Below are positions 1 through 64,000 of a stretch of DNA of 64,000 bases, in pieces. The number at the start of each line of letters is the position of its first letter. The first letter of the stretch is position 1. The notes beneath the pieces are model-generated. The model was not told the DNA's origin. It saw only the letters and a list, made by a program, of their open reading frames with translations, and did no database searches. The stretch is from Chryseobacterium joostei (GTDB lineage: Bacteria; Bacteroidota; Bacteroidia; Flavobacteriales; Weeksellaceae): NCBI RefSeq assembly GCF_003815775.1, contig NZ_CP033926.1:4774001-4838000 (forward strand), in the 5' to 3' direction. The translations under genes and the position numbers were made by a program.

Positions 1-307
1 AATGAAGATGGGTTGGTTTCATTTAAAGCTCACATTCCTGATCGGTCTTGCCGTTTATCACTACTGGTGCTGGAAGAAAGTGCTTCGTTTAAAAGCGCTT
101 AACGGGAATACTTTAGAAACGGCCAATATCAAATTGAGACAAGCCAACGAAATTGCTACATTTATTTTGTTTCTTGTTGTATTTACCGTGATTTTAAAAG
201 CCATGGTAATTACATACTGGTGGCAATTAATTACAGGATTTTTCGTTCTTGTATTTCTGATCATGATGACCGTAAAACTTGTTAATAAGAATAAAAAAAA
301 GAAATAA
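1..307 (+). CDS. hemJ: HemJ-like protoporphyrinogen oxidase, C-terminal part
   Basis: The reading frame is open to the left edge, so only about the last 100 residues are present and the true start lies outside the window. The visible part has a helix with W-x-H-x-K-L-T and then Y-H, both typical of the C-terminal half of HemJ (UPF0093/CopD-like, usually about 180 residues), then two more membrane helices and a Lys-rich tail. HemJ is an integral membrane protein that oxidises protoporphyrinogen IX in heme synthesis in bacteria lacking HemG or HemY. The family call rests on these motifs and the membrane pattern. The next gene starts 60 bp downstream. Confidence 0.75.
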   Translation, partial: MKMGWFHLKLTFLIGLAVYHYWCWKKVLRLKALNGNTLETANIKLRQANEIATFILFLVVFTVILKAMVITYWWQLITGFFVLVFLIMMTVKLVNKNKKKK

Positions 308-367
308 TTGTGAAAGTAGGACATGTGCCCTAATGCATTCCTAATTATTACATTCTACTAAAAAACT

Positions 368-1096
368 ATGATTGCAATTTTAAAGAAAGAACTTTGGAGT
401 TACTTTGGAAACTGGAGCGCATGGGTAATCATTGCCGCATTCAGTTTGATCACGACTCTTTTCCTGTTCTTTTTCGACAACGATTCTAATATTTTTGAGA
501 TCGGGGCAGCATCGCTGCAGAGTTATTTTGTTTTAGTTCCGTGGCTGTTGATGTTTATCATTCCGGCACTTTCAATGAAGACTTTCGCTGAAGAACAGCA
601 AACCGGAACACTGAACTGGCTTTTTTCACAACCGTTAAAGGTTTCAGATCTTGTAATGGGAAAATTCCTTTCAGTATGGATTGTCGGGGTTTTATGCCTG
701 ATTCCATCACTGATTTATCTCTATACTGTATATGTTTTAGGAGTTCCGGAGGGAAATATTGACCTAGGAATGACTTTCGGAAGCTATATAGGACTGATTA
801 TTCTGATTGCTGCTTTTTCAGGAGTTGGAATTTTAGCCTCTTCATTATCACAAAACCAGATCATGGCTTATCTGTTGGGTGTTTTCATGTGCTTTATTAT
901 GTATTTTGGAATTGAGCAGCTGGCAAGCTATAAATTATTAGGAGGAGCAGACTTTATTCTTCAGAATATAGGTTTCTATCAACATTTTCTAGGCTTTACA
1001 AGAGGCCTTGTAGATGTAAAGGATGTAGCCTACTTTATTCTGGTGATCGGTGCTTCATTAGTATTGTCTAATCATTTTATTAACAAAAAGAAGTAG
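368..1096 (+). CDS. gldF: GldF, gliding motility ABC transporter permease
   Basis: A 242-residue ABC-2-type permease with about six membrane helices. It begins with the K-K-E-L segment typical of these permeases and carries the cytoplasmic motif E-E-Q-Q-T-G-T-L-N-W-L after helix 2. That motif and the gldG gene 4 bp downstream identify it as GldF. In Flavobacterium johnsoniae, GldF, GldG and the ATPase GldA form an ABC complex needed for gliding. No gldA is present here, which fits its separate location in other flavobacteria. The product lies in the inner membrane. Length is normal for the family. Confidence 0.93.
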   Translation: MIAILKKELWSYFGNWSAWVIIAAFSLITTLFLFFFDNDSNIFEIGAASLQSYFVLVPWLLMFIIPALSMKTFAEEQQTGTLNWLFSQPLKVSDLVMGKFLSVWIVGVLCLIPSLIYLYTVYVLGVPEGNIDLGMTFGSYIGLIILIAAFSGVGILASSLSQNQIMAYLLGVFMCFIMYFGIEQLASYKLLGGADFILQNIGFYQHFLGFTRGLVDVKDVAYFILVIGASLVLSNHFINKKK

Positions 1097-1100
1097 AATT

Positions 1101-2771
1101 ATGAAGAAGATCAATGCTAAATCTCCATTTGGAATTTTCTTATTTGCTATTGTTCCTTTGGTTATTATTCTGACCTATTCAGGGATCAGACTGGACCTGA
1201 CAAAGGAAAAAAGATACACCCTTTCTGAGAGTACCATTAAGGTATTGGAATCTGTTAAGAAGCCTTTAACCGTTGAAGTTTATCTTGAGGGAGACTTTCC
1301 GGCAAGCTTTAAGCAGCTTCAGGGAGAAACGAAGTTTATGCTGGAAGAATTCAGAAAAATTAATTCAAAGATTGATTTTAAATTCATCGATCCGTTGAAG
1401 TCTAAAATACCTGCAGATAGCTTGGCGGCAATGGGAATGCAGCCATCATACCTTCCAGATTCCAAGGATGGGAAGTTCTCACAGATTACTATTTTTCCGT
1501 ACGCTGTTATTAAATATAATAAAACAGGAGTTTCCATTCCTTTAATCGTTCAGCAAACAGGTATAGATGCTGATCAACAACTTACAAGATCCATTGAGGG
1601 ATTAGAATACAGCCTTGTTTCAAATATTAAAAATATTGCTGCCGATAAAAGAAAAAAAGTAGGTATTTTGGTTAATCAGGATGAATTAAGCCCTGATGAA
1701 TTCCAGGGATTTGTACAACTGGCGATGGAAAATTATGATGCAGGCCCCATTATTCCTAAAAATCAAACAGAGCTTAGCCTTGAAGATCTTCCTTTATTGA
1801 AGCAGATGAGCGCTTTGGTTATTGCAAAGCCGAGAAAAGCCTTTACAGATAATGAAAAAGTGATTCTTGACCAATATATTATGAATGGCGGGAAAACACT
1901 TTGGATGATTGATGCGGTGAATGCTGAAATGGATACATTAACTCGATCTAAAAAAGTAATGCCTTTCCCAATTGATATTAATATGACAGATTTCTTCTTC
2001 AATTACGGAATAAGAATTAATACTGCATTGGTAAAGGATGTAAAGAAATTTGCCTTGCTGAAGCTGGTAACAGGAGAGGTGAGTGGAAACCCTCAGTTTA
2101 CAAGTCTCCCTTGGCCTTACTTCCCATTGGGAATTGCTGAAAATAATAATCCGATTACCAAAAATATTAATCCTGTAAAGTTTGAATTCCCAACCTCCAT
2201 AGATACTTTGGGAGGAAGAAAGAATATTAAGACCAAGGTGCTTTTTGAATCCAGTGAAAGAACTTTGTTGAAACAGGTTCCCAACTATGTTGATCTAAAG
2301 GAAATTGCCAGCGTAGACAGCCTTGGACAAATGGAAAAACCAAGTACCCCAAAGATATTTGCTGTAGCACTGGAAGGGAAATTTAATTCTGCTTATGCGT
2401 CTAGGATTGAAAGAAAATCTTACCCAGGCTTTAAGGCAGAAAGCCCTGAAAATAAAATGATCGTGATTGCTGATGGGGATATAGGAAGAAATAAAGTAAT
2501 TAAAGGAAAACCGCTTCCTTTGGGTGCAGATATGCTAACCAATGAGCAATTCGGAAATGAACAGTTCCTTAGAAATGCTTTGGATTACCTGTTGGATGAC
2601 AGTAATCTGATGGAATTACGAAACAGAAACATCGAAGAAAGACTTCTGGACAGACATAGAATAGAAGAAGAGAAAACCAACTGGCAGTGGCTGAACTTAC
2701 TGCTTCCTCTGGCTGTTATTGGCCTTATTGGAGGTTTATTCTTCTGGTTAAGAAAGAAGAAATTTGGATAG
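1101..2771 (+). CDS. gldG: GldG, gliding motility ABC transporter substrate-binding-like subunit
   Basis: A 556-residue protein with an N-terminal membrane helix (residues 10-28), a large periplasmic ABC-type_uro_tp domain of the GldG family (G-I-R-L-D-L-T-K-E-K-R-Y-T-L-S motif near residues 28-42), and a C-terminal membrane helix (about 532-550) followed by basic residues. It starts 4 bp after gldF and is surely co-transcribed with it. GldG is the accessory subunit of the GldAFG transporter of gliding bacteria. What the transporter moves is not established. A hairpin terminator follows directly. Confidence 0.93.
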   Translation: MKKINAKSPFGIFLFAIVPLVIILTYSGIRLDLTKEKRYTLSESTIKVLESVKKPLTVEVYLEGDFPASFKQLQGETKFMLEEFRKINSKIDFKFIDPLKSKIPADSLAAMGMQPSYLPDSKDGKFSQITIFPYAVIKYNKTGVSIPLIVQQTGIDADQQLTRSIEGLEYSLVSNIKNIAADKRKKVGILVNQDELSPDEFQGFVQLAMENYDAGPIIPKNQTELSLEDLPLLKQMSALVIAKPRKAFTDNEKVILDQYIMNGGKTLWMIDAVNAEMDTLTRSKKVMPFPIDINMTDFFFNYGIRINTALVKDVKKFALLKLVTGEVSGNPQFTSLPWPYFPLGIAENNNPITKNINPVKFEFPTSIDTLGGRKNIKTKVLFESSERTLLKQVPNYVDLKEIASVDSLGQMEKPSTPKIFAVALEGKFNSAYASRIERKSYPGFKAESPENKMIVIADGDIGRNKVIKGKPLPLGADMLTNEQFGNEQFLRNALDYLLDDSNLMELRNRNIEERLLDRHRIEEEKTNWQWLNLLLPLAVIGLIGGLFFWLRKKKFG

Positions 2772-2778
2772 AAAATAG

Positions 2779-2806
2779 AAAGAGAAGTATCTTACTTCTC
2801 TTTTTT
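2779..2806 (+). terminator. Rho-independent terminator after gldFG
   Basis: The arms AGAGAAGTA (2781-2789) and TACTTCTCT (2793-2801) form a perfect stem with a 3-nt loop, followed by a run of T. It ends the gldF-gldG transcript 8 bp after the stop codon. Confidence 0.85.
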
Positions 2807-2825
2807 ATTTAAGAAAATAATGATA

Positions 2826-2867
2826 AAAAATAGGCTGCTTCGTGAATGGATGCAGCCTATTTTTATT
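2826..2867 (-). terminator. Terminator hairpin between convergent genes
   Basis: TAGGCTGC (2831-2838) pairs with GCAGCCTA (2852-2859). The stem is flanked by A-rich and T-rich tracts, so it can end transcription from either side. It lies 20 bp past the stop of the minus-strand DUF2314 gene, its most likely client. Confidence 0.75.
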
Positions 2868-2887
2868 TGACGTTAAAGTCTTGTATC

Positions 2888-3703
2888 TTAATTTTCCAGG
2901 ACCGGAATAATATGCTCCCAGTTCAGTTGTTTGGCATAATCCAAGGCTGTTTTGCCAGCTTTTGATTGAACATTTTTATCGGCTCCGGACTCTAAAATAA
3001 CCTTTACAGTAGTTAAATTTCCGGCAATTGTTTCCTTGTGAAGAAGACTGAGGCCATCTTCATCTATATGCCGAATGTCGTCAGGATTCTGTAGTAAAAA
3101 CTCAATAAATTTCTCCTTCATGTTTTTACTCATTGGATGTTCAATAAGGTTTTCGGGCTCTTCTTTCTGATTATTAACGACCAGAATATCATTAAAGTCT
3201 CCAAAGTCCATCTGCCATGCATTATCATGTTCTTTTCTTTCCGCATCAGACATATCTGAACGCATCTTTTGGATACTGAATCCGCCATAGGTTTTCGGAA
3301 GAGGTTCTGTGGAGGAAGAGAATAATTTAGAAAGTCCCTTAGGTTTCTGTACACTTGGTGTAATCGCGAAAAGCCAGTCACTGATGTCCGTCAAAGGAAT
3401 TTCAAAATAGTCTCCCACTTGTACATTTTTAAGATTATTAGGCTCATTAATCAGGTAGCCTTTTACAGTATCCCCATCAAAATTAATGTCGTTGATCCAC
3501 ATGTGTTCAACAATTGTTTCTCCTGCTTCATCTTTTTCGGAAAATGCTGCTTTTACGCATGAAACATTCAATCCGGGAATAATTCTTCTATATTCCCAAG
3601 ATTGTTCCCTCCAGAAATATTTAAACGTTTCCTGTGCTTTTTTAAAGGCTTTGATCATTTCCGGATCATTCCCATCTGCAAAAAAAGTTGGGTTCTCTTC
3701 CAT
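2888..3703 (-). CDS. DUF2314 domain protein with C-terminal ankyrin repeats
   Basis: A 271-residue cytoplasmic protein without a signal peptide. Residues about 65-165 match DUF2314, with the sequence G-D-T-V-K-G-Y-L-I-N-E-P, then V-G-D-Y-F-E-I-P-L, then I-S-D-W-L, then G-G-F-S-I-Q. The last 75 residues are ankyrin repeats (D-G-L-S-L-L-H, then G-A-D-K-N-V-Q-S-K-A-G-K-T-A-L-D-Y-A). Ankyrin repeats usually bind other proteins. DUF2314 has no assigned activity. Such fusions occur among accessory genes, including putative immunity proteins, but nothing here proves that role. It lies in a run of three minus-strand genes of unknown function. Confidence 0.8.
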   Translation of the reverse strand: MEENPTFFADGNDPEMIKAFKKAQETFKYFWREQSWEYRRIIPGLNVSCVKAAFSEKDEAGETIVEHMWINDINFDGDTVKGYLINEPNNLKNVQVGDYFEIPLTDISDWLFAITPSVQKPKGLSKLFSSSTEPLPKTYGGFSIQKMRSDMSDAERKEHDNAWQMDFGDFNDILVVNNQKEEPENLIEHPMSKNMKEKFIEFLLQNPDDIRHIDEDGLSLLHKETIAGNLTTVKVILESGADKNVQSKAGKTALDYAKQLNWEHIIPVLEN

Positions 3704-3755
3704 ATACTAATTTGTGGCGTGTTTGATGTAAATTGTTGTGATTGTATTTTGGTTT

Positions 3756-4394
3756 CTAGTTTTGGTAAGCTTCCTTAGGAAGTAATGCTGCTGTTTTATA
3801 GTAACTTAGGTCTGTTGAACGTTGTTCCTGAAGTTTCTGGAACGTCTCAAATTCATAATGTGCCCAGTTTTGCTCGTTATCAGGATCCGATGTTTTATCA
3901 ATGGCGAGTTCCAGATTGCCATCCTCTTGATAGCTGCATTCTATGGCTGCATATTTTTCACCGTTTTCATCCGTAGTGTACCAACATTTTATTGTTCTTT
4001 CAAGCTGGGGTTCCTGTGTTTCATTATCAATAACCTGCGAACAGATAAAGTTTTCGGGGTCATCTGTCTTAAAAACAGTCTTGGAAATCAGAGGCTTGTC
4101 ATCTACTGACAAAGAATAAAGTTTATTGGTGGAAATAATGAATCCGTCAGCAGATTCTCTCTTTTCGATGTCAAAGAAGTCAGATTTTTCTTTCAGGTAA
4201 TTAAGAACTTCGTCCTCATTTTCACCATCACTTAGGAAATAATTGATATTGTATATACTGTCATCATTGATAAATTCAATCTCTTTCAGTACATCAGAGT
4301 CACCATCATAATAGTACAGATGATATTCATTAAGCTTTACGGCATTGCTTTTGGAGATGACTTCTCCAAAAATGTTTTTGTACACTTTTCTCAT
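3756..4394 (-). CDS. Hypothetical protein, 212 residues
   Basis: I do not recognise this protein. It is soluble, acidic and rich in Asp, Glu, Asn and Tyr, with no signal peptide or membrane helix. Alternating hydrophobic and charged residues suggest a mostly beta fold (for example Y-H-L-Y-Y-Y-D-G-D near the start). It lies 52 bp downstream of the DUF4268 gene's side of the cluster and upstream of the DUF2314-ankyrin gene on the same strand. Composition and AT-rich codon use match the neighbours. The ATG at 4392-4394 is the only good start. Confidence 0.7.
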   Translation of the reverse strand: MRKVYKNIFGEVISKSNAVKLNEYHLYYYDGDSDVLKEIEFINDDSIYNINYFLSDGENEDEVLNYLKEKSDFFDIEKRESADGFIISTNKLYSLSVDDKPLISKTVFKTDDPENFICSQVIDNETQEPQLERTIKCWYTTDENGEKYAAIECSYQEDGNLELAIDKTSDPDNEQNWAHYEFETFQKLQEQRSTDLSYYKTAALLPKEAYQN

Positions 4395-4506
4395 TTTTAA
4401 TCATGTTATTTAGTTTCATCTATTAGTTTAAGTGGTAGGAGGCAAAGATAGGTTTTCTTTTTTATCTTAACCTAAAGTGTAAAACGGTATTTATTTCATA
4501 AGTATA

Positions 4507-4935
4507 TTAGATGTCCTTTATAAAATCCTCATATTCGTAGTAGAATCTTTCAAAACCGTCCATTTTGTCAACAAAGAATTCAAAAATTTCTTGCCACGTG
4601 TTTCTGTTAAAAACTGAGACTCCATGCATCTCCACCCAGATTCTGCTGATTACTTTTCCATTTTCAAGAGTATAAAATTCATCTTTTTGGAAATCGCCGA
4701 TAAAGTCTTTTAAAATATCTTCCAGAGACCATATTTTTTCATAATAGGCATTTCGGAAAATTTCATCTTTCATTTCTATATCAAGGGAAACCTCTGCTTT
4801 TTTATTGTCTGCGGAAAATTTAAAGGCCATATCCTTGACTTTAGTGTCATACAGGAGCCATTTTCTAGGGAATGATTTTCCAAAAGCTGTCCAAAACTCC
4901 TTTTTTAATTGCTGTGCTTCTTGTTTACTGAACAT
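4507..4935 (-). CDS. DUF4268 domain-containing protein
   Basis: A 142-residue soluble protein covered by a DUF4268-type domain. It begins K-K-E-F-W-T-A-F-G, continues with a strand pair around residues 45-65, contains I-W-S-L-E-D-I-L, and ends with R-N-T-W-Q-E-I-F-E-F. It has no signal peptide and function is unknown. It is the promoter-proximal member of three minus-strand genes, with 112 bp to the next. The divergent Rrf2 gene starts about 140 bp away. Confidence 0.75.
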   Translation of the reverse strand: MFSKQEAQQLKKEFWTAFGKSFPRKWLLYDTKVKDMAFKFSADNKKAEVSLDIEMKDEIFRNAYYEKIWSLEDILKDFIGDFQKDEFYTLENGKVISRIWVEMHGVSVFNRNTWQEIFEFFVDKMDGFERFYYEYEDFIKDI

Positions 4936-5065
4936 AGAGGCAAACTTAATGATTTAATAGCAAAAAGGCAAAAACTAAGAGGTTGTAAAAGGGTAAAAAG
5001 GCTAATTTACCAGTTCATTTTTTTGCAATTTTTCCTTTTCACTTAAACATATTAAACAATTTTCT

Positions 5066-5073
5066 TACTTTTG
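5066..5073 (+). promoter_or_regulatory. -7 promoter element of the Rrf2 gene
   Basis: TACTTTTG is an exact match to the Bacteroidota -7 consensus TAnnTTTG. It ends 5 nt before the ATG at 5079, so transcription should start at about the start codon and the mRNA should be leaderless. I found no well-placed TTG -33 box. Confidence 0.6.
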
Positions 5074-5078
5074 CTGTG

Positions 5079-5486
5079 ATGCTTTCAAAAAAATCTCAAT
5101 ATGCGTTTAAGGCACTTTCATATCTTGTAGAAAAGAGAAATGAAGGGCCAATTCTTATTTCCGAAATTGCGGAACATAAAAAGATACCTTTAAAGTTTTT
5201 AGAAAATATTTTGCTTGAACTGAAAAAAGCAGAAATCCTTGATAGTAAAAAAGGAAAAGGAGGAGGATATTTTTTAAAAGAAAATCCTGAAAATGTAAAA
5301 TTAGCGAAAATTATTCGTCTCGTAAACGGTCCCATTGCAATGCTTCCCTGTGTAAGTCTGAACTTTTATGAAAAGTGTGAAGACTGTAATGAAGATCACT
5401 GCGGACTGCATGACGTCTTGATTGAAGTTCGGGATGCCTCATTGAATATTCTTGAGAAAAAAACTTTAATGGATCTGGTCGACTGA
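5079..5486 (+). CDS. Rrf2 family transcriptional regulator
   Basis: Residues 1-75 are the Rrf2 winged-helix DNA-binding domain (K-S-Q-Y-A-F-K-A-L-S-Y-L, then I-P-L-K-F-L-E-N-I-L, then K-K-G-K-G-G-G-Y-F-L). Residues about 90-110 hold four cysteines, spaced C-x8-C-x2-C-x4-C. This differs from the three-cysteine IscR pattern but could still bind an iron-sulfur cluster or sense thiols. I chose the ATG at 5079 over the GTG at 5076 because it follows the promoter at the spacing expected of a leaderless gene. Rrf2 proteins often control sulfur, iron-sulfur or redox genes, which fits the TauE/SafE exporter gene downstream. Confidence 0.9.
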   Translation: MLSKKSQYAFKALSYLVEKRNEGPILISEIAEHKKIPLKFLENILLELKKAEILDSKKGKGGGYFLKENPENVKLAKIIRLVNGPIAMLPCVSLNFYEKCEDCNEDHCGLHDVLIEVRDASLNILEKKTLMDLVD

Positions 5487-5545
5487 CCTGATCCTTTTTT
5501 TTTGAATTGTTAGTCTACTTATTTGGTAGGATAATATTTTTATTG

Positions 5546-5553
5546 GATATTTG
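5546..5553 (+). promoter_or_regulatory. Possible promoter for the small ORF and tauE-like gene
   Basis: GATATTTG differs from TAnnTTTG at one position, and TTG at 5523-5525 lies 20 bp upstream as a -33 box. The predicted start is near 5558, about 17 nt before the ATG at 5576. Confidence 0.4.
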
Positions 5554-5575
5554 TAGAACTTCAAATGAATAAACT

Positions 5576-5698
5576 ATGATTCCAAAAGAAGATACAAATA
5601 TTGTGAAGCAGGCTACAGAAGAGGTATGGAGTGATGCTGTTGTTCCGGGGGAAGATACCCGTAATAATGTAGAATCAGTTAAACCAACAATTTTGTAG
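5576..5698 (+). CDS. Small ORF of 40 codons coupled to the TauE/SafE gene
   Basis: An ATG-started frame begins M-I-P-K-E-D-T-N-I-V-K-Q and stops at TAG (5696-5698), one base before the ATG of the exporter gene. The peptide is acidic and hydrophilic with no membrane helix or signal. I do not recognise it. Support comes from the one-base spacing, which suggests translational coupling, and from a candidate promoter just upstream. It could instead be a remnant of a larger gene or a regulatory leader ORF. Confidence 0.45.
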   Translation: MIPKEDTNIVKQATEEVWSDAVVPGEDTRNNVESVKPTIL

Positions 5699-5699
5699 C

Positions 5700-6587
5700 A
5701 TGGTTATTTCACGGAAAATTCAAATAAGGCTCAATGTATTTTTTGTAACTATTGCAGTTTTGCTGATTACATTCTTTTCAATGTATGAGTTGGGATATTT
5801 GGATGAGCTTTTCAATATTCTGGCTAAGGATAATTATATATTTTACTGGATGCTTCTGGTGGGTGTTTTTGCTGAAATTGTAGCCGGATCAATGGGAATG
5901 GGATACGGAGTAATTTGTACAACCACGCTTTTGCTACTGAATATTCCGCCACATATTGTAAGTGCAAGTATTCATTCTGCCGAAAGTTTTACAACAGCAG
6001 CAGGAAGTATAAGCCATATTAAACTTAAAAATGTAAGTAAAAGTCTGGTGAAAAAACTTGCTATTCCGGCGGTTATTGGTGCCGTGATTGGCGCTATAAG
6101 CCTAACCTATCTGGGAGAATACTACGCTAAGATTACCAAGACCATTATAGCATTTTATACCCTCTATCTGGGAATTCAAATTTTATCCAATGCATTTAAG
6201 AAAAAGCAAAATAAGGCTCTTAAAAGAAAAACAAATCTTACCAGATTGGGAGTGATTGGAGGTTTCATAGATTCCTTTGCAGGAGGAGGATGGGGGCCGC
6301 TTGTAACCGGGACATTAATTAAAAATGCCTTTACACCAAGATTTGCAGTCGGAAGTTCCACAGTAGCCAAATTTATTCTGACCCTTACCGCTGCCATTAC
6401 CTTTTTTCTTACCCTCGGAATTCAGCACTGGAACATTATACTTGGGCTGTTAATCGGTGGAATTATCACAGCTCCTTTTTCTGCCATGCTTACAGCAAAG
6501 CTTCCTGTGAAGAAAATGTTTCTGGTAATAGGAATTCTGGTGATTGTAATGAGTTCTATAACTATTTATAAATCAGTATTCAGCTAA
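5700..6587 (+). CDS. TauE/SafE family sulfite/organosulfonate exporter-like membrane protein
   Basis: A 295-residue inner-membrane protein with about eight helices, typical of the TauE/SafE family (PF01925). Two glycine-rich motifs mark its repeated halves: A-G-S-M-G-M-G-Y-G near residue 61 and D-S-F-A-G-G-G-W-G-P near 192. Members export sulfite, sulfoacetate or similar anions, but the substrate cannot be read from sequence. It follows an Rrf2 regulator, which supports a sulfur-related role. The ATG at 5700 lies one base after the stop of the 40-codon ORF. Confidence 0.88.
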   Translation: MVISRKIQIRLNVFFVTIAVLLITFFSMYELGYLDELFNILAKDNYIFYWMLLVGVFAEIVAGSMGMGYGVICTTTLLLLNIPPHIVSASIHSAESFTTAAGSISHIKLKNVSKSLVKKLAIPAVIGAVIGAISLTYLGEYYAKITKTIIAFYTLYLGIQILSNAFKKKQNKALKRKTNLTRLGVIGGFIDSFAGGGWGPLVTGTLIKNAFTPRFAVGSSTVAKFILTLTAAITFFLTLGIQHWNIILGLLIGGIITAPFSAMLTAKLPVKKMFLVIGILVIVMSSITIYKSVFS

Positions 6588-6676
6588 AAAATATTAATTA
6601 ACATTAAAAAATAAAGGAAATAAAAATATATTTGACTTCGAAAATATTTTACTTTTACATCACTAAATATTAAAAC

Positions 6677-6967
6677 ATGAATTTACATATCATTGCACTT
6701 TTTAAGTTTAATGAAAATTATTTGATGGAAGCAGTAGAGCTGTTTCAGAATCTTGTAAAAGAAACCAGAAAAGAAGAGGGCTGCCTGCAGTATGATCTTG
6801 TTGAGGATAAAGATAACAAAGGAACTTTCTTTCTAATTGAGCTTTGGGAAAGTGTTGAACATCATAACAGGCATAACGGACAGGATCATTTGCTTGATTT
6901 CCGTAAGGATGCTTCCAAGATCATGGAAAGCTCGGCTCAGGTTTATAAGGGATTCAAGATCTATTAG
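6677..6967 (+). CDS. Antibiotic biosynthesis monooxygenase (ABM) domain protein
   Basis: A 96-residue single-domain protein with the ABM/YgiN ferredoxin-like fold. Visible marks are the E-E-G-C-L-Q-Y-D-L motif (about residues 33-41), the F-F-L-I-E-L-W-E-S strand and the H-x-x-H segment E-H-H-N-R-H. Such proteins are small dimeric oxygenases or quinol-oxidising enzymes, and many remain unassigned. A weak -7 element (TACTTTTA, 6650-6657, one mismatch) precedes it. It appears monocistronic, ending at a bidirectional terminator. Confidence 0.85.
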   Translation: MNLHIIALFKFNENYLMEAVELFQNLVKETRKEEGCLQYDLVEDKDNKGTFFLIELWESVEHHNRHNGQDHLLDFRKDASKIMESSAQVYKGFKIY

Positions 6968-7014
6968 AAAGAATAGTGTACTACTATCAAAGTTTCTCTT
7001 AATCTATAAAATAC

Positions 7015-7048
7015 AAAAGGCGATTTCAAAATTTTGAAATCGCCCTTT
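7015..7048. terminator. Bidirectional terminator
   Basis: GGCGATTTCAAAA (7019-7031) is followed at once by its exact reverse complement (7032-7044), with A and T tracts outside. It separates the convergent ABM gene (+) and T9SS heme-protein gene (-). Confidence 0.9.
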
Positions 7049-7085
7049 TATTAGAAAAAATAGAAAGTATTAGAAATAAAATATT

Positions 7086-8402
7086 TTATTTTACGATAAG
7101 CTTTTTCGTCTCCGAATTGCCTCCGTAGGTAATTTTTACCAGATAATTTCCTGATGGAAGATGAGATAAATTCATATCCTGTCTATAGAATCCGGCTTGG
7201 TTGCTTAGCTCTGCAGAATGTACCTTCTTTCCTGTAAGGTCATACACTTCTACACTACCTTTATTATTTGTTTTTTCCTTTACATCAAAAAGAACCGTAA
7301 CTCTTTTATCAGCGGTAGTAGGGTTGGGGTATACTCCAAAAGAAGCCTTTTTACCTACCTCAGTAATTCCCAGCGTTGCTGTAATTTTTTTGTATTTAAA
7401 ATACATATTACCGGTCTGGGTACCTCCATTGGAAATAAAATACATTCTGTAATAATCTGATCCTTGTTTTACATAATAAACAGCATCAGAATGAACTCCC
7501 ATTGTAGGCTTCCAAGAGTGACCAATAGTAGTGATGTTCGTAGAGAATGCAGAATTTGCAGGAATATTAGACGTTGCAGTTTCCTGCACTTCAGGTCTTA
7601 CTTTTGCTACAGAAATATTGGAATTTTGGATAACTCCTGCCATTCTGTATTTCATTGTCTGTGGATTCCCTTGTGGGTCCACATAAGGATAATCTGTGTA
7701 GTATCTAGTAAACATCAGATTCCATGCGTTTCTGGATGGTTCCTGGCTAGGCACTGTTGTTCCGGATGTAAAAGAGAAATAGTTGAAATAAGCATCATCT
7801 GTTCCGTTAGACACGGTTCTCGTCTCCGTTGTTCCCCAAGAAGAACCGTTCCACTTAGAATACTTAAAAGTATATCCTCCATAGGCATCTTCAATGGCAA
7901 ATTTGATATAGTCTCCTGAAGGGTATTTTAAAACAAAGATGGCTTTCCCTACAATATGATGAGTAATGGGATTATATACTCCCCAACCTGTTGAAGGAGT
8001 ATTAGGATTAGGACCTGTAACAGGTCCCTGTTCAAAAGCTCCCTGGCTTAAATCAGTCGTCTGATCCGGGTTATAAAGAGGTTCTCCCCAAGATGCTTCA
8101 TTGCTAAGGCTGATGTTATCCCAGTCGGCCATATTAACAGATGCAGTGTATACTTCAATACCAAGGGCATCATTAATTCTTGAACCAAAAGCATATATTG
8201 AATTTCTGTAAAAAGCTACATCCCATGTGCTAGCCGGTTTTGCTACGATATTATTGGAGGCAAAGTCAAAAAATACACGGTTTTGATAGCTATTTCCCAT
8301 CGTCAGATTAGCTGTTGTATATCCGTTAGCATCTGTTTGCGCCAATACTGTTTGTTGAACAGTAAGAGCAAGCAAAGAAGATAAAAGTAGTTTTGTTCTC
8401 AT
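7086..8402 (-). CDS. Secreted HmuY-like protein with T9SS type A sorting domain
   Basis: A 438-residue exported protein. Residues 1-21 are a signal peptide ending L-A-Q. The middle has the W-D-V-A-F motif (about residue 60) followed by F-G-S-R-I-N-D, reminiscent of HmuY heme-binding proteins, whose bona fide member here has W-D-L-G-F and W-D-I-A-F. The last 84 residues are a T9SS C-terminal domain (Y-P-N-P-T, then V-E-V-Y-D-L-T-G-K-K-V, L-P-S-G-N-Y-L-V-K, ending K-K-L-I-V-K), so it should cross the outer membrane and be anchored or released. The HmuY assignment is my inference from motif and location. Its promoter carries the same paired palindromes as the heme receptor promoter. Confidence 0.8.
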   Translation of the reverse strand: MRTKLLLSSLLALTVQQTVLAQTDANGYTTANLTMGNSYQNRVFFDFASNNIVAKPASTWDVAFYRNSIYAFGSRINDALGIEVYTASVNMADWDNISLSNEASWGEPLYNPDQTTDLSQGAFEQGPVTGPNPNTPSTGWGVYNPITHHIVGKAIFVLKYPSGDYIKFAIEDAYGGYTFKYSKWNGSSWGTTETRTVSNGTDDAYFNYFSFTSGTTVPSQEPSRNAWNLMFTRYYTDYPYVDPQGNPQTMKYRMAGVIQNSNISVAKVRPEVQETATSNIPANSAFSTNITTIGHSWKPTMGVHSDAVYYVKQGSDYYRMYFISNGGTQTGNMYFKYKKITATLGITEVGKKASFGVYPNPTTADKRVTVLFDVKEKTNNKGSVEVYDLTGKKVHSAELSNQAGFYRQDMNLSHLPSGNYLVKITYGGNSETKKLIVK

Positions 8403-8424
8403 AACTTATTTTTTTCAAATCCTT

Positions 8425-8443
8425 ATTTAGAATGATTCTACAA
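8425..8443. promoter_or_regulatory. Fur-like palindrome, site 1
   Basis: ATTTAGAAT-G-ATTCTACAA matches the 9-1-9 pattern ATTTAGAAT-n-ATTCTAAAT with two mismatches. Its core TAGAAT-G-ATTCTA is a perfect inverted repeat. It lies just downstream of the -7 element of the minus-strand HmuY-like gene. The 7-1-7 geometry resembles Fur-family boxes. Confidence 0.6.
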
Positions 8444-8448
8444 AAATA
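8441..8448 (-). promoter_or_regulatory. -7 promoter element of the HmuY-like T9SS gene
   Basis: On the minus strand this reads TATTTTTG, an exact TAnnTTTG match, 38 nt upstream of the start codon at 8402. It lies between the two palindromes, so a bound repressor would block it. Confidence 0.65.
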
Positions 8449-8455
8449 TATAACT

Positions 8456-8474
8456 ATTTTTAATAATTCTAAAT
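8456..8474. promoter_or_regulatory. Fur-like palindrome, site 2
   Basis: ATTTTTAAT-A-ATTCTAAAT has a perfect right half and two mismatches on the left. Its centre is exactly 31 bp from the centre of site 1, the spacing repeated in the second promoter region. Confidence 0.55.
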
Positions 8475-8527
8475 AAAAATATGATTTTTATCGTGTTTTA
8501 TTGGAATTATCTTTGGATTAGGAGCAT

Positions 8528-8563
8528 AAATAAGCCGAAAGGAATGCTCCTCTCGGCTTTATT
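8528..8563 (-). terminator. Terminator of the choice-of-anchor T9SS gene
   Basis: Arms 8532-8543 and 8548-8559 pair over 12 bp with one G-U wobble around a 4-nt loop. The hairpin follows the stop codon at 8590 on the minus strand and precedes the next promoter. The T tract is weak. Confidence 0.65.
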
Positions 8564-8589
8564 AAAGTCAAATAATAGTCTAATAAACC

Positions 8590-9402
8590 TTATTTTTTGA
8601 TGAATTTCGATTGAATTGTTTTTCCCTCAGCCGTTTCGATAGCGATGAAGTAAACACCAGTCTGAAGTCCATTGATATTAAATTTTTGTCCGTTCAATTT
8701 TCCTTCCGCTACTTTCTGACCTGTAGAAGAATAGATTTGAATGTTTTTAGGATCTTTTTTTGTTACAAAATCAAGAGATGTATTGTCTGCATTAACAGCG
8801 AATTTAACTTCATTTTTTGAAAAAGCCTTGTCATTAACTGCCAATGAAGCCGTTGTATCGTAGACTACATCATCAACCTGTACTGCTACGTGCATAGCTG
8901 TAGGCGTAAATTTAAAAACGATATAAGATGAAGTAGATGCAGGAATTGGAACACTTATATTCAGGATAGCTCCAATGGTAGTTACCGTAATGGGATCTCC
9001 TACAGGAACAAAGGTTGACATGTCTGCTGGATTAGATGCCAGTCCTATCTGAATGTTTGCAGGGCCAGGAGACGGAGTTATTAATGTTGTCGTAAACTTT
9101 AATGTTTTGTCTCCCGCAGGAGCCTGGATCTGTGGAGATATCAAATAAGATGAATCTGAAGGATTAGTTCCGGAATAGGATTGAACAGCTTTGTTAGCAG
9201 TATTGGTAACCAACATTCTTGGCGGAACAGGAAATGGCGCCGTATTGGCAACCATAGGGGCTACTACTGCAGACCAGCCAAACTGAGGGAAAGTGGTGTT
9301 CCCGGCAGTGAAGGTATTGAAGTTTTCATTGATAGTTGGAACTTGTGCCTTAGCTGTAAACGCTGTAAAAATCAACGCTCCTAAAAGTAATTTTAGTTTC
9401 AT
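8590..9402 (-). CDS. Secreted choice-of-anchor/adhesin-type protein with T9SS sorting domain
   Basis: A 270-residue exported protein. Residues 1-19 form a signal peptide (cleavage after A-K-A). Residues about 20-190 resemble the jelly-roll choice-of-anchor or cleaved-adhesin domain of Bacteroidota (I-N-E-N-F-N at the start, then Y-L-I-S-P-Q-I near residue 86 and V-Q-V-D-D-V-V-Y near 173). The last 70 residues are a T9SS sorting domain (I-Q-I-Y-S-S-T-G-Q-K-V, then G-V-Y-F-I-A-I, ending S-K-F-I-K-K). It is transcribed divergently from hmuR out of a shared regulatory region, so a role in heme or iron capture at the cell surface is likely but unproven. Confidence 0.8.
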   Translation of the reverse strand: MKLKLLLGALIFTAFTAKAQVPTINENFNTFTAGNTTFPQFGWSAVVAPMVANTAPFPVPPRMLVTNTANKAVQSYSGTNPSDSSYLISPQIQAPAGDKTLKFTTTLITPSPGPANIQIGLASNPADMSTFVPVGDPITVTTIGAILNISVPIPASTSSYIVFKFTPTAMHVAVQVDDVVYDTTASLAVNDKAFSKNEVKFAVNADNTSLDFVTKKDPKNIQIYSSTGQKVAEGKLNGQKFNINGLQTGVYFIAIETAEGKTIQSKFIKK

Positions 9403-9414
9403 GCTGTTATATTT

Positions 9415-9433
9415 ATTTAGAATTATTACACAA
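9415..9433. promoter_or_regulatory. Fur-like palindrome, site 3
   Basis: The left half ATTTAGAAT is perfect and the right half ATTACACAA is degenerate. The site overlaps the minus-strand -7 element and lies 31 bp centre-to-centre from site 4. Confidence 0.5.
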
Positions 9434-9438
9434 AAGTA
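9431..9438 (-). promoter_or_regulatory. -7 promoter element of the choice-of-anchor T9SS gene
   Basis: On the minus strand this reads TACTTTTG, an exact TAnnTTTG match, 28 nt upstream of the start codon at 9402. It holds the same place between two palindromes as the element at 8441-8448. Confidence 0.65.
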
Positions 9439-9445
9439 TATATTT

Positions 9446-9464
9446 ATTTTTAATGATTCTAAAT
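9446..9464. promoter_or_regulatory. Fur-like palindrome, site 4
   Basis: ATTTTTAAT-G-ATTCTAAAT matches site 2 except for the central base. It ends 7 bp before the plus-strand -7 element of hmuR, so a bound protein would cover the -33 region of that promoter. Confidence 0.6.
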
Positions 9465-9471
9465 AAAGTTT

Positions 9472-9479
9472 TATATTTG
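9472..9479 (+). promoter_or_regulatory. -7 promoter element of the hmu operon
   Basis: TATATTTG is an exact TAnnTTTG match 19 nt before the ATG of hmuR. The adjacent palindrome (9446-9464) suggests repression when iron or heme is plentiful. Confidence 0.7.
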
Positions 9480-9498
9480 TCGAAAATTTTAAAGCCTT

Positions 9499-11613
9499 AT
9501 GCAGAAGAAAGTGCTTTCCATTCTATCATTATCCATTGCCTTTTGGATGAATGCACAAACAAAGGATTCTCTTAATCAAAAGAAAATTGAAGAAGTTGTC
9601 ATTACAGGACAATACATGCAACGATCTATCAGCAAATCTATCTATAAGGTTGAAGTAATAGATGCACAGCAGATCAAAAACATGGCTGCTACCAATGTTG
9701 CGGATGTTTTGAATCAAAGTCTTAATATACAGATCACGCCAGATACCCGTTCAGGAAATTCAACAGCCAACATGATGGGGCTGGACGGCAGCTATGTTAA
9801 AATCCTAATCGATAATATTCCCGTAGTAGGAGATACAGGGTTGGGTAGTAATATTGACCTTACCAAACTGTCATTGAATAATATCGAGAGAATCGAGATT
9901 GTAAAGGGAAGTATGGGGGTAGAATATGGAAATGGAGCACTTGCCGGGGTTATCAATATCATTACGAAAAAAGGGAGTTCAAAAAAGATCAGTGTAAGAG
10001 CCTCACTTCAGGAAGAGACCGTAAGAAATAACTACGATATTAAGAAAAAAGGAAACGGAAGACACATCCAGAATGTAAACGTAGACTATAATATCGATGA
10101 TAACTGGTTTGCCAATATTAACTTCAATCATAACCAGTTTATGGGGTATGAAGGAAATAAAATGGGGTATAAATATTTAGAACGTGATCTGAAAAGAGGA
10201 TATGAATGGAACCCTAAGGACCAGTACGATGCTTCTGCCTTGATCCGATATTCAAAGAATAAAACCTCTTTCTACTATAAGCTTTCCTATTTGAATGAGA
10301 AATTTAATTTCTACAACCCTGAAGTGAATGTAGATCCTCTTAATGATGGAAATGGCGGCGCTTTATACAGAAGTGTAGATAGAAAATATAATACGAACCG
10401 ATGGATACATCAGTTTAATATCCAGACCAATCTGGGGCATATCCAGTATATGGGAGATTTTTCTTACCAAAGTCAGGATAGAAAGTTCCAGGATTATAAT
10501 TATGACATTCCTAACAGGTCTATCATCAACAAAGATGAGGAGCTGTCTTATTATAAAACGAATGTCATGTATTCAAGAGGAATGTTCAGTAATTTCCTTG
10601 ATAATAAAACCTTTGATTTTCAATTGGGATATGAGTTAGACTACACAGATGGTTATGCTTCATTAATTGCCGGTAAATTTTTTACAGAGGCTATCAAAAG
10701 AACACTTTTCACGTATTCAAACTTCATTTCAGTAGAATGGAATATTTCTGATAAGTTCTCTGTAAGACCGGGAGCCAGACTTTCTGTAAGTGAAAAATTC
10801 AATAACCAGTTTAATTACTCCCTTTCTGCGAGATACAAAACTTCTGAGAATTCAAACTTAAGGTTGGTGGCCGGTACAGCAAACCGTTTTCCTACCTATG
10901 AGGAGCTTTATACGTTTTTTGTAAACCTTAACCATGATATTCAGGGGAATCCTGATCTGAGCCCTGAAAAAGGATTCTCCACAGGGGCATTCTGGGATCA
11001 GAATTTTATCACAGGAAATGATTGGAAGATTGCATACAGCGTAAGCGGATTATATCTTGATGTACGAGACAAAATAGAAATGCTTCTTATAAAAGATCCT
11101 TCTACCTATCAGTTTAGAAATATGGACAAATATAGAAATATGTTGTTTTCTGCAAATGTGGATTTCAAAAAAGACCAGCTGGCCATTGGCTTAAGAGGGG
11201 CATTAGGAGGAACCTCAGTCGCTATGAAATCAATGTATCACACTTCACCTACTGATTATCAGTTCCAGGCACAGGCAGGGGCTACCGTTAACTATAAACT
11301 GCAAAACCCGGGAACTTCATTTGCCCTTTATTATAAATATACAGGTCCGGGAAGATTATATGTGTTTGAAAATGAAACAAATGGTTTCAAGCTTGGAAAA
11401 ACTGACGGCTTCCATATGATGGACTTTATTGTAAGCCAGCCTTTCTGGAATGATCACTTGGAGCTTTCTGCGGGAGTGAAAAACATCTTTGATGTTACCA
11501 GTATCAATTCTACCGCAATGAAGGCAGATGCTCATGCTACCACGGCTCCTACAGGTATTGTGAATTTATATTATGGCAGAAGCTATTTTGCCAGATTAAC
11601 GTTTCAATTTTAA
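9499..11613 (+). CDS. hmuR: TonB-dependent heme receptor (HmuR-type)
   Basis: A 704-residue outer-membrane receptor. Residues 1-19 are a signal peptide ending N-A-Q, followed by a TonB-box-like E-E-V-V-I-T-G. The plug domain spans about residues 35-155 (L-I-D-N-I-P-V, then I-E-R-I-E-I-V-K-G, then G-A-L-A-G-V-I-N-I-I-T-K-K). A beta-barrel ends in R-L-T-F-Q-F, the usual aromatic terminus. Heme specificity is inferred from the operon, where hmuY begins 13 bp downstream and an ABC importer and HmuS follow. Expression is probably iron-controlled through the palindrome upstream. Confidence 0.88.
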   Translation: MQKKVLSILSLSIAFWMNAQTKDSLNQKKIEEVVITGQYMQRSISKSIYKVEVIDAQQIKNMAATNVADVLNQSLNIQITPDTRSGNSTANMMGLDGSYVKILIDNIPVVGDTGLGSNIDLTKLSLNNIERIEIVKGSMGVEYGNGALAGVINIITKKGSSKKISVRASLQEETVRNNYDIKKKGNGRHIQNVNVDYNIDDNWFANINFNHNQFMGYEGNKMGYKYLERDLKRGYEWNPKDQYDASALIRYSKNKTSFYYKLSYLNEKFNFYNPEVNVDPLNDGNGGALYRSVDRKYNTNRWIHQFNIQTNLGHIQYMGDFSYQSQDRKFQDYNYDIPNRSIINKDEELSYYKTNVMYSRGMFSNFLDNKTFDFQLGYELDYTDGYASLIAGKFFTEAIKRTLFTYSNFISVEWNISDKFSVRPGARLSVSEKFNNQFNYSLSARYKTSENSNLRLVAGTANRFPTYEELYTFFVNLNHDIQGNPDLSPEKGFSTGAFWDQNFITGNDWKIAYSVSGLYLDVRDKIEMLLIKDPSTYQFRNMDKYRNMLFSANVDFKKDQLAIGLRGALGGTSVAMKSMYHTSPTDYQFQAQAGATVNYKLQNPGTSFALYYKYTGPGRLYVFENETNGFKLGKTDGFHMMDFIVSQPFWNDHLELSAGVKNIFDVTSINSTAMKADAHATTAPTGIVNLYYGRSYFARLTFQF

Positions 11614-11626
11614 ATAATAAGTTACT

Positions 11627-12760
11627 ATGAAATATGTGAAAATATTTTCTATTCTTTCCGTAATGTTAGCGGCACAGTCTTGTGTTTCTGCTGATGAGGA
11701 CAGGGTTCCTGCGCCACCTATTACAGGTTCTTCAGTGAATGTACCGATAGGAGGAGCTACCGAGCCTAATCAGGTGTGGATTGACCTGAGTGATATGGTT
11801 AAAGATGAGAATGAACCCAGAAAAACCATTAATAAGAGAACAGACTGGGATCTTGGATTTTACACCGGTGATGATTTCAGGGTAATTATAAACGGATCAT
11901 TAGCAATGACTGTCATTAAAATACCTAATGCTACAGATATCAGTAAAGTAAAAGAAGCAGACATTGAAAGTTTAAAAGATATTGCTCAGGTAGGAACATT
12001 TGACTCCGAGAATATGAAGTACATCGATAACCCGAATGGTCAATTCTTAACTCAAACTTCAGGAATTGAAGCCATAAAGGCAAATGATGCTGAAAATCCC
12101 ATTTATTTAGTTAATCTAGGAAGAGAGATTCCTTCTGCTAATAATATTGGTGCGGGTTCTGTTTCATTATCAGGTGACCCTAGAGGATGGAAGAAAGTAC
12201 AGATTCTAAGAGCTGCTAACGGGTATAAAATTCGTTACGCAGATCTTAATGCCGGAAGTGAGGGGGTTAAGGAACATATTATAACAAAAGATCCTGAATA
12301 TAATTTTGCTTTTTTCAATCTTAAAACAGGTACACCTGCAAAGATTCAGCCTAAGAAAAAAAGCTGGGATATAGCCTTTACAACATTTACTAATGAAGTA
12401 TTTATGGGACCTGGAAGCAGTGCCGGAAGTTACTTTTATGCAGACTTTATAACAACCAATACTCTTGATGGAGTGGGCGCATATCAGGTAAATGTTACAG
12501 GGAACCTTGAGCAGGCCTATGCTGCATTTAAATTAAAGGATGTAGACGCAAGCAAGTTTGTGTTCAATGATCATAGAGCCATTGGAGATAAATGGAGAAC
12601 CACTACCGGTACACCAGATAATCCTGTTCCATTTGTATATGCCAACCGTTTCTTTATTCTGAAGGATACAAATGGCTTTTATTTTAAGCTGAAATTCAGT
12701 TCTATGAAGAATGTAAAAGGAGAACGTGGCTTTACAGGCTTTGCATTCGATCCATTATAA
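11627..12760 (+). CDS. hmuY: HmuY family heme-binding lipoprotein
   Basis: A 377-residue lipoprotein with signal peptide and lipobox ending at Cys19 (A-A-Q-S-C). It matches the HmuY family in having two related segments, each starting from a W-D-x-x-F motif (W-D-L-G-F near residue 74 and W-D-I-A-F near 248), and a terminal G-F-T-G-F-A-F-D. In Porphyromonas gingivalis HmuY takes heme from host proteins and hands it to HmuR. It is longer than HmuY of P. gingivalis (about 216 residues). Position directly after the receptor supports the assignment. Confidence 0.85.
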   Translation: MKYVKIFSILSVMLAAQSCVSADEDRVPAPPITGSSVNVPIGGATEPNQVWIDLSDMVKDENEPRKTINKRTDWDLGFYTGDDFRVIINGSLAMTVIKIPNATDISKVKEADIESLKDIAQVGTFDSENMKYIDNPNGQFLTQTSGIEAIKANDAENPIYLVNLGREIPSANNIGAGSVSLSGDPRGWKKVQILRAANGYKIRYADLNAGSEGVKEHIITKDPEYNFAFFNLKTGTPAKIQPKKKSWDIAFTTFTNEVFMGPGSSAGSYFYADFITTNTLDGVGAYQVNVTGNLEQAYAAFKLKDVDASKFVFNDHRAIGDKWRTTTGTPDNPVPFVYANRFFILKDTNGFYFKLKFSSMKNVKGERGFTGFAFDPL

Positions 12761-12781
12761 TAAATCAAATAATAGTATATC

Positions 12782-13660
12782 ATGAAGAAATTTATCCTTG
12801 CAGCTTCTGTTCTTGTAGCAGTATATTCATGTAAAAAAGAAGAAGGTGCTAAAAAAGAAAATACAACAGAAACTACTTCTGAAGCTCCAAAAACAAATAA
12901 TAAAATTGTAACCCTAAACGGTGGTATTACTGAAATCGTAAGCGCTTTGGGTCACGAAAAAGAAATCGTGGGAACTGACGTTACCAGTACTTATCCTGAA
13001 AGCTTAAAAGCTACAGCTAAAGATTTAGGCCACGTAAGATCAATGACCATTGAGCCGATTATGGCAGTAAGTCCTACCTTGATTCTTGCTTCTGACAAGG
13101 ATATCAATCCTGAGCTATTAGGAAAGATCAAAACTTCAGGAATCAAAACTGAGGTTTTCAAGCAGGAATATACCGTTGAAGGAACTAAAAAGCTTATTGA
13201 AAGCGTAGCAAAAGCTATCGGAAACACAGACTATCAAAAATTAAATGATAAAATAGATGCAGATCTAAAGCAAGTACAGCCACTAACTAAAAAGCCAAAG
13301 GTATTGTTCATCTATGCCAGAGGTAATATGCTGATGGTTGCCGGTAAAAATACACCAATGGCATCATTAATCAACCTTGCTGGAGCAGAAAATGCAGTAA
13401 CTGACTTTGAGGATTTCAAACCATTAACTCCGGAGGCAGTTGTAAAGGCTAACCCTGATGTATTGTTCTTCTTTGAAACAGGATTACAGGGAGCAGGAGG
13501 AAACGAAGGTGCACTTAAAATGCCGGGAGTTTCCCAAACCAACGCCGGAAAAAATAAAAAGATCATCGCAATGGATGGAGGATTAGTTTCAGGTTTTGGA
13601 CCGAGACTAGGAGAAGCAGCAGTAGGATTAAACAAACTTTTAATTGAAAACACAAAGTAA
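12782..13660 (+). CDS. hmuT: Heme ABC transporter substrate-binding lipoprotein (HmuT)
   Basis: A 292-residue class III periplasmic binding protein of the FecB/TroA fold, anchored by lipid at Cys17 (lipobox V-Y-S-C). Landmarks are L-N-G-G-I-T-E-I-V-S-A-L-G near residue 45, L-G-H-V-R near 82, and N-P-D-V-L-F-F-F near 226. It collects heme in the periplasm and delivers it to the HmuUV permease. The stop codon lies inside the start of hmuU, giving a 17-nt overlap. Heme rather than siderophore specificity is inferred from the operon. Confidence 0.88.
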   Translation: MKKFILAASVLVAVYSCKKEEGAKKENTTETTSEAPKTNNKIVTLNGGITEIVSALGHEKEIVGTDVTSTYPESLKATAKDLGHVRSMTIEPIMAVSPTLILASDKDINPELLGKIKTSGIKTEVFKQEYTVEGTKKLIESVAKAIGNTDYQKLNDKIDADLKQVQPLTKKPKVLFIYARGNMLMVAGKNTPMASLINLAGAENAVTDFEDFKPLTPEAVVKANPDVLFFFETGLQGAGGNEGALKMPGVSQTNAGKNKKIIAMDGGLVSGFGPRLGEAAVGLNKLLIENTK

Positions 13661-14684
13661 ACTATACTTTTATCTCAGCATAAGTGCCATATTGTTGGTT
13701 ATTCTGGCAATTGCGGCACTCAATATTGGCGTGTATGATTTCAATGGTGTATCACCGTTCACGGTTTTAGGCCAATTTATAAAAGGAGACCCTAATTTAT
13801 CGTTAAGTGACAAATATGTGATCTGGGATGTGAGAACATCCAGGATTATTATGGCAATTTTGATAGGAAGTATGCTTGCCGTTTCCGGAACCACATTGCA
13901 AGGGTTATTTAAAAACCCATTGGCAACAGGTGAAGCGATAGGTTTAACATCAGGAGCAACACTCTTAGCCGCATTTGCAATTGTCTTGGGAGGCTATTTT
14001 AAACAATATCTGCCGGAGATTATACAGTTTTCACTGGTGGGTATTTCAGCTTTCCTGGGTGCCTTAATGGCAATGATGCTTGTATACAGGATTTCTACAA
14101 GTGCAGGAAAAACAAATGTAGTCATGATGCTGTTAAGCGGTGTAGCCATTACATCTATCGGATTTTCAATTACAGGATTTCTGATTTATATCTCAAAGGA
14201 TGAACAGCTAAGAGACCTTTCATTCTGGAATATGGGAAGTCTGGCAGCCGCAACATGGACAAAAAACATTGTGTTAACAGTAGTTATCATTATTTCCTAT
14301 ATTGTCTTACTCCCAAAAGGAAAGGCATTGAATGCCATGATGCTGGGTGAAAGAGATGCACAACACTTAGGAATAAACGTGGAACGCCTGAAAAAGCAGA
14401 TTGTAATTATCACTTCCTTAATGATAGGAACCTGTGTGGCATTTTCAGGAACCATTGGTTTTATAGGTCTTATTGTACCTTATATTTTAAGACTTTTATT
14501 TAAATCAAACTATGTTTTTATTTTGCCATTGTCTGCAGTTTTAGGAAGTATTTTACTTTTGATTGCAGATACCATCAGTAGAAGCATTGTGGCTCCGTCA
14601 GAACTGCCGATTGGTATTTTAACCTCTTTAATCGGAGGGCCTATTTTTATTGCTATTTTAATTAAATTTAAAAAATCACTCTAA
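13644..14684 (+). CDS. hmuU: Heme ABC transporter permease (FecCD family, HmuU)
   Basis: A 346-residue FecCD permease with about nine to ten membrane helices. Family motifs are R-T-S-R-I-I-M-A-I-L-I-G near residue 65, T-L-Q-G-L-F-K-N-P-L-A near 85, and G-F-I-G-L-I-V-P near 273. No ATG lies near the N terminus; the only start giving a full first helix is TTG at 13644, which overlaps hmuT by 17 nt and implies translational coupling. It forms the inner-membrane channel for heme import. The hmuV start overlaps its stop by one base. Confidence 0.9.
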   Translation: MKTQSKLYFYLSISAILLVILAIAALNIGVYDFNGVSPFTVLGQFIKGDPNLSLSDKYVIWDVRTSRIIMAILIGSMLAVSGTTLQGLFKNPLATGEAIGLTSGATLLAAFAIVLGGYFKQYLPEIIQFSLVGISAFLGALMAMMLVYRISTSAGKTNVVMMLLSGVAITSIGFSITGFLIYISKDEQLRDLSFWNMGSLAAATWTKNIVLTVVIIISYIVLLPKGKALNAMMLGERDAQHLGINVERLKKQIVIITSLMIGTCVAFSGTIGFIGLIVPYILRLLFKSNYVFILPLSAVLGSILLLIADTISRSIVAPSELPIGILTSLIGGPIFIAILIKFKKSL

Positions 14685-15457
14685 TGATAAAAGCACATCA
14701 GATCAATTATCTTCACAGGGATTTTAAAATTCTTGATAGTGTGAATGTCTCTTTAGAGTATGGAGAGTTTTTAGCAATTGTAGGACCCAATGGAGCAGGA
14801 AAGTCAAGTCTTTTAAGTATTTTGGCCAATGAAGTAAAGGAGGGAAAGTCCAATATTTTATTTAAAGAAAAACCTATTGCAGATTGGGAAGTAAAGGAAT
14901 TATCTCAACATAAATCCAAGTTTTCTCAGCATAATTCCAATGAAATTCCCTTACAGGTAAAAGATGTTGTTATGATGGGAAGATATCCCTACTTTGATGC
15001 ACAGCCCGGAAAGGAAGATCTGGAAGCCATGAATAATATGATGTATGAAACGGATATTTTTCATCTGAAAGACAGAGACTATAACACACTGTCGGGAGGA
15101 GAAAAACAACGTGTTCATCTGTCAAGAGTAATGGCACAGTTGCAGAACAAAATAGCCCACAAGCTGGTTTTTCTGGATGAACCTTTGAATAATCTGGATA
15201 TAAAACATCAATATAAAGCACTGGAAATTATTAAGAATTTCACCCAAAAAGCCAATAGTGCTATTGTTGTTTTACATGACCTTAATCTTGCAGCACAATT
15301 TGCAGACAAGATCTTATTAATGAAATCAGGAAAGGTGGCCGCCTATGGAAGCCCGGAGGAAGTTTTTACCGCAAACATTATAAGCAAGGCCTATAACTTT
15401 CCCTGTACCATCTGTGAGCACCCCATTACCAATAACCCAATGATCATTTTTGGATAA
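14684..15457 (+). CDS. hmuV: Heme ABC transporter ATP-binding protein (HmuV)
   Basis: A 257-residue ABC ATPase. Walker A is G-P-N-G-A-G-K-S-S (about residues 34-42), the signature motif is L-S-G-G-E-K-Q-R-V (about 137-145), Walker B is L-V-F-L-D-E-P (about 162-168), and the switch histidine sits in V-L-H-D-L-N-L. It matches the HmuV heme-importer class and lies next to hmuU with an ATGA-type one-base overlap. It powers heme entry into the cytoplasm. Confidence 0.92.
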   Translation: MIKAHQINYLHRDFKILDSVNVSLEYGEFLAIVGPNGAGKSSLLSILANEVKEGKSNILFKEKPIADWEVKELSQHKSKFSQHNSNEIPLQVKDVVMMGRYPYFDAQPGKEDLEAMNNMMYETDIFHLKDRDYNTLSGGEKQRVHLSRVMAQLQNKIAHKLVFLDEPLNNLDIKHQYKALEIIKNFTQKANSAIVVLHDLNLAAQFADKILLMKSGKVAAYGSPEEVFTANIISKAYNFPCTICEHPITNNPMIIFG

Positions 15458-15459
15458 CC

Positions 15460-16110
15460 ATGGAAAAAGAAGAACTCAAAATCCTCGCACAGAATCTTGC
15501 CAATCCTCAGGGAGAAAAAGGCATAGAAATCGGTGAAATGATGAATGCCACTAACATCGGTATGACGTTAGAAAGTATCAGAACACTTCTGATAGAAGAT
15601 AATCAACATATTCTTGAAATAGGACATGGAAATGCCGGCCATCTGAAAAGTCTTTTAAGTCTGGCTCAGGATCTGAAATATACAGGAGTAGACATCTCCG
15701 AAACCATGCACAACGAAGCCAAAAAGTTGAATAAAGAATTTCAAACTCAGGCAGACTTTGTTTTGTATGAAGGAAAAAAACTTCCTTTTGAAGATCAGAC
15801 CTTTGATAAAATATTTACAGTCAATACCGTCTATTTCTGGGAAAATCCTGTCGAGTTTTTAAATGAGATCTATAGGATTTTGAAAGACAACGGAACATTC
15901 GTACTTACATTCGGACAAAGAGACTTCATGGAAAAGCTACCGTTTACAGCCTATGATTTTACGCTGTACAACAATGATGAAATGGAAGAACTTGTTTCAC
16001 AAAGCCATTTTAAAAGAATGAAAACTTCCGAAAAAGAAGAAGAGATAAAAAGTAAAACAGGAAACGAAACAATACAAAGAATCTATACAATTTTAACAGT
16101 AAAAAAATAA
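15460..16110 (+). CDS. Class I SAM-dependent methyltransferase in the heme operon
   Basis: A 216-residue cytoplasmic Rossmann-fold methyltransferase. SAM-binding motif I is I-L-E-I-G-H-G-N-A-G-H (about residues 44-54), motif II is Y-T-G-V-D-I-S near 73, and the post-motif is L-P-F-E-D-Q-T-F-D-K-I-F near 108. The substrate is unknown. It starts 2 bp after hmuV and ends 4 bp before hmuS, so it is an integral operon member. It is unrelated to the radical-SAM enzyme ChuW, which opens heme in E. coli. A role in heme or porphyrin modification is possible only by context. Confidence 0.85.
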   Translation: MEKEELKILAQNLANPQGEKGIEIGEMMNATNIGMTLESIRTLLIEDNQHILEIGHGNAGHLKSLLSLAQDLKYTGVDISETMHNEAKKLNKEFQTQADFVLYEGKKLPFEDQTFDKIFTVNTVYFWENPVEFLNEIYRILKDNGTFVLTFGQRDFMEKLPFTAYDFTLYNNDEMEELVSQSHFKRMKTSEKEEEIKSKTGNETIQRIYTILTVKK

Positions 16111-16114
16111 AATA

Positions 16115-17143
16115 ATGAGCACATTAGTTAATGATTTAAAGGAAAAATGGGACGCTCTGAAAGCAGAAAACCCTCATGTAAGAATAAGAAATGCTGCTGC
16201 TCAATTAGGAGTAAGCGAAGCTGAACTATTGGTGACCAGCGTAGGAGAAGAAGTAACAGTTTTGAATCCGGACTTTCCAGGAATTCTGACTGAAGCAGAG
16301 CAATTGGGAAAAGTAATGGCTCTTACCCGTAATGACGAATGTGTTCATGAAAGAAAAGGGATTTACCAGAACGGAGACTTCAGCAGCCCGCATGCACAAC
16401 TTTTTGTAGGTGAAGATATTGATCTTAGAATTTTCCTTAACCATTGGAAGTTTGCTTTTGCAGTAGTAGAGGGAGATAAAAAAAGCCTTCAGTTCTTCGG
16501 AAAAGACGGTTTAGCTTTACACAAAATCTACCTTACAAAGAATAGTGATGAAGCAGCTTTTGATGCTATCGTAGAAAAATTTAAGGCAGAAGACCAGAAT
16601 CAGGCATTTGTTGTAGAAGCAGTAGCTCCAAAACAGGCAGAAAAAGCAGACACTGAAATAGATGTTGAAGGATTCAAAAAAGCATGGACAGAATTAAAGG
16701 ATACCCACGATTTCTTTATGATGACCAGAAAATATGGTGTAAGCAGAACTCAGGCATTAAGATTGGCTCCGGAAGGATTTGCTAAAAAAATAGATAACGC
16801 TAAAGTAGTTAATATCCTTGAAGATGCTTCTGAAAAAAATACCCCTATCATGGTTTTCGTTGGAAACAGAGGGATTATTCAGATCCACACAGGAAACGTA
16901 AAGAAAACACTTTGGCACCAGCAGTGGTTTAATGTTATGGATCCCGACTTCAACCTGCACTTGGATGTAACGAAGATTGCAGAAGCATGGATCGTTAAAA
17001 AACCAACTGAAGACGGAGAAGTTACGGCTATCGAAGTATTCAATAAGGAAGGAGATTTCATCGTTCAGTTCTTTGGAAAAAGAAAACCTGGAATCCCTGA
17101 ACTTCAGGAATGGAAAGATTTAGTGGCAGCACTAGATAATTAA
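16115..17143 (+). CDS. hmuS: Hemin-degrading factor / heme chaperone HmuS (HemS/ChuS family)
   Basis: A 342-residue protein with two related HemS/ChuX domains (about 1-165 and 185-342), the standard length for the family. His198 in the segment L-K-D-T-H-D-F-F matches the heme-ligand histidine of HemS, ChuS and PhuS by position and context. The R-T-Q-A-L-R-L-A-P motif follows, and G-N-R-G-I-I-Q-I-H-T-G lies near residue 250. It accepts imported heme in the cytoplasm and degrades it or passes it on. It is the last gene of the hmu operon and ends at a terminator. Confidence 0.92.
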   Translation: MSTLVNDLKEKWDALKAENPHVRIRNAAAQLGVSEAELLVTSVGEEVTVLNPDFPGILTEAEQLGKVMALTRNDECVHERKGIYQNGDFSSPHAQLFVGEDIDLRIFLNHWKFAFAVVEGDKKSLQFFGKDGLALHKIYLTKNSDEAAFDAIVEKFKAEDQNQAFVVEAVAPKQAEKADTEIDVEGFKKAWTELKDTHDFFMMTRKYGVSRTQALRLAPEGFAKKIDNAKVVNILEDASEKNTPIMVFVGNRGIIQIHTGNVKKTLWHQQWFNVMDPDFNLHLDVTKIAEAWIVKKPTEDGEVTAIEVFNKEGDFIVQFFGKRKPGIPELQEWKDLVAALDN

Positions 17144-17160
17144 TAATTAGATGATTTTTA

Positions 17161-17200
17161 TGAGACCGTTTTGTCTGCAAAGCTCAAAGCGGTCTTTTTT
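17161..17200 (+). terminator. Terminator of the hmu operon
   Basis: AGACCG (17163-17168) pairs with CGGTCT (17190-17195), extended by T-A pairs inside, and is followed by six T. Confidence 0.8.
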
Positions 17201-17270
17201 ATGGTAGTAAAGTGAAAAGAAAGTTCATCTTTCTACTGAAAATTAATTAATTTGTGATTAAATATATAGC

Positions 17271-18143
17271 ATGAAAAATATTCTCATAGCGATTTTGCTT
17301 ACAGGTTTCTGTTCATTACATGCTCAGAATCTTAAGGCATATCAGTTTTATGATCAGAAAGGAAAAGAAGTAAAGACTGATAAATTAGTTAAGGAATTGG
17401 CTGATTATGACGTTGTTTTCTTTGGAGAAAATCATAACAGTTCCATCAATCACTGGCTTCAGCTTAAAATTACAGAAGCTCTGTATGAAAAGAAAAACGG
17501 ACAGCTTATCTTAGGAGCAGAAATGTTTGAAAGAGATAATCAGCCTCAGCTGAACCAATATTTAAGTGGAAAATTTGATGCCAAGACATTGAAAGATTCT
17601 GCCCGTTTATGGAACAATTATGCCACAGACTATAAGCCTTTGGTAGATTTTGCCAAAAACAAAAAACTGAATTTTATAGCAACGAACATTCCAAGAAGAT
17701 ACGCTTCCCAAACAGCTAAAGAAGGTCTTGAATCCTTAAATAAGTTAACTGAAAAGGAAAAGACATACATTGCTCAATTACCGATTAAAGTAACATTGGA
17801 TACTCCAGGTTACCAGGAAATGAAAGCCATGATGGGAGATCATGCCGAGGGAACAAAGGTGATGAACTTTATCTCTGCCCAGGCAACAAAAGATGCAACC
17901 ATGGCAGAATCTATCCTGAAAAATATACAATCTGGAAAGACCTTTATCCATTATAACGGTAATTATCATAGTAAAGAATTTGGAGGAACTTATTGGTACA
18001 TCAAGCAGAAAAACCCAAATCTAAAAATGGCTGTGATCTCCGTTTTTGAATCCGAAGATCCTGAATTAAAAGTCCCTGCAAAAGATTACATTCCCACAGA
18101 ATTTAATCTGGTTATCCCAAGTGATATGACAAAGACTTTTTAA
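17271..18143 (+). CDS. ChaN-like heme-binding exported protein
   Basis: A 290-residue exported protein with signal peptide (residues 1-18, ending L-H-A-Q). It has the PF04187 (ChaN/cofactor heme-binding) signature F-F-G-E-N-H-N near residues 50-56, then L-G-A-E-M-F-E-R-D near 82, I-A-T-N-I-P-R near 137 and Y-N-G-N-Y-H-S near 225. Campylobacter ChaN binds stacked hemes and is thought to act in iron uptake. It lies after the hmu terminator, with a weak own -7 element (TTAATTTG, 17247-17254, one mismatch), so it is probably transcribed separately but in the same pathway. Confidence 0.85.
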   Translation: MKNILIAILLTGFCSLHAQNLKAYQFYDQKGKEVKTDKLVKELADYDVVFFGENHNSSINHWLQLKITEALYEKKNGQLILGAEMFERDNQPQLNQYLSGKFDAKTLKDSARLWNNYATDYKPLVDFAKNKKLNFIATNIPRRYASQTAKEGLESLNKLTEKEKTYIAQLPIKVTLDTPGYQEMKAMMGDHAEGTKVMNFISAQATKDATMAESILKNIQSGKTFIHYNGNYHSKEFGGTYWYIKQKNPNLKMAVISVFESEDPELKVPAKDYIPTEFNLVIPSDMTKTF

Positions 18144-18186
18144 ATGTTGATTTATCTGTATCATTATTAGGTAGAAAATATCATAT

Positions 18187-18252
18187 TCAATAGAAACGGA
18201 CTAAAGCCCGTTTTTTTATGTCAAAAAGTTCCAATGGCTTTAGCTGAAGCCT
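18187..18252. repeat. Candidate dispersed intergenic repeat with hairpins
   Basis: This spacer contains AACGG..CCGTT followed by seven T (18195-18217) and then GGCTTTAGCTGAAGCC, a second short palindrome. Paired C-T-A-A-A-G-C-C and G-G-C-T-T-T-A-G words of this kind are, as I recall, common in Chryseobacterium intergenic repeats. Only one copy is seen here, so repeat status is inferred. The first hairpin could also terminate the ChaN-like gene. Confidence 0.4.
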
Positions 18253-18292
18253 AATTAATACCAACAAGTGCTTATGTTTATTTTACAATTTT

Positions 18293-18300
18293 TACCTTTG
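18293..18300 (+). promoter_or_regulatory. -7 promoter element of the deformylase-like gene
   Basis: TACCTTTG is an exact TAnnTTTG match, 17 nt upstream of the ATG at 18318. Confidence 0.6.
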
Positions 18301-18317
18301 TACTACATTCAATTCAT

Positions 18318-18947
18318 ATGAGAAAATTATCCGTTCTGTTTATCTTTTTTATAGGATTATTCAACGCACAACAACTTACTTCTGGTGAACTATCTATTAT
18401 CAATCAGGGAGATATAAAAACTGCATTGCCAATTTATCAGACAACAGATGATCATCAACACAAAACATTGCTAAGCCTTTCCACAGAAATTGATCCAGTG
18501 GATCCCAATACTACTGTTCTGGTGAAAAGAATGAAAGAATCTCTTCTTTCAACCGATGGTGGAGTAGGAATTGCTGCCCCGCAGGTGGGAATCAACAGAA
18601 AAATAATTTGGGTACAGCGTTTTGATAAAGAGGGAAATCCTTTAGAATATTTTATCAATCCGGTAATTGTCTGGAGATCAGATTTACAGAACCTTGGTCC
18701 GGAGGGAGATCTATCCATTCCTGATTTTAGGGATCAGTTTTATAGAAGCAAAGTTATTCAATTAGAATATGTGGATCTGAAAGGACAAAGATATTCGGAA
18801 ATAGTGGAGGGGTTTACCGCAGTTATTTTTCAGCATGAGATTGACCACCTTTTCGGAATTTTAATTTCCGATAAAAAAGAAAAAGAAAAGAATAATGCCT
18901 ATAAAAAGGTAGATGCTTATCAAAAAAGTGATTTGAATAAAAGATAA
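18318..18947 (+). CDS. Exported peptide-deformylase-like protein with altered metal site
   Basis: A 209-residue peptide deformylase homolog with an N-terminal signal peptide (residues 1-17, ending F-N-A-Q), unlike the cytosolic enzyme. Motif 1 is intact, G-V-G-I-A-A-P-Q (82-89), and so is motif 3, H-E-I-D-H (173-177). Motif 2, normally E-G-C-L-S, reads E-G-D-L-S, so the cysteine metal ligand is Asp131. The usual substrate, N-formyl-methionine on nascent chains, is cytosolic, so this protein probably has another role. It may still bind metal through Asp131, His173 and His177. It appears monocistronic. Confidence 0.85.
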   Translation: MRKLSVLFIFFIGLFNAQQLTSGELSIINQGDIKTALPIYQTTDDHQHKTLLSLSTEIDPVDPNTTVLVKRMKESLLSTDGGVGIAAPQVGINRKIIWVQRFDKEGNPLEYFINPVIVWRSDLQNLGPEGDLSIPDFRDQFYRSKVIQLEYVDLKGQRYSEIVEGFTAVIFQHEIDHLFGILISDKKEKEKNNAYKKVDAYQKSDLNKR

Positions 18948-18965
18948 TTAAGTCAATGACTTAAA

Positions 18966-19006
18966 ATAAAAATGAGCTGTTTTGAATTCAAAACAGCTCA
19001 TTTCAT
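18966..19006. terminator. Bidirectional terminator
   Basis: A perfect 17+17 bp palindrome spans 18970-19003, with centre TGAATTCA and outer arms reading AAATGAGCTG and CAGCTCATTT. It lies between the convergent deformylase-like (+) and ohr (-) genes. Confidence 0.9.
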
Positions 19007-19029
19007 TACTATGATTATAAAAAATTGGA

Positions 19030-19455
19030 TTAATCATTATTCGTTACAGAAAGCTTCACCTCAATATTATTTCGGGTTGCATTAGAATATGGACAAATTT
19101 GATGAGCTTTATCCGTTAAAGATTGTGCTTCCTCAATAGAAACCCCTGGAATATTCACATCCAGTTCCACTGCCAATCCGAAACCTCCATTTTCAATCTG
19201 TCCTATGCTTACCTGTGCTGTAACAGTAGTTTCACCGGTTTGCACTTTACCCAAGCTGATTACTCTGTTCAATGCACTATCAAAGCAAGCAGAATATCCG
19301 GCTGCAAAAAGCATTTCGGGATTTGTGAAGTCATCATTAGCTCCTCCTAGTGCCTTAGGCATTTTTACTTCAAGGTCTAAAACTCCGTTTTCACTTTTCA
19401 CATGACCGTTTCTTCCCCCTGTAGCGGTAACTTTTGTTGTATATAACGTTTTCAT
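19030..19455 (-). CDS. ohr: Organic hydroperoxide resistance protein (Ohr/OsmC family)
   Basis: A 141-residue Ohr-type peroxidase. The two redox cysteines are Cys57 (G-Y-S-A-C-F) and Cys121 (C-P-Y-S-N-A-T), both in family context, and the N terminus K-T-L-Y-T-T-K-V-T-A-T-G-G-R is typical of Ohr. It reduces organic and fatty acid hydroperoxides in the cytoplasm with lipoylated partners. Its start abuts the ohrR stop with no gap. The genes read nitroreductase, ohrR, ohr on the minus strand. Confidence 0.93.
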   Translation of the reverse strand: MKTLYTTKVTATGGRNGHVKSENGVLDLEVKMPKALGGANDDFTNPEMLFAAGYSACFDSALNRVISLGKVQTGETTVTAQVSIGQIENGGFGLAVELDVNIPGVSIEEAQSLTDKAHQICPYSNATRNNIEVKLSVTNND

Positions 19456-19890
19456 TTATTTTTCTATTTTGTTTAATATTTTTAGAACTGATTCTTTAAG
19501 TTCCAACAGTTCTTCCGGTTGTATACCCAGTCTTTCCTGAATTTTCCCCGGAATTGCACAGGCCTTTTTCTGTAATTCTTTTCCAGCCTCTGCCAAAAAT
19601 ACTTCAACCACTCTTTCGTCCTCTTTTTTTCGTTTTCTTAGGATAAATCCTTTAGTCTCCAGTCTTTTAAGAAGAGGAGTCAGAGTTCCACTGTCCAGAA
19701 ACAGTTTTTCTCCGATATGGTTTACCGGAAGCCCGTCATTTTCCCACAATATCATCATTACGAGATATTGAGGATAGGTAATGTCAAGCTCATCAAGAAA
19801 AGGGCGATAAAGCCCTGTGATTTCCTTGGCAATGACATATAACGGGAAACAGATTTGGTTGGCTAGTTTAGGTGTTTTAGAATTTTCCAT
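19456..19890 (-). CDS. ohrR: OhrR, MarR family peroxide-sensing repressor
   Basis: A 144-residue MarR winged-helix regulator. Cys14 in L-A-N-Q-I-C-F-P-L-Y sits where OhrR proteins carry their peroxide-reactive cysteine. The DNA-binding region includes H-I-G-E-K-L-F-L-D-S-G-T-L-T-P-L-L-K-R-L and the wing R-K-R-K-K-E-D-E-R. When the cysteine is oxidised OhrR leaves DNA and ohr is induced. Its likely operator is the palindrome at 20639-20662 upstream of the operon. Confidence 0.93.
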   Translation of the reverse strand: MENSKTPKLANQICFPLYVIAKEITGLYRPFLDELDITYPQYLVMMILWENDGLPVNHIGEKLFLDSGTLTPLLKRLETKGFILRKRKKEDERVVEVFLAEAGKELQKKACAIPGKIQERLGIQPEELLELKESVLKILNKIEK

Positions 19891-19919
19891 AAGTGGGTAC
19901 GAAAGATTCGATGAAGGTA

Positions 19920-20552
19920 TTACTTTTTAATGATAAACTCATCCATTGGGACACGGACTTTTTTCATAGAAGCCAGCCAGTCATTAGCTTCGTCACGGTA
20001 TCCAAGGTATAAAAGACTTACACTTTTCAGTCCTAACTCTTTCAATCCAAGTACTTCATCCACTACAGCATTGCTAAATCCTTCAGCAGGAGTACTGTCT
20101 ATTTTAAGCTCAGCAGCTTGTGCTAAAGCAATTCCCAGTGCAATATAAGTCTGACGGGCTGTGTGAGCAAAATGCTCTTCCGGAGTTTGTGCTCCGTACA
20201 TTTCCTTGATTTTATCGGTGTAGCTTCCGAAACGTCCTCTCGGAAGTTCTCTTACATCAGTATGAAGGTCATATACTTTGTCAATTTTTTCGTTAGAATA
20301 GCTATCCCATGCGGCAAAAACCAAAACGTGGGATGAATCTCTCATCACTTCCGGATTTAAAGCTCCGGCCACCATTTTATCTTTTAACTCCTGACTTTCC
20401 ACTACAATAACACGGAAAGGTTGCAATCCAGATGATGTAGGGGCAAGCCTTGTTGCTTCCAGAATTGTATGTAAGTCTTCTTGTGATACTTTTTTTGCAG
20501 GATTATATGCTTTTACTGCGTGTCTCCAATTAAGGTCTTCTAATAATGACAT
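19920..20552 (-). CDS. NAD(P)H-dependent nitroreductase family oxidoreductase
   Basis: A 210-residue FMN-dependent nitroreductase of the NfsB class. The N terminus W-R-H-A-V-K-A-Y-N-P and the motif A-P-T-S-S-G-L-Q-P-F-R (about residues 37-47) bind FMN, and L-G-I-A-L-A-Q-A-A-E-L lies near 138. It reduces nitro compounds, quinones or similar electrophiles with NAD(P)H. It is the first gene of the operon with ohrR (29 bp gap) and ohr, so it is probably induced by organic peroxides or electrophiles. Confidence 0.88.
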   Translation of the reverse strand: MSLLEDLNWRHAVKAYNPAKKVSQEDLHTILEATRLAPTSSGLQPFRVIVVESQELKDKMVAGALNPEVMRDSSHVLVFAAWDSYSNEKIDKVYDLHTDVRELPRGRFGSYTDKIKEMYGAQTPEEHFAHTARQTYIALGIALAQAAELKIDSTPAEGFSNAVVDEVLGLKELGLKSVSLLYLGYRDEANDWLASMKKVRVPMDEFIIKK

Positions 20553-20625
20553 TTTCTTTTTATTTTAAATTAAAATTACTTGATGATAATCTATTTCCAA
20601 GTATTACTTTGTGAAATTATATATG

Positions 20626-20633
20626 CAAATATA
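20626..20633 (-). promoter_or_regulatory. -7 promoter element of the nitroreductase-ohrR-ohr operon
   Basis: On the minus strand this reads TATATTTG, an exact TAnnTTTG match. The predicted start is about 70 nt upstream of the ATG at 20552. Confidence 0.65.
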
Positions 20634-20638
20634 AAGCC

Positions 20639-20662
20639 AATTAAATTGTGTGCAATTTAATT
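20639..20662. promoter_or_regulatory. Palindromic operator, probably for OhrR
   Basis: AATTAAATTG (20639-20648) and CAATTTAATT (20653-20662) are perfect inverted repeats around TGTG. The site lies 6 bp upstream of the -7 element, in the -33 spacer, ideal for repression. The AT-rich ATTG-type arms resemble OhrR sites of other bacteria. The regulator gene is in the same operon. Confidence 0.6.
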
Positions 20663-20851
20663 TCGAAAGATTTTATTAATGATGATTATTTATTTTATAA
20701 AATATTTCTGAATGTATATGTAAACACCAAAAAAGCGTATACTTAAATTTTTACCAGTTTATGATTGTATTCTTTAGTTTTTCCACAAGATTCGGATTTT
20801 TTTCTCCCTCAGGTATTCCAATCTTTGCATTAGAATTTTAAACTAAAAGCA

Positions 20852-21604
20852 ATGCAGAAATTTAAAAACAAAACAGCTTTAATTACAGGTGGAACCAACG
20901 GAATGGGATTGGCCACAGCAGAAGAGTTCATCAAGCAGGGCGGAAGTGCCATTATTACCGGAAGAAGCCCGGAAACAATAAATAACGCTCTGGAAAAACT
21001 AGGAGGGAATGCTTTCGGAATTTTATCGAATACCGGAAATATAGAGGATCTCATGAAGCTTCGGGAAGAAGTAAGAAAATATACAGAGAATGTTGATGTT
21101 CTCTTTGTGAATGCTGGCTACGGAAAATTTGCACCCATAGAAAATGTTCAGGAAGAGCATTTTGATGAACTTTTTAACGTATTGGTAAAAGGACCTTTTT
21201 TTACTGTTCAGCAGATATTACCTCTGATGAAAAAAGGAAGTTCCGTTATTTTTAATACTTCTGTAGCAACGGATATTGCAATGCATAATTTTTCGGTGTA
21301 TTCTGCGGCAAAGTCTGCAGTACAGTCGTTCATCAAAACATTTGCTGTTGAACTTACAGAACGAGGAATTCGAGTGAATGGAGTGAGTCCGGGGCATATC
21401 AAAACCAATATTTTTAACAATACAGGGCTGACTCCTGAGCAAATAGAAAGGGCGATTCAGGATATTATTCCGACAATCCCTTTCAAAAGACAGGGAGAAC
21501 CGTCAGAGATTGCCAATGTAGTTCTGTTTCTTGCATCAGAAGAAGCTTCCTATATTCATGGGACGGAGATAAAAGTAGATGCAGGTATTTCTGTAATCAG
21601 ATAA
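20852..21604 (+). CDS. SDR family oxidoreductase
   Basis: A 250-residue classical short-chain dehydrogenase/reductase. The NAD(P)-binding motif is T-G-G-T-N-G-M-G (12-19), N-A-G-Y lies at 87-90, and the catalytic Ser137, Tyr150 and Lys154 (Y-S-A-A-K) are intact. The C terminus I-H-G-T-E-I-K-V-D-A-G is typical. The substrate cannot be told. It is divergent from the ohr operon with a 299-bp spacer, which holds the ohr promoter and, close to this gene, a weak -7 element (AATCTTTG, 20820-20827); the rest is AT-rich without a recognisable feature. Confidence 0.88.
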   Translation: MQKFKNKTALITGGTNGMGLATAEEFIKQGGSAIITGRSPETINNALEKLGGNAFGILSNTGNIEDLMKLREEVRKYTENVDVLFVNAGYGKFAPIENVQEEHFDELFNVLVKGPFFTVQQILPLMKKGSSVIFNTSVATDIAMHNFSVYSAAKSAVQSFIKTFAVELTERGIRVNGVSPGHIKTNIFNNTGLTPEQIERAIQDIIPTIPFKRQGEPSEIANVVLFLASEEASYIHGTEIKVDAGISVIR

Positions 21605-21635
21605 GTCTGCACCTCTTGAAAATAAAATTCAGGGA

Positions 21636-21947
21636 TTATTTAACTTCTTTGATCTGCTTGATGATATTGGTATTACTCTCAACACCTATATTGTAGATGT
21701 TGCCCTTTTTAAAACTTAGATTAACTTTTTCCATCAATACTTTATAATCAGAAGATTTTTTTGACAGGTAAAAGACCTGCGCACTTATTCCAATGGCTAC
21801 CCGTACAACCTCTTCCGGTTTATCCGGATCTTCAAGAATATTGTTGATGGTTGCATTATTATACCAGGTTAATTTCTGGGATTCAGAGTGAGAAGAACAG
21901 GAGGTAATCATGGTAAACAGTAATAATAAATATGTCCAGGCTTTCAT
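21636..21947 (-). CDS. Small lipoprotein of unknown function
   Basis: I placed the start at the internal ATG (21945-21947) because only then does the protein open with a proper lipoprotein signal, M-K-A-W-T-Y-L-L-L-L-F-T-M-I-T-S-C. The mature part of about 85 residues contains V-V-R-V-A-I-G-I-S-A-Q-V-F-Y-L and ends in Lys-rich sequence. I do not recognise the family. It lies downstream of the protein-glutaminase gene on the same strand but beyond that gene's terminator, so it may be transcribed separately. Confidence 0.7.
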   Translation of the reverse strand: MKAWTYLLLLFTMITSCSSHSESQKLTWYNNATINNILEDPDKPEEVVRVAIGISAQVFYLSKKSSDYKVLMEKVNLSFKKGNIYNIGVESNTNIIKQIKEVK

Positions 21948-21963
21948 AATAATAAATTTGTGA

Positions 21964-22004
21964 GTAAAAAGCTCCTGCAATATATAAATAAATGCAGGAG
22001 CTCT
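21964..22004 (-). terminator. Terminator of the protein-glutaminase gene
   Basis: AGCTCCTGCA (21970-21979) pairs with TGCAGGAGCT (21993-22002); on the minus strand the stem is followed by a short T run. Confidence 0.75.
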
Positions 22005-22016
22005 ATAAAAAGTTAG

Positions 22017-22967
22017 TTAGAATCCGCAATGTGCTGTACTAGGTACCGGAGCAGAACAGCCCGAAAGAGCTGAGAATGCTGTCAATGTACAATTGGTATT
22101 CACCAGATTGTTATCATATAATAAAGATCCTGATGGGCTTCTGTAGTAAACATTTCCTGCTGTATTGGTAAATGATGAAACAGAAGTAGATCCGCAAGTT
22201 GAGTTGGTGCATGCAGCTCTCCAAGCAGTATCCGTAATAGGACCAGTTGAATTTAGAGATGGGTCAATAATTCTTTTTTCAACCACGCCGGATGCATTTT
22301 TAAAGCTTACAAGGATGGCTACGTGATATACCCATGAAACACAACAGGTACCGGTAGAAGCTCTTAAATTACCATATACAAATTGTTTTTCACACTCATA
22401 TCCGGCATTGTTTAAGATTTGTCTCATTTTGTGCGCTCTTGCATAGCACCCGTCAACAGGGTATCTGAATGTAATACAAGGAGATGAGGCGGTAGAGGTT
22501 CCGCAAGACTGGTTTTTAATTTGAGTAAATAAACTGTTCAAAGTAGCCAGATCAGGAATAACACTTGCTAATCTATTGGTTACTCCTCTCTCTTCTTTAG
22601 TAAAAACAGACTTGAAATATCTTACATCTTCTGCTGTAGCCTTTTCTACTTTCGCAATTTCATTAGAATTAGCTTTAAGGAAAATCTGAACCGGGGTTTC
22701 ATTTTTTACAGCCTGGCTGATCATGGAAATGTAAGCTTCATTTTCCTTAGTGTCTTTAATTTCATAAGGCTGAGCTGAAAGGATAAAGGAAACTTTATAT
22801 TTTCCGTCTTCTTTATCAAGTCCTGTTGGAACAGTTCTTCCGAACTCTTTCATTACAACTTCTTTAGATTGCGGATTTACAGTTTCCTGATTCGCGTTAG
22901 AATCTGAACAGGCATTAAATGACAGCGCTGCCACAAATACCATCATGGATAGCAAAAATTTTTTCAT
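22017..22967 (-). CDS. Protein-glutaminase (protein-glutamine glutaminase) preproenzyme
   Basis: A 316-residue secreted preproenzyme. Residues 1-20 are a signal peptide, about 21-132 the pro region, and about 133-316 the mature enzyme, which starts L-A-S-V-I-P-D. The mature part closely resembles the Chryseobacterium proteolyticum protein-glutaminase, with many cysteines and the catalytic triad Cys174 (D-G-C-Y-A-R), His215 (Y-H-V-A-I) and Asp235 (I-I-D-P-S). Spacings of 41 and 20 residues match the described triad. The enzyme deamidates glutamine side chains in whole proteins to glutamate. F-N-A-C at 17-20 also resembles a weak lipobox. A paired palindrome lies upstream. Confidence 0.95.
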   Translation of the reverse strand: MKKFLLSMMVFVAALSFNACSDSNANQETVNPQSKEVVMKEFGRTVPTGLDKEDGKYKVSFILSAQPYEIKDTKENEAYISMISQAVKNETPVQIFLKANSNEIAKVEKATAEDVRYFKSVFTKEERGVTNRLASVIPDLATLNSLFTQIKNQSCGTSTASSPCITFRYPVDGCYARAHKMRQILNNAGYECEKQFVYGNLRASTGTCCVSWVYHVAILVSFKNASGVVEKRIIDPSLNSTGPITDTAWRAACTNSTCGSTSVSSFTNTAGNVYYRSPSGSLLYDNNLVNTNCTLTAFSALSGCSAPVPSTAHCGF

Positions 22968-22995
22968 AGTTCTTATATTTTGGTGTTAATGGTTT

Positions 22996-23030
22996 TTCTA
23001 AATAGTGTTTTATTTATTCACTATTTAGTG
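22996..23030. promoter_or_regulatory. Paired palindromes upstream of the protein-glutaminase gene
   Basis: CACTATTTAGTG (23019-23030) is a perfect palindrome. A second partial copy, CTAAATAGTG, lies at 22998-23007, centres 23 bp apart. Together they also form a 10-bp inverted repeat. This may be an operator pair or a hairpin in the 5' leader. I found no exact TAnnTTTG element here. Confidence 0.45.
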
Positions 23031-23106
23031 ATAATAAAATTATGAAAAATTCAATGATATGCAAGTAATTTCTTCAAAAAATAATTAATATTTGAAAATC
23101 ATTCAT

Positions 23107-23142
23107 AAAAAAATCCCTATGTATCGACTACATAGGGATTAT
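23107..23142 (-). terminator. Terminator of lipB
   Basis: AATCCCTATGTA (23112-23123) and TACATAGGGATT (23129-23140) form a perfect 12-bp stem with a 5-nt loop; on the minus strand it is followed by seven T. Confidence 0.92.
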
Positions 23143-23160
23143 GATATTTAAAATTTAAAT

Positions 23161-23889
23161 TTATTTGTAGATCAGTTCAGCCTGAAAAACGTCAGCAAAG
23201 TGTTTTCTGATATTAGTCTTTACACTTTCTACTTCTTCGGGAGTCAATTCTCTCTCAAGTTCTCTTTGTAATGAAGTAACCTGCTTATCTTTGATCCCAC
23301 ATGGAATGATGTATTCAAAATAACGCATATCTGTATTTACATTCAATGCAAAACCATGAAGCGTTACCCATCTTGAAGCTTTTACACCCATAGCACAGAT
23401 CTTTCTGGCATAAGGTTTTCCAACATCCAGCCAAACACCGGTTTCTCCTTGGGAACGTTCTCCTTTAAGACCGAATTCCCCAATGGTTCTGATGATTACT
23501 TCTTCCAGATTTCTCATATAAAGATGAATATCGGTAAAGAAGTTTTCAAGATCTAAAACAGGATATCCAACGATCTGTCCATACCCATGATAGGTAATGT
23601 CTCCACCACGATTGGTTTTCACATAGGTGGCTTCAATCTCTTTCAATTTATCAATGCCGGCAAGCATATTTTCCTCATGTCCGCTCTTTCCCAATGTATA
23701 AACGTGTGGGTGTTCTACCAAAAGGAGATGGTTGGATGTGGTAATATGCTGTTCTGATGGAAGATCTCTGTTTTTTATTTTGGTATCAATAATAGCTTTC
23801 ATCAGTTGCTCCTGATAATCCCAGGCGGGTTGATATTCTTTGATTCCTAAATCTTCAAATTCTACTGCTTTATTCTGATTTGTATTCAT
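23161..23889 (-). CDS. lipB: Octanoyltransferase LipB
   Basis: Transfers octanoyl groups from acyl carrier protein to lipoyl domains, the first step of lipoate synthesis. Family motifs are R-G-G-D-I-T-Y-H-G-Y-G-Q, the catalytic Lys in A-R-K-I-C-A-M-G-V-K and the acyl-accepting Cys in I-I-P-C-G-I. A start five codons upstream (23904) is possible, but the promoter TAAATTTG ends only 1 nt before that ATG, so transcription would begin inside it. The ATG at 23887-23889 gives a start about 10 nt into the mRNA and a 242-residue protein. It follows trpA but has its own promoter and terminator. Confidence 0.93.
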   Translation of the reverse strand: MNTNQNKAVEFEDLGIKEYQPAWDYQEQLMKAIIDTKIKNRDLPSEQHITTSNHLLLVEHPHVYTLGKSGHEENMLAGIDKLKEIEATYVKTNRGGDITYHGYGQIVGYPVLDLENFFTDIHLYMRNLEEVIIRTIGEFGLKGERSQGETGVWLDVGKPYARKICAMGVKASRWVTLHGFALNVNTDMRYFEYIIPCGIKDKQVTSLQRELERELTPEEVESVKTNIRKHFADVFQAELIYK

Positions 23890-23905
23890 TTCAATTTTTG
23901 ACATA

Positions 23906-23913
23906 CAAATTTA
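23906..23913 (-). promoter_or_regulatory. -7 promoter element of lipB
   Basis: On the minus strand TAAATTTG is an exact TAnnTTTG match in the short trpA-lipB gap. It decides the lipB start codon. Confidence 0.65.
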
Positions 23914-23920
23914 GTGAATT

Positions 23921-24655
23921 TTAAGCTTTTATGGAATGGATAAAATCTATGGCGCTTTTCTTCCAATCTTTATCCTGTAGTAAGATGTTTACAAAGGCTG
24001 TTCCTATGATGCCGCCATCTGCTTTTTCAGTTACATTTTCAAAATCTTCCTTCGATTTTATTCCAAAGCCTATCATAACAGGATTCTTTAATGGAAGGGC
24101 TGCTAATCTATTCAAATAATTTTCATTTTTCAATACAGCATTTTTATTTCCTGTGGTAGAGGAAGAACTTACTGCATATAGAAATCCGGAGCTTAGGGAA
24201 TCAAGATACTGTATTCTTTCGTCTGAAGTTTCTGGAGTAACCAAGAATGTGAAATTGAGGTTATATTGCTTTAAAATATGCTGATAGTTTTTCTCAAATT
24301 CAATAGGAGGGAGATCGGGAAGTATCAGACCGGAAACTCCACTCTCTGAACATTCTTTACAAAATTTTTCAAATCCAAAACTTAAAACAGGGTTGATGTA
24401 TCCCATCAAAATAATTGGAATTCTAATCTCGTTTTTTATTGTTTTTAACTGAGAAAGAAGCTTTTCAATGGTCATGCCATTTTGTAAGGCCAACTCATGA
24501 GCTTTTTGAATAACAGGTCCGTCTGCTACGGGATCAGAGTAGGGCATTCCAATTTCAATCATGTCTGCTCCTGAATCCTGAATTAGTTTTATAATGTCTG
24601 CCGTATCTTCCAGTTGTGGAATTCCCGCAGTGAAATATATGTTTAGTTTTTTCAT
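23921..24655 (-). CDS. trpA: Tryptophan synthase alpha subunit
   Basis: Cleaves indole-3-glycerol phosphate to indole and glyceraldehyde 3-phosphate. I chose the ATG at 24653-24655, giving M-K-K-L-N-I-Y-F-T-A-G-I-P, because a longer frame adds 12 residues unlike the family. The catalytic Glu lies in M-I-E-I-G-M-P-Y-S-D-P and the Asp in D-P-V-A-D-G-P-V-I-Q. The phosphate-binding G-F-G-I-K lies near residue 207. It is the last gene of the trp operon, paired with trpB 84 bp upstream. Confidence 0.95.
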   Translation of the reverse strand: MKKLNIYFTAGIPQLEDTADIIKLIQDSGADMIEIGMPYSDPVADGPVIQKAHELALQNGMTIEKLLSQLKTIKNEIRIPIILMGYINPVLSFGFEKFCKECSESGVSGLILPDLPPIEFEKNYQHILKQYNLNFTFLVTPETSDERIQYLDSLSSGFLYAVSSSSTTGNKNAVLKNENYLNRLAALPLKNPVMIGFGIKSKEDFENVTEKADGGIIGTAFVNILLQDKDWKKSAIDFIHSIKA

Positions 24656-24739
24656 GTTTTTCTTTATTGTATGAATGTAAAATGTATTCATGATCTAACT
24701 TTATGTGTTGAAGTCATTCTACATTAATATTTCTACATT

Positions 24740-25918
24740 TTACAGATTTTTCAAATAGGTTTCCATGTCCTTATCTCCACGGCCACTCAGGCAAATGACT
24801 ACAACATCATCTTCATTAAATTGCTTTTTATCTAAAACTGCCAGAGCATGAGAACTTTCCAAGGCGGGGATAATCCCTTCCAGTTTTGTTAATTCAAAGG
24901 CACATTTTAAGGCTTCATCATCATTAATACTGAAAAATTCTGCTCTGTTTTCTTTAAATAGATGGGCATGAAAAGGCCCGATACCCGGATAATCAAGTCC
25001 TGCGGAAATGGAATGAGGTTCAATAACCTGTCCGTCTGCAGTCTGCATCACAAGGCTTTTGCTTCCGTGAAGTACTCCCAAGGTTCCCAGAAATGTAGTA
25101 GCTGCTGATTTCCCGGAATCAACTCCCAGACCGCCGGCCTCTGCAGCAATGATTTTTACCTCTTTTTCATTTACAAAATGATAGAATGTTCCTGCAGCAT
25201 TGCTTCCTCCTCCTACGCAGGCAATAACATAGTCCGGGTTTTCTCTTCCGATTTTTTCCTTAAGCTGTTCCTTTATTTCTTTTGAAATGACACTTTGAAA
25301 CCTTGCTACAAGATCAGGGAAAGGATGAGGACCCACCACACTTCCAATTACATAATGAGTGGTCACAGGATTGTTGATCCAGTCTCTTAAGGCTTCGTTT
25401 ACAGCATCTTTCAATGTTTTGGAACCTGAGGTAGCGGCTATAACTTCTGCACCCAGCATTTTCATTCTTGCTACATTCGGGGCCTGTCTCTGGATATCAA
25501 TTTCTCCCATGTATACAATACATTCAAGACCAAGCAGTGCGCAGGCTGTTGCAGTGGCTACACCATGCTGTCCGGCACCGGTTTCAGCAATAATCCTTGT
25601 TTTTCCTAGGCGCTTTGCCAATAGAACCTGTCCTAGGGCATTATTGATTTTGTGTGCTCCGGTATGGTTAAGATCTTCTCTTTTTAAGTAAATCTTGGTG
25701 TTATATTTTTCACTCAGATTTTTCGCAAAATAAAGTGGAGTAGCCCTTCCTACATAGTTTGTAAGCAAGTCCTGATATTCGCTCTGGAAGTCTTCAGATT
25801 CTATGATCTCAAGATAGTTTTTTTGTAATTCTTCTACATTTGGGAAGAGCATTTCAGGGATAAAAGCGCCGCCAAACTCTCCATAATATCCGTTTTCATC
25901 TGGGTTTTTATAATTCAT
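24740..25918 (-). CDS. trpB: Tryptophan synthase beta subunit
   Basis: A 392-residue PLP enzyme that condenses indole with serine to tryptophan. The PLP lysine is in [13 protein letters not shown] (about residues 84-96), and the phosphate-binding loop is G-G-G-S-N-A-A-G near 232. Residues E-T-G-A-G-Q-H-G bind substrate. Full length and in operon position between the GNAT gene and trpA. Confidence 0.97.
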
Positions 25919-25922
25919 TTCT

Positions 25923-26468
25923 TTATTCTTTAGTAATTAAATAAGCGTTATTTTCTGTACTCAGCTGATTGAGTAATTTTTTCTTTTCATCTGATACTTT
26001 GAAGATTAAAATATCATCATCATCAGAATTGATCCATTCAGAACCGGTATTTTCCTTTATCAGTTCGGCCTTGTCATAGAGAATTTCGATCTCACATTTT
26101 TCATAAAACGAGCGAAGCTCGGAATGACAAAAGCCAATGGTTTCCATATTTCTTTTCCTCACGTTCTCCATAAAATGTTGAATTAATTCGGAGCCATAGC
26201 CTTTTTTTCTGTGTGTTGCAACGAATCCTACAACTTCCGCGAAAGTATATTCTTCTCTCTCAATTTTCAGGGTAAAATCAAAATTAACCCGAATAATGGC
26301 CAATATTTCTTCAGTGGTGCCCAATAGAAAATGAAACTCTGAATCTTTGAAAAGGCTACGGAAATAATCCGGTTTCATTGTATTCCATTCCGATACTTCC
26401 CAAAGCTGGAGAATATGTTCTATCTCCTTTTCTGTTAATTCGTTGGCTTGTTTTATTTGGTATTTCAT
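25923..26468 (-). CDS. GNAT family N-acetyltransferase inside the trp operon
   Basis: A 181-residue GNAT protein. Motif A is [16 protein letters not shown] (acetyl-CoA pyrophosphate loop R-K-K-G-Y-G), followed by a helix and then F-Y-E-K-C near residue 125. I start at the ATG 26466-26468 rather than the TTG three codons upstream. It lies 4 bp before trpB and 34 bp after trpF on the same strand, so it is co-transcribed with trp. The substrate is unknown. It is not a standard trp enzyme. Confidence 0.85.
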
Positions 26469-26502
26469 AATTTTCAATCGTAATTAAAGTTAATGAAGAT
26501 GA

Positions 26503-27186
26503 TCAAATACTGGTTTTAAATTGTTTTATCCTTACAATATCCTTATCACCGGGTTCTATTTCAAATTTTGAATTGATGTCTATGGCAAAAGGCTTTTGAT
26601 GTAATGATTCAATATTTGAAATATTTTCTTCTGAAATGCCACCACTCAAAAAATAGGGTAGAGGAATTTCAAATTCATTCAATAGGTTCCAGTCAAACTG
26701 CTGCCCTGTTCCTCCGAATGCCTTGCTGTCTGTATCAAACAGATAATAGCTGATAGGTTGCTGGGAGTCTTTTGAGCGATTATTGAAAGTTTGTTCTATT
26801 TTATTTTTGTTTTCAATGGTATTATTTCCAATTCTTATAACCTTAATGATTTTAACTTCAGTACTTAGTTTTTTTCTTAGATCAAGAATGAAGTTTTCAT
26901 TTTCATCACCATGTAATTGGATAAGATTAAGTTTTCCTTTTTCAACGATTTCAACAATTCTCTCAGTATTTTCATTCACAAATACCCCAACTTTTCCGGA
27001 ATGATCAAACGTTGAAATATCATCCAAACTCAAATGATTCATTACATATCTTGGAGACTTTTCATAGAAGATAAAACCAAGAAAATCTACTTTCATATTG
27101 ATCAATTCCTGAATCTGTTCATACTTTGTCAAGCCACAGACTTTGAGAATAGGAGAGGTATTGTTGGTTGCCGGTTGCTGATTCAT
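26503..27186 (-). CDS. trpF: Phosphoribosylanthranilate isomerase
   Basis: A TIM-barrel enzyme converting phosphoribosylanthranilate to CdRP. The catalytic Cys is in K-V-C-G-L-T-K (about residue 17) and the general acid Asp in L-F-D-T-D-S-K-A-F-G-G-T-G. G-G-I-S-E-E-N-I binds phosphate. The protein has about 12 extra N-terminal residues (M-N-Q-Q-P-A-T-N-N-T) compared with typical TrpF, where C-G-L-T lies near residue 7. No ATG lies closer. Confidence 0.94.
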   Translation of the reverse strand: MNQQPATNNTSPILKVCGLTKYEQIQELINMKVDFLGFIFYEKSPRYVMNHLSLDDISTFDHSGKVGVFVNENTERIVEIVEKGKLNLIQLHGDENENFILDLRKKLSTEVKIIKVIRIGNNTIENKNKIEQTFNNRSKDSQQPISYYLFDTDSKAFGGTGQQFDWNLLNEFEIPLPYFLSGGISEENISNIESLHQKPFAIDINSKFEIEPGDKDIVRIKQFKTSI

Positions 27187-27247
27187 TGTTTGTATTGAGT
27201 TTTGATCGTTGATAGGGTTGAATATTTAGGCTAGGAAAATATCATTT

Positions 27248-28021
27248 TTAAATTGTCAGAGAGAACTCTTCAAATGCCTTTGCAGGATCTGTATTTCTCA
27301 TAAAATATTCTCCCATGAGGAATCCATCAAACCCTTTTTCTTTTAAATATTTAAAATCTTCAAGAGTATAAATACCGCTTTCCGCAATAGATAAGGTATC
27401 TTTTGGAAGCTGGTCTTTGAGCTGAACAGAATGCTGTAAATCAACCTTGAAGTCTTTTAAGTTCCTGTTATTAATTCCTACTAAATCAATTTTTGAGTTA
27501 AAATGCTTAAGCTCTTCTTCGGTATGAATTTCAAGTAAAACTTCCAGATCCAATTCATGAGCCAGCGCTGTAAATTCCTGAACCTGATTTGGAGAAAGGC
27601 ACGATGCGATCAGTAAAATGACATCTGCACCCATACTTTTTGCCTCATAAAATTGATATTCATCAATCATAAAATCTTTTCGCAGAACCGGAATATTAAG
27701 GTGATTTCTTACGCCTAAAATATCATCAAAGCTTCCTCCAAAAAAATCCTTATCCGTTAAGATAGAAATTCCACTTGCCCCAAATTGTTCATAGGCAGAG
27801 GTAACATCCAAAGGAGCAACATTATTATTGATGATTCCCTTTGATGGAGATTGTCTTTTAAATTCCGCAATGATGCCATTTCTATTCTTGATGGATTCTT
27901 TCAGGGAATGACTCTTTCTCCCGAAAAATTCTGAGTTTTTCAATTCATCAATGGAAACTTTGGATTTTGAAATCGTTATTTCTTCTTTTTTTCTTTCAAT
28001 AATTTTATCTAGTATGGTCAT
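27248..28021 (-). CDS. trpC: Indole-3-glycerol phosphate synthase
   Basis: A 257-residue TIM-barrel enzyme that closes the indole ring. Conserved marks are I-A-E-F-K-R-Q-S-P-S-K-G (catalytic Lys), V-L-R-K-D-F-M-I-D, L-L-E-I-H-T-E-E-E, G-I-N-N-R-N-L-K and A-E-S-G-I. Separate from trpF, unlike the fused E. coli protein. In operon order between trpD and trpF. Confidence 0.96.
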   Translation of the reverse strand: MTILDKIIERKKEEITISKSKVSIDELKNSEFFGRKSHSLKESIKNRNGIIAEFKRQSPSKGIINNNVAPLDVTSAYEQFGASGISILTDKDFFGGSFDDILGVRNHLNIPVLRKDFMIDEYQFYEAKSMGADVILLIASCLSPNQVQEFTALAHELDLEVLLEIHTEEELKHFNSKIDLVGINNRNLKDFKVDLQHSVQLKDQLPKDTLSIAESGIYTLEDFKYLKEKGFDGFLMGEYFMRNTDPAKAFEEFSLTI

Positions 28022-28060
28022 GTTGGGAGTAGAGATTAGGAGTTAGAAACTATTGGTTTT

Positions 28061-29047
28061 TTATTTAATAAGGAGCTCAAAAGTTCTTAATGCTTTTCCA
28101 TTTTTCAGACTTTCTTTGGCTAAAAGAAGACAATCATCATAGGAACCGAATTTGCGGGTATGGTGAAGTGCTACAGCTGCATTGGCCAAAACCACGGCAT
28201 TTTGTTGTTCAGTTCCTTTTCCTTCCAGAATATTCATGAAGATTTTTGCAGTCTCCTGAATGGTATCTCCAGCCTTAATATCTTCAAGGGTTACAGGATT
28301 GAACCCAAGGTCTTCAGCAGAGTGAATTTCTTCTCCATTCTTAGTAATAATTTTACTGTCATGGGTTAAACTGATCTCATCATAACCATCCAGTCCATGT
28401 ACAAGGATAAATTCCTGTTCTTCTTTTTGAAGAAGATATTGATAGATCCTTGCAATTTCCAGGTTGTATACACCAATCATTGAATATTGAGGTTTTGCAG
28501 GATTTACCAATGGTCCCAGAAGATTAAAAAATGTTCTTAGTCCCAATGACTTTCTCAATAACCCAACCGATTGAAGAGCGGGGTGGAAGTAAGGAGCATG
28601 CAGGAAGCAGATATTAGCTCTCTCAAGATCTTCATTTAATTGTTCTGATGTGCTTTTAAACTGATAGCCAATTTCTTCCAGTACATTGGAAGACCCTGTG
28701 GTAGTTGAAGCTCCATAATTTCCATGTTTTGTTACTTTCTGCCCGGCTCCGGCCACCACAAAGCTGGCCAACGTTGATATATTGATTGTGTTTTTTCCGT
28801 CACCTCCTGTTCCTACAATATCAATGGCATCGCTTGCATCAATATTTACTGGGACAGCCATCTGCAATAAGGCTTCTCTAAAACCTTCCAATTCTTTCAA
28901 TGTAATATTTCGCATCAGAAAAACACTGATGAATGAAGTTACTTCCGCAGCATTGAATTTATTCTGAGCAATTTCAATCATCATAGCCTTTGCTTCGGAT
29001 TTCGACAAAGTGTTATGATTAAACAGGTATTGCAGTATTTCTTTCAT
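28061..29047 (-). CDS. trpD: Anthranilate phosphoribosyltransferase
   Basis: Transfers phosphoribose to anthranilate. The PRPP loop G-T-G-G-D-G-K-N-T-I-N-I-S-T and K-H-G-N-Y-G-A-S-T-T-T-G-S are intact. I chose the ATG at 29045-29047 (M-K-E-I-L-Q-Y-L-F-N), which matches the usual N-terminal helix and length (about 328 residues). An upstream ATG at 29092 would add 15 residues of low-complexity sequence and cannot be excluded. Third gene of the operon. Confidence 0.95.
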   Translation of the reverse strand: MKEILQYLFNHNTLSKSEAKAMMIEIAQNKFNAAEVTSFISVFLMRNITLKELEGFREALLQMAVPVNIDASDAIDIVGTGGDGKNTINISTLASFVVAGAGQKVTKHGNYGASTTTGSSNVLEEIGYQFKSTSEQLNEDLERANICFLHAPYFHPALQSVGLLRKSLGLRTFFNLLGPLVNPAKPQYSMIGVYNLEIARIYQYLLQKEEQEFILVHGLDGYDEISLTHDSKIITKNGEEIHSAEDLGFNPVTLEDIKAGDTIQETAKIFMNILEGKGTEQQNAVVLANAAVALHHTRKFGSYDDCLLLAKESLKNGKALRTFELLIK

Positions 29048-29149
29048 TTGAGGAGTTTTTATGGTTGAGGGATTTTGTATTGTTGTTTTCATATTAAATA
29101 CACTTTGTTAAATTTCTAGACAAGCTGAAATAAAAGCTTCTGATCTATT

Positions 29150-29758
29150 CTAATGATTTAAAAAGTTTCGGATAATTACTTCTCCCTCTGGAGTCAAGAT
29201 ACTCTCAGGATGAAACTGTACGCCGTGCACATCGTAAGTTTTATGTTGTAAAGCCATGATCATTCCGTCTTTATCAACTGCGGTAATTTCCAGTTCTTCT
29301 GGGAAGTTATCTGGGTTCACTGCCCAGCTGTGATACCTTCCAACTTCTAATCCTGATGCCAGATCTTTGAAAAGCTTAGTATCTTCTTTTACCAGTTCAG
29401 TAGTGGTTGCTACTCCGTGAAAAATTTCTGAAAGGTTGATAAGACTTCCGCCAAATGCTTCTGCAATGGCCTGCTGACCTAAGCATACCCCCAAAATACT
29501 CTTGGTAGGAGCATATTCTTTAATAAGATCCAGTAAAATTCCAGCTTCTTCCGGAATTCCCGGGCCGGGAGAAAGAATAATCTTGTCATATTTCCCGATT
29601 TCTTCCAATGTAATTTGATCATTTCTTACTACATCTACTTTTTGATTCAAAATTCTTTCAATGATCTGAACCAAATTATAGGTGAAGCTGTCATAATTAT
29701 CAAAAACAAGAACTTTTGATGGCTGGCTTTCGGTTACTGGTGTTATATTATTGTTCAT
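29150..29758 (-). CDS. trpG: Anthranilate synthase component II (glutamine amidotransferase)
   Basis: A 202-residue class I glutamine amidotransferase supplying ammonia to TrpE. The triad Cys is in G-V-C-L-G-Q-Q-A-I and His-Glu in V-Q-F-H-P-E-S. The N terminus has about 13 extra residues before the usual V-L-V-F-D-N-Y-D-S-F-T-Y-N-L. A separate role in folate synthesis (PabA) is possible, but the operon makes TrpG the natural call. It lies 43 bp after trpE. Confidence 0.95.
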   Translation of the reverse strand: MNNNITPVTESQPSKVLVFDNYDSFTYNLVQIIERILNQKVDVVRNDQITLEEIGKYDKIILSPGPGIPEEAGILLDLIKEYAPTKSILGVCLGQQAIAEAFGGSLINLSEIFHGVATTTELVKEDTKLFKDLASGLEVGRYHSWAVNPDNFPEELEITAVDKDGMIMALQHKTYDVHGVQFHPESILTPEGEVIIRNFLNH

Positions 29759-29801
29759 TTTTTTATTTTTTGCTAGTTGCTGAGATTGGACGATGTTTTT
29801 A

Positions 29802-31226
29802 TTAATCCTGAACGATCTTTTCTGCTTTTTCTACTGCCTTTTTCAGGGCATTCAGTTTATTGTTGACCTCCTGCAATTCGTTTTCAGGGACTGATTTTGC
29901 AACGAGACCGGCTCCTGCCTGATAATAAAGTGTATTGTTTTTACTTAAAAAGGTTCTGATCATAATGGCCTGATTACAGCTTCCATTTAAACCAACAATC
30001 CCGATACATCCTCCATAGTAGCCGCGTGAGTCTTTTTCATATTGGTTGATCAGTTGAAGCGCTTTATGCTTAGGTGCCCCACTTAACGTTCCCTGAGGAA
30101 AGGTTGCTGAAATCATTTCCAGAGGATTAATTTGCTCCGGTAGATCTGCCGTTACTTCACTTACCATATGAATAACATGAGAGAAAAGCTGAATTTCTTT
30201 AAGCTTGGTAACGGTTACATTTTTCCCCAGCTTTCCAAGATCATTACGGGCTAGGTCTACCAGCATGGTATGTTCTGCATTTTCCTTTGGATCTTTTTTT
30301 AATTCTTCAATAGCCTGAAGATCAATATCCAAATTTCCCGTTCTTTTGGAAGTTCCTGCAATAGGATGAATAATGGCTTTATTGTCTTTAATAATTAACT
30401 GGCTTTCAGGACTTGACCCGAATAATTTGTAGTTTCCGTAATCAAAATAGAATAGGTAAGGTGAGGGATTGATATTTCTTAAGGCTCTGTAAACATTGAA
30501 TTCGTCTCCTTTGAATTTCTGTTCAAATCTTCTGCTTAGTACAAGTTGAAATACATCACCTCTCATACAATGTTTCTGGGCCGTTTTTACCAATTCAAGA
30601 TAGTCCTCATTCGTAATGTTGGAAGTTTCCTGACCATTCTTTTCAAAAGGATAAACCGGAGTATTCTGATTTTTGATGAGGTTTTCCAAAAGGTGTAGTT
30701 CAGATTTTACACCGTTCATTTGGTTTTCAATAATATACATCTCATCATTGAAGTGGTTGATGGCGATTACATATTGATATAATCTGTATCTCAGAATAGG
30801 AATTTCCACTTCCGGGCTTTGTGGCTTCAAGTTGATGCTTTCAAAAAACTGTACCGCTTCAAAGCTTGTATATCCAAAAAGACTTTGAGCTGTCTGTTCA
30901 ATAGAATCATCGGTCTTTTCGCAATCAAAAATAGTACGGAAGCTTTCAAATATATCGATGATACTACGCTCATTGATAGGTTGCTTTACCGGAGCAGAAT
31001 CAGGAAGCTTAATTTCAAATTCATGTAAGTTTTTTACTTCGATTCCTGCAACAGCGTTGATGGCAATAAAGGAAAAATTGTTGTCAATACTTTTAGAATC
31101 TGAACTTTCCAAAAGAATCGTATCCCTGAATTTATCCCTGATTTTAAGGTAAATATTCATGGGAGTATGAAGATCTCCAAGAGTTTTTTTCGAAACGGTT
31201 TTTATTTTGATTTTTTGAGTAAACAT
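29802..31226 (-). CDS. trpE: Anthranilate synthase component I
   Basis: A 474-residue chorismate-utilising enzyme, first of the tryptophan pathway. The start at 31224-31226 (M-F-T-Q-K-I-K-I-K-T) is chosen because the longer frame would run back into the attenuator T tract. The C-terminal catalytic core has G-S-S-P-E-S, P-I-A-G-T-S-K-R-T-G and T-F-P-Q-G-T-L-S-G-A-P-K-H-K-A. The N-terminal L-L-E-S-S-D element is the usual tryptophan feedback site. Expression is controlled by the leader peptide and hairpin just upstream. Confidence 0.95.
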   Translation of the reverse strand: MFTQKIKIKTVSKKTLGDLHTPMNIYLKIRDKFRDTILLESSDSKSIDNNFSFIAINAVAGIEVKNLHEFEIKLPDSAPVKQPINERSIIDIFESFRTIFDCEKTDDSIEQTAQSLFGYTSFEAVQFFESINLKPQSPEVEIPILRYRLYQYVIAINHFNDEMYIIENQMNGVKSELHLLENLIKNQNTPVYPFEKNGQETSNITNEDYLELVKTAQKHCMRGDVFQLVLSRRFEQKFKGDEFNVYRALRNINPSPYLFYFDYGNYKLFGSSPESQLIIKDNKAIIHPIAGTSKRTGNLDIDLQAIEELKKDPKENAEHTMLVDLARNDLGKLGKNVTVTKLKEIQLFSHVIHMVSEVTADLPEQINPLEMISATFPQGTLSGAPKHKALQLINQYEKDSRGYYGGCIGIVGLNGSCNQAIMIRTFLSKNNTLYYQAGAGLVAKSVPENELQEVNNKLNALKKAVEKAEKIVQD

Positions 31227-31260
31227 CTGCTGTTGTATTTTTTTTGTGAGATTTATGAAT

Positions 31261-31295
31261 AAAAAAAAGGCTTTAACGGAATCCGTCAAAGCCTT
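31261..31295 (-). terminator. trp attenuator hairpin
   Basis: On the minus strand AAGGCTTTGACGGA pairs with TCCGTTAAAGCCTT (stem 31267-31295) with one G-U pair and a single-base turn, followed by a T run. It lies between the leader peptide and trpE. The leader word TTCGTC (31355-31360) can pair with GACGGA (31282-31287) of its 5' arm, a candidate antiterminator. Confidence 0.85.
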
Positions 31296-31326
31296 GTATA
31301 TTGTTTTGTTTGTATCTGCTGTTGGG

Positions 31327-31404
31327 TTAACAACATGACAATAACTTCAGACCCGACGAAGAGTTTGAAAGCCACCACCAAATATTGTTGCTATTATTAA
31401 ACAT
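31327..31404 (-). CDS. trpL: trp leader peptide with three tandem Trp codons
   Basis: A 25-codon ORF reads M-F-N-N-S-N-N-I-W-W-W-L-S-N and ends L-L-S-C-C then TAA. The three TGG codons occupy 31372-31380. This is the classic design for ribosome-mediated attenuation: ribosomes stalled at Trp codons when charged tRNA-Trp is scarce would alter folding and let transcription pass the hairpin at 31267-31295. The ATG lies 4 nt after the -7 element, so the mRNA is predicted to be leaderless and translation would begin on the very 5' end. Confidence 0.88.
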   Translation of the reverse strand: MFNNSNNIWWWLSNSSSGLKLLSCC

Positions 31405-31408
31405 GGGA

Positions 31409-31416
31409 CAAATTTA
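31409..31416 (-). promoter_or_regulatory. -7 promoter element of the trp operon
   Basis: On the minus strand TAAATTTG is an exact TAnnTTTG match, with a TTG -33 box 22 bp upstream (another lies 15 bp upstream). The predicted start coincides with the trpL ATG. Confidence 0.75.
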
Positions 31417-31478
31417 GAAATTTTTTTAATACAAAAAACAAAAAATTCAAAAAAAATAAAAACTTATTTTGAAATATA

Positions 31479-32120
31479 CTACTTCAACTGCTTGAGTTCT
31501 TTCCTGAGTTCTTCAATTTTTAATCTAGAACTTTCATCATCATAAGAATCTGTATAATCTTCTAAGGCTGAGATGTATTCCATAATAAACTCCTTGTTGG
31601 TTCTGTCTGCTTCATACTTGATTCTTGCAGAATTGACAGGAGCTAGTTTTTCATTTTCTAATAAGATTTTTCCTTCCTTGGATTGGTCATAAAGGATAAC
31701 AATATTTTTTTCATATCCGGGAATGTATTTTACGGGAAGATCCTTTTGACTAGGAATTCTAATTGAGTTTCTGATAGGGTAGATTGCTGCAGTAGTCGTT
31801 GAAAAAAAAGTAGTCGTGTATTTTCCGTTCTGTTTCTTTACAATGGCTTCATAATCATGAATGTAGCTTTCATTTAATGTGGAGTTGGTTTCAACATCGG
31901 AAGTAATAATGGCTGTGCTTTCCACACCATATGTATTAAGAAACCAGGCGTTTAAAAACTGACCACAAATTCCATTCAAAATTGCCAAAGGAATAATAGG
32001 AATCAGAAATAGTGCTTTTTTTGTTGCATAAAAGAGCAATCCAAAGAATAAAAAGAGCAGTATCACAGTATAAAAACCATGATGACTGGTGAAAAACAGA
32101 ATTTTAGAAATTAAAACCAT
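31479..32120 (-). CDS. Hypothetical membrane protein, 213 residues
   Basis: Two N-terminal membrane helices (about residues 17-33 and 36-58) are followed by a soluble domain of about 150 residues with a DUF3592-like look (V-E-S-T-A-I-I-T-S-D, then L-P-V-K-Y-I-P-G-Y) and a charged C-terminal helix rich in Glu, Asp and Lys. I do not recognise the family. It is convergent with nothing nearby and is separated from the trp promoter by about 60 bp, reading in the same direction towards it. Confidence 0.65.
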   Translation of the reverse strand: MVLISKILFFTSHHGFYTVILLFLFFGLLFYATKKALFLIPIIPLAILNGICGQFLNAWFLNTYGVESTAIITSDVETNSTLNESYIHDYEAIVKKQNGKYTTTFFSTTTAAIYPIRNSIRIPSQKDLPVKYIPGYEKNIVILYDQSKEGKILLENEKLAPVNSARIKYEADRTNKEFIMEYISALEDYTDSYDDESSRLKIEELRKELKQLK

Positions 32121-32249
32121 AGGTTAAATGTACTACTATCTTTTCAATGTAAAACTATATTTTTGATACACCAAGGCATATTTTAAATGCGCCTGATTCT
32201 TACAGTAAAAAAATGCAAAATGTTTTCAATCAGATAAATAGGTTTTTGC

Positions 32250-32294
32250 CAAATGATAATGCTTTGCTACTTAAAAACAAAGCATTGTCATTGC
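32250..32294. terminator. Stem-loop downstream of the cupin lipoprotein gene
   Basis: ATGATAATGCTTTG (32253-32266) pairs with CAAAGCATTGTCAT (32278-32291) with one T-G pair. There is no strong T run, so terminator function is likely but not certain. Confidence 0.5.
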
Positions 32295-32324
32295 ATTATC
32301 TAACCCTTATATTTTAAAAATAGA

Positions 32325-32780
32325 TTAATGGACCGGCTCTGAGAGGGGTATATCCGGACTTCCGCTGTAGAAAACAATCAATGTAGCTCCCTTATCCCCG
32401 GTTTTGCCTCTGTGAGCAATATTAACCATTTCTGGAAGTACCTGTCCTTGTTTTACCCATTGTGTTTTACCGTCTTCCTTTCTTTCAATCTGAATTTCAC
32501 CTTTTTCTATATAAGCAGCATTAATAACCGGGTGTTTGTGCCAATCCAAGGCCTTATTGGGAGGTACGGAAATCTTAAGCACTGATATTTCAGGCTGTCC
32601 ACTTGGATAGGCGGAATACAAAGTCCCATCCCACGATTTTGTGGTTTTTAATAATGTTACTGATTCAATTTTATCAGAATATTCTGAGGGTTGATCATTT
32701 GACGAAGAATTATCACAAGATAAAGTGAGGGTAGAGAGTACAACGAATAAAGCTGTACTTGATAAATTTTTTTTATTCAT
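32325..32780 (-). CDS. Cupin-domain lipoprotein
   Basis: A 151-residue lipoprotein (lipobox L-T-L-S-C, Cys22) with a single cupin domain. The metal-binding motif is visible as W-H-K-H-P near residue 80 with a Glu further on (E-K-G-E-I), and the second cupin strand contains I-A-H-R-G-K-T-G-D-K-G-A-T-L-I-V. The substrate is unknown. Exported cupins of this kind are common in soil Bacteroidota. Confidence 0.8.
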   Translation of the reverse strand: MNKKNLSSTALFVVLSTLTLSCDNSSSNDQPSEYSDKIESVTLLKTTKSWDGTLYSAYPSGQPEISVLKISVPPNKALDWHKHPVINAAYIEKGEIQIERKEDGKTQWVKQGQVLPEMVNIAHRGKTGDKGATLIVFYSGSPDIPLSEPVH

Positions 32781-32952
32781 AGTGAATTCAAATTAATAAT
32801 GTTTTTGATTTAGTGGATTGTATAAAACAAAAATAATAATCATATTTAAAATTCCCTAATGTTTGAATTATATTTGTTTAATATAAATCTTCAGGTGCTA
32901 AAAATATTTTTCAAAGAAAACATTTGTCATAAGTTTAAAACTTTATTTTTTA

Positions 32953-32960
32953 TATTTTTG
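32953..32960 (+). promoter_or_regulatory. -7 promoter element of the lipoprotein/cytochrome c/rlmF genes
   Basis: TATTTTTG is an exact TAnnTTTG match, 18 nt before the ATG at 32979. Confidence 0.6.
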
Positions 32961-32978
32961 CTTTCAAATTAGAAAAAA

Positions 32979-33197
32979 ATGAAAAAAGTATTAGCAATCG
33001 CATTTATTGGAGGTTTATTATTAGCAAGCTGCTCAAAAAAAGTAGATCACTCTTTACAGGATAGCAACACAATGCTTGAAGAGCCAGAAGCAACTACCGT
33101 TGTAGATTCTACTGCTAAAACTGCTGCTCCAGCTGCTGCAACTCCGGCTGCACCTGCACCTGAAGCTGCTAAAACAGATTCTACAGCGAAAAAATAA
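32979..33197 (+). CDS. Small Ala/Pro/Thr-rich lipoprotein
   Basis: A 72-residue lipoprotein (lipobox L-L-A-S-C, Cys18). Most of the mature part is a flexible tail of Ala, Pro, Thr and Lys, including A-A-P-A-A-A-T-P-A-A-P-A-P, with two S-T-A-K words. It is probably an unstructured periplasmic spacer or a small partner of the cytochrome c whose start codon overlaps its stop by one base (TAATG). No known function. Confidence 0.75.
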   Translation: MKKVLAIAFIGGLLLASCSKKVDHSLQDSNTMLEEPEATTVVDSTAKTAAPAAATPAAPAPEAAKTDSTAKK

Positions 33198-33568
33198 TGA
33201 AAAAATTGCTTTTGGCAGGAACTTTAGGTCTTATGATCATTTCCTGTTCTAAAAAAGAAAATACAACAGAAGTTGCATCATCTGATGCTGCTCCAGTGTC
33301 AGCACCAGCACAATCTAATCTTTCCGGTGATCAAATCATGGAGACATTGGACTGTTCGGGATGCCACTCTGTTAATGATAGAATGATAGGACCATCTTAT
33401 AAGGAAATAGCGGCTAAATATTCTGAAAAGGATATAGATCTGCTTGCTTCTAAAATTATAGATGGCGGAAGTGGTGTTTGGGGAGGAGTCCCTATGGCGG
33501 CCCATCCACAGGTATCTAAGGAAGATGCCAAAAAAATGGTGGAATATATTTTAAGTCAGAAGAAATAA
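33197..33568 (+). CDS. Lipoprotein cytochrome c (class I)
   Basis: A 123-residue lipid-anchored cytochrome (lipobox I-I-S-C, Cys17). After a Ser/Ala/Pro linker comes one c-type heme site, C-S-G-C-H (53-57), and the likely distal ligand Met100 in G-V-P-M-A-A-H. The domain resembles cytochrome c551-type electron carriers. It would shuttle electrons on the periplasmic face, perhaps to an oxidase. It overlaps the upstream lipoprotein gene by one base and lies 3 bp before rlmF. Confidence 0.9.
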   Translation: MKKLLLAGTLGLMIISCSKKENTTEVASSDAAPVSAPAQSNLSGDQIMETLDCSGCHSVNDRMIGPSYKEIAAKYSEKDIDLLASKIIDGGSGVWGGVPMAAHPQVSKEDAKKMVEYILSQKK

Positions 33569-33571
33569 AAC

Positions 33572-34498
33572 ATGTCCACCGAAAAATCCAGTCTGCACAC
33601 AAGAAATCTGCATCGTAATCCCTATGATTTTGATCAGCTTATTTCTTGTGTGCCAGAACTGAAACACTACGTCTTCGAGAATACTTATAAGAAAAGAACC
33701 ATTAATTTCAGTATTTCTAAGGCGGTTAAACTTCTTAACAAAGCTTTACTTTTACACTTTTATAATGTTAAGGATTGGGATATTCCTGATACCAATTTAT
33801 GTCCTCCCATTCCGGGAAGGGCAGATTATGTACATTATATTGCCGATCTGCTAGCGGAGCAACAAAAAGAAATTCCAACAGGAGCTTCTGTGAAAGGACT
33901 GGACATAGGAGTAGGAGCCAATCTTGTTTATCCTTTGATTGCCCATAAATCCTATGGCTGGAAAATGCTGGGTACAGACATCAATAAGGACTCACTGAAG
34001 AATGCCCAGAATATTTTAGATCAAAATTTAGATCTTTCATCCGATATTCTATTAAAACATCAACCAGATTCTGATTGTATATTTAAAAATATTATAGAGG
34101 GGGAAGACCGGTTTACATTTTCTATGTGTAATCCTCCTTTTCATGATTCTGAAGAGGCTGCAATGAAAGGAAATATCCGAAAAACAAAAAATCTCAAGAA
34201 AATAAAAACCAAGCAGCCGTTGCTTAATTTTGGCGGAAAGCAGTCAGAATTATGGTGCGAGGGTGGTGAACTGGCTTTTATCACCAAGATGATTAATGAG
34301 AGTGCATTGTATTCATCCAAGGTTCTTTGGTTTACGTGCTTGGTTTCCAAAAAAGATAATCTACCTAAGTTGAATTCTCTTTTGAAAAAGGTGAAAGCAG
34401 TAGATTTCAAGACTATTGACATGGCTCAGGGACAAAAAATAAGCAGAATGCTCGCCTGGACATTTATTCCTCAGCAGGACAGGAGAGGATGGTTTTGA
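33572..34498 (+). CDS. rlmF: 23S rRNA (adenine(1618)-N6)-methyltransferase RlmF
   Basis: A 308-residue SAM methyltransferase of the RlmF/YbiN family. The N terminus H-T-R-N-L-H-R-N-P-Y-D-F is characteristic, as is P-G-R-A-D-Y-V-H-Y-I-A-D-L-L. SAM motif I is L-D-I-G-V-G-A-N and the adenine N6 catalytic motif is N-P-P-F. It methylates A1618 of 23S rRNA. It lies 3 bp after the cytochrome c gene, an operon with no obvious functional link. Confidence 0.93.
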   Translation: MSTEKSSLHTRNLHRNPYDFDQLISCVPELKHYVFENTYKKRTINFSISKAVKLLNKALLLHFYNVKDWDIPDTNLCPPIPGRADYVHYIADLLAEQQKEIPTGASVKGLDIGVGANLVYPLIAHKSYGWKMLGTDINKDSLKNAQNILDQNLDLSSDILLKHQPDSDCIFKNIIEGEDRFTFSMCNPPFHDSEEAAMKGNIRKTKNLKKIKTKQPLLNFGGKQSELWCEGGELAFITKMINESALYSSKVLWFTCLVSKKDNLPKLNSLLKKVKAVDFKTIDMAQGQKISRMLAWTFIPQQDRRGWF

Positions 34499-34674
34499 GT
34501 GGATAATTGTTAATTCCATTTGATTACCAATGAAACTTTTGGTTCATTTTTCTATAGAAATCAATACTCAATAAAAGGTAATAATACTCAATTCGTTGTG
34601 AAGGAAATTCGCAATTCACGATTCGCATTTAAAAATTTCTGAAAAAACTCATTGACGGTCAACGCAAAAATGCC

Positions 34675-34682
34675 TAAATTTG
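34675..34682 (+). promoter_or_regulatory. lysS promoter
   Basis: TAAATTTG with TTG at 34652-34654, spacing 20 bp, fits the Bacteroidota promoter exactly. The start codon follows 22 nt later. The spacer upstream (34499-34674) is AT-rich with A-A-T-T-C-G-C-type words and no gene. Confidence 0.75.
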
Positions 34683-34704
34683 TACGCTTTTAGAAAAATA
34701 AGAA

Positions 34705-36402
34705 ATGCAATTATCAGAACAAGAAATCATTAGAAGAGAAAAGCTGAATAAGCTTACTGAAATGGGGATTAATGCGTTCCCTGCGGATGAGTATACGATT
34801 ACAGATACTACAGAATCTATAAAACAGGACTTTTCTGAAAATAAACAGGTGAAGATCGCTGGTAGATTAATGTCCCGCAGAATTCAGGGAAAAGCTTCTT
34901 TTGCTGAGTTGCAGGATTCTACAGGTAAAATTCAGGTATATTTCAACAGAGACGAAATCTGTACAGGAGAAGATAAAACCTTATATAATGAAGTATATAA
35001 GCACCTTTTGGATATCGGGGATATTATCGGTATTGAAGGGGAATTATTTACCACTCAGGTAGGAGAGAAGACCGTTTTAGTAAAGAACTTTACACTTCTT
35101 ACTAAGGCTTTACGTCCGCTTCCTCAAGCTAAAACAGATGAAAACGGTGTTGTACATGATGGGTTTACGGATCCTGAATTAAGATACAGACAACGTTATG
35201 TAGATTTAACGGTAAATCCACAGGTAAAAGAAATTTTTGTGAAGAGAACAAAATTGTTCAATGCCATGAGAACTTTCTTTAATGATGCAGGATATTTTGA
35301 AGTAGAAACACCTATTCTACAATCAATTCCTGGAGGAGCAGCAGCAAAACCGTTTATCACGCACCACAATGCATTGGATATTCCATTATATTTAAGAATT
35401 GCAAACGAATTATATCTTAAGAGATTGATCGTAGGTGGTTTTGATGGGGTATATGAGTTCTCTAAAAACTTCAGAAATGAAGGGATGGACAGAACCCACA
35501 ACCCGGAATTTACGGCAATGGAAATCTATGTAGCTTATAAAGATTACAACTGGATGATGGATTTCACTGAGAAGTTATTGGAATTCTGTGCTATTCAGGT
35601 AAACGGAACTACAACAGCTACATTTGGAGAGCATAATGTAGATTTCAAAGCTCCATACCCAAGAGTTTCCATGACGGAAGCGATCCTGAAATTCACAGGT
35701 TTTGATATTACAGGAAAAACGGAGAAAGAATTATACGATTTCGCTAAGTCTATCGGAATTGAGGTGAATGAAACAATGGGTAAAGGAAAATTAATTGATG
35801 AAATCTTTGGTGAGAAATGTGAAGGAAACTTCATTCAGCCAACGTTCATTACAGATTATCCGATCGAAATGTCTCCATTAACTAAAAAGCATAGAAGCAA
35901 GGAAGGTTTAACAGAACGTTTTGAATTAATGGTATGCGGAAAAGAAATCGCAAATGCTTATTCAGAGCTTAATGACCCAATTGATCAGAGAGAGCGTTTT
36001 GAAGCACAGATGGCTTTATCTGAAAGAGGTGATGATGAAGCAATGTTTATTGATCAAGACTTCTTAAGAGCATTGGAATATGGTATGCCTCCAACGTCAG
36101 GATTAGGGATTGGTATGGATAGACTGATCATGTTCTTAACGAACAATGCATCCATTCAGGAAGTATTATTCTTCCCTCAGATGAGACCTGAAAAAGCGGT
36201 TCCTCAAATTGAGTTAGGAGAGGATGAAAAAGTAATCCTTGAAATCCTTAATTCTCAGGAAGAAGCAATGTCTTTAGCTGAAGTAAAAGAAAGAAGCCAG
36301 CTATCTGGTAAAAAATGGGATAAAGCTTCCAAGACCTTAACAAAAAATAATCTTGTGAAAGTGGAAAAAATTGATGAAAATCTTTTGATGAAACTGGCAT
36401 AA
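34705..36402 (+). CDS. lysS: Lysyl-tRNA synthetase (class II)
   Basis: A 565-residue class II enzyme charging tRNA-Lys. An OB-fold anticodon domain (V-K-I-A-G-R-L-M-S-R-R) is followed by the catalytic domain with motif 2 F-R-N-E-G-M-D-R-T-H-N-P-E-F and motif 3 G-L-G-I-G-M-D-R-L. After the usual end near F-F-P-Q-M-R-P (about residue 496) it has a C-terminal extension of about 65 residues resembling a winged helix, as seen in other Bacteroidota LysS. Monocistronic, between its own promoter and terminator. Confidence 0.97.
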   Translation: MQLSEQEIIRREKLNKLTEMGINAFPADEYTITDTTESIKQDFSENKQVKIAGRLMSRRIQGKASFAELQDSTGKIQVYFNRDEICTGEDKTLYNEVYKHLLDIGDIIGIEGELFTTQVGEKTVLVKNFTLLTKALRPLPQAKTDENGVVHDGFTDPELRYRQRYVDLTVNPQVKEIFVKRTKLFNAMRTFFNDAGYFEVETPILQSIPGGAAAKPFITHHNALDIPLYLRIANELYLKRLIVGGFDGVYEFSKNFRNEGMDRTHNPEFTAMEIYVAYKDYNWMMDFTEKLLEFCAIQVNGTTTATFGEHNVDFKAPYPRVSMTEAILKFTGFDITGKTEKELYDFAKSIGIEVNETMGKGKLIDEIFGEKCEGNFIQPTFITDYPIEMSPLTKKHRSKEGLTERFELMVCGKEIANAYSELNDPIDQRERFEAQMALSERGDDEAMFIDQDFLRALEYGMPPTSGLGIGMDRLIMFLTNNASIQEVLFFPQMRPEKAVPQIELGEDEKVILEILNSQEEAMSLAEVKERSQLSGKKWDKASKTLTKNNLVKVEKIDENLLMKLA

Positions 36403-36418
36403 TCAAGTTTATATAAAA

Positions 36419-36450
36419 TAAAAAAACCTCCAAATTTGGAGGTTTTTTTA
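36419..36450. terminator. Bidirectional terminator between lysS and clbS-like gene
   Basis: CCTCCAAA (36427-36434) is followed at once by its reverse complement TTTGGAGG (36435-36442), flanked by A and T tracts, serving both convergent genes. Confidence 0.92.
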
Positions 36451-36452
36451 TT

Positions 36453-36983
36453 TTATATAATTTGTTTTTTATTAGTCTTGACTATCTTTTTCCATTTTCT
36501 TAACTGAGTTCTGAAGTTTTTAAACGGAGCAACAGTATTGATATGTATCCACTTCCAAACCGGCCATTTTGCAGGTGTTGTTGCCCATTTTCTCTGTTCA
36601 GGAACAAATAAGGTTTTATCATCAAGCTTTTCAATCCATTCTATAATTTCATTGACCTGATTCCGGAGTATTTCTCTTTGCTCATGCAGGCTATAAGTGC
36701 CATATTGCTGATAAAAAGACTCGTACAACCCTTTTAAATTATTCCATTTGTATTCAGAAGTGGGTGTTTTTACTTCAATTCCTTTCTTTTCATCAGATTC
36801 CCATTGAAGCAGCAAACGTGTCCAACCAATCTGATAGGATATATTTTGCGATGGTGTTTTGTCAACTCCTGACTTTATCACATCCTTTTCATCTTCCTTG
36901 ATGTCGTCAAATTCCTGATCATACAGAAGATATCTTTTCTTTAACTCTTCAATAAGTTCAGTCTTATCCTTATAGCTTTGCAT
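36453..36983 (-). CDS. ClbS/DfsB family four-helix bundle protein
   Basis: A 176-residue soluble protein of the ClbS/DfsB (former DUF1706) DinB-like family. Marks are the N terminus Y-K-D-K-T-E-L-I-E-E-L, then I-S-Y-Q-I-G-W-T-R-L-L-L-Q-W, then Y-K-W-N-N-L-K-G-L-Y, and the C-terminal W-P-V-W-K-W-I-H-I-N-T-V-A-P-F-K. ClbS protects colibactin producers by opening the toxin's cyclopropane; other members have unknown substrates. It follows cydB by 6 bp and ends at the terminator shared with lysS. Confidence 0.85.
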   Translation of the reverse strand: MQSYKDKTELIEELKKRYLLYDQEFDDIKEDEKDVIKSGVDKTPSQNISYQIGWTRLLLQWESDEKKGIEVKTPTSEYKWNNLKGLYESFYQQYGTYSLHEQREILRNQVNEIIEWIEKLDDKTLFVPEQRKWATTPAKWPVWKWIHINTVAPFKNFRTQLRKWKKIVKTNKKQII

Positions 36984-36989
36984 GCTGTT

Positions 36990-37994
36990 TTATTTTCTCA
37001 ATTTACTGAATGAAGCCATTAAATAAAATAAAAACGGAAGAATAAACAATGAACCTAGCATCAATGCCCATCCCAAGGCAGAAATTGTTTTTGGAGGAGC
37101 CATATGTTCTAAAAGTGAAAGATGCTGCCCGTTTCCTAATAAAATAATATCAGGATTATGCTGGTAGGTTGCTGCTACAAGGATCATTACAATTTGAAAA
37201 CCGGCAAGCGCACGTACAGGAAGTAATTTCTGTTTGTTCATCGCTCGAAGAATAAGCAATAAGGCAACTGTAGCAAAAGCAATAGACATAATACCCAAAG
37301 GTTTTGAGAAGATCCACTTTAAAAGAGGAATATCTGAAATATATGCTGTTAAAAATACAAGAAGTCCGGTAATAACTACGAAGATCATGGTTTGCTTAGA
37401 TTTTCTGATCATTAAAAGCAAATCAGCTTTATCACGAGTTTCTCTTAACGAAAAAATAGAGGCAAGATAAGCACAAAGGGCTACAGTAAATAAACCTACA
37501 GAAACTCCGAACCAATTCAGCCAGCTAAAAATATACAGATCCAGAAAAGTCGTAGCATCAGGATTAATGGATTGTGAAACAGTCGCAGCAGCTATTAACC
37601 CTAGAAAAAAAGGAGTTAAAAGACTAGCGTAGTAAAATATTTGGGTATACAGCACCTGCCAGTTGTCCTTTACAGCATCATAATGCCTAAAAGTAAAGGC
37701 TGTACCTCTTGCAATAATACCAAGGAGCATTAGTACCAAAGGGATATGCAGATAAGTAGACATCGTCGTATAAATTTCAGGGAAACCTACAAAAAGAATA
37801 ACAATCGCGATGATTAACCACATATGATTGGCCTCCCATACAGGAGCAATGGATTCATACATAATTTCTTCTGTTTTGTGACGGGCTTTTTTGTGAGTAA
37901 AAAGTTCTACAATACCAGCCCCAAAGTCGGCCCCGCCCAAAATAACATAAAGACAGATAGAAAGCCAGAGAAAACCTATTACAATATAGATCAT
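36990..37994 (-). CDS. cydB: Cytochrome bd ubiquinol/menaquinol oxidase subunit II
   Basis: A 334-residue membrane subunit with eight or more helices. It begins I-G-F-L-W-L-S-I-C-L-Y-V-I-L-G-G-A-D-F-G-A-G, the CydB signature, and has W-E-A-N-H-M-W-L-I near residue 54 and G-T-A-F-T-F-R-H-Y near 97. It partners CydA in reducing oxygen to water with high affinity. Its start overlaps the cydA stop by 4 nt. Confidence 0.95.
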   Translation of the reverse strand: MIYIVIGFLWLSICLYVILGGADFGAGIVELFTHKKARHKTEEIMYESIAPVWEANHMWLIIAIVILFVGFPEIYTTMSTYLHIPLVLMLLGIIARGTAFTFRHYDAVKDNWQVLYTQIFYYASLLTPFFLGLIAAATVSQSINPDATTFLDLYIFSWLNWFGVSVGLFTVALCAYLASIFSLRETRDKADLLLMIRKSKQTMIFVVITGLLVFLTAYISDIPLLKWIFSKPLGIMSIAFATVALLLILRAMNKQKLLPVRALAGFQIVMILVAATYQHNPDIILLGNGQHLSLLEHMAPPKTISALGWALMLGSLFILPFLFYLMASFSKLRK

Positions 37995-39334
37995 GATTTT
38001 TTATTTTTATCGTTAAACTGTGCGTCTGTAGGATCATAAAGCTTCGGAACCATTTGTATCTGTCTTTTTAAAAGGAAGATAAGAATAAGCGATAATGAAA
38101 TGAAAATGGCTGTGAAGAAATAGAATGAATACTGTATTCCCGGCATTGGTGTTACCGCGTCTATTGTTCTCATGATACCATAAATAATCCAAGGCTGTCT
38201 TCCTACTTCGGTAACTGTCCATCCTGCTTCCAGAGCAATATATCCAAAAGGAGTTGCAATTAAAAATGTTTTTAAAAGCCAGTTTTTGGTAAGCCATTCT
38301 TTTTTGAAGAAGAAAGCATATAAATAGATTGCTCCAATAAAAATCATTACTACACCAAAGAAGATCATAATCTGAAAAGCATAATGAGTAACGGCAATTG
38401 GTGGCCATTCATCCTTTGGAAAATCTTTAAGCCCCTTTACTTCAGCATTGAAATCATTGCTCACAAGGAAGCTTAATACTTTAGGAATTTTAACGGCATA
38501 CTTTATTTCTTCCTTTTCTTCATCAGGAATTCCACCAATAACAAAGGCTGCTCCTTTTTCTGTTTCAAAGTGGGCTTCCATTGCTGCTAGCTTAATAGGT
38601 TGTCTTTCTGCAACAGATTTTGCAGCAATATCACCGCTTAAAGGTGCTCCAAAGGCTCCGATAAGGGCAAAGCCTACTGCAATTCTAAAGGCTTTGGTAT
38701 GAAATTCAACATTCTTTTTCCGCATAATCAAGAAAGCATGAACTCCTGCGACAGCAAATCCTGTAGCACAAAATGCGGCTACTGTCATGTGAAGAGCCTG
38801 CGGAAACCAAGCATCATTAAACATGGCTTTAATAGGATCTATATTAAGGTATTGGCCATTGATATAATCAAAACCGGTAGGAGAGTTCATCCATGCATTG
38901 GCGGCAACTACTAAAATTCCGGATGCAAGTCCGCTTACTCCTACAAGAAAACCACAGAACCAATGAAACCATTTATTGAATTTATCCCATCCATATAAAA
39001 AGAATCCAATGGCAATCGCTTCTATGAAAAATGCAGTTCCTTCCAAGGAAAAAGGCATCCCGAATATAGGACCTGCGTGTTTCATAAATCCGGGCCATAA
39101 AAGCCCCAATTCGAAGGAAAGCATTGTTCCGGAAACAGCTCCTGTAGCAAATAAGATAGCAACCCCTTTGCTCCAAGCCTTTGTTAATCCTTTATATACT
39201 TCATTATTGGTCTTTAAGTACTTCCAGTGGGCGAATGCCATTAAGAAAGGCATCACCATACCCACGCAGGAGAAAATGATATGAAACCCCAAAGAGAGGG
39301 CCATCTGCGCGCGGGCAGCAATAAAATCATCCAT
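37991..39334 (-). CDS. cydA: Cytochrome bd oxidase subunit I
   Basis: A 447-residue subunit, shorter than E. coli CydA (522) because of a short Q loop. Heme ligands are apparent: His18 in L-G-F-H-I-I-F-S, a later His in Q-A-L-H-M-T-V-A, and the quinol-side G-R-Q-P-W motif near residue 385. It catalyses menaquinol oxidation and oxygen reduction and suits microaerobic growth. An imperfect -7 element (TAAATTTA, 39355-39362) and a palindrome lie upstream. Confidence 0.96.
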   Translation of the reverse strand: MDDFIAARAQMALSLGFHIIFSCVGMVMPFLMAFAHWKYLKTNNEVYKGLTKAWSKGVAILFATGAVSGTMLSFELGLLWPGFMKHAGPIFGMPFSLEGTAFFIEAIAIGFFLYGWDKFNKWFHWFCGFLVGVSGLASGILVVAANAWMNSPTGFDYINGQYLNIDPIKAMFNDAWFPQALHMTVAAFCATGFAVAGVHAFLIMRKKNVEFHTKAFRIAVGFALIGAFGAPLSGDIAAKSVAERQPIKLAAMEAHFETEKGAAFVIGGIPDEEKEEIKYAVKIPKVLSFLVSNDFNAEVKGLKDFPKDEWPPIAVTHYAFQIMIFFGVVMIFIGAIYLYAFFFKKEWLTKNWLLKTFLIATPFGYIALEAGWTVTEVGRQPWIIYGIMRTIDAVTPMPGIQYSFYFFTAIFISLSLILIFLLKRQIQMVPKLYDPTDAQFNDKNKKS

Positions 39335-39349
39335 AATATCAACTTTTGA

Positions 39350-39363
39350 GTAAATAAATTTAC
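39350..39363. promoter_or_regulatory. Palindrome over the presumed cydA promoter
   Basis: GTAAAT-AA-ATTTAC is a perfect 6-2-6 palindrome covering the best -7 candidate for cydAB (minus strand TAAATTTA). It may be an operator, but such AT-rich palindromes also arise by chance. Confidence 0.35.
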
Positions 39364-39455
39364 GGATAAATTATTGATGTCTGGTATGATTTAAAACAGT
39401 TTAAATATGGAAAATAGACAATAACTTTAAATTTTTCTAATTACTAAAAAAATAT

Positions 39456-39463
39456 TATTTTTG
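39456..39463 (+). promoter_or_regulatory. -7 promoter element of the T9SS propeller-like gene
   Basis: TATTTTTG is an exact TAnnTTTG match, 16 nt upstream of the ATG at 39480. Confidence 0.6.
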
Positions 39464-39479
39464 AACAAAATTAATAATT

Positions 39480-40799
39480 ATGAAAAAAAGATTATTCCTT
39501 TGGCTGCTTTCATTACCAGTGATGAGCTATTGCCAATATTATGTAGGACACGATTTGTCCTACCCTATTACAGAATATGTTAGTGACAATTCATTTTATG
39601 CTGGAAAAGTAGACACGGATGGAAGCTCCTATATACATGTTGCAAATCTTATTAAGTTTACTTCTAATGGTACTGTATCTCTTGGTTTTGGAAATAATGG
39701 AATAGCACCTGTAATCCCAGTTGTATATAATGTTTCTTCAATAGGAATTAATGACCAATATGTATATTTAGGATCAAATACTAAAATCGGAAAATATGAT
39801 AAATCGTCAGGAGCACCTGATTTGTCATTTGGTGTGAATGGTGTAGCAACAATTTTGTATGGTGTAGGTAAAATATATGCTCATCCCAATTCTTCATTGT
39901 TTGCAGAGAATTATGGCAAAATAATAAAGCTTTTGCCCAATGGTCAGAAAGATAATTCATTTAGTATTGATGCAAATAAGGATTATTATGTGATAGGGAA
40001 TAGTATTTATGTGATTAATAGTCAGTCAAATTCTATTTATTATATAAAAAAATATGACCTGAATGGAGTACAGGATATTCAGTATGGAAATGGTGGAAGT
40101 TTACAGGTCTCTAATTGGATTTTTGATAAGATAAATGGAGAACTCTATGTAGAAGAATCTTCAGGAATAACAAGATATACGTCTTCAGGAGTACTTGATA
40201 CTACTTTTGGAAATGGAGGGAACGTTCAGGTGTCCTTTCCTGGACTCATTAATTGTATTATTTCAGATTCAAACAATAATATTCTTTTTTTTGGAGGTTC
40301 TGCAAGTGCGGCGAATAATAAAAGTATGATTGTAAGACTGAAGCGTAATGGAGCCCTTGATAATACATTTAATAATGGAACTCATATATATGTTTTTCCA
40401 GGAGAAGGAAGTATTAAGGATGTCTCTTTACTGGATGATAATACATATGTATGTATAGAGGGAATGAGGCATTATAGATTTGGAGGTTTTGCAACCCGAA
40501 CCAATAAGTATCTAAGAACTCAGGATCGTTCAAAGATTCAAACCTTAAGTGTGAAAGATGTCAATGTCACAAAGACAAACGTTCTTCAGGTATATCCTAG
40601 TCCTGCGACTGATTTTATTAAAATTGGGACTGGAAAGAATGATAAAATTACTAAAGTTAATATTTATGCAATAACAGGGGATTTAGTTCTTTCTACTGAT
40701 AAGTCTGAAATTGATATTAAGCATTTATTAACAGGAACTTATATGATAGAAGCAAATCTTAATGGTGATATATACAAGAATAAGTTTATTAAAAAATAA
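39480..40799 (+). CDS. Secreted delta-60-repeat-like protein with T9SS sorting domain
   Basis: A 439-residue exported protein with signal peptide (1-19). The body contains repeats like the delta-60 beta-propeller type, where words such as L-D-T-T-F-G-N-G-G, L-D-N-T-F-N-N-G and D-L-S-F-G-V-N-G recur. The last 70 residues are a T9SS domain (V-Y-P-S-P-A-T-D, then V-N-I-Y-A-I-T-G, ending N-K-F-I-K-K). It should be exposed or released outside the cell. The ligand is unknown. Codon use is more AT-rich than in gyrB next door. Confidence 0.8.
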   Translation: MKKRLFLWLLSLPVMSYCQYYVGHDLSYPITEYVSDNSFYAGKVDTDGSSYIHVANLIKFTSNGTVSLGFGNNGIAPVIPVVYNVSSIGINDQYVYLGSNTKIGKYDKSSGAPDLSFGVNGVATILYGVGKIYAHPNSSLFAENYGKIIKLLPNGQKDNSFSIDANKDYYVIGNSIYVINSQSNSIYYIKKYDLNGVQDIQYGNGGSLQVSNWIFDKINGELYVEESSGITRYTSSGVLDTTFGNGGNVQVSFPGLINCIISDSNNNILFFGGSASAANNKSMIVRLKRNGALDNTFNNGTHIYVFPGEGSIKDVSLLDDNTYVCIEGMRHYRFGGFATRTNKYLRTQDRSKIQTLSVKDVNVTKTNVLQVYPSPATDFIKIGTGKNDKITKVNIYAITGDLVLSTDKSEIDIKHLLTGTYMIEANLNGDIYKNKFIKK

Positions 40800-40841
40800 G
40801 ATTGATTCTAATTGCAGTTATTGATGGACTGCTATGAAAAT

Positions 40842-40868
40842 ATAAGCAGACTTCGGTCTGCTTTTTTT
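40842..40868 (+). terminator. Terminator with UUCG tetraloop
   Basis: AAGCAGAC (40844-40851) and GTCTGCTT (40856-40863) enclose TTCG and are followed by a T run. It ends the T9SS gene transcript and insulates gyrB. Confidence 0.93.
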
Positions 40869-40926
40869 GTTTTTAACTCTACATTTTTTTGACATTTTTT
40901 AACTTTCATACCTCGAAAAAAATCAC

Positions 40927-40934
40927 GATATTTG
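40927..40934 (+). promoter_or_regulatory. Possible gyrB promoter element
   Basis: GATATTTG, one mismatch from TAnnTTTG, 36 nt upstream of the gyrB ATG. Confidence 0.4.
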
Positions 40935-40937
40935 TAA

Positions 40938-42905
<1,968 letters not shown>

Positions 42906-42923
42906 TCATTTTTAAAAATATAT

Positions 42924-42958
42924 AAAAAAAGCTCCTAAATATTAGGAGCTTTTTTTAT
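42924..42958 (+). terminator. Terminator of gyrB
   Basis: AGCTCCTAA (42930-42938) pairs with TTAGGAGCT (42942-42950), 3-nt loop, flanked by A7 and T7, so it may work in both directions. Confidence 0.93.
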
Positions 42959-42988
42959 ATTTGGGGATAACCAATAAAAAATAATAAT

Positions 42989-43411
42989 ATGTTAACTCTT
43001 TTACAAACAGACCCCTATAGTGGGGCAGATGCAGTTTCTGGAGCCGCTGCTGCAGGATTAGGGATCGGAACCATGTTCATGAGCCTTATATTCTACCTAT
43101 TTTATGGGTATTGTATGTACAAAATATTCAAAAAAGCCGGCAGGGAAGATGCTTGGGCTGCCTTTGTTCCAATTTATAATATCATTGTATTGCTGGATAT
43201 TGTAAAGAAACCAATTTGGTGGATCATCTTATTCTGTATTCCTTTCGTAAACTTATATGCATCGTGGGTCATCAATGATAGATTGGCGAAAGGTTTTTCA
43301 AAAGAAACTCCTCTTTACACAATTCTGTTGTTTTTCCTAGGATTTATTTTTATTCCGGTATTAGGACTTGGAAGTGATACTTTCAACAGTAAGAATATTC
43401 CAAATGACTAA
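42989..43411 (+). CDS. DUF5684 membrane protein
   Basis: A 140-residue inner-membrane protein with about three helices. The pattern Y-G-Y-C-M-Y-K-I-F-K-K-A-G-R-E-D-A-W-A-A-F-V-P-I-Y-N (written in two halves by helix and loop) and the K-K-P-I-W-W segment are typical of DUF5684, a family related in layout to signal-peptidase-like membrane anchors. Function unknown. It lies alone between two terminators. Confidence 0.8.
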   Translation: MLTLLQTDPYSGADAVSGAAAAGLGIGTMFMSLIFYLFYGYCMYKIFKKAGREDAWAAFVPIYNIIVLLDIVKKPIWWIILFCIPFVNLYASWVINDRLAKGFSKETPLYTILLFFLGFIFIPVLGLGSDTFNSKNIPND

Positions 43412-43435
43412 AAAAAACTAAAAAGGTTAAAATAT

Positions 43436-43464
43436 AGAAGACTCCAAACGCGGAGTCTTTTTTT
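43436..43464 (+). terminator. Terminator of the DUF5684 gene
   Basis: AAGACTCC (43438-43445) and GGAGTCTT (43452-43459) with a 6-nt loop and T run. The rest of the 323-bp gap to the next gene (43465-43710) is very AT-rich with no gene or structure I can support. Confidence 0.88.
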
Positions 43465-43710
43465 GTTTTACTAGAGTAGTGTTTCATATTCTGGATGTTT
43501 TTACTTTACATCATAAAATAATAATATCATTGAAGACGGCCATACTTTTTGATTACGTCAGAAGATTATTTAGCTCTTTACATCTTTAATAATAATATAT
43601 AAAATAAGGTTTTAAGTTGTGAAATTTCATTTATATTGTGTTTAATTATTTGATTTTTAATGCATTTTTATTTTTTTTTAAGTTATTATTAACAGTTATT
43701 AAGATTTTAT

Positions 43711-43718
43711 TATTTTTG
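43711..43718 (+). promoter_or_regulatory. -7 promoter element of the DUF3857 gene pair
   Basis: TATTTTTG is an exact TAnnTTTG match, 16 nt before the ATG at 43735. Confidence 0.65.
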
Positions 43719-43734
43719 TGTAATTTTAATAACT

Positions 43735-45627
43735 ATGATGAAAATATTATTTCTAGGGGCTTTATCTACAGCCTCAATTTACTTTGCTCAAACTTATCCT
43801 GCATCTTCAATCCCCGAAGATTTAAAGAAAAATGCAAATATTGTTATTCGAAAAGATTTCACCACTGTCCAGATCAATAAAATAGATGAAATAAAATATC
43901 AATATAATACAGTGACCACTGTTCTTAATAAAGATGGTGATGATAAGGCTGTAGCCTATATTCCTTATGACAAGTCAAGAAGTATTTCAGACATAAAGGT
44001 GACCATATATGATGAATTTGGAAAGAAAATAAAAAGCTATTCCAAATCGGACTTTGGTGACTTTGCAAACAATAGACAAGGAGTGTTTTATTCTGATAAC
44101 AGAATTTTGGTATTTTCATATACTCCTGTTCAATATCCTTATACAATTGATTTTTCATATCAGTCAGAAAATAAGAATACCGTTTTTATTCCTGATTTTG
44201 TGCCATTTTACTCTACCAATACCTCTTTGGAAGATGGGCAGATGAAGATCATTAATACATCAGGCATTGATCTCCGAACTAAGATTTATCCATCAAAGTA
44301 CAACTATACTTCAGTGATAGAAAGTGGCAACGGAAATGATAAAACATATTCCTACAAGAATGTACCTGCAATTGATGATGCTCCTTTGATTCCACAGCCT
44401 GTTAAAATATTACCGAGTGTAAATTTTGCTCTGACGAAATTCAATCTGGCAGGAAGACAGGGAACTTTAAACAATTGGAAAGATTTTGGAACATGGTATT
44501 ACAATAACCTTGTAGAGCCCGCTTCAGTATCTACTCCCTCCATTAAAGCAGAAGTGGCGGCTTTGCAGCTTCAGGGGTCTGTGGAAGATAAAGTGAAGAA
44601 GATTTATCAGTATATGCAGAATAAAACCAGATATATATATGTAGGGCTGGGAATTGGTGGATGGTTGCCTATGATGCCGGAAGAAGTACATCAAAAAGGC
44701 TATGGAGACTGTAAGGGGCTTACCAATTATATGAAAACCCTTTTGAATGAAGCGGGAATACCATCTTACTATTGTGTCATCAATTCCGGATCTTCGCAGG
44801 TATCCTTTGATCCGGAATTTCCAACGATGGGAGGTAACCATGCTATTCTTATGGTACCAACTGAAAAAGGAAATATCTGGCTTGAAAATACCTCACAGCA
44901 GACTGCATTTAATCATTTGACGTATTCTACAACAGACAGAAATGTACTTTCCGTACAGAAAACAGGAATAGAACTCATAAATACACCTACTTATACCGCT
45001 GAACAAAACAAAGAAAAGCAGAAACTTAAGATAAAGATTGGTGAAGACAACGGAATTACAGGAGAAGGTAGCTTTTCCTATACCGGTAACCAATATGATT
45101 ACAATCTTGGGTTTGTAAGCCTAAATCCAAAGGAAAAAAGTGAGGCATTGAAGAGACGGTTTGATGTTTTGAACTTTGAGAAAGTTGAAATGAAGAACCT
45201 TATCAATGATAGGGATAAGGCTGTTATTACTTATGATTTAGACTTTAAAACCAATAATTATTGTAAAAATGCAGGAAGCAGTCTCATATTCAGAGCTGTT
45301 CCAATTTACTCGGACAATATTTATAAAACAGAAGAGAACCGTGCACTTCCTTTCGAGATCGGGCAGTCTTTTGAAGATGAGTATGAAATAGGGTTTATTA
45401 TTCCTAAAGGATATAAGATTGATGAAATTCCTAATGATATTACCATTAATTCAGAATTTGGGTATTATAAACTAAGCTTTGTTAAAAATGGAGAAGAGCT
45501 AAAGGTATTGAGGAAAATACAAGTCAATAAAGGAACCTATCCAAAAGAAAAATATAATGAATATGTAGGCTTCAGAAAAAAAACTATAAACATGGACAAT
45601 TCAAAAATTTTAATTAGTAAAATATAA
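43735..45627 (+). CDS. Exported DUF3857 and transglutaminase-like domain protein
   Basis: A 630-residue exported protein (signal peptide about 1-19; ATG at 43735 and 43738 are both possible). An N-terminal DUF3857 domain (about 50-230) is followed by a transglutaminase-like domain with Cys326 in G-Y-G-D-C-K-G-L and His369 in G-G-N-H-A-I-L, and then W-L-E-N-T where most relatives have Asp. Such proteins may act as papain-fold proteases or peptide-bond formers in the periplasm, but no member's substrate is known to me. It is followed 2 bp later by a paralog. Confidence 0.85.
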   Translation: MMKILFLGALSTASIYFAQTYPASSIPEDLKKNANIVIRKDFTTVQINKIDEIKYQYNTVTTVLNKDGDDKAVAYIPYDKSRSISDIKVTIYDEFGKKIKSYSKSDFGDFANNRQGVFYSDNRILVFSYTPVQYPYTIDFSYQSENKNTVFIPDFVPFYSTNTSLEDGQMKIINTSGIDLRTKIYPSKYNYTSVIESGNGNDKTYSYKNVPAIDDAPLIPQPVKILPSVNFALTKFNLAGRQGTLNNWKDFGTWYYNNLVEPASVSTPSIKAEVAALQLQGSVEDKVKKIYQYMQNKTRYIYVGLGIGGWLPMMPEEVHQKGYGDCKGLTNYMKTLLNEAGIPSYYCVINSGSSQVSFDPEFPTMGGNHAILMVPTEKGNIWLENTSQQTAFNHLTYSTTDRNVLSVQKTGIELINTPTYTAEQNKEKQKLKIKIGEDNGITGEGSFSYTGNQYDYNLGFVSLNPKEKSEALKRRFDVLNFEKVEMKNLINDRDKAVITYDLDFKTNNYCKNAGSSLIFRAVPIYSDNIYKTEENRALPFEIGQSFEDEYEIGFIIPKGYKIDEIPNDITINSEFGYYKLSFVKNGEELKVLRKIQVNKGTYPKEKYNEYVGFRKKTINMDNSKILISKI

Positions 45628-45629
45628 AG

Positions 45630-47570
45630 ATGAAAAAAGTAGTATTAGTACTTATTTGCTCAGCTAATTTGGCTGTTGTAAAAGCACAGAAACATGAGTT
45701 CTTAAACCCACCCAAATTTTCCGATGCAGATTTATCCAAAGCAAAATCATTGTTAGATGAAAATGCTCCGGCTGAAATTCTGTATAAATCTGTTCATTAC
45801 AGAATAGATGCATCTACAGGAGATTTGCATAAAGAATACGTGTATAGAGTTAAGATTTACAACAAGGATAAAGCTGAAGATTGGTTGAACGTTGAAGTTC
45901 CTCTTCGCCAAAGTGGAAGCGATTTGGAAACCCTGAATAAGTTTAAGGCGTTCACGTACAATCTTGAAGATGGAAAAGCTGTTCCGGTAAAAGTAGAAAA
46001 AAGCTCAAAATATAAAAGTAAAGAAAGCAAATATGTTACTGTAAACAAATTTGCCTTTCCTAATGTAAAGGATGGCTCCATATTAGAATATCAATATGAA
46101 GTACTATCTCCATTTGCATTCCTGTATTTAGTTCCTGAAGTCTTAATAGAATTAGATACCCCCTCTCTTTATACAGAATACGTTCTCGATTCTCCAGCCA
46201 ATATTGCCTACAATATAAACTATACGGGAGAATTACTCCCTAAATATAGAGAAGTTGCAGACAAAACATTATATGGGACCCAGTACAAGACCTATAGATT
46301 TGGTTTCGAAAATGTAAAAGGTTTCAAAACAGAGAAGCATGTAAGAAACGACAGAAACTTCCGAACAAAAATTAGTGCTGAGCTTCACTCTACCCATTTT
46401 AGAGAACTTAAGCTTTACTCATCTTCATGGGATCAGATTAGTAAAAGGCTGAACGAGAATGAAGATTTTGGCGGTGAATTGAAAAAGACAAGATTGGCAA
46501 AAGAAAATATGCCGGCAGGAGTTTTAGAAATGAAAACTGATTTTGAAAAAGCCAATGCTATTCTTTCATATGTTCAAAAAACATTTACATGGAACAAAGA
46601 CAGAGGAATTTATACTGATAATGGAATAAAAAAACTTCTGGAAACCAAATTAGGCAACGCTGCTGAGATTAACCTGTTCCTTGTTATGCTTTTCCGTGAA
46701 GCAGGAATTAAGTCTGATCCGTTAATCATTTCTACTGTTGATAATGGCTTAATCAATATGGTATCTCCAAACCTTACAAAAACGAATTTGGTATTGGCAT
46801 CTGTAGAGATCAATAAACAGCTTCATATCTATGACGCTACTTCTAAGCAGTCTTCTATGGACGAGCTTCCTTTGAAAGATTGGAACCAGTATGGGGTTTT
46901 ATTAGCTAAAGATAATGTTTCACAGATTCAGATGACCAACATGAAGTCAAGCAATACCTACCTGACTGTTGATGCAAAGATCAATGATGATGGGAGTATT
47001 TCCGGATCTTATTCTGATAAAGATACTGGAGCTTATGCCATGTATGTAAAGGATAGCTATGACGAAAACGCTGAAAAATATAAAAAGCAGTACAAAGAAA
47101 ACTTTTCAATAGATTTCACAGGAATTGATTCAAAAGTTTTAGAAAATGGTGAATTTGAAAGTACAATGAAATTCTCTTCTTCAAATTTAATTGATAGAAT
47201 AGGAAAGAAGATGATCATCAACCCAATGTTGTTTTTAAGCAAAACATCCAATGAGTTTGATCAGACAGAAACCCGAAAATATCCTATTGATTTTGGATCT
47301 CCTACTACAAAGGTGAAAAAGGTAATCCTTGAAATCCCGGCTGGATATGTAATTGAAGAAATGCCTAAGAACAAAAAGATTGTTACTGAAGATAAAGAAA
47401 TAGAATACAGCTACGCAATCGAACAAAAAGGAAATAAACTGGAAGTTACCAGCACTACAAAAATCTCCAGTGCAGATTATCCTAAAGAATATTACCCTGC
47501 ATTTAAGCAAATCTGGGGGGTAGCCTCAAAACAGGAAAATCAGGTAATCAGTTTAGTTAAAAAATCATAA
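45630..47570 (+). CDS. Exported DUF3857 protein, degenerate transglutaminase paralog
   Basis: A 646-residue exported paralog of the preceding protein with signal peptide 1-19 (V-V-K-A-Q). The DUF3857 region is present (V-T-V-N-K-F-A-F-P-N-V-K-D-G-S-I-L-E-Y, written over residues 136-153). The transglutaminase-like core has lost its catalytic residues: G-D-C-K-G is G-N-A-A-E (Ala344 for Cys) and N-H-A-I is N-L-V-L (Leu387 for His), while Y-D-A-T keeps an Asp. It is probably a non-catalytic partner. It starts 2 bp after the active-looking paralog. Confidence 0.83.
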   Translation: MKKVVLVLICSANLAVVKAQKHEFLNPPKFSDADLSKAKSLLDENAPAEILYKSVHYRIDASTGDLHKEYVYRVKIYNKDKAEDWLNVEVPLRQSGSDLETLNKFKAFTYNLEDGKAVPVKVEKSSKYKSKESKYVTVNKFAFPNVKDGSILEYQYEVLSPFAFLYLVPEVLIELDTPSLYTEYVLDSPANIAYNINYTGELLPKYREVADKTLYGTQYKTYRFGFENVKGFKTEKHVRNDRNFRTKISAELHSTHFRELKLYSSSWDQISKRLNENEDFGGELKKTRLAKENMPAGVLEMKTDFEKANAILSYVQKTFTWNKDRGIYTDNGIKKLLETKLGNAAEINLFLVMLFREAGIKSDPLIISTVDNGLINMVSPNLTKTNLVLASVEINKQLHIYDATSKQSSMDELPLKDWNQYGVLLAKDNVSQIQMTNMKSSNTYLTVDAKINDDGSISGSYSDKDTGAYAMYVKDSYDENAEKYKKQYKENFSIDFTGIDSKVLENGEFESTMKFSSSNLIDRIGKKMIINPMLFLSKTSNEFDQTETRKYPIDFGSPTTKVKKVILEIPAGYVIEEMPKNKKIVTEDKEIEYSYAIEQKGNKLEVTSTTKISSADYPKEYYPAFKQIWGVASKQENQVISLVKKS

Positions 47571-47611
47571 CCGGCAGATTTTAACCTTATTTTGTAAAAA
47601 AGAATAATTTT

Positions 47612-47645
47612 CTAAAAAACCATTCATCTTTTGAATGGTTTTTGT
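47612..47645 (+). terminator. Terminator of the DUF3857 operon
   Basis: AAAAACCATTC (47615-47625) pairs with GAATGGTTTTT (47633-47643) around a 7-nt loop. Confidence 0.85.
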
Positions 47646-47668
47646 ATTGAATAGCAAAAATTAAGATT

Positions 47669-48493
47669 ATGAAAAACAGCATTGCCGTTCTGGCTCTTTC
47701 TTCATTCTTTGTTTTTTCCGCCTGCAATAAAAAGGATGCAGCAGCAGTATCAACGGAGAAAATAGTAGATAAAAACAATGAATTTGTTGTAGACTCTGTT
47801 ATGATAAAAGACTCTACAAAAGTTAGCGATTCGTTAAAGCTGGCCTTTACTTCAAAGTTATTGGTATTTCCTGGCTTAAAAGATAAAGCACTTTTGGACA
47901 GTATCTATTTTCAGAATGAAAAAATAAAGGGTTTTTCAAAAGCCGGACTGCAGGCGTATCTTGAAAATAAAAGGAACAGTTATTTCAGTACCATGAAAAA
48001 TGATAATAAAGATTGGTATTCAGATATGACCTATGCTCAGGAATGGTATTCAAGTTCATATATGAACCTCAAATCCATTACCAATGGCTATATGCATATT
48101 CAATATATGACAAGCGCGTACATAGGTGGCGCCCATGATGAGTATGGATTTTCAGAAAGAGTTTTTGACCTTAATAATCATAAAAAGTTAGAATTAAAGG
48201 ATATTACTTCAATGCCTGAAAACAAGCTTGAAGGAATGCTAATGAAGAATCTCGATAAGATCAACAGTGGAGCAACGGATGAGAACGAAGAAGTAAAGAA
48301 TTCAGAAATGTTGTTGGTAGAAAAGATTCCCGTATCAGATAACTTCTATTTTGATGAAAAAAATCTGTATTTCCATTATAGTCCGTATGAAATTGCAGCT
48401 TTTGCAGCTGGAGATATTACCATTCCTATTTCCTGGGAAGAGCTAAATGGCACAATAAATGCAGAATTTAAAGAAAGAATGAAAATTAAGTAA
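47669..48493 (+). CDS. RsiV-like lipoprotein (DUF4163/DUF3298)
   Basis: A 274-residue lipoprotein (lipobox F-S-A-C, Cys19). After a Lys/Ser/Asp-rich linker it carries a DUF4163-like region and a DUF3298 domain, seen as Y-I-G-G-A-H-D-E-Y-G, F-D-L-N-N-H-K-K-L-E-L-K-D and Y-S-P-Y-E-I-A-A-F-A-A-G. In Bacillus RsiV these domains bind lysozyme and control a sigma factor. Here there is no sigma-factor-binding cytoplasmic part or sigma gene, so it may bind a ligand such as lysozyme or glycan without signalling. Confidence 0.83.
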   Translation: MKNSIAVLALSSFFVFSACNKKDAAAVSTEKIVDKNNEFVVDSVMIKDSTKVSDSLKLAFTSKLLVFPGLKDKALLDSIYFQNEKIKGFSKAGLQAYLENKRNSYFSTMKNDNKDWYSDMTYAQEWYSSSYMNLKSITNGYMHIQYMTSAYIGGAHDEYGFSERVFDLNNHKKLELKDITSMPENKLEGMLMKNLDKINSGATDENEEVKNSEMLLVEKIPVSDNFYFDEKNLYFHYSPYEIAAFAAGDITIPISWEELNGTINAEFKERMKIK

Positions 48494-48494
48494 A

Positions 48495-48524
48495 TTAATG
48501 CTTCCGGTTTCAGGAAGCATTTTC
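48495..48524 (+). terminator. Terminator directly followed by a promoter
   Basis: AATGCTTCC (48497-48505) and GGAAGCATT (48513-48521) form a perfect stem with a 7-nt loop; the T-rich tail runs into the next promoter's -7 element. Confidence 0.85.
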
Positions 48525-48532
48525 TATTTTTG
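48525..48532 (+). promoter_or_regulatory. -7 promoter element of the lipid kinase gene
   Basis: TATTTTTG is an exact TAnnTTTG match lying 5 nt before the ATG at 48538, so the transcript should be leaderless. Confidence 0.6.
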
Positions 48533-48537
48533 CGGTA

Positions 48538-49389
48538 ATGGAAAAAGTAGCTTTTATCATCAATCCTTTTTCGGCCAAAAAGAATTATCAGCCGTTTTTG
48601 AAAGAACTTAAAAATAAGGTTGGTAACCCTCTGTATTACGTCTCCGAATCTATTCCGGGAACAGATGAATTCATCAAAACCCATTTTGATGAAATAGATA
48701 TCTTTGTGGCCATTGGGGGGGATGGTACCATTTCTACCGTTGCTAAAAATTTGATCTCTACAGATAAGATTCTGGCTATTTTTCCGGCAGGTTCCGGTAA
48801 TGGATTTTCCAATGAGACCCGTTTCAGTAAGAATCTGGATGAGCTTTTAGAGAAAATAAAGGCAAAACAATCCAGAAAAATTGACACATTCACGGTGAAT
48901 GACAGGCTTTCCATCAATGTTTCAGGAACAGGCTTCGATGGGAAGGTGGTGAAGGAGTTTGAAAAAACCAGCCGTGGCTTCAAAAACTATATTAAGGTTT
49001 CCCTGAAGACATTCTTTAACTATAGGCCGATTAAGGTGACTTTCCTTGATAAGGAACATCAGCAGTACAACGGTAGATACCTTATGCTGAATATTGCCAA
49101 TACCCGCCAGTTCGGAAATAATGCCTATATCGCACCTAAGGCTAGTAAAAGTGACGGTTTAGTAGATATGGTTCTTGTTAAAAAGTTTCCTTTGACTTAT
49201 TCCGCTTTGTTTGCTTTCAGAATGTTTACCAAAAGGCTAAAGGATGATGAATACGTTACTTATCTTCCGGTTTCAGAAATATCATTCAAGGTAAATACTA
49301 AAAATTGGCATCTTGACGGAGAATTTAATAAAATAGAATCCCCTATTCACGTTAAGGTACAGCCTGCCAGTCTGAATATTCTCGTTTAA
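48538..49389 (+). CDS. Diacylglycerol kinase family lipid kinase
   Basis: A 283-residue DAGK-catalytic-domain protein (YegS/BmrU/DgkB class). N-P-F-S-A-K-K lies at 9-15, the nucleotide-binding G-G-D-G-T at 60-64 and P-A-G-S-G-N-G at 83-89. It phosphorylates diacylglycerol or a related lipid at the inner face of the membrane. The exact lipid (diacylglycerol, sphingosine or ceramide, the latter being relevant in sphingolipid-making Bacteroidota) cannot be decided. Predicted leaderless. Confidence 0.9.
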   Translation: MEKVAFIINPFSAKKNYQPFLKELKNKVGNPLYYVSESIPGTDEFIKTHFDEIDIFVAIGGDGTISTVAKNLISTDKILAIFPAGSGNGFSNETRFSKNLDELLEKIKAKQSRKIDTFTVNDRLSINVSGTGFDGKVVKEFEKTSRGFKNYIKVSLKTFFNYRPIKVTFLDKEHQQYNGRYLMLNIANTRQFGNNAYIAPKASKSDGLVDMVLVKKFPLTYSALFAFRMFTKRLKDDEYVTYLPVSEISFKVNTKNWHLDGEFNKIESPIHVKVQPASLNILV

Positions 49390-49417
49390 AACTCCAAGGA
49401 GTAAAAGTTAGAGTTTA

Positions 49418-49496
49418 GGAATGTTTCAGGGATGCAGTGTTTGGTGTAGAATATAAATTATAGAATGAAATTTACAATTCACTTGCGAAACATTCC
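49418..49496. repeat. Long-spaced inverted repeat in an intergenic region
   Basis: GGAATGTTTC (49418-49427) recurs as GAAACATTCC (49487-49496). The left part (49423 onward, T-T-T-C-A-G-G-G-A-T) resembles the spacer at 57689. No gene lies in this 150-bp gap. It may be a remnant of a dispersed repeat. Confidence 0.4.
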
Positions 49497-49539
49497 TCAC
49501 CATTAGCGATAAACTAATCCCTGATAATATCTGCTAAAA

Positions 49540-50820
49540 TTACATTTCCATCTCTTTTTCAATCTCATGCGGATGGTTCAGGCAATAATGAAACTGCTCT
49601 TTATCAAGTTGTTTTTCCCAATTAGCAACCACTACTGTAGCCACAGAGTTTCCAATCACATTCGTAAGAGCTCTGCATTCACTCATAAACTTATCAATTC
49701 CAAGAATCAATGTCATTCCTGCAATCGGAATTTCCGGAACAACCGCTAATGTAGCCGCTAAAGTCACAAACCCGGCACCTGTAACACCAGCAGCGCCTTT
49801 TGAACTTAGCATAGCCACCAAAAGAAGCATCAATTGCTTTTCAATGGGAAGATGGATATTGAGTGCCTGTGCTATGAATAACGAAGCAAGAGTCATATAA
49901 ATATTGGTTCCATCCAGATTAAAAGAATAACCTGTAGGGACTACCAAACCTACTATTGCCCGCGAACATCCTGCTTTTTCCAACTTTTCCATGATTCCCG
50001 GAAGCGCAGATTCTGAAGAACTGGTTCCCAAGACCAAAAGAAGTTCCTCTTTAAGGTAAATTAATAACTTGAAAATATTAAATCCATTATACCAAGCAAC
50101 AGCTCCTAGAACTAATGCCACAAAAAGGAAAGAAGTAATATAGAATGTACCTACCAAAAAAATCAGATTCAGTACAGAATGAAGTCCATATTTTCCAATA
50201 GTAAAAGCCATAGCCCCAAAAGCGCCTATTGGGGCAAGCTTCATCAGCATATGAACAATCTTGAATATAGGAGTAGACAGATCCTGAAGAAAATCAGTTA
50301 CTTTCTGGCTTTTTTCCTTTGTTAAAACCAGTGCAACACCCATTAAAATTGCGACAAGAAGAACCTGAAGGATATTATCACCAATTAAAGGACTAAAAAG
50401 CGTTTCAGGAATAATATTCATGATGAATCCTGTTAATGAAGATTCATGAGCTTTCTCCTGATATTGAGCTACATCTCCTGAAAGGGTAGCAGGGTCAATA
50501 TTAAAACCGTGGCCGGGTTGTAAAATATTTCCAACAAACAAACCGATAATTAGGGCTAGGGTAGAGAACGTAAAAAAATAGATCATTGCCTTTATTGCAA
50601 TTCTTCCCACCTTTTTAAGGTCTGTCATATGGGCAATTCCTAACGTAAGGGTGATAAAAATGACCGGAGCAATGATCATCTTTACCAATTTGATAAAGCC
50701 ATCGCCTAAAGGTTTCATTTTTTCTCCTAATTCAGGATAGAATCTTCCCAGAATAATACCTGCAACTATTGCTATAATAACCTGAAAATAAAGCTGATTG
50801 TGTATTTTTTTTGCTTTCAA
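49540..50820 (-). CDS. Dicarboxylate/amino acid:cation symporter (DctA/GltP family)
   Basis: A 426-residue inner-membrane symporter of the DAACS family with eight helices and two re-entrant loops. Marks are [11 protein letters not shown] near residue 44, the serine-rich loop [10 protein letters not shown] near 266 and G-Y-S-F-N-L-D-G-T near 297. It imports C4-dicarboxylates or glutamate/aspartate with protons or sodium. The substrate cannot be fixed by eye, so no symbol is given. Monocistronic. Confidence 0.9.
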
Positions 50821-50921
50821 AGAACAGTCGTTTTATTTTTTTTAAGGCCGAAAATTAAGAAATTTTATCTAAAAACATGATAAAAGTCATTAAAAATACA
50901 CTGTGTTAATGTTGATGGGAT

Positions 50922-50964
50922 ATAAAAAGTTCGGCTTCATTTTAAATGAAGCCGAACTTTTATT
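50922..50964. terminator. Strong hairpin terminator of ggt
   Basis: Arms 50925-50942 and 50944-50961 are perfectly complementary over 18 bp (core GTTCGGCTTCAT with ATGAAGCCGAAC) with T tracts on both outer ends. It ends the minus-strand ggt transcript. Confidence 0.92.
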
Positions 50965-50985
50965 GATTGTATGTGACAAAAGAAA

Positions 50986-52674
50986 TTATTCCACAGCAAC
51001 GGAGTCATCTCCACGGCCGTCTGCTACGGCATGGATATTTCCATTCTCGTCAATAACAATTATTTCTGTTTTTCCGATGTATTTTGTTTTTTCAATGACA
51101 TAGTTTTTACTTTTCAGATCAGCAATGGTGCTTTCAGGAAAGTTATTTTCTACTGTTATGGTTTCCGGAAGCCACTGGTGGTGAAATTTAGGAGCATTTA
51201 CGGAAATATTGGCGTTTAATTTAAAATCTACCACATTTATAATAGACTGATATACTGAAGTTGGAATCGTAGTTCCTCCCGGAGTTCCTACTACCATATA
51301 AGGTTTCCCGTTTTTAAGCAGGATTGTTGGTGTCATGGAAGAGAGCATTCTTTTATTAGGCTGGATAGAATTTGCCTCACCGCCTACCGCTCCAAACATA
51401 TTCGGAATCCCAGGTTTTATGGAGAAATCGTCCATTTCGTTATTTAAAAAGAAACCGGCTCCGGAAACCAATACCTTGCTTCCGTAATAACCGTTAAGGG
51501 TAGTCGTTACAGAAGCAGCATTTCCATCCTTGTCAAGTACGGAAATATGGGTAGTCTGCGTAGATTCCTTTGGTTGTGGTATGATTTTGCCAACTTCTGC
51601 ACTTGGAGTGGCTTTGTCGAAGCTAAAGCTTTTCCATCTATTCTTCAGGTATTCATCTGAAATAAGGTAAGATGTTTTGTCCTGGATAAAATCCGGATCA
51701 CCCATATATTCCGCTCTGTCTGCAAATGCTCTTCTTTCTGCCTCGGTCATAATCTGAACAGCTTTTGTAGAGTTTTGCTGATACTTTTCAAGATTTTCAA
51801 AACTAGCCATTCTGAGCATCTGGGCTAGAAGAACACCGCCACTTGATGGTAAAGGCATCGTTACAACATTGTTTCCTTTGTACTCAAATTCAAGGGCTTT
51901 TCTCTCCGCAACTTTATAATTTTTAAGATCCTCCAGTGTGATGATTCCGTTGCCTCTTTTCATTTCAGCAACCAGAAGTTCAGCTGTTTTTCCTTCGTAA
52001 AAACCTTTTGCACCCAGTTTTTGGATAAGCTTTAAAGTCTCAGCTAAGTCTTTTTGAATCAATAGATCACCGGCTTTCCAAGGGGAGTCTTTTACAAAAA
52101 TGATAGCAGATTTATTGTGCTTCTGAAATTTTTCTCTTTGGTTGTTCAGCATTTCTGCTTCTTTATCCGTGATGGCAAATCCTTTTTCTGCAAGATCAAT
52201 TGCGGGCTGGATAATCTTCTCCATAGGCAGTTTGCAATACTTCAGTGTAGCAAAAAAACCAGCCACACTTCCCGGAATGCCTACTGCTAATCTTCCGTTT
52301 TGGGAAAGATCTGTATCTGCTTTTCCTTTTTTATCGATATACATGTCTCTGGATGCTTTCTTAGGAGCTGTTTCCCTGTAATCCAGCGTGAATTTTTCAC
52401 CATTATTTTTAACACCCACTAAAAAACCTCCACCACCGATATTTCCGGCTTGTGGATACACAACAGCCAATGCATATTGTGTAGCAGTCACAGCATCATA
52501 GGCATTTCCTCCCATTTTAAGGATTTTAGCACCTGCTTCACTGGCTAACGGGTGGGCAGATACCACTACGCCTTTGTTTTTTACCTGTACTTCCTTGATA
52601 ATGTTGATGTCTGTAAACTGTGACCAGGAAAAATTATAGGCGAGAAGTGTAGCGACTAAAAATATTTTCTTCAT
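50986..52674 (-). CDS. ggt: Gamma-glutamyltransferase
   Basis: A 562-residue exported enzyme with signal peptide 1-19 (F-S-W-S-Q). It is a single chain that self-cleaves before a threonine nucleophile, seen as Thr374 in S-T-Q-T-T-H-I-S-V, giving large and small subunits. Substrate-binding residues appear in D-Y-R-E-T-A-P near 98-104 and in G-T-P-G-G-T-T-I-P near the C terminus. It hydrolyses or transfers the gamma-glutamyl group of glutathione in the periplasm. A perfect 9-bp inverted repeat overlies its promoter. Confidence 0.94.
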   Translation of the reverse strand: MKKIFLVATLLAYNFSWSQFTDINIIKEVQVKNKGVVVSAHPLASEAGAKILKMGGNAYDAVTATQYALAVVYPQAGNIGGGGFLVGVKNNGEKFTLDYRETAPKKASRDMYIDKKGKADTDLSQNGRLAVGIPGSVAGFFATLKYCKLPMEKIIQPAIDLAEKGFAITDKEAEMLNNQREKFQKHNKSAIIFVKDSPWKAGDLLIQKDLAETLKLIQKLGAKGFYEGKTAELLVAEMKRGNGIITLEDLKNYKVAERKALEFEYKGNNVVTMPLPSSGGVLLAQMLRMASFENLEKYQQNSTKAVQIMTEAERRAFADRAEYMGDPDFIQDKTSYLISDEYLKNRWKSFSFDKATPSAEVGKIIPQPKESTQTTHISVLDKDGNAASVTTTLNGYYGSKVLVSGAGFFLNNEMDDFSIKPGIPNMFGAVGGEANSIQPNKRMLSSMTPTILLKNGKPYMVVGTPGGTTIPTSVYQSIINVVDFKLNANISVNAPKFHHQWLPETITVENNFPESTIADLKSKNYVIEKTKYIGKTEIIVIDENGNIHAVADGRGDDSVAVE

Positions 52675-52679
52675 AAAAT

Positions 52680-52702
52680 GATACTTTTAAAGCAAAAGTA
52701 TC
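52680..52702 (-). promoter_or_regulatory. ggt promoter overlapped by an inverted repeat
   Basis: GATACTTTT (52680-52688) and AAAAGTATC (52694-52702) are perfect inverted repeats with a 5-nt spacer. On the minus strand the upstream arm contains the -7 element TACTTTTG (52693-52700), an exact TAnnTTTG match, 18 nt before the ATG. Confidence 0.6.
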
Positions 52703-52890
52703 AATTTTAAAATAGAGTCATATATAGAGTCAATAAATAAAATGAAGAAAATATTCTTGTTTTATTAAATTATTAGGTGATTTGTTTATTTGTTATTTAT
52801 TTTGTAATAAAATAGTAAAAATATGTTTGAATATTTTCAAAAATTAATTATTTTTTTGATTATTATGTTTATTTTGAATGTTAATTTATA

Positions 52891-52898
52891 TACATTTG
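52891..52898 (+). promoter_or_regulatory. -7 promoter element of the large TonB receptor
   Basis: TACATTTG is an exact TAnnTTTG match, 12 nt before the ATG at 52911. It rules out the earlier in-frame ATG at 52878. The 235-bp AT-rich spacer upstream holds a 6-4-6 palindrome (52826-52841) and nothing else I can support. Confidence 0.65.
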
Positions 52899-52910
52899 AA
52901 AAAAAAGCAT

Positions 52911-55763
52911 ATGAAAAAAAATTACCAGAAAATTGTTTTGGTGGGGGCATTGTTTTTTGTTTCGGCAAATGTTATCGCTCAAACCAATGATTCCCTAAGT
53001 GTTAAAAGCGTAGATGAAGTAAAAATTACAGTTGGTTCCAGAAATAAGGCCAGGGTAGCAACTGATACCCCGGTACCTGTAGATGTAATTAATATCGGGT
53101 CGCAATCAGTACTAAGTCCGCAGACTGACCTTAACCAAATTTTGAATTACGCCGCCCCTTCTTTTACTTCAAACTCTACAACTGTTGCAGATGGAACAGA
53201 TCATGTGGATCCTGCGCAATTAAGAGGTTTAGGGCCGGATCAGGTGTTGGTTTTACTTAATGGAAAAAGAAGACATACTTCCTCACTGGTTAATATTAAT
53301 GGTTCTCCCGGAAGAGGATCTGTAGGAACCGACTTAAATGCTATTCCGGCATTTGCAATTGAAAGATTGGAAGTGCTAAGGGATGGGGCTTCGGCACAAT
53401 ACGGTTCTGATGCTATTGCGGGGGTGATTAATGTGGTTATGAAGAAGAATACCAACGCTTTTACGGCAGCAATTACTGGAGGAGGATTTAATTCGAAAGG
53501 AGCTAATGATCATTACGGAGGATGGGATGGCGGAAAGTATCAGCTGGATTTGAATTATGGGACCAAAATTGGCAAGAGTGGGTTTATTAATTTTACTGCA
53601 AATTTACTGAGTAGAGATGATACGAGAAGGGCAAAAGCAGCTACCGGTGAGATTTTTAATGCTTATAATGCCATTGAGCAAAGAGCTCTAGAAAACGGAG
53701 TAAATATTTCGTCTCTTTTTGAAAATATCAATAATACACCCAATACGACACAAATAATAGATTATATACATAAGTACGCTCCCAGTGTAAGCTATTTTAC
53801 AGCAGCACAGCAGGCTGGGATTCAATCTGCCAGTACAATTTCTGAATTACAAAATCTTCTAAAGGGAGATGTTACAGAAAATGAACTTGCTTACAGAGGT
53901 TTAGCAAGAGATGATTTTAATATGAGAGTCGGACAGTCTAAGCTTGGATCTGGTCAGTTTTTTGTGAACTCTGAATTTGATATTTCCTCAGCCGTTCGAG
54001 GGTATGCTTTTGGAGGTATTTCTTACAGAAGTGGTAATGCTGCCGGTTTTTACAGAAGACCTAATCAAAACAGAACCTCAACTTCTATATATCCTAATGG
54101 TTTCCTGCCAGAAATAGCCTCGGATGTTATAGATCTTTCGTTTGCTGCTGGGTTTAAAGGGAAGTTGGGAAATATTAATTATGATATCAGCAATACTTTT
54201 GGACAAAACACTTTTGATTATACTATAAAAAATACTGCCAATGCCTCCATGCGATATCCAAATAAAAGAGAATTTGATGCAGGCGGTTTAGGATTCTCTC
54301 AAAATACCATCAATGCAGATTTTGATACGAAAATAGACTGGCTGAAAGGTTTTAATGTTGCTTTTGGAGGGGAAATGAGGTTTGAAAAATACAAAATAGA
54401 AAATGGAGAAGAGGCTTCATGGGCTCTTTATGATATTAACGGAAATATTCAGACTCCTACAACTGTGGCAATTCTAAAGCCTACTGATTTTTTAGGGGCT
54501 GCCAGACCAGGGGGAGCGCAGGTGTTTCCTGGTTTTCGCCCTGAGAATGCACTAAATAAAGGAAGACATTCTGTTGCGGTGTATGTGGATACGGAGTTGG
54601 ATGTAACTGACAGATGGCTAATGAGTGCTGCGCTTAGGTTTGAAAACTACTCGGATTTCGGGTCTACATTTAATTATAAACTAGCAACAAGATATAAGCT
54701 TACTGATCATATCAATCTAAGGGCAGCACATTCTACAGGATTCAGAGCGCCTTCCTTACAGCAAATGTATTTTAATGCCACTGCTACGCAGTTTGTAGGT
54801 GGAGTACCATATGAAGTAGGAACTTTTTCAAATGATTCTGATGCGGCCAGATATCTAGGGATTCCACAATTGAAGCAAGAGGAGTCAACGAGTTATTCTG
54901 CAGGTTTTACAGCTAAGATTCCACAAGCAAACCTGACGTTTACAGTGGATGGTTATTATATTAAAATTAAAAACAGGGTGGTTTTAACAGATCAGTTTTC
55001 TAGGCCGTCAGGAACCTATCCGGTGGGAAGTGATTTTTGGAATTTGCAGGCAGCCTTCGATAAAGCGAATGCTAATGCTGCTACCTTTTTTGCTAATGCA
55101 ATAGATACCCAGACTAAAGGTATTGAAGGGGTGGTTTCACATAAGGCTAATTTTTCTGAAAGGTTTTCTTTGAATTCAGACTTTGCAGTTACTGTTTCGA
55201 AAACTAACAGAGTAGGAGATATTCATGGTTCTGATGTTTTAATCAAAGCCGGACAGGTAAACAGGTATTATTCAGAATCCAGTCGTGTGTATCTTGAAGA
55301 AGCAGTTCCAAGATTCAAGGCTTCTCTGAATAATGCTTTAGAGATTGATAAATTTAGCCTATTGTTGAGAAATGTTTATTTTGGTGAAGTTACAGATCCT
55401 AATACGATGGATGCCAATGGAGATGGTATTGTAAGCGGAGAAATTATTAACGGGCAGGCTGTTGCTACTGAACATCCGGTTTGGGGAGGGAAAGTGATTA
55501 CAGACTTATCTGTAGGTTATAAGTTTAGTAAAAACCTTAAGCTAACAATAGGAGCTAATAATTTATTTGATATTTATCCGGATAAAAACTATGGCCCAAC
55601 AGTAGTGAAAACTCCTTCTTTGGATTCATCTGGTAATCTGGTGTATGTGAATACTTCTACTATTGATCTCTCTAATCAAAACCAGTTTATATACTCCAGG
55701 AATGTTTCTCAATTTGGAATGAATGGAAGATTTCTTTTTGCCAGAGTGAATCTTAATTTTTAA
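52911..55763 (+). CDS. TonB-dependent receptor, large
   Basis: A 950-residue outer-membrane receptor with signal peptide (about 1-24, ending V-I-A-Q). The plug includes Q-L-R-G-L-G-P-D-Q-V-L-V-L-L-N-G-K-R-R, then I-E-R-L-E-V-L-R-D-G-A-S-A-Q-Y-G-S-D, a pattern common in large TonB receptors of Proteobacteria and Bacteroidota. The barrel ends in R-V-N-L-N-F. No SusD partner or carboxypeptidase-like extension is present, so a polysaccharide (SusC) role is unlikely. The substrate is unknown. It has its own promoter and terminator. Confidence 0.92.
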   Translation: MKKNYQKIVLVGALFFVSANVIAQTNDSLSVKSVDEVKITVGSRNKARVATDTPVPVDVINIGSQSVLSPQTDLNQILNYAAPSFTSNSTTVADGTDHVDPAQLRGLGPDQVLVLLNGKRRHTSSLVNINGSPGRGSVGTDLNAIPAFAIERLEVLRDGASAQYGSDAIAGVINVVMKKNTNAFTAAITGGGFNSKGANDHYGGWDGGKYQLDLNYGTKIGKSGFINFTANLLSRDDTRRAKAATGEIFNAYNAIEQRALENGVNISSLFENINNTPNTTQIIDYIHKYAPSVSYFTAAQQAGIQSASTISELQNLLKGDVTENELAYRGLARDDFNMRVGQSKLGSGQFFVNSEFDISSAVRGYAFGGISYRSGNAAGFYRRPNQNRTSTSIYPNGFLPEIASDVIDLSFAAGFKGKLGNINYDISNTFGQNTFDYTIKNTANASMRYPNKREFDAGGLGFSQNTINADFDTKIDWLKGFNVAFGGEMRFEKYKIENGEEASWALYDINGNIQTPTTVAILKPTDFLGAARPGGAQVFPGFRPENALNKGRHSVAVYVDTELDVTDRWLMSAALRFENYSDFGSTFNYKLATRYKLTDHINLRAAHSTGFRAPSLQQMYFNATATQFVGGVPYEVGTFSNDSDAARYLGIPQLKQEESTSYSAGFTAKIPQANLTFTVDGYYIKIKNRVVLTDQFSRPSGTYPVGSDFWNLQAAFDKANANAATFFANAIDTQTKGIEGVVSHKANFSERFSLNSDFAVTVSKTNRVGDIHGSDVLIKAGQVNRYYSESSRVYLEEAVPRFKASLNNALEIDKFSLLLRNVYFGEVTDPNTMDANGDGIVSGEIINGQAVATEHPVWGGKVITDLSVGYKFSKNLKLTIGANNLFDIYPDKNYGPTVVKTPSLDSSGNLVYVNTSTIDLSNQNQFIYSRNVSQFGMNGRFLFARVNLNF

Positions 55764-55783
55764 ACAATATTTTTCTTAGGATT

Positions 55784-55815
55784 ATAAAAGGTATGCGAAA
55801 GTGTACCTTTTTTGC
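55784..55815 (+). terminator. Terminator of the large TonB receptor gene
   Basis: AAAAGGTA (55786-55793) pairs with TACCTTTT (55804-55811) around a 10-nt loop, with more T after it. Confidence 0.8.
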
Positions 55816-55835
55816 TTGGATTGGCTTGATTTTTT

Positions 55836-55843
55836 TACTTTTG
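55836..55843 (+). promoter_or_regulatory. -7 promoter element of the threonine dehydrogenase gene
   Basis: TACTTTTG is an exact TAnnTTTG match, 24 nt before the ATG at 55868. Confidence 0.6.
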
Positions 55844-55867
55844 TACAATTCTAAAAAAATCTGAAAA

Positions 55868-56833
55868 ATGGAATCCTATACGGAAAGAATACTTATTACA
55901 GGTGCCTTGGGACAAATTGGCACGGAGCTTACGAATAGACTTGTGGAGATCCACGGAGCGGAAAATGTTGTGGCTTCAGGACTGGACAGATGGCAGGAGG
56001 GGATTACCTCTGCAGGACATTATGAGAGAATGGATGTGACCAATACACAATTGGTAAGACAGGTAATTAAGGATTATGACATCACTACAGTGTATCACTT
56101 GGCATCGCTTTTATCTGGAACTTCTGAAAAGCAGCCTATTTTCGCCTGGAAATTGAATCTTGAGCCTCTTCTTAACTTTTGTGAAATGGCTAAGGAAGGA
56201 CTGCTTAAAAAGATCTTCTGGCCAAGCTCAATTGCTGTGTTTGGAAAAGGAATCCCTAAGCATGATGTTGGACAGGATGTAGTCTTAAACCCAACCACTG
56301 TTTATGGAATTTCTAAAATGGCAGGGGAGAAGTGGTGTGAATACTACTTCGATAAATATGGAGTAGATGTAAGAAGTATCAGATATCCTGGATTGATCTC
56401 ATGGAAAACTCCTGCAGGTGGTGGTACTACTGACTACGCGGTTGAGATTTTCTACAAAGCAATTGAAGAGGGAAAATATACAAGCTTCATTTCTGAAGAT
56501 ACAGGAATGCCAATGTTGTATATGGATGATGCGATTAATGCAACCCTAAAACTAATGGATGCTCCGAAGGAAAGTTTAACTGTTCGCTCTTCATATAATC
56601 TAGGGGGAATGTCATTTACTCCAAAAGAATTAGCAGCAGAAATTAAGAAAGAAATTCCTGATTTTGCGATTGATTATAATCCAGATTTCAGACAGGCAAT
56701 TGCAGATTCATGGCCGGCATCTATTGATGATTCTGTAGCTAAAAAAGATTGGGGATTGACCTATGATTTCGGAATTTCTGAAATGACGAAGGACATGATC
56801 AAGAATCTAAAAGTAAAATTAGCTAAGCATTAA
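55868..56833 (+). CDS. L-threonine 3-dehydrogenase, SDR (epimerase-like) type
   Basis: A 321-residue extended SDR. The NAD motif is T-G-A-L-G-Q-I-G (11-18), the catalytic Ser lies in W-P-S-S-I-A-V-F-G (near 120) and Tyr146/Lys150 in T-V-Y-G-I-S-K. Length and the segments R-Y-P-G-L-I-S-W and G-G-G-T-T-D-Y-A match the UDP-galactose-epimerase-like threonine dehydrogenases of flavobacteria such as Flavobacterium frigidimaris. It oxidises threonine to 2-amino-3-oxobutyrate, the first step of threonine breakdown to glycine. The zinc-type Tdh is unrelated. Confidence 0.88.
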   Translation: MESYTERILITGALGQIGTELTNRLVEIHGAENVVASGLDRWQEGITSAGHYERMDVTNTQLVRQVIKDYDITTVYHLASLLSGTSEKQPIFAWKLNLEPLLNFCEMAKEGLLKKIFWPSSIAVFGKGIPKHDVGQDVVLNPTTVYGISKMAGEKWCEYYFDKYGVDVRSIRYPGLISWKTPAGGGTTDYAVEIFYKAIEEGKYTSFISEDTGMPMLYMDDAINATLKLMDAPKESLTVRSSYNLGGMSFTPKELAAEIKKEIPDFAIDYNPDFRQAIADSWPASIDDSVAKKDWGLTYDFGISEMTKDMIKNLKVKLAKH

Positions 56834-56917
56834 TAATGTAAAGTAATGCTTTAATTATTTATTATTTTAACATCTGATTTTTAATTTATTATAACTTTTA
56901 TCTAAAATATAATTTAA

Positions 56918-57670
56918 ATGATATTATTGACTTTCAACATTACAAATATTGAAGCTGAACCCAAAAATGGCTCACCAATTACTAGTGAAGAAAGATTGAA
57001 AATTATAGAAGAGAATACGAAAGCTATTCTTAGAATTTTAGATATTCATGATACAAAAGCGAGCTTTTTTGTGGAGGTTTCTCTTACTGAAAAACTCCAG
57101 AATCTTATAAAGGCAATTTCATCCAAAGGGCATGAAATTGCCTTTTATAATAGAGATTCAAATCTTGAAGAAATTGAAGATGCCAAGAAGAATATTCAGG
57201 ATCTTCTGGAAAAACAAATCAGAGGAATTCGTCAAAAAGACATTAAGATTCCACAAGAGAATCTGAAGCTGATGGAATTTAATTATGTGTCTAATGTTGA
57301 TAATGCGAATATTCTTTTTCCTTTCAAGCGTCTTAAAAGAGATACTGAAATTACGGAAGAAGATGGATTGAGTATTGTGCCGGAAAGCATCTCTCCTTAT
57401 AGTCAATTACCCTACAATGATTTTGTATTTCAGATTTTGCCAATGAAGTATTACCAGAACATGGTATTGGAAACACTGCAGAATGAAGAATTTGTTTTGA
57501 TCTACCTTAATGCCTGGCAGTTTACGGACTTCAAGAAATACCGTTTTGATATTCCGTTTTACAGAAGCTTGTTTTCGGGCAAAAAAATGGAGGACAAATT
57601 AGATGCCCTCCTTAGTTTCATCAACGAGAAAGATATGGCTACTTCCCGTATGAAAGATTATATTTTTTAG
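56918..57670 (+). CDS. Polysaccharide-deacetylase-like protein lacking metal ligands
   Basis: A 250-residue cytoplasmic protein with a NodB-like pattern: M-I-L-L-T-F-N (where active enzymes have T-F-D), K-A-S-F-F-V near residue 48 and K-G-H-E-I-A-F-Y-N-R-D-S (70-81). The last replaces the metal-binding H-S-x-x-H motif, with Tyr77 and Ser81 in the histidine places. With Asp and both His gone, deacetylase activity is unlikely. It may bind glycan or be regulatory. It has no signal peptide and lies 84 bp after the threonine dehydrogenase gene. Confidence 0.7.
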   Translation: MILLTFNITNIEAEPKNGSPITSEERLKIIEENTKAILRILDIHDTKASFFVEVSLTEKLQNLIKAISSKGHEIAFYNRDSNLEEIEDAKKNIQDLLEKQIRGIRQKDIKIPQENLKLMEFNYVSNVDNANILFPFKRLKRDTEITEEDGLSIVPESISPYSQLPYNDFVFQILPMKYYQNMVLETLQNEEFVLIYLNAWQFTDFKKYRFDIPFYRSLFSGKKMEDKLDALLSFINEKDMATSRMKDYIF

Positions 57671-57821
57671 GTTGCAGATGATAGGTTTCAGGGATTAGGT
57701 GTTGGGTAATAGAGAGGAATATTTCTCTTAACTATCAAATTTTGAATCTTATATTTTAATAGTGAAATTCTTTCTATCATTTATACTCTAAAACACTCTT
57801 ACACTCTAACCAGTAATCCTG

Positions 57822-59027
57822 TTAGCTAAGCTCAAAAAGAGTAATTTCAGGCAATACCCCAACTCTTCCAGGATATCCTAATACCCCAAAACCTCTGTTT
57901 ACATACAGTAATCTACCCTCGCTTTCGTATAGATCTGCCCATTTCGGATAACGGTATTGAACCGGCGACCATTTTATATTTTTAAGATCCAACCCAAACT
58001 GCATCCCGTGAGTGTGGCCCGAAAGGGTTAGGTGGATGTTTCCCGGATGTTTTTTTACCACATAATCAAAGTGGGTAGGGTCATGGCTCATGAGGATCTT
58101 TGTAGCGGATTCAGGTACATTTTTTAAAGCCTCGTCAATTTTTCCAAACTGTGGAAAAGGTTTTAACCCCCAGTTTTCAACGCCGAGAATGTATAATTTT
58201 TCTCCGTTTTTCTCAATGATCCTGTTTTCATTTCTCAGCATGTCAAATCCAGCTTGTTTTTCATAGCCAATCAACGTGTCAAGATTTTCTTTTTTTGCAG
58301 CAGGTGATTCCCAGGTTACATAATCGCCATAATCATGGTTTCCTAAAACTGCAAACTTGCCATCTTTAGCCTTGATTTGTGAAAATAAAGGAATAAAAGG
58401 CTTAAATTCATCTGCAACATTGTTTACCATATCACCTGTAAATAGAACAAGATCAGGTTTTTGCTCGTTGATGAGATCCACAGCATGTTGTAGCTTACTT
58501 GGATCGGCAAAGCTTCCACTGTGAACATCTGAAATCTGAATGATTTTATATCCTTTAAAGCTTTTCGGAAGATTTGGGAATTTCACCTTTACCTTTCTTA
58601 CTTTATGCCTGTATTTCCCGAAAGTAATTCCATCTATGAATAGGGCAGAAAGAACTCCGCTCATTCCAAGTCCCACAAGGCTCAGGAATTTTCTTCTCTC
58701 AGGAAAAAATGTTTCCTTGGGACCGGCCATATTAACGAAATAGCCACCTAATCTGAATAAATCATCAATCAATAAAAATAAAACCACAAAGATTTTAGGA
58801 AGAATAAATATCAAAAATAAGGAAATCATGATTTGGGCCTTCATCATACTTCGGTCTGATCTCTGATAATGAGTAACCTCGTAGGCGAAAATCCCATAAA
58901 CAATTAATGATACTACCCAATAACCAATTCTTATCCATAAATTATCTGTAAGCGTTCTTATGGCTTGATAAATGTAAACTTCCAAAAAAAGGAAGATCCC
59001 GGCAATAATTAAAAGATTTTTTTGCAT
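57822..59027 (-). CDS. Membrane-anchored metallophosphoesterase
   Basis: I chose the ATG at 59025-59027 because the earlier one lies next to the upstream gene's terminator. The 401-residue protein has about three N-terminal helices and a linker, then a calcineurin-like phosphoesterase domain with all five metal motifs: I-S-D-V-H-S-G, F-T-G-D-M-V-N, L-G-N-H-D-Y, M-S-H-D-P and L-S-G-H-T-H-G. It resembles the YkuE/YaeI class, some of which cleave UDP-diacylglucosamine in lipid A synthesis. The substrate here is not known. Confidence 0.88.
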   Translation of the reverse strand: MQKNLLIIAGIFLFLEVYIYQAIRTLTDNLWIRIGYWVVSLIVYGIFAYEVTHYQRSDRSMMKAQIMISLFLIFILPKIFVVLFLLIDDLFRLGGYFVNMAGPKETFFPERRKFLSLVGLGMSGVLSALFIDGITFGKYRHKVRKVKVKFPNLPKSFKGYKIIQISDVHSGSFADPSKLQHAVDLINEQKPDLVLFTGDMVNNVADEFKPFIPLFSQIKAKDGKFAVLGNHDYGDYVTWESPAAKKENLDTLIGYEKQAGFDMLRNENRIIEKNGEKLYILGVENWGLKPFPQFGKIDEALKNVPESATKILMSHDPTHFDYVVKKHPGNIHLTLSGHTHGMQFGLDLKNIKWSPVQYRYPKWADLYESEGRLLYVNRGFGVLGYPGRVGVLPEITLFELS

Positions 59028-59037
59028 GTTCTGATTC

Positions 59038-59075
59038 AAAAAAAGCACAAAGAATAACTTCCCTGTGCTTTTATA
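59038..59075 (-). terminator. Terminator of the ketosynthase gene
   Basis: AAAAGCACA (59041-59049) pairs with TGTGCTTTT (59064-59072) with a 14-nt loop; on the minus strand it is followed by a T run just before the phosphoesterase gene. Confidence 0.75.
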
Positions 59076-59097
59076 TTCTTTTATTGTTTAAAATATT

Positions 59098-60165
59098 TTA
59101 AGGAAATCTATAAACGATAGCATTGATGTTCATTCCGGCACCTACCGAAGTCATTACAATGTTACCTTTATCTTTAAACGATTGACCCTCCATTTTTCCT
59201 TTAATTATTAAATCATACATGGTAGGAATGGTTGCAACAGACGTATTTCCAAGGTCTTGAATTGTCATAGGAGAGATCGCGTGATCGTATTCCTTGATGT
59301 CATAAAGCCTGTGAAGTCTTTCAATCATCGCATAATCCATCTTGGCATTGGCCTGGTGAATTAAGATTTTATCGATATCTTCAATAGAAAGTCCGGCATC
59401 TGTAATGGTATCCTTGATTGCAACAGGAACGTTTTTAAGAGCGTATTCGTAGATCTTTCTACCCAGCATTCTTACGTAAAGACGTTTTTGGTCTACTTCC
59501 TTGTTGATAGAGGGTTGATTTTCAAGGTAGTTTAATTCCGGACCATTATCACAAATTGTATTGTGAGCAATGATTCCTACGTTTTCCTCATCTGTTGCCT
59601 TTACTACTACAGCACCTGCACCATCAGCAAAAATCATTCTGTTTCTATCGTGTGGATCCGTTACACGGCTTAAAGTTTCTCCTCCGATTACTAAAACTGT
59701 TTTTGCAACCTTGGCTTTAATTAGATTATCAGCTAAAATCATAGCTTCCACCCATCCAGGACATCCGAAAAGCATATCATACGTTACGCATTTTCTGTTT
59801 TTGATCCCTAGTTTATTCTTTACCCTCGCTGCCATTGTCGGCATGAAATCAGCATATCCGTTCTCAGTAACTTCCCCGAAATTACTCGCGTAAATAATAT
59901 AATCCAGTTCTTCGCCGTCTACCTTTGCATCCTCAAGGGCAATTTTTGCGGCTTCATAACCGATCTGTGAATTGGAAAGACCATCTTCAATGAATCTCCT
60001 GTTTTCGATTTCTGTAATTTCTACAAACTTCGCAATGGTTTCTTCCACAGGCTTTTCAATTTTCACTCCGTCTTCAGTATAGAATTCGGAATTCATGAAG
60101 TAATCTCTACCAATAACTCTGTTCGGGATATAACATCCAGAGCCAATAATGATCGTATTCGGCAT
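59098..60165 (-). CDS. 3-oxoacyl-ACP synthase III family protein (FabH-like)
   Basis: A 355-residue thiolase-fold ketosynthase with the triad Cys135 (F-G-C-P-G), His270 (L-I-H-Q-A-N-A) and Asn307 (L-G-N-T-S). F-A-D-G-A-G-A-V-V lies near 179. It is about 30-40 residues longer than house-keeping FabH (about 320) and has diverged at both ends, so it may be a paralog priming a special fatty acid or secondary product. A typical FabH start reaction uses acetyl-CoA and malonyl-ACP. The -7 element TAACTTTG lies at 60192-60199. No other fatty acid gene is adjacent. Confidence 0.85.
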   Translation of the reverse strand: MPNTIIIGSGCYIPNRVIGRDYFMNSEFYTEDGVKIEKPVEETIAKFVEITEIENRRFIEDGLSNSQIGYEAAKIALEDAKVDGEELDYIIYASNFGEVTENGYADFMPTMAARVKNKLGIKNRKCVTYDMLFGCPGWVEAMILADNLIKAKVAKTVLVIGGETLSRVTDPHDRNRMIFADGAGAVVVKATDEENVGIIAHNTICDNGPELNYLENQPSINKEVDQKRLYVRMLGRKIYEYALKNVPVAIKDTITDAGLSIEDIDKILIHQANAKMDYAMIERLHRLYDIKEYDHAISPMTIQDLGNTSVATIPTMYDLIIKGKMEGQSFKDKGNIVMTSVGAGMNINAIVYRFP

Positions 60166-60191
60166 TCGTTTATATGATTTTTTTAAAGATG

Positions 60192-60199
60192 CAAAGTTA
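60192..60199 (-). promoter_or_regulatory. -7 promoter element of the ketosynthase gene
   Basis: On the minus strand TAACTTTG is an exact TAnnTTTG match, 26 nt before the ATG at 60165. It is divergent from the element at 60237-60244. Confidence 0.6.
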
Positions 60200-60236
60200 A
60201 TAATTAATATTAATAACCGAGAATTAAAAATATTAT

Positions 60237-60244
60237 TAAATTTG
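60237..60244 (+). promoter_or_regulatory. -7 promoter element of the menG-porT cluster
   Basis: TAAATTTG is an exact TAnnTTTG match, 22 nt before the ATG at 60267. Confidence 0.6.
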
Positions 60245-60266
60245 CAAAAATTGTACTTTACAATCT

Positions 60267-60836
60267 ATGAAAAACAACTCATCCTTAAAAGGCTTACTCA
60301 TTGCAGCTGTGGCGTTTATCGGTGCCTTTGGGATCTACTTCCTTTTTTTAGCCAAGAAGAATTATTATGTTGTAGATAATCCTACCCCCAATACGTATTA
60401 CTTTAAGATCAATAACGGTTCTGAAGGAATCATTTCGGCGGGGCAGTATGTGCATGTGGATTTGAATAAGGGAAAAAACTCTATTCAGGTTTTCGACCAA
60501 AATAAAAAAATGCTTTACGATTCGGCATTTGAAGTAAATAAACTTCGTGGTCTGCTTAATATCGCACATCAGGATTACTATGTGAATGACCAGTACTACG
60601 GGTATAACCTTAAAAAAGATTCGTTATTGATGGCACTTGATAAGACTGTCATAGACGGAAAGGAATATCTCGGAGGAGCAAAGCGTTTCAATAAGCTTTA
60701 CACAGAAGAATTTTATTACAATGTAGATGAAGATTATGATAAATTGATCAAGAACATCCAGAAAGTGGAATCGAGATCAAAGATCTTCAGAAAGCAGGAT
60801 TACCTAAATTATTACAAAGAATATTACAAGTTTTAA
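60267..60836 (+). CDS. Membrane-anchored hypothetical protein
   Basis: A 189-residue protein with one N-terminal membrane helix (about 9-29) after a short basic cytoplasmic start. The rest lies in the periplasm and is rich in Tyr, Lys and Asn (for example D-Q-Y-Y-G-Y-N-L and Y-K-E-Y-Y-K-F at the end). I do not recognise it. It precedes menG by 3 bp, and the cluster with menG and porT appears to be co-transcribed. Confidence 0.7.
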   Translation: MKNNSSLKGLLIAAVAFIGAFGIYFLFLAKKNYYVVDNPTPNTYYFKINNGSEGIISAGQYVHVDLNKGKNSIQVFDQNKKMLYDSAFEVNKLRGLLNIAHQDYYVNDQYYGYNLKKDSLLMALDKTVIDGKEYLGGAKRFNKLYTEEFYYNVDEDYDKLIKNIQKVESRSKIFRKQDYLNYYKEYYKF

Positions 60837-60839
60837 GTT

Positions 60840-61571
60840 TTGACAAAAGATATTACCAAAGTTACTCCCTACAATTCGGAGGCTACAAAGAAAAGCCAGG
60901 TAGAGGATATGTTCGACAATATTGCACCGAAGTATGACCTTTTAAACAGAGTTTTATCCATGAAAATTGATATTTTGTGGAGAAACAAACTGGTAAAATG
61001 GATGAAAAATGATAATCCGCAGGAAGTGCTGGATGTGGCTACAGGAACGGGAGATCTGGCAATTACTATTGAAAAAGGAACCGGTTCCAAAGTAGTTGGT
61101 TTAGATTTATCACAACAAATGCTGAATGTTGGCGTTATTAAAATAAAAAAACTTAAATTAGACGGCAAAATTTCCATGCAAAAAGGGGATGCAGAAAATT
61201 TACCTTTCGAGGACAATAGATTTGATGCTGTTTCCGTTGCATTTGGAGTGAGGAATTTTGAGAACCTTACCAAAGGTTTAGCAGAGTTAAGAAGAGTAGT
61301 TAAAGATAACAAGAGTGTTTATATACTGGAGTTTTCAAAGGTTGAGGGTTTTTTAGGACCATTTTATATGTTTTATTTCAAAAATATATTGCCTGCCATA
61401 GGCAGATTGGTTTCTAAAGATAATAGGGCGTATACATACCTTCCGGATTCTGTAAATGCTTTTCCTTTCGGGGAGAAGATGAAGCAAATTCTTTTAGATA
61501 CGGGATTTAAGAAAGTAGAATATAAAAAATTAAGTTTAGGTATAGCCACAATTTATAAAGCAACAAAGTAA
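60840..61571 (+). CDS. menG: Demethylmenaquinone methyltransferase (UbiE/MenG)
   Basis: A 243-residue class I methyltransferase of the UbiE family. It has M-F-D-N-I-A-P-K-Y-D-L-L-N, the SAM motif L-D-V-A-T-G-T-G-D-L-A, and A-F-G-V-R-N-F-E. The family N terminus (V-T-P-Y-N-x-x) is coded upstream of the first ATG, so the start is TTG at 60840. Bacteroidota use menaquinone, so it methylates demethylmenaquinone in the last step. It lies 3 bp after the anchored protein gene and 3 bp before porT. Confidence 0.95.
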   Translation: MTKDITKVTPYNSEATKKSQVEDMFDNIAPKYDLLNRVLSMKIDILWRNKLVKWMKNDNPQEVLDVATGTGDLAITIEKGTGSKVVGLDLSQQMLNVGVIKIKKLKLDGKISMQKGDAENLPFEDNRFDAVSVAFGVRNFENLTKGLAELRRVVKDNKSVYILEFSKVEGFLGPFYMFYFKNILPAIGRLVSKDNRAYTYLPDSVNAFPFGEKMKQILLDTGFKKVEYKKLSLGIATIYKATK

Positions 61572-61574
61572 CCT

Positions 61575-62357
61575 ATGAATAAATTTCTATTAAAAGCACT
61601 GGTTTTGACCTCAGTAAATGTTGCCGTTTTTGCAAACGCGCAATTTAGAACCCGAAACAGAATGGACAAGTTGGAAGATTTCGACGAGCAGAAATTCAGT
61701 TGGGGGTTTTATTTGAACGGGAATAGACTAGACTACCGAATTGTATTGCATCCAAGATACGGGATGAATGAAAATGAAAACCTTGTTTCCTCTAAGGAAA
61801 GTTACAGTTTCGGTGCTGGGCTTATTGCAAAATGGAGACTGAATGACTATCTGGATGTAAGGATAGAACCAGGTCTACAGTTTGCACAAAGACAGTTGAC
61901 TTTTAATACTCAATCCAATGATATCTATGCGGGGGGATCATTAACCAATCCTCCGTTTATGCCTATTCCTCTAACAGATAAAGATAAAGTAAGAGAAATT
62001 AAGTCTACATTGGTTGATATTCCGGTACTTTTGGAACTTCACGGGCGAAGATGGTATAATTCAAGACCATACGTCGCAGCTGGGGTAAATTATATCGTGA
62101 ACCTACAATCCAACTCAGGATCTACTGATGATAACATGCAGCAGATCTTCAGGTCTACAACGCATAATTTTGCTTGGTCTGCAGAAATGGGTATCCAGTT
62201 TTACTTCAATAAGTTTAAACTGACTCCCGGGGTAAGAGGAACATTCTTCATGAATAATGAAAAAGTGGCTGATAATGCAACTACACCTCCTTATTGGGCA
62301 TCTGCCGTTTCTACATTACAGACAAGAGCAATCATGTTTGTGTTGAAATTTGAATAA
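61575..62357 (+). CDS. porT: PorT/SprT, type IX secretion system outer-membrane protein
   Basis: A 260-residue exported protein with signal peptide 1-22 (A-N-A-Q) and an eight-stranded-barrel pattern typical of the PorT family (W-G-F-Y-L-N-G-N near the start of the mature part, G-A-G-L-I-A-K-W-R-L-N-D, I-P-V-L-L-E-L-H-G-R). PorT is needed for T9SS in Porphyromonas gingivalis, and SprT is its counterpart in Flavobacterium johnsoniae. It follows menG by 3 bp, an arrangement seen in other flavobacteria, and pairs with the T9SS-sorted proteins elsewhere in the window. Confidence 0.9.
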   Translation: MNKFLLKALVLTSVNVAVFANAQFRTRNRMDKLEDFDEQKFSWGFYLNGNRLDYRIVLHPRYGMNENENLVSSKESYSFGAGLIAKWRLNDYLDVRIEPGLQFAQRQLTFNTQSNDIYAGGSLTNPPFMPIPLTDKDKVREIKSTLVDIPVLLELHGRRWYNSRPYVAAGVNYIVNLQSNSGSTDDNMQQIFRSTTHNFAWSAEMGIQFYFNKFKLTPGVRGTFFMNNEKVADNATTPPYWASAVSTLQTRAIMFVLKFE

Positions 62358-62378
62358 AAAAATATCACGTTGAAAATA

Positions 62379-62409
62379 CAAAGGAGGTGCATCTGCATCT
62401 CCTTTTTTG
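62379..62409 (+). terminator. Terminator of porT
   Basis: AAGGAGGTGCA (62381-62391) pairs with TGCATCTCCTT (62394-62404) with one G-U pair and a two-base turn, followed by six T. Confidence 0.85.
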
Positions 62410-62461
62410 TTGAGATTACAAAATATAGGACGTTTTATTTTTGTTAGTGTTATTATTTTTT

Positions 62462-62469
62462 TATTTTTG
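62462..62469 (+). promoter_or_regulatory. -7 promoter element of the coiled-coil/zapA genes
   Basis: TATTTTTG is an exact TAnnTTTG match, 27 nt before the ATG at 62497. It argues against the upstream TTG at 62407, which lies in the porT terminator. Confidence 0.6.
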
Positions 62470-62496
62470 CTTCTAGTTAGAATATACAAACCTGAA

Positions 62497-62799
62497 ATGC
62501 TTCAAGATTTAGAAAACAATTTTTCAGAATTAGAGAGAAAGATTTTGACTCTTCAAAAGAATTACAAAAATCTTACTGAAAATTTATCAGAATTAAGTAT
62601 TGAGCATGAAGACCTGAAGAAGAAGTATGATGAGGAGAGAAGAAAAAATCAGGTATTAGCAGAAGAACAAAAAAATATAAAACTTTATTCAGCAATATCA
62701 GGAAATCCTGAACACAATAGGTTAATGAAAAATCACATCAACAGATTGGTAAAAGAAATAGATTTCTGTATTGCGCAGCTTCAAAACAGTGGATTATAA
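62497..62799 (+). CDS. Coiled-coil protein upstream of ZapA (ZapB-like)
   Basis: A 100-residue protein, mostly one long coiled coil (Leu/Ile heptads in residues about 1-65, Glu/Lys-rich), ending in a conserved-looking V-K-E-I-D-F-C-I-A-Q-L. Its stop overlaps the zapA start by one base (TAATG). Flavobacteria commonly have such a small coiled-coil protein before zapA; by layout it resembles ZapB, a Z-ring partner of ZapA. An extension from TTG 62407 would add a membrane helix but would start inside a terminator, so I reject it. Confidence 0.75.
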   Translation: MLQDLENNFSELERKILTLQKNYKNLTENLSELSIEHEDLKKKYDEERRKNQVLAEEQKNIKLYSAISGNPEHNRLMKNHINRLVKEIDFCIAQLQNSGL

Positions 62800-63086
62800 T
62801 GGAGGTAAGGAGAATAACCGTCAACATTGCAGGAAGAGTGTATCCGCTGAACGTACCGGCAGCAGAGGAAGAAACTTTGCGTAAAGTAGGGAAGCAGATT
62901 GAGAATATGATTAAAGATTTTGAACAGAACTTCGATGTAAGAGATAAACAAGATGCTTTGGCTATGTGTGCCCTTAAACTGGGAACTAATGCAGAAGTAG
63001 TGTCTCTTAACTACGAGAAAAATATTAATTCGAGCAACGAAAGATTAAAACAAATTAATCAATCGTTGAATGAAATCGGGAAATAG
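62799..63086 (+). CDS. zapA: Cell division protein ZapA
   Basis: A 95-residue FtsZ-ring stabiliser. The N-terminal domain V-N-I-A-G-R-V-Y-P-L-N-V and the long helical C-terminal part match ZapA. Length is standard. It crosslinks FtsZ filaments at mid-cell. It overlaps the upstream coiled-coil gene by one base. As in enterobacteria, a 6S RNA gene follows. Confidence 0.9.
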   Translation: MEVRRITVNIAGRVYPLNVPAAEEETLRKVGKQIENMIKDFEQNFDVRDKQDALAMCALKLGTNAEVVSLNYEKNINSSNERLKQINQSLNEIGK

Positions 63087-63097
63087 ATTTTTTTTCC

Positions 63098-63277
63098 TGA
63101 ACAAGCTGCCTACAATGATTCTAACACATTAAAGGTAAACTCAACGCTAAGCAATTACCGAACAAATGTCCATCGAATGGCGTGCCGGGTCTTCCGGATT
63201 ACAGACAGTGGAAATCAGTTCAAATCGTGTTGATTAGGAGTTTACTCTCAATCCCTGGATTATTGTGGGCTTTTTTT
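63098..63277 (+). ncRNA. ssrS: 6S RNA (Flavobacteria type)
   Basis: The 231-bp zapA-rny gap folds as a long rod. The closing stem GCCTACAAT (63108-63116) pairs with ATTGTGGGC (63262-63270), and GTAAACTC (63135-63142) pairs with GAGTTTAC (63238-63245), leaving a large internal bubble and an apical part. A T7 run follows. Rod with central bubble and position after zapA are hallmarks of 6S RNA, which binds and holds RNA polymerase. I call it by structure and context; the ends are approximate. Confidence 0.82.
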
Positions 63278-63317
63278 ATTTAAAGGATATGAATACAATT
63301 AAAACTCAATATAAATT

Positions 63318-64000
63318 ATGATAGAAGTTATAGTCGGTGTTGTTTGTTTAGTAATTGGTGCTGTCGTAGGAATGTTTTTTTCCAGAAGCTCACTGAATAC
63401 TAAGGCAAAATTTATCATAGATGATGCAACTAAAAATGCCGAAAACCTTATAGAAAAAGCTAACGTACAAGCTGAATCCATAAAGAAAGAAAAGAATCTT
63501 CAAGCTAAGGAAAAATTCCTTGAACTAAAATCTCAGCATGATGCAGACATCCAATCTCGTGAGAAAAAGATGCAGGAAGCTGAAAAAAGAACGAAAGACA
63601 AGGAACACAAACTGAATGACGAACTTAGCAAGACAGGAAAACTTGAAAAGGATTTAGACAGACAGATTGCAGATTACGCCAAGAAGAACGAAATTCTAGA
63701 CAGAAAACAGCAGGAATTAGATATAGCTACCGCTAAAAAAGTTGAAATACTTGAAAAAATCTCTAATTACACGGCTGAAGAAGCTAAGGCAGAATTGGTA
63801 GAAACCATGAAAGCTGAAGCGAAGACAAGAGCACAGGCGCACGTTCAGGGTATCATGGAGGAAGCTCAGATGAATGCTAAAAACGAAGCCAGAAAAATTG
63901 TTATCCAAACGATCCAAAGAATCGGGACAGAGCAGGCCATCGAAAACTCAGTATCAGTATTCAACATTGAATCTGACGAAGTAAAAGGTAGAATTATTGG
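63318..64000 (+). CDS. rny: Ribonuclease Y, N-terminal part
   Basis: The ATG at 63318 opens a frame that runs off the window after 227 residues. It has an N-terminal membrane helix (about 4-20), a long coiled coil with many Glu, Lys, Ala and Gln residues, and the start of the KH domain, where the frame ends at V-F-N-I-E-S-D-E-V-K-G-R-I-I-G. RNase Y is a membrane-anchored endoribonuclease that begins mRNA decay. The HD domain must lie beyond the right edge. Confidence 0.95.
   Translation, partial: MIEVIVGVVCLVIGAVVGMFFSRSSLNTKAKFIIDDATKNAENLIEKANVQAESIKKEKNLQAKEKFLELKSQHDADIQSREKKMQEAEKRTKDKEHKLNDELSKTGKLEKDLDRQIADYAKKNEILDRKQQELDIATAKKVEILEKISNYTAEEAKAELVETMKAEAKTRAQAHVQGIMEEAQMNAKNEARKIVIQTIQRIGTEQAIENSVSVFNIESDEVKGRII

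Follow-up and report, generated by a model that had tools for sequence, protein, structure and literature searches.

The window analysed here, a stretch of 64,000 nucleotides from the 4.89 Mb assembly of Chryseobacterium joostei (a genus placed in the Weeksellaceae by NCBI), carries a tryptophan operon on its minus strand, in which a leader is followed by trpE, trpG, trpD, trpC, trpF, a gene for a GNAT-type acetyltransferase, trpB and trpA. TrpE, anthranilate synthase component I (29802..31226, with its ATG at 31226), was recognised by Pfam PF00425 and PF04715 above cut-off, its best NCBIfam match (TIGR00564) scoring under the curated cut-off. TrpG (29150..29758; TIGR00566), trpD (28061..29092; TIGR01245), trpC (27248..28021; NF001377), trpB (24740..25918; TIGR00263) and trpA (23921..24691; TIGR00262) all exceeded their cut-offs. 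For trpF (26503..27186) this was true of Pfam PF00697, the best NCBIfam match, NF002298, being below its own cut-off, and the acetyltransferase ORF between trpF and trpB (25923..26477) matched Pfam PF00583 and PF13527 above cut-off and had no NCBIfam match.

The leader, also on the minus strand, begins with a -7 element, TAAATTTG (31409..31416), of the form TAnnTTTG that is typical of the housekeeping sigma factor of Bacteroidota. Four nucleotides, TCCC, separate it from an ATG at 31404, the A of which is the predicted transcription start. This ATG opens trpL (31327..31404), an ORF for a 25-codon leader peptide, MFNNSNNIWWWLSNSSSGLKLLSCC, with three Trp codons in a row (codons 9-11; 31372..31380). 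A hairpin termed 1:2 (31336..31380), recovered by folding and by alignment, holds the Trp codons at its base: these codons and the next bases pair with the stretch up to UUAUUGUCA, leaving UUCGUC in the apical loop. Region 2, UUCGUCGGGUCU (31349..31360), is the antiterminator strand, and region 3, AGGCUUUGACGGA (31282..31294), may pair with either region 2 or region 4. An intrinsic terminator (31261..31295), made of a 13-bp hairpin at 31267-31295 and eight T, completes the leader. Box, short ORF, three TGG codons, hairpin with T tract and trpE thus lie where a previous sequence-only reading of this DNA had placed them.

Conservation of the leader before trpE

Loci of relatives were located through trpE, so that the leader itself did not serve as bait. 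In the genus, the leader was present in all 36 genomes (C. joostei included), and a 22-nt core, TTCAAACTCTTCGTCGGGTCTG, was exact in 31 of these loci and had one mismatch in the other five. The same core occurs once in the C. joostei genome at up to three mismatches; TGGTGGTGG by itself is common, with 25 occurrences on both strands of 864 kb of that genome. Judged from these comparisons, the arrangement of box, ORF and hairpin before trpE exceeds chance. Searching public genomes for a 33-nt leader core gave 96 stretches, of which the 80 among the matches listed were all from Chryseobacterium; because these 80 were found by the core itself, their invariance is biased, and it is the 36 loci found by trpE that are unbiased. 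The three TGG codons are invariant in all 76 distinct Chryseobacterium ORFs, in which N-terminal residues vary, the invariance of the core in that codon table being biased in turn since 79 of the 122 loci behind it were found by the core.

The sequence itself is not kept far beyond the genus, as the 33-nt core was recovered at up to three mismatches in 71 of 197 family genomes, representing two of 33 genera. TrpE was detected at E <= 1e-100 in 165 of the 197 genomes (21 genera), and upstream stretches were taken for 80 of these 165, covering 19 of the 21 genera (g27 and g36, in our genus codes, were left out). A short ORF with a Trp run preceded trpE in 80/80 of these further family loci (WWW in 74, WW in five and WCW in one) and likewise in eight of eight genomes from other families of the same order. 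An intrinsic terminator lay between ORF and trpE in each of 113 parsed loci (of 116, the three without a box being excluded). The sequence-only reading had named a TGG run lost in relatives as a point against itself; the run is conserved before trpE. In two loci from another family of the order (L040 and L042) we observed two serial Trp-run leaders before a single trpE, each with a hairpin-like stretch and a T run recognised by eye.

Alternative helices in the leader RNA

The leader RNA folds better than its shuffled versions (z -3.58; two of 200 shuffles were as good). The antiterminator consists of UUCGUCGGGUCU paired with AGGCUUUGACGGA over 12 bp with one bulge, at -12.9 kcal/mol. A pairing of UUCGUC with GACGGA had been proposed from the sequence, and it was borne out as such, its length being 12 bp instead of 6 bp.

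For covariation we used an alignment of 44 of the 108 distinct sequences, hand-picked as alignable. Within it, standard pairs filled 90.8% of the cells of stem 1:2 and terminator, with eight pairs changed on both sides, divided equally, four each, between the upper stem 1:2 and the terminator; for the antiterminator the corresponding values were 95.1% and five pairs, and controls in which the partners were slid by one to three columns gave 26-53% paired cells. Shuffles matched the number of doubly changed pairs in 23/500 cases, both for stem 1:2 plus terminator and for the antiterminator, and matched the further pair types in 347/500 and 29/500, respectively. The Trp-codon half of stem 1:2 showed zero pairs changed on both sides and relies on G-U pairs. 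In one set of three alignment columns, taken from the leader, the 5' arm and the 3' arm of the terminator, the bases are C/G/C in 32 and U/A/U in six of the 44 sequences, the remaining cases being four gapped, one G/G/C and one U/C/C; such a joint change is what pairing of region 3 with region 2 as well as with region 4 would lead one to expect. All six U/A/U sequences belong to genus g28 and thus count as one event; g30 and one g21 sequence share a further doubly changed pair of neighbours. Aligning the regions upstream of trpE, as the sequence-only reading had suggested, yielded tandem Trp codons that are kept and three helices that covary.

Leaders also pair better with the terminator 5' arm of their own genus than with that of foreign genera: over 14 genera the means were -13.8 vs -10.5 (sd 0.59; 0/20000 permutations), g40, g47 and g29 being excluded. 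With these three included and the target lengthened by the loop and part of the 3' arm, the 17 genera gave -14.6 vs -11.6 (sd 0.57; 0/20000 permutations), with z ranging from -4.0 to -5.6 when representatives were drawn 60 times. Single genera with a weak contrast were g39, g45 and g51, for which foreign arms were as good in 41%, 29% and 28%, respectively. Pairing with the 5' arm of the terminator taken by itself is poor for the leaders of g40, g47 and g29 (-4.7 to -9.0 kcal/mol among the loci displayed); these leaders draw on the terminator loop and 3' arm more than on the 5' arm. Covariation and the preference for the own terminator together support a mutually exclusive antiterminator, as far as comparison of sequences can.

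Promoter spacing

In Flavobacterium johnsoniae, the -7 element TAnnTTTG occupies positions -12 to -5; in probable promoters of that species a gap of 4 or 5 nt separates the element from the transcription start (PMC6847099, excerpt). The promoter element of trpL is placed as would be expected for transcription from the start codon. The distance of 4 nt noted in the sequence-only reading was seen here and recurred in 35 of 36 same-genus genomes, the remaining one having 5 nt. Among the 80 further family loci, in which the start codon was chosen relative to the box and L174, L213 and L221 have no value, the distance was 4-6 nt in 65, from 15 of 19 genera; one of these 65, L178 (g28), starts an extended ORF. 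Both sets together give this spacing in 101 of 116 genomes. In 40 of the 45 loci with 5 nt an A stands directly 5' of the start codon, which fits transcription starting 4 nt past the box in both classes, and in three loci (L211, L219 and L239) GTG replaces ATG at the same spot. The conserved spacing across the family backs the leaderless start that had been proposed.

The other 15 of the 80 loci lie off this spacing or have no exact box. They comprise two loci of g26 (one at 22 nt, one with TTG at 8 nt as the only near start), two of g29 at 10 nt, two of the three g42 loci at 44 nt, five of g28 and one of g45 at 52-54 nt, and one each of g49, g38 and g28 with no usable exact box. A short, apparently leaderless ORF (MKRQ... 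or MKRVSNIS) is inserted between the box and the Trp-run ORF in L170, L171, L177 and L178 (g28) and L202 (g45); in L178 this extra ORF is fused in frame with the Trp-run ORF. In the neighbouring family f3, presumably Flavobacteriaceae, the 15 loci found by RF01692 had 16-19 nt in 11 and 5 nt in two, the other two (L164 and L166) having no usable value.

Within C. joostei, 430 genes with intergenic upstream regions (864 kb) had the box at 4-6 nt 11 times, at 7-13 nt four times and at 14-25 nt 74 times, the background frequency in the same 864 kb being 0.53 per position at 40-149 nt. This bimodal spacing suggests that leaderless and short-leader genes form distinct classes in C. joostei, trpL falling into the leaderless one. 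At the trp promoter a -33 TTG is located 15, 22 or 31 nt from the box, not at 19 nt, which is the commonest distance among promoters of relatives (33/101). By comparison, then, the leaderless reading is well supported, with the transcription start itself deduced from the position of the box; the literature matches listed contained no transcription start-site map of Chryseobacterium. The leaderless share of mRNAs is 5.5% in F. psychrophilum (PMC9723704, excerpt), and in Bacteroides thetaiotaomicron about 3.7% of mapped mRNAs are reported to have a leader shorter than 10 nt.

The 3' end of 16S rRNA

All seven 16S rRNA copies of C. joostei end in ACATCTCATT in place of the classical ACACCTCCTT, so that the anti-Shine-Dalgarno region reads UCUCAUU where the classical one is CCUCCUU. 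The same altered end was found in all 10 same-genus genomes, of 12 searched, whose 3' end could be read, and CCTCC was absent in all 41 readable family genomes, which came from 60 searched and represent 24 of 33 genera; in other families, three genomes had the classical end and one had ACAACTCCTT. Organisms without the classical anti-Shine-Dalgarno have been described as concentrated in Chryseobacterium, Elizabethkingia and Riemerella, among others (PMC6107228, excerpt). The altered anti-Shine-Dalgarno and the leaderless trpL thus coincide at the level of the family, and we offer a link between the two as a hypothesis, because the coincidence may reflect one branch of the tree and is broken by g26, g29 and g49, which have the altered anti-Shine-Dalgarno although their trpL is not leaderless.

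Proposed mechanism and alternative explanations

Comparison establishes the parts of the leader, their conservation, the alternative helices with their covariation and the spacing from promoter to start, and on these grounds we regard the leader as a ribosome-controlled trp attenuator whose mRNA would start at the trpL start codon or no more than about one nucleotide from it (probability of about 0.87). The attenuation by a Trp leader peptide that was originally suggested is backed by the same comparison. We infer the transcription start, the ribosome stall and the response to tryptophan as follows. RNA polymerase would begin at the A of the trpL ATG, and a ribosome would load on the 5'-terminal AUG without a 5' untranslated region and without Shine-Dalgarno pairing, since the 16S rRNA of Weeksellaceae does not offer it. 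When charged tRNA-Trp is scarce, the ribosome should stall at codons 9-11 and open stem 1:2, whose 5' strand would be made of these Trp codons and the eleven bases after them; the freed region 2 (UUCGUCGGGUCU) could then form its 12 bp with region 3, the terminator 5' arm, allowing read-through into trpE. With ample tryptophan the ribosome would pass, stem 1:2 would re-form, region 3 would pair with region 4 and transcription would stop at the T run.

A real attenuator might also be carried on an mRNA with a normal 5' leader, derived from an upstream start or from read-through, the box at 4 nt then being a chance or minor element. Mapped transcripts of Flavobacteriia mostly have leaders (PMC6847099 and PMC9723704, excerpts), the His leader peptide of C. 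joostei itself, MKPIFLALHHYYHHLC, starts 17 nt from its box, the -33 element of the trp promoter is off position, and in eight of the 80 family loci over 22 nt separate the box from the Trp ORF. We consider this quite unlikely, given the spacing of 4-6 nt in 36/36 and 65/80 loci; moreover, the 500 nt examined (about 31301-31800) held no second TAnnTTTG on the minus strand, which also speaks against the start far upstream that the sequence-only reading had named as a result contrary to its proposal. Highly improbable, in our view, is that the terminator is ruled by a protein, a tRNA (T-box) or a tryptophan-binding RNA, the Trp-rich ORF being incidental. What would fit such control is that, among Chryseobacterium loci, the 22-nt core hardly varies even at third codon positions, a pattern also shown by RNAs that bind a ligand. 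However, the 33-nt core is confined to two of 33 genera and the pairing is kept more widely, the Trp run persists (80/80 family and 8/8 other-family loci) where other residues of the peptide change, and the whole window lacked a match to any Rfam family at its gathering score. When E values up to 10 were admitted, the leader had 14 Rfam matches, all under the gathering score, of which rli40 was the best (E 0.007; 19.7 vs 100 bits) and none was a T-box or a tryptophan riboswitch. A tryptophan riboswitch or T-box was therefore rejected, because neither had an Rfam match and the loci share the Trp run, not a fixed sequence.

A further role could be added to the attenuator if the terminated leaderless RNA, or its peptide, also acted in trans like rnTrpL and peTrpL of Sinorhizobium meliloti, whose trpL RNA begins with ATG and has such roles (PMC7298713, excerpt). 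The Chryseobacterium ORF does extend past region 2 and its end is fairly conserved; this conservation is partly explained by pairing to the Trp codons in stem 1:2, and we think a function in trans unlikely.

Comparison with known attenuators

In the trp operon of Escherichia coli, tandem Trp codons lie in stem 1:2, followed by antiterminator 2:3 and terminator 3:4 before trpE, and a ribosome at the leader stop codon covers region 2. The leader of Chryseobacterium resembles it in having the Trp codons in 1:2, an antiterminator 2:3 and a terminator 3:4. It differs in being predicted to be leaderless, in the lack of Shine-Dalgarno pairing, in its promoter box and in that its ORF reads through region 2; the trpL stop codon of C. 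joostei is located 19 nt beyond region 2, so that a ribosome at this stop would hardly cover region 2.

For Bacteroidota, Rfam has family RF01692 with the description 'Bacteroidete tryptophan peptide leader RNA'. The Bacteroid-trp motif was listed in Weinberg 2010 (PMC2864571, excerpt) and lies before the trp operon of F. psychrophilum (PMC6414381, excerpt), a species in which clues for leader-peptide attenuation before amino-acid operons were reported (PMC9723704, excerpt). Of 148 genomes from the order, RF01692 matched 23, including two from Weeksellaceae, both from g45 and at 49.8 bits vs a gathering score of 49; the window gave no hit to it, whether at the gathering score or with E values of up to 10 allowed, and 13 same-genus genomes among those listed were unmatched under stricter filters. 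The Rfam leader model is thereby seen not to match Chryseobacterium. The C. joostei leader shares with RF01692 its place directly before trpE, the Trp run in a short ORF and a hairpin corresponding to 1:2, whereas in the RF01692 model the AUG is preceded by about 20 positions and there is one hairpin but no antiterminator.

Leaderless leader peptides are known from other phyla. In S. meliloti, too, the 5' end of the trp attenuator RNA is the leader ORF's ATG, as is predicted here, but this species is an Alphaproteobacterium and its trpL has the extra roles in trans mentioned above (PMC7298713, excerpt). LeuL of Streptomyces lividans is a leaderless attenuator peptide (PMC8079986, excerpt), as are the polycysteine ORFs of mycobacteria (Canestrari 2020, cited in an excerpt of PMC13236596); these actinobacterial peptides also serve amino acid genes, but other amino acids and in another phylum. 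Mycobacteria commonly have leaderless mRNAs (PMC4633059, excerpt), and such mRNAs are few in the Bacteroidota that have been mapped. Among the matches listed in our searches of open-licence literature (main texts), we saw no paper that reports a leaderless attenuator peptide for Bacteroidota. The sequence-only reading had called a leaderless leader peptide unusual for Bacteroidota, which is overstated in part: trp leader attenuators, including the leader peptide described by RF01692, are already known from the phylum, and it is the leaderless start over much of a family that is newer. Bacteroidota gain a trp attenuator whose start codon is predicted to be the 5' end of the mRNA and which is kept through most of the examined genera of the family. 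How ribosomes without the classical anti-Shine-Dalgarno choose a start codon is a question on which a leaderless attenuator could report, and sensitively so, because the switch should fail unless ribosome loading is early and reliable.

Similar layouts before pyrB, ilvE and his genes

UTP-sensing attenuation of the pyrBI type combines a U-rich tract with a stop codon next to the terminator. In the family, a predicted leaderless ORF starting 5-6 nt from the box preceded pyrB (identified by NCBIfam NF002032 above cut-off) in 27 of 28 usable loci (L303-L332), two of the 30 loci being excluded at contig ends. Frame analysis covered 22 parsed loci out of these 28: in 21 of them the leaderless frame stays open until it is at most 12 nt short of the terminator or past it, vs one and eight for the other two frames. 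The peptide is not conserved, a U-rich tract just 5' of the terminator recurs, and the stop of the ORF abuts the terminator in most parsed loci. By analogy, the pyrB leader, which in C. joostei lies at L250:9230-9378 (about 109.2-109.4 kb), is a candidate for a UTP-sensing, pyrBI-like attenuator.

It seems somewhat more probable to us than the contrary that leaderless leader peptides form a standing attenuator class in Weeksellaceae (before trpE in most genera, before pyrB, and before ilvE in C. joostei), the 5'-terminal AUG being part of the mechanism, since a ribosome could load as the first bases emerge and keep step with RNA polymerase without Shine-Dalgarno pairing. The leaderless ilvE leader was seen in one of 13 ilvE loci, that of C. 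joostei itself, and not in the 12 others (ilvE identified by TIGR01122 above cut-off). Upstream of ilvE in C. joostei (L269:11200-11615, about 4.6212-4.6216 Mb) there are two tandem Ile/Val-rich leader peptides, the first predicted to be leaderless (MNFTNQKNIIVISIAAVVIYNSQEAAF) and the second MYQLFAVIIIVIIIPLRL, each with a terminator-like hairpin. Upstream of hisG (L247, about 532 kb) the His leader peptide already mentioned is followed by a terminator-like hairpin and is preceded by a short leader.
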